Positions 1-8,863 of a DNA stretch of 8,863 nucleotides are shown piece by piece; position 1 is the first letter of the stretch; each line of letters opens with the position of its first letter. The notes beneath the pieces were generated by a model that was not told where the DNA came from, searched no databases, and saw nothing but the letters and a program-made list of their open reading frames with translations. The position numbers and the translations under genes were made by a program. Source of the stretch: Flavobacteriales bacterium (GTDB lineage: Bacteria > Bacteroidota > Bacteroidia > Flavobacteriales > Flavobacteriaceae); NCBI GenBank assembly GCA_002747735.1, contig PDQE01000036.1, positions 1-8,863 of the forward strand, written 5' to 3'.

Positions 1-19
1 TTTTTTCTTTTTTTAAGAT

Positions 20-158
20 GAAAGAGGCGGCTGTCTAAAAAATTATTATCTAACACTAATAGTTGTTAGAATAAACATAAAAAGGGTTTTAATTTTGGTT
101 AATGTTATTATGAGAAATTCTTTAAATTTCTCATAATAACATTATAACCGCCTCTTTC
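20..158. repeat. 139-nt inverted-repeat element with nested hairpins (MITE-like or structured 3' UTR)
   Basis: An 11-bp perfect inverted repeat, GAAAGAGGCGG at 20-30 and CCGCCTCTTTC at 148-158, closes a 139-nt segment. Inside are two further hairpins: 49-55 with 64-70 (TCTAACA/TGTTAGA), and a perfect 20-bp stem at 100-119 with 125-144. Together they could fold as a branched structure of one closing stem and two arms. The element begins about 25 nt past the stop codon of the glycan-binding protein gene. The outer arms are GC-rich in an AT-rich setting, as in the terminal repeats of small non-autonomous elements. No clear target-site duplication is visible, and no transposase is present. It could equally be a bidirectional 3'-end structure or a small RNA. 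The repeats are certain; their role is inference. Confidence 0.55.
100..144 (-). terminator. Strong AT-rich hairpin downstream of the susCD operon, possible terminator
   Basis: A perfect 20-bp stem (100-119 with 125-144, 5-nt loop CTTTA) lies about 40 nt past the stop codon of the last operon gene. On the minus strand no uninterrupted T run follows at once; a run of five T residues comes roughly 20 nt later. It is therefore not a textbook intrinsic terminator, though its position and stability suit a transcript end or an RNA-stabilising 3' structure. Confidence 0.35.
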
Positions 159-182
159 CATTTTGCTAATAACAATTAAATA

Positions 183-1856
183 CTATAAATCATCAGTATT
201 GAGATTTGGATCTAACGGAGTGGTTGTAAGCACTATATAATCTAAGTTTAGTTCGTATGTGCCGGTGTCCCAATTTCCTGTTGTAGCTCCAACTTTTAGT
301 ACAAATGGTCGTGTTGCATCCAATCCGAATGAATTTGGATCAATTTGTACTGAACGCCATTTCCATTGATTTTCTGTTGGAACAAATTTATAGTCATCAC
401 CATATCCCTGTTCACCGGTAAAGTTAAACCAAGTAAGTGCATTTCCGTCTTGGTCAAATTCTAATTGGCAATAGCCGTAGTTATTACCGGTATTAATGAG
501 CATATTTACCCAAATACCATTGGCGTAGGTTTGTGCATCCAATCCGGCCACCTCAACTGAGGCGTCTGTCATCCAGTTCCATGAACTTGTTATGGCTTGT
601 GTATAAGAGATATACTTGTTGCCTTCATTTACACCTTCTAAGCCTCCGGAACCGGTGTTTTTAAGTTCAAAGGCACCGCCTTTTTCGGTTTCGCAATCCC
701 ATGCTACGGTTGGGTTTAAAGGCCCATCTGTAATCATTACCATATTTACAGACATGTCATAAGCCATGTTGTTGCCATTACCAACGTTACCACCTCTAAA
801 CTGAATGCCTATTTTATCAATCATACCTTTTACAACAGGGAAATCTAATTCTTCCATAGAATAAGAACGCCATTCCCAACCATTGGTAGTACTCATATAG
901 TCATCATCATAACCAAATGCTGTTGTTAAGTGTCGGTCTTGTTCGCCATTTGAAGCGTCGTAGGTAAGTGGTTGTACGTAACCTTGTTTGCCATTTGAGT
1001 TTATAAGCATGGTAATATGCGGGTCATTGTAAGCAGACAAATCGAATCCTTTGCCGTTATTGTCGCTGTAGATTTTACAATATGTGCCATTCCAGCCATT
1101 GCCCACAGGGGCAGTTACTCTAAATGCAGTGCCTAACAATCCGGTAACTTCTTCCATAGTGGCTTGTGCAGCGTCATTGCCGTCTTCTACCGTATAGTCT
1201 TTATTAATATCAATAACCATAAGCGTTTGTTTAGGTAAGTAAGTATCAATGGCCTGTACTACTTTTATGGTACCTGAAGTTTGTGTGTCTCCTGCTTTTG
1301 GTATCACTACAATAGTTACCTCATCACCTATTGCCAGGTCGGCTTCTATAGATGTATAGGTTGCTGCTTCTGGTTTTGCAGCACCCAATAGTGAAACAGA
1401 TGTTCCGTTTACTTTTACCTCTTTAATTAAATCCATGTTTTCACCTTCTAAAATAAAAGGTTTGTTTTGCTGAATTTCTGACGGCCATGAAACAACAATA
1501 GCCGGAAAAAACTGAGGCGTAATCATTAAGCCGGAATTGTATTTTCTTCCATATTCGTTAGAAACTGACAACTCTCCTGCTGCTACATTACGAGGTACTT
1601 TTACTACCATGGAATTACCGTCATCTGAAACCGATGAAATTTTAAATTCATAAGCATCAATACCCACGGAGGTAGCTGTGTTTAAGTTTTCTCCGGTAAT
1701 TGTTATTTCTTCATCAACAAATGGTTGATCATCAGAAATGTTTAATATTTTGGCTACCGGAAAATCTATATCATACACAGAAGTTTCATTGCTGCAACTG
1801 TTCCATAAAAAGTAACTTATGGTAAGCAGTAAGGTGTATATTATTTTATTTTTCAT
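183..1856 (-). CDS. Surface glycan-binding lipoprotein with two IPT/TIG domains and a tandem beta-sandwich pair (SusE/F-position protein)
   Basis: A 557-residue protein in the SusE/SusF position after susC and susD. It probably sits on the outer face of the outer membrane and binds the glycan imported by its neighbours. The N-terminus is a lipoprotein signal with a weak lipobox (WNSC, acylated Cys21). Residues about 34-114 and 118-200 resemble IPT/TIG immunoglobulin-like spacer domains, with ITGEN and LEGEN motifs. The remainder is an internal duplication. Repeat A (about 207-383) and repeat B (about 384-551) share MLIN (283, 452), GYxDDY (315, 484), WxWRS (327, 498) and PL[ND]P (379, 547) at nearly equal spacing. 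Their tryptophan-rich sequence fits carbohydrate-binding beta-sandwiches, like the C-terminal domain of SGBP-B-type proteins. It starts 18 nt after the susD stop, in the same operon. The ligand cannot be predicted. No catalytic motif was seen. Confidence 0.82.
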   Translation of the reverse strand: MKNKIIYTLLLTISYFLWNSCSNETSVYDIDFPVAKILNISDDQPFVDEEITITGENLNTATSVGIDAYEFKISSVSDDGNSMVVKVPRNVAAGELSVSNEYGRKYNSGLMITPQFFPAIVVSWPSEIQQNKPFILEGENMDLIKEVKVNGTSVSLLGAAKPEAATYTSIEADLAIGDEVTIVVIPKAGDTQTSGTIKVVQAIDTYLPKQTLMVIDINKDYTVEDGNDAAQATMEEVTGLLGTAFRVTAPVGNGWNGTYCKIYSDNNGKGFDLSAYNDPHITMLINSNGKQGYVQPLTYDASNGEQDRHLTTAFGYDDDYMSTTNGWEWRSYSMEELDFPVVKGMIDKIGIQFRGGNVGNGNNMAYDMSVNMVMITDGPLNPTVAWDCETEKGGAFELKNTGSGGLEGVNEGNKYISYTQAITSSWNWMTDASVEVAGLDAQTYANGIWVNMLINTGNNYGYCQLEFDQDGNALTWFNFTGEQGYGDDYKFVPTENQWKWRSVQIDPNSFGLDATRPFVLKVGATTGNWDTGTYELNLDYIVLTTTPLDPNLNTDDL

Positions 1857-1874
1857 TTCTTTTTTGTTTATTAT

Positions 1875-3563
1875 TTAATAGCCTGGGTTTTGTTCTAATC
1901 CATAACTTTGAACTTCCGTTGTAGGAATGGGTAATACATATACTTTATTACCGTTGGGGCCGTCATAGCATTTAGATTCTAAATTGGCTTTTATTCCTTT
2001 AAAATAGTTGTTTATGTTTGGACTGTAATAATCTGCATATTTACCTCCGGTTTGGCGTTCGGTTTCTTTTTCTGTTTGCATAACATCCAAGAATCTGCCT
2101 GTACGGATTAAATCGTAAAAACGCAATTGTTCCATTGCTAGCTCTACCCGGCGTTCGTGCCATATAGCTTTTAATAAATCGTCTCCGCTTACAGATGATG
2201 ATATATCCGGCAACAGGCCGTTGGTGTTAGCAGGTGCAGCACTATAATCCATTTTTCCTTCGGCATATCCCATGCAGTAGGTACTTGTACGGGCACGTTG
2301 TCGTACAGCATTTACTTTTTCACGAGCTTCTCCTTCTTTGCCGAGACGATAGGCAGCTTCGGCATTCATTAATAATACATCAGCATAGCGTATTATTTTT
2401 ATGTTACGGTCTGCAGCTCTTGGTAAAGAAGGAAGTTTTGGTAATGCTGCCTTTCGGTTTAGCCAGGGAGAACCCTGCTGGTCTGCTTCATATTTTTTCT
2501 TTTCGCCATATACAATACCACTGTTATAGCTTTCGCCATAGATGGTACAAGATAGCCTTGGGTCGCCATTTTCAAAGGCATTGACAAGGTCAACAGTTGG
2601 GTTGTTAAAGCCCCATCCGGAACCATCAACACGATTGCCCTGATATTGATTAAAGTTGGTGCCTATAGAACCGGGGGCATATTCCTCTGAACCTTTACCA
2701 AACTGAAATTCAAATACACCTTCTACAGAATTGTCATTTTCTGTTTCCCAAAGCATAGCATAGTTACTTAATAGTTTATATTCTCCGGAGAGGATAACCT
2801 CATTGGTTAAGTTATACACATCTTGCCAGGTAACAGTCTGGTTGTCTATATCGGTACCTATTTGGTACATATAAATTCTTGCCAATAGTGCTTGTGCAGC
2901 TCCTTTGGTAGCTCTACCCATATTTGCAGCGGTATATTCACTTCTTGTGGGTAATAAAGTTGCTGCATTTTTTAAGTCTTCGGCTATTTGTGTATATACT
3001 TCGTTTACCGATACACGTTTTGCGTTGCCAAAATCTGAGGGTTGTACAGGTGATGTAAATAAGGGTATAGGGCCAAACATACGTACTAAGTACCAGTTAA
3101 AATAGGCTCTTAAAAAAAGTGATTCGCCCATTAGTCGATCTCTTAATTCTTTATCCCAGGTTACATCTTCTAACCCTTCAATTACATAGTTGGCTCTTGA
3201 TACGCCCCAGAAGCCGTGAATCCAGAAAGATTCTGCTTGTGTGAGCGATGGGCTGCCGGTACCGCCAATAATTCGCAATAGGCTGTTGTTGTCACTGTCA
3301 TTACTGCCTTTTTCGGCATCGTCTGAAGTCATGTCTCCGAGAAAGAAATCAAAATGGCCGCCTACCCATTGTCCTTCGGGGCCGGCACCTTCGTCAAATT
3401 GAAGCAGGTCATAAATGCCATTTACTGCATAAATAGCATTGTTTTCTGAATTAAAGTAGTTATCACTATTTTCAACTCCTTGTTGTGTTAAGTCAAGATA
3501 GTCTTGACAAGCAAACAATGAAAAAAGTAATGGCAATACTATATAATATATTATTTTTTTCAT
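1875..3563 (-). CDS. susD: SusD/RagB-family outer-membrane glycan-binding lipoprotein
   Basis: A 562-residue SusD homologue of normal length. SusD proteins form a lid on the SusC barrel and deliver bound oligosaccharide to it. The signal peptide ends in a good lipobox (LFAC, Cys19) followed by QDYLDL, the usual SusD start. Residues 43-53 (AIYAVNGIYDL) and 147-164 (ESLFLRAYFNWYLVRMFG) match the conserved SusD N-terminal helices, and GRATKGAAQALLARIYMY at 216-233 is the characteristic TPR-type helix. The C-terminal half has the RagB/SusD hallmarks: IIRYADVLLMNAEAAYRLG, then WHERRVELAMEQLRFYDLIR, and the terminal QNPGY. The gene starts 10 nt after the susC stop and ends 18 nt before the glycan-binding protein, so the three are co-transcribed. 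Family assignment is secure; the substrate is unknown. The symbol marks the family, not starch specificity. Confidence 0.95.
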   Translation of the reverse strand: MKKIIYYIVLPLLFSLFACQDYLDLTQQGVENSDNYFNSENNAIYAVNGIYDLLQFDEGAGPEGQWVGGHFDFFLGDMTSDDAEKGSNDSDNNSLLRIIGGTGSPSLTQAESFWIHGFWGVSRANYVIEGLEDVTWDKELRDRLMGESLFLRAYFNWYLVRMFGPIPLFTSPVQPSDFGNAKRVSVNEVYTQIAEDLKNAATLLPTRSEYTAANMGRATKGAAQALLARIYMYQIGTDIDNQTVTWQDVYNLTNEVILSGEYKLLSNYAMLWETENDNSVEGVFEFQFGKGSEEYAPGSIGTNFNQYQGNRVDGSGWGFNNPTVDLVNAFENGDPRLSCTIYGESYNSGIVYGEKKKYEADQQGSPWLNRKAALPKLPSLPRAADRNIKIIRYADVLLMNAEAAYRLGKEGEAREKVNAVRQRARTSTYCMGYAEGKMDYSAAPANTNGLLPDISSSVSGDDLLKAIWHERRVELAMEQLRFYDLIRTGRFLDVMQTEKETERQTGGKYADYYSPNINNYFKGIKANLESKCYDGPNGNKVYVLPIPTTEVQSYGLEQNPGY

Positions 3564-3573
3564 CTTTTAAGTA

Positions 3574-6500
3574 TTAAAAAGTTATGTTAAGACCAAATGA
3601 ATAGATGCGTGGTTGTGGATAGTTTACCATATCTACACCATAATATAACGGATTTTCATATAGGCCAAATAGTTCGGGGTCTAAGCCACTGTATTTGGTA
3701 AATGTAAGTAAGTTGTCTGCTGCTGAGTAGATACGCAAACGCTTAATACCCATTTTTTGGGTTATATCTTGTGAAAATGTATAACCCAATTGAATTTGTT
3801 TTAATCGCAGGTACGAACCATCTTCAACCATGCGGTCACTTACCGCAGTGCCATTTTGGTTGCTGTCCGTTAAGGCTAAACGAGGTAAGTTTGATGTGGT
3901 ATTATCTGCACTCCAGTGGTTTAATGCCATGTCTTTGCTAATGTTGGTTTCAAACATGTCTGTGCTGTATAGCGATTGATACATGGCGTTAAATATTTCG
4001 TTACCAACGGAATAGTTCATAAATGCAGTAAAGTCGAAATTTTTATATCCTAAATTTAAGTTAATGCCTCCGGTAAAATTGGGGCTTGCACTGCCAAGAT
4101 ATGTTTTGTCTTCCTCATCTACTAAACCGTCATCGTTTTGGTCAATAAATATAACATCACCCAATTGAGGTGTGGTACCTCCGGGGCCTTTAATTGCCGT
4201 TCCGTTTGAGGTTACATAATTATCTAAATCTGCTTGTGTTTGAAAAATACCATTGGTTTTATAACCATAAAAATAAGCAATTTCCCTACCTTCTTCGGTT
4301 TTTGTTGTATTGCCGATGCGTCCAACACTACCGGAGCGTATCGGGTCACTTCCTGCCAAACTGGTTACTTCGTTTTTAATCCATGTAGTATTAATGCCTA
4401 TTCCGTAAGTAAAATCGCCTGCGGTATTATTGTAGTTTATAGAAAACTCAACACCTTTGTTTTGCATGGTACCTGCATTTATAATAGGACTTCTTTTGCC
4501 GGCATAAAGAGGGATAGGAACGCTTAGAATCATATCTTTTGTTTTGCGAACAAAATAATCTATGCTACCGTCTAATTTATTATCAAATAATCCGTAATCG
4601 ATACCTATATTATACTGTTCGGCAGACTCCCATTGCAATTCTTCATTAGCCAGTTGATTTTGTACGCTTCCTTCTACAATTTCTTTATTGAAAGCGTAGG
4701 TGTAGCCGTTGTTTACACTTGTTACGTAGCCAAAATCACTGGCACTGTCTTGATTGCCTACAAGGCCCCATCCGGCTCTAAATTTTAAAACAGGTATTAC
4801 ATCACGCAAAGATTCCATAAAGTCTTGGTTGGCAATATTCCATCCGAATGAGAATGATGGAAACCATCCCCAACGGTAATCTTTGGTAAAGCGGGAAGAG
4901 CCGTCAAAACGCAAAGTGCCGGTAATCATATATTTATTGTCCCAAGAAAAGTTGGTACGGGCAAAGTATGACTGTAAGCGATTGTGGCCTTTACCACCAC
5001 CTAATTGAAATTTCTCGGCATCTTTTGCAGCTCCTAAGTATTGTAGGTCTGTATCTGCGGGAACGCCATATCCTTTAGCCCATATATCAGACCATTCTGT
5101 TGCTTGAAGCTCCATGCCCAAAGTGGCATTGATATTGAGTTTGTCAAATCCTTTATTGTAAGAAAAATAATTGGTGTTTACCCAAATATCGCCATTACCT
5201 CTTTTTCGATAAAGTGTTTGTTCGTCATTTTTTTGACTGGCCGTAATGTAATATTCCGGACTAAATTTTTTGTAATCATTAAAGATAAGGCTTCTGCCAT
5301 ATTGCGAACGGAAAGACAGCCCTTTTGTAAACAAATCATCTATCTGCAAGAAAAAGTTTCCTACAAATCTATTGTCTTTTGTTTTGGTATAACTGTTTTG
5401 CCAAATTCCCAAAGCAGGGTTGGTCTGTGCGGGCGAGTAATATATCTGGCCGTAAAAATTGGTATAAGTATCCCATGCAGCAGACACAGGGTCGCTACGT
5501 AAAGCCCCTGGTAAAACACTACGATAAAATTCATTGTCGTTGTCATCGGGTTTTTTATGCCAAACATAGTTTATGTTCAGTCCTAACTTTACATTTTCTT
5601 TAATTGAATAGGTATTGTTGGTGTGTAACATAAACTTTTTAAGTTTTGTACCTTTTATAATACCTTGCTCATCAGAATACGTAGTGCCAAAGTTATAGTT
5701 GTACTTATCGTTATTGCCTTGTACACTTACGCTATGTCTATTAGAAAAAGCTACACGTGTAACTTCGTCTTGCCAGTTAGTACCTTTTAAATAAGTGCCG
5801 TTTTTTTCACTTTCAAGAATGTATTGTAATCTTGGATCAGTAGCACCTATCGTTTCTCTTGCGTGGGCAAATTGAGTGGCATCTGCCATATCTAAGGTTT
5901 TGGCAACTTTGGAAATCCCAAGATATGTAGTGGCTTCTATTTCCATTTCTTTTCCTCTGGCACCTGATTTGGTTTTAATTAAAACAACACCGTTGGCACC
6001 TCTGGAACCGTAAATTGCAGTTGCCGAGGCATCTTTTAATATTTCCATACTCTCTATGTCTGATGGTGCAATGTAGCTAATATCGCTACTTGGAAAACCA
6101 TCTACTACATATAAAGGATTGGAATTGTTTACGGTGCCTATACCACGAATACGTATGGTAGCTCCTGCTCCTGGACTACCTGAATTGGAAATAACATTTA
6201 CCCCCGCCATACGGCCTTGCATAGCTTGTACCGCATCAAGAGAGTTTGTCTTTTTAAGTTCAGCAACATCTACCTTGCCAACGCTTCCGGTAAGGTCACT
6301 TTTACGAATTACACCATACCCTACTACTACCACTTCGTCGAGTAATTGTGTATCTTCTTCTAATGTAACGGTAATATTGGTACTGCCATTTAGCGGAATT
6401 TCTTTTGTTTTAAATCCCATATAGGAAATAACCAACGTAGGATTGCTTGTGGTTATCTTTAATGAGAAATTCCCGTCAAAATCAGTAGTTGTACCGTTTA

Positions 6501-6645
6501 ATGTTCCTTTTTCTACAACAGACGCTCCAATAACAGGATCACCTTGTTCATTTTCGGTTACGGTTCCTGAAACAGTATTCTGCTGTGCCAGCATTACTTG
6601 ACAGCCAAAAAGCATAACTGCAAGTATTGAATATATATATTTCAT
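3574..6645 (-). CDS. susC: SusC/RagA-family TonB-dependent outer-membrane transporter
   Basis: A 1023-residue TonB-dependent transporter that imports oligosaccharides through the outer membrane with its SusD partner. The start chosen is ATG at 6645. The frame can be extended to a TTG at 6684, but that codon lies inside the promoter -7 box, and only the 6645 start puts the signal peptide (MKYIYSILAV..., predicted cut after MLA, residue 20) at the N-terminus. Domain order: carboxypeptidase-regulatory-like domain (about 23-97), SusC TonB box LDEVVVVGYG (102-111), plug (about 118-228, with RIRGIGTVNNSNPLYVVDG at 165-183 and EILKDASATAIYGSRGANG at 201-219), then the barrel, ending in Phe as outer-membrane barrels do. 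It is the first gene of the operon. All parts look intact. An LFGC stretch at 12-15 resembles a lipobox but is probably not one. Substrate unknown. Confidence 0.96.
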   Translation of the reverse strand: MKYIYSILAVMLFGCQVMLAQQNTVSGTVTENEQGDPVIGASVVEKGTLNGTTTDFDGNFSLKITTSNPTLVISYMGFKTKEIPLNGSTNITVTLEEDTQLLDEVVVVGYGVIRKSDLTGSVGKVDVAELKKTNSLDAVQAMQGRMAGVNVISNSGSPGAGATIRIRGIGTVNNSNPLYVVDGFPSSDISYIAPSDIESMEILKDASATAIYGSRGANGVVLIKTKSGARGKEMEIEATTYLGISKVAKTLDMADATQFAHARETIGATDPRLQYILESEKNGTYLKGTNWQDEVTRVAFSNRHSVSVQGNNDKYNYNFGTTYSDEQGIIKGTKLKKFMLHTNNTYSIKENVKLGLNINYVWHKKPDDNDNEFYRSVLPGALRSDPVSAAWDTYTNFYGQIYYSPAQTNPALGIWQNSYTKTKDNRFVGNFFLQIDDLFTKGLSFRSQYGRSLIFNDYKKFSPEYYITASQKNDEQTLYRKRGNGDIWVNTNYFSYNKGFDKLNINATLGMELQATEWSDIWAKGYGVPADTDLQYLGAAKDAEKFQLGGGKGHNRLQSYFARTNFSWDNKYMITGTLRFDGSSRFTKDYRWGWFPSFSFGWNIANQDFMESLRDVIPVLKFRAGWGLVGNQDSASDFGYVTSVNNGYTYAFNKEIVEGSVQNQLANEELQWESAEQYNIGIDYGLFDNKLDGSIDYFVRKTKDMILSVPIPLYAGKRSPIINAGTMQNKGVEFSINYNNTAGDFTYGIGINTTWIKNEVTSLAGSDPIRSGSVGRIGNTTKTEEGREIAYFYGYKTNGIFQTQADLDNYVTSNGTAIKGPGGTTPQLGDVIFIDQNDDGLVDEEDKTYLGSASPNFTGGINLNLGYKNFDFTAFMNYSVGNEIFNAMYQSLYSTDMFETNISKDMALNHWSADNTTSNLPRLALTDSNQNGTAVSDRMVEDGSYLRLKQIQLGYTFSQDITQKMGIKRLRIYSAADNLLTFTKYSGLDPELFGLYENPLYYGVDMVNYPQPRIYSFGLNITF

Positions 6646-6681
6646 AAGCTCAAAATGTTTATGTATTATTTTTACACGATA

Positions 6682-6713
6682 CAAAAGTAGTTAGCAAGAT
6701 TTTTGAGTTCAAG
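6682..6713 (-). promoter_or_regulatory. Bacteroidota-type promoter of the susC-susD operon
   Basis: On the minus strand a -7 box TACTTTTG (6682-6689) matches the Bacteroidota consensus TAnnTTTG exactly. A -33 element CTTG (6710-6713) lies upstream, with 20 nt between its TTG and the -7 box, which suits the primary sigma factor of this phylum. Transcription would begin near 6675, giving a leader of about 30 nt before the ATG at 6645. The leader has no Shine-Dalgarno sequence, as is common in the phylum. Confidence 0.7.
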
Positions 6714-6738
6714 TATTATTTTGCCTAAAACCGATACT
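6712..6738. promoter_or_regulatory. Putative operator upstream of susC, shared with the araC promoter
   Basis: Plus-strand AGTATTATT-N12-GATACT, followed by a T run. The same 15 specified bases with the same 12-nt gap occur at 8482-8508, at the promoter of the AraC-family gene. The outer bases form a short dyad (AGTAT...ATACT). Here the site abuts and slightly overlaps the -33 element on its upstream side, where an activator would bind. The match is direct; operator function and the identity of the binding protein are inferred. Confidence 0.5.
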
Positions 6739-6865
6739 TTTTTATCTTATAGAAATTAATATTTATTTTGAGCGATAAAAATGATTTTGATATTGAAAAC
6801 GGGTTATTATTTGTATGATTAAGACAGATTAGCCTCTGTCAATAATCAGTTATACGCACTCTTGC

Positions 6866-6946
6866 GTTGCATTGCTCCGGTTCAAAGAATGCAGTATTAC
6901 ATTGAGTGTTCTGAGAATTTTTGGTAATGATATCCGGAGTTGCAAC
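6866..6946. repeat. Imperfect inverted repeat between the beta-barrel gene and the susC promoter
   Basis: GTTGCATTGCTCCGG (6866-6880) is the near reverse complement of CCGGAGTTGCAAC (6934-6946), with 53 nt between. A smaller hairpin, GACAGA/TCTGTC, lies at 6823-6840. The segment is less AT-rich than the adjacent promoter region and holds no gene with a start codon. On the minus strand it follows the barrel gene directly, so it could be a 3'-end structure or the worn remnant of a mobile or repeated element. No poly-T tract follows either hairpin. Confidence 0.35.
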
Positions 6947-6964
6947 TAAGGCTGTCAGGATTTT

Positions 6965-7546
6965 TTAAAATTTATATCCAATCCCAATTTGTATTCCAAA
7001 TTGTGTTAATTTTTGGTAATGGTTTTCTTTTTCAAACGAAATTAATGAATGTCTTTTAAAGTTTGGATTAATATAAATCAGAAAATTTTTGAAATTATAT
7101 TTTCCTCCAACTCCTAAACTATATCCTATTCCGGATTGAGAATCAAAACTCTTTTCTCCTTTTTGAAAATCTAAAGTCGGCCCGCCATTAATGTAGAAGT
7201 ATTTGCCGAAACAATAATTTACATAAAATGGAATGGAGACTAACTTTAAATCTTCTTGACTTGAATTTACAGGTGTTCCCATAAATTCGGGTGTTATTTT
7301 TACTTTTGCACGTATAAAATTGATACCTGTTTCAACAGATAATTTATTGGATAACTTTTTTAAATATTTGAATCCGAATTCATAGGAATTGCTATTGTCA
7401 TAACTGGCACCTCCATCCAATTCCTTACTGCTCAAAAGTTTACTGTCAACAAAGCCGTAATAAATTCTAAATTCATTTGCGTTTTGAGAATAGCTTTTTA
7501 AAGATGTTATAATGAATAGCAATAATAGTGTTGAATAGGTTTTCAT
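6965..7546 (-). CDS. Small outer-membrane beta-barrel protein, function unknown
   Basis: A 193-residue protein with a Sec signal peptide (MKTYSTLLLLFIITSLKSYSQ, probable cut before the Gln at 21) and no lipobox Cys. The mature part alternates polar and hydrophobic/aromatic residues in short strands divided by loops (for example LSVETGINFIRAKVKI, SIPFYVNYCFGKYFYINGG and IGYSLGVGGKYNF). It ends in IGIGYKF, with the terminal Phe of an outer-membrane barrel. Size and pattern suit an eight-stranded barrel of the PorT/OMP_b-brl type, which is common and poorly characterised in Bacteroidota. It starts 69 nt after the end of the AraC-family reading frame remnant, on the same strand, so it may be co-transcribed with the regulator. 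No clear promoter of its own was seen. A direct role in glycan uptake is not shown. The frame stays open for 41 codons past its stop, probably by chance. Confidence 0.75.
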   Translation of the reverse strand: MKTYSTLLLLFIITSLKSYSQNANEFRIYYGFVDSKLLSSKELDGGASYDNSNSYEFGFKYLKKLSNKLSVETGINFIRAKVKITPEFMGTPVNSSQEDLKLVSIPFYVNYCFGKYFYINGGPTLDFQKGEKSFDSQSGIGYSLGVGGKYNFKNFLIYINPNFKRHSLISFEKENHYQKLTQFGIQIGIGYKF

Positions 7547-7614
7547 TTTAAATGAGTTTAGATTTAACTTACGTATTGATATATCTTTTGATTAAAATAG
7601 ACGTAAAATATGTC

Positions 7615-8446
7615 TTAAACCAGTTTTCTGGTTTTTTGATAATGATTTCTAAATTCTTTTGGCGTAAGGATTTTTTTGTTTTTAAAAATCCTGTTAAAGT
7701 TTGAAAGATTGTTGGCCTAATCGCATATCAATAATATAGTCCGAAACCGTTTTGCCGGTTCGCAATTTAAAAAAACGGCTAAATGAACTTTCTGTCATTC
7801 CTACTAAAGAAGCCAGTTGGCTTAGTTCTATTTTGTTTTTGTAATTTTTGTTAATGTAAGTGTCTATTTTTAATATCCTTCTGCTGTTAGTTTCTTCCCG
7901 AGAGCTTGAAAAAGAATCACTTGCCAGTTTTTTTACATTTTCAAACTGAGAAAGCTCATGCAGTATTCTAAGAAAGTTTATCATGGCATAAAAGCTTTCT
8001 TTTTCGGCATCAGCTGCCAAAGCATCTATTTTTGAATAAATTTTTAAAATGGCTTCCATTGGAAAGACAATGCCTTTTTGGGCATTCTTTAGCATTTTTT
8101 TTATGCTTTTAAACTGTCGTTTTTGCATGAACTCACTATTAAAGAGTTCTGAGGAAAATTGAATGGTAATTTCTCTAATCTTCTTCGATTTGCATTCGTG
8201 TTGCTCCCAAACATGCTCCAAATCATTACCGGCAATGAGTACCAAATCAAAATCGCCTATAACTTCAATAGAATCGCCTACAATTCTTTTAACACCTTTC
8301 CCATTTTGAATAAAATTGAGTTCAAATTCCTGATGTGCATGTAGTGGATAAGTAAATTCAGACTTGTATCTGTCAATAATATAAAAACAATCTTCGTTTG
8401 ACAGAGGTGTCATCTCGTGGATGATATGTTTTGTGGTTTTGACCAT
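7615..8446 (-). pseudogene. AraC-family transcriptional regulator, broken by an internal deletion in the C-terminal DNA-binding domain
   Basis: The reading frame from ATG 8446 gives 250 residues and stops at 7694. The N-terminal half looks like a cupin ligand-binding domain (YPLHAHQEFELNF, His36, His38, Glu42). The first helix-turn-helix of an AraC domain is intact at about 206-228 (IELSQLASLVGMTESSFSRFF), followed by RTGKTVSDYIIDMRLG. Family members continue here with about 22 residues holding the linker helix and the first helix of the second HTH. Instead the frame runs into QQSFKL and a stop. A second frame, beginning 1 nt after the RLG codons (7713 down to 7618), encodes 32 residues starting NNLSNFNRIF and containing LTPKEFR, the normal AraC C-terminus, ending at TAA 7617-7615. 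This fits a deletion of about 65 bp at 7713-7717. The product may bind ligand but probably cannot bind DNA normally. Assembly error remains possible. In context it would have been the regulator of the susC operon. Confidence 0.85.
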
Positions 8447-8474
8447 GAATACATTAAAATATGTTTACGTTAAA

Positions 8475-8482
8475 CAAAATTA
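8475..8482 (-). promoter_or_regulatory. Candidate -7 promoter box of the AraC-family gene
   Basis: The minus strand reads TAATTTTG, an exact match to TAnnTTTG, 28 nt upstream of the ATG at 8446. Transcription would start near 8468 and leave a leader of about 20 nt. No TTTG-like -33 element lies at the expected distance; that position is occupied by the putative operator. The promoter may therefore be weak or depend on a factor. Confidence 0.45.
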
Positions 8483-8508
8483 GTATTATTCTATCAATTT
8501 CTGATACT
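8482..8508. promoter_or_regulatory. Second copy of the putative operator, at the araC promoter
   Basis: Plus-strand AGTATTATT-N12-GATACT-ATTTT, with the same spacing and orientation as the copy upstream of susC. Here it touches the -7 box and covers the region between -10 and about -36, where bound protein would block RNA polymerase. This placement fits negative autoregulation, in contrast to the upstream, activator-like position at susC. The sequence match is observed; function is inferred. Confidence 0.5.
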
Positions 8509-8626
8509 ATTTTGTCGTTAAAATATGTTTTTACTTAAAATAGAACTCAGAATGTTTTTTGGATGTATTATACCATTTCCACCTCAAAATTACTCATAAT
8601 TGAATGTCTATAAACATCTTTTAGCT

Positions 8627-8634
8627 TAATTTTG
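8627..8634 (+). promoter_or_regulatory. Rightward promoter-like -7 box TAATTTTG
   Basis: TAATTTTG followed by CAC matches the Bacteroidota -7 consensus and its frequent downstream context (TTTGCA). A TTG lies 24 nt upstream (8600-8602), a little farther than the usual 19-21 nt, so the -33 element is doubtful. A transcript from here would cross the hairpin at 8732-8771. Confidence 0.35.
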
Positions 8635-8731
8635 CACGCCATTTTTAAGTAATGGTTGCCAACATTGTAAAAACCTGAATTCGATTAATATTGTGACCAC
8701 AGCTTTCTTTATTTTTGATTAGAAATTTTAT

Positions 8732-8771
8732 GAAATTTTCGAGTAATATCGAGATATTACGAGAAGATTTC
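8732..8771 (+). other. Imperfect hairpin, possible RNA structure in a leader or small RNA
   Basis: The core stem GTAATAT/ATATTAC (8743-8749 with 8754-8760, loop CGAG) is extended, after a 2-nt internal mismatch, by 8732-8740 with 8763-8771. Those nine positions all pair, one of them as a G-U pair on the plus strand. No T run follows on either strand, so it is not an intrinsic terminator. It lies about 100 nt downstream of the rightward promoter-like box. Confidence 0.4.
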
Positions 8772-8825
8772 GGGAAATTTATGGCAAAAAGAAAAAAGTC
8801 TTAACAAGAAACGTATATAACACCT

Positions 8826-8833
8826 CATCTTTG
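8826..8833 (+). promoter_or_regulatory. Second rightward promoter-like box CATCTTTG
   Basis: CATCTTTG followed by CAC differs at one base from TAnnTTTG and has the common TTTGCA context. No TTG is found at the -33 distance. It is listed because it points to a gene that starts beyond the window. Confidence 0.3.
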
Positions 8834-8863
8834 CACTTAAAAACCTTTGAAATATCTTGATAT

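Follow-up and report, generated by a model that had tools for sequence, protein, structure and literature searches.

Two promoters in the genome of a Flavobacteriales bacterium, one before a susC-type transport operon and the other before a gene for an AraC-type regulator, bear the same sequence motif, and the locus thus raises the question of which protein reads this motif and to what effect. The window, by which we mean the whole stretch of DNA analysed (8,863 nucleotides; contig PDQE01000036.1 of assembly GCA_002747735.1), contains exact copies of AGTATTATT-N12-GATACT at 6712-6738 and 8482-8508, in one orientation, and no other match. Both susC and araC lie on the minus strand, and in working orientation the motif reads AGTATC-N12-AATAATACT toward susC and araC. 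The two exact copies compare with none in 200 dinucleotide shuffles of the window, and their N12 spacers differ, so that a recent duplication does not account for the pair. An earlier note, made from the letters of this DNA, had reported this same-orientation pair and the lack of a third full copy, and both statements stand. A weight matrix built from the sites of other genomes only, to which the two window sites had led as members of a set of 22 seeds, ranks the susC copy (30.1 bits) and the araC copy (29.6 bits) first and second in the window, and the third-ranked match (15.9 bits) is the susC site displaced by one 21-bp half-site. We consider it likely, from comparison of sequences, that both copies are operators of a one-component AraC/XylS-type regulator in its intact form, which would activate susCDE and repress araC. 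Very probably the motif is bound by an AraC-type regulator that thereby turns on an operon for the uptake of plant mannan.

The putative target of the first operator is a gene encoding a SusC/RagA TonB-linked outer membrane protein (susC, 3574..6645, minus strand; TIGR04056, 921.7 bits). The same strand bears susD (1875..3563; PF07980, 136.3 bits) and a gene in the SusE position (183..1856), the product of which has a lipoprotein-like N-terminus by eye and no family of its own; some of its 97 homologues carry a precomputed IPT/TIG domain (PF01833). A further minus-strand gene between araC and susC (6965..7546) encodes an outer membrane beta-barrel protein (PF13505, 37.5 bits). Directly 3' of the SusE-like gene lies a terminator-like, perfect 20-bp inverted repeat with a 5-bp loop (100-144), enclosed by an outer pair seen by eye, AAAGAGGCGG (21-30) and CCGCCTCTTT (148-157). 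Rfam gave no family at gathering score for the window.

The regulator gene (7694..8446, minus strand) encodes an AraC-type protein of 250 residues that has lost its second helix-turn-helix (HTH) through an internal deletion with a frame change. An intact relative (P0001, 298 residues) is 98% identical to it, and the closest further relatives by protein (P0002-P0006) are 73-75% identical. The window protein departs from the family sequence after residue 244 and its HTH scores lie below cut-off (PF12833, 20.8 bits; PF00165, 22.2 bits). P0001 has the dual HTH of PF12833 at 74.8 bits (cut-off 33.6) and is assigned to the AraC/XylS family; its N-terminal part matches no Pfam family. The structural model of P0001, good for the DNA-binding domain alone (mean pLDDT 59.3; residues 1-102 below 50), places seven helices at 189-295, with pLDDT of 84-92 in the blocks spanning 191-290 and 61 in the last block. 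In this model HTH2 comprises the helices 257-263 and 269-280, all of which are absent from the window copy, and this copy is predicted not to bind. The deletion may be a variant of this strain or an error of assembly. If it is real, the two operators would have no regulator here unless another copy serves them, and the circuit, having a broken regulator, may not work in this strain. Viral contigs held no relative of the regulator, and a near-mode search of plasmids returned no similar DNA.

Each operator consists of a 14-bp half-site, GATAAAATARTAYT, present twice as a direct repeat with 21-bp spacing. The susC operator (6712..6746, minus strand) has its distal half-site at 6733-6746 and its proximal one at 6712-6725; the half-sites, GATAAAAAAGTATC and GGCAAAATAATACT, are identical at 8 of 14 positions, and five of their six differences are transitions. 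The araC operator (8482..8516, minus strand) has the same period, with the distal half-site at 8503-8516 and the proximal one at 8482-8495; here the half-sites, GACAAAATAGTATC and GATAGAATAATACT, agree at 9 of 14 positions and all five differences are transitions. Transitions thus make up 10 of the 11 half-site differences when both operators are pooled.

Conservation of the operator was followed in a set of loci comprising the best 80 of 546 confirmed contig matches to an alignment of the intact regulator family. These loci are largely from Bacteroidales, and their AraC proteins are 58-65% identical. The motif occurs at two mismatches or fewer in 29 of these best 80 loci, often directly 3' of araC. 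The weight matrix, grown from seeds that were picked by eye among earlier motif matches, yields the longer coding-strand consensus AAAWAGTATYA-N6-GATAAAATARTAYTTG and finds an operator match of at least 16 bits in 54 of the best 80 loci, one of which (L024) is counted solely through a match inside an open frame. Built without the window sites, the matrix gave 74 matches of at least 16 bits in the 1.39 Mb of the 80 loci, compared with 1, 0 and 0 in three dinucleotide shuffles and 1 in the reversed sequence. With the matrix trained for each locus in the absence of its own and similar sites, at least 16 bits were kept by 55 of the 81 loci that result when the window is counted in. Among further loci with AraC proteins 46-64% identical, 11 of 23 reached 16 bits, or 9 of 19 after removal of four that repeat training loci. 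Outside the window the full matrix gave 73 matches, of which 46 face susC and 22 a different gene; for 3 the locus contains no target, and the other 2 fall within an open frame. The earlier note had held that lack of conservation upstream of orthologous susC and araC genes would speak against its proposal. At susC the site is conserved: it is present there in 42 of the 48 loci, among the best 80 of 546, that have susC at most 6 kb downstream of araC. No match of at least 16 bits was found nearby in 26 of the best 80 loci; a search of the genomes of 16 of these for distant sites, with two mismatches allowed, succeeded in 12, where 28 sites lay beyond the locus that had been retrieved (versus 1 in the control).

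The distance between the operator and the susC promoter is also conserved. Bacteroidetes promoters carry TAnnTTTG at -7 and TTTG near -33, according to the accessible part of PMC7366714. In the window the susC -7 box, TACTTTTG (6682..6689, minus strand), lies 49 bases from the operator start, and the operator at its proximal end runs into a putative -33 box (CTTG, 6710..6713, minus strand), which is 20 bp from the -7 box; the earlier placement of the site just upstream of the -33 box is corrected accordingly. After removal of sites below 20 bits, of sites too close to the edge of a locus and of the displaced susC match in the window, the remaining 74 were thinned to 69 non-redundant sites. TAnnTTTG, which has a background density of about 5e-4 per base, starts at +49 from the site start in 58 of these and at +50 in 4, and the remaining seven include the araC site of the window. 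In regions found without the box in the search pattern (n=8, two of them homologous) the box stood at +49 in 17 of 20 sites; the same offset in L264-L269 was discounted as evidence, these sites having been found with the box in the pattern. With the -7 box at +49 the operator overlaps the -33 box, which is activator geometry, and a proximal half-site reaching the -33 box at a fixed promoter distance is the arrangement of a class II activator. By what is established for AraC-type activators, the regulator would be expected to activate at susC and, from the different placement of its site there, to repress at araC.

Two observations concern the surroundings of susC promoters. Downstream of the susC -7 box, positions 6657-6672 resemble a half-site, being 88% identical over 16 nt to 6707-6722, and the matching columns are little conserved in relatives. 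In a Bacteroides fragilis genome (L146), and likewise in a relative (L224), tandem operators precede one susC, at 14480-14506 and 14658-14684 of L146, with -7 boxes at +55 and +49.

Genes associated with the site or with related SusCDE sets include GH26, GH130, a GlcNAc-2-epimerase-family protein, AXE1 esterases, a GPH symporter, GH5 and an alpha-galactosidase. Mannobiose epimerases belong to the GlcNAc-2-epimerase family. Together the linked genes point to beta-mannan and other beta-mannosides. The open frames of the window contain no glycosidase, GH26, GH130 or epimerase gene, and beta-mannan is the putative substrate of its operon, judged by related SusCDE genes that are followed by GH26 in L008 and by GH26 and an epimerase-like gene in L139. 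The distant sites precede GH3, a gene followed by GH26, an SSF symporter gene, a phosphodiesterase-like gene and a DUF2264 gene; in L146 the distant site precedes susC. In Bacteroides faecis (L221) and two other Bacteroides (L222, L223), the sites often have GCTAA instead of GATAA, and those of L221 precede DUF2264, phosphodiesterase-like and DUF4925 genes and an SSF symporter gene, near a GH130 gene.

The second window copy differs from the first in its placement. The araC -7 box, TAATTTTG (8475..8482, minus strand), stands at +26 from the operator start, 23 bp closer than at susC; the operator (8482-8516) abuts the box, fills the space between -33 and -7 and covers the putative araC promoter, so the earlier description of this copy as spanning the region upstream of the -7 box is upheld. 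A perfect 13-bp direct repeat, TTAAAATATGTTT, at 8454-8466 and 8518-8530 (64 bp apart) brackets the operator. When 105 araC upstream regions, at least five of which are loci fetched twice, were scanned with the full matrix, only the window exceeded 12 bits, and the next best reached 7.4. Since the window stands alone in this respect, its araC copy is best taken as a lineage-specific site. A half-site matrix reached at least 10 bits in 2 of 93 araC regions (thinned from 104), the window being one of the two, versus 9 of 337 control regions, from which regions near an operator had been excluded. Half-site scores overall are slightly higher at araC (Mann-Whitney p 0.01), so that weak sites may exist there, but the top of the score range shows no such excess.

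Repression of araC, as the earlier note proposed it, is suggested by the geometry by itself, the operator lying over the promoter, whereas the conservation upstream of orthologous araC genes that was expected with it did not appear: a full site is found in 0 of the 104 other regions. This absence, together with the lack of any excess of strong half-sites there, also favors the view that the araC copy does not repress, being recent and possibly idle or else activating araC from an unrecognised promoter, for which the second TAnnTTTG, at -146 from the araC ATG, could serve. Against this view, the copy has both half-sites intact, and its 29.6 bits come from a matrix to which the window contributed no sites; moreover, a TAnnTTTG adjoins the copy, and the activating position at +49 has no box. 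We regard a non-repressing copy as possible but distinctly less probable than a repressing one, in which the operator, moved 23 bp closer to the -7 box, would block the promoter and impose negative autoregulation as a feature of this lineage.

The earlier note had also remarked that the outer dyad, AGTAT...ATACT, might call for another dimeric regulator. Such a repressor or activator, binding the dyad in place of the AraC protein, would account for the presence of the dyad in both window copies, and the araC copy does read equally well both ways (10 of 15 positions in the direct and in the inverted alignment). Across the 69 sites, however, the likeness of the columns to one another is best at a direct offset of 21 bp (+0.5 over 23 columns), above the best inverted alignment (-3.9, 11 pairs). 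Inversion about the centre of the dyad gives -5.0 (20 column pairs), well above the remaining direct offsets tried, all of which score -12.5 or lower. Counted site by site, the direct reading is better in 48 of 69, the inverted one in 11, and 10 are ties. The half-site terminates in a quasi-palindrome (ARTAYT) that gives rise to the outer dyad, which appears to be largely a by-product; the 21-bp direct repeat, the usual AraC layout, reads best, and the need for another dimeric regulator falls away with it.

A dyad-binding protein of another kind would also leave unexplained that the motif tracks the AraC gene across genomes. We surveyed 393 genomes of the order, several of which also contain training loci, and took as AraC genomes those in which AraC was matched at an E-value no higher than 1e-80. 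The operator-promoter pattern, at three mismatches, is present in 14 of 24 AraC genomes versus 9 of 369 others (Fisher p 6.7e-14, an optimistic value since the genomes are related) and is absent at this setting from 10 of the 24; the reversed control of the pattern occurs in 2 of 393 genomes. Among the nine exceptions, two with 0-1 mismatches adjoin an AraC that is 43-44% identical, so that the association twice extends down to this level, in two more a homologue of 41-44% identity lies elsewhere in the genome, two have only a 31-33% one, and three have no AraC homologue at 1e-20. The specificity of the search depends on the pattern used: without the -7 box, at three mismatches, it is unspecific (68 matches versus 41 in the reversed control, 11 genomes), and the exact 16-base core gives 18 versus 7 (11 genomes). 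Taken with the half-site analysis, this makes a dyad-binding regulator other than the AraC protein improbable.

Less probable still is that the motif is bound by a hybrid two-component regulator with an AraC-type output domain. It has in its favor that the published motifs of such regulators are direct repeats too, on average 21 bp apart in the accessible portion of PMC3878776. Nonetheless, five related SusCD loci that lie beside hybrid two-component regulators (L139, L140, L142, L144 and L145; the regulator of L140 is split over two open frames) contain no match of at least 12 bits, even with SusC proteins 43-64% identical to that of the window, and the window contains no open frame for such a regulator. 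These loci were located through the SusE-like protein. Two more (L141 and L143), cut by contig ends and with no regulator identified there, likewise have no match of at least 12 bits. The motif follows the regulator across the loci compared, being linked to AraC and absent beside hybrid two-component regulators. The earlier proposal of one regulator at susC, in activator geometry, is supported by this absence from related operons whose neighboring regulator is of a different kind, in addition to the conservation of the site, its fixed -7 spacing and its co-occurrence with AraC. Chance likeness between two AT-rich promoters, for which one could cite the uninformative three-mismatch search (mean of 0.72 matches per shuffle; at least two in 35 of 200 window shuffles), is refuted by the lack of exact copies in all 200 shuffles and by the conserved operator and fixed -7 spacing in other genomes.

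The operator, its conservation, its spacing and its linkage to a regulator gene are thus evident in the genomes compared, and from them we infer binding by the regulator, the sign of regulation and the ligand. Two subunits of the intact regulator would sit on one face of the DNA, one on each 14-bp half-site, as set by the 21-bp spacing. At susC the proximal half-site would bring the regulator to the -33 box, and the regulator would activate susCDE with the inducer present, the inducer probably being a sugar derived from beta-mannan. Opinion is evenly balanced, in our judgment, on a wider proposal: that one AraC lineage with a rigid module controls beta-mannoside uptake in Bacteroidales, that SusCDE operons have swapped their type of control, and that the araC loop is new to the window lineage. 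The rigid module would be the direct repeat with the -7 box at +49; related SusCDE sets would pass between one-component and hybrid two-component control by exchange of this promoter module; and a second site would have arisen at araC in the window lineage, creating a feedback loop absent from the relatives examined.

Searches of the literature, as far as the accessible text went, found no description of the motif. It is absent from the accessible portions of PMC3878776, PMC13276840, PMC5094572, PMC9860051, PMC12704710, PMC7366714, PMC11253607, PMC10766802 and PMC13357471, and the published motifs found in such portions belong to hybrid two-component and SusR-like systems, not to this one-component regulator. 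As far as the available text of PMC5094572 goes, the Bacteroides ovatus beta-mannan polysaccharide utilization locus (PUL) has GH26 genes, and the regulator Bacova_02097 binds mannan oligosaccharides. A Muricauda beta-mannan PUL comprises GH26, a SusC/D pair and a predicted GH130, and an AraC-type factor is expressed there besides a hybrid two-component system (HTCS), in the part of PMC9860051 available. GH26 is common to these PULs and to the linked loci described here; the same portions of the two sources describe no operator.

A close parallel in mechanism is AraC of Escherichia coli, which activates as a class II activator at araI1-araI2, where the half-sites form a 21-bp direct repeat bound through a dual HTH domain. 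The operator described here shares the 21-bp direct repeat, a promoter-proximal half-site that touches the -35 region (here -33) and a regulator family with the dual HTH; it differs in its half-site sequence and in its Bacteroidetes -33/-7 promoter. Likeness extends also to the HTCS operators of Bacteroides, which, in the accessible portion of PMC3878776, are direct repeats averaging 21 bp before SusC/SusD operons and are bound by an AraC-type DNA-binding domain. Unlike an HTCS, the regulator here, in its intact form, is a one-component protein of 298 residues without a sensor kinase, and related operons with an adjoining HTCS, unlike the operons of this motif, have no such site. The mechanism would be an ordinary one, and the operator and its regulon are a new and well-supported prediction from genome sequence. 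A motif this sharp would make a mannoside regulon readable from genomes, along with candidate target genes that lie tens of kilobases away from the regulator. Related operons, some beside a one-component and others beside a hybrid two-component regulator, form natural pairs.
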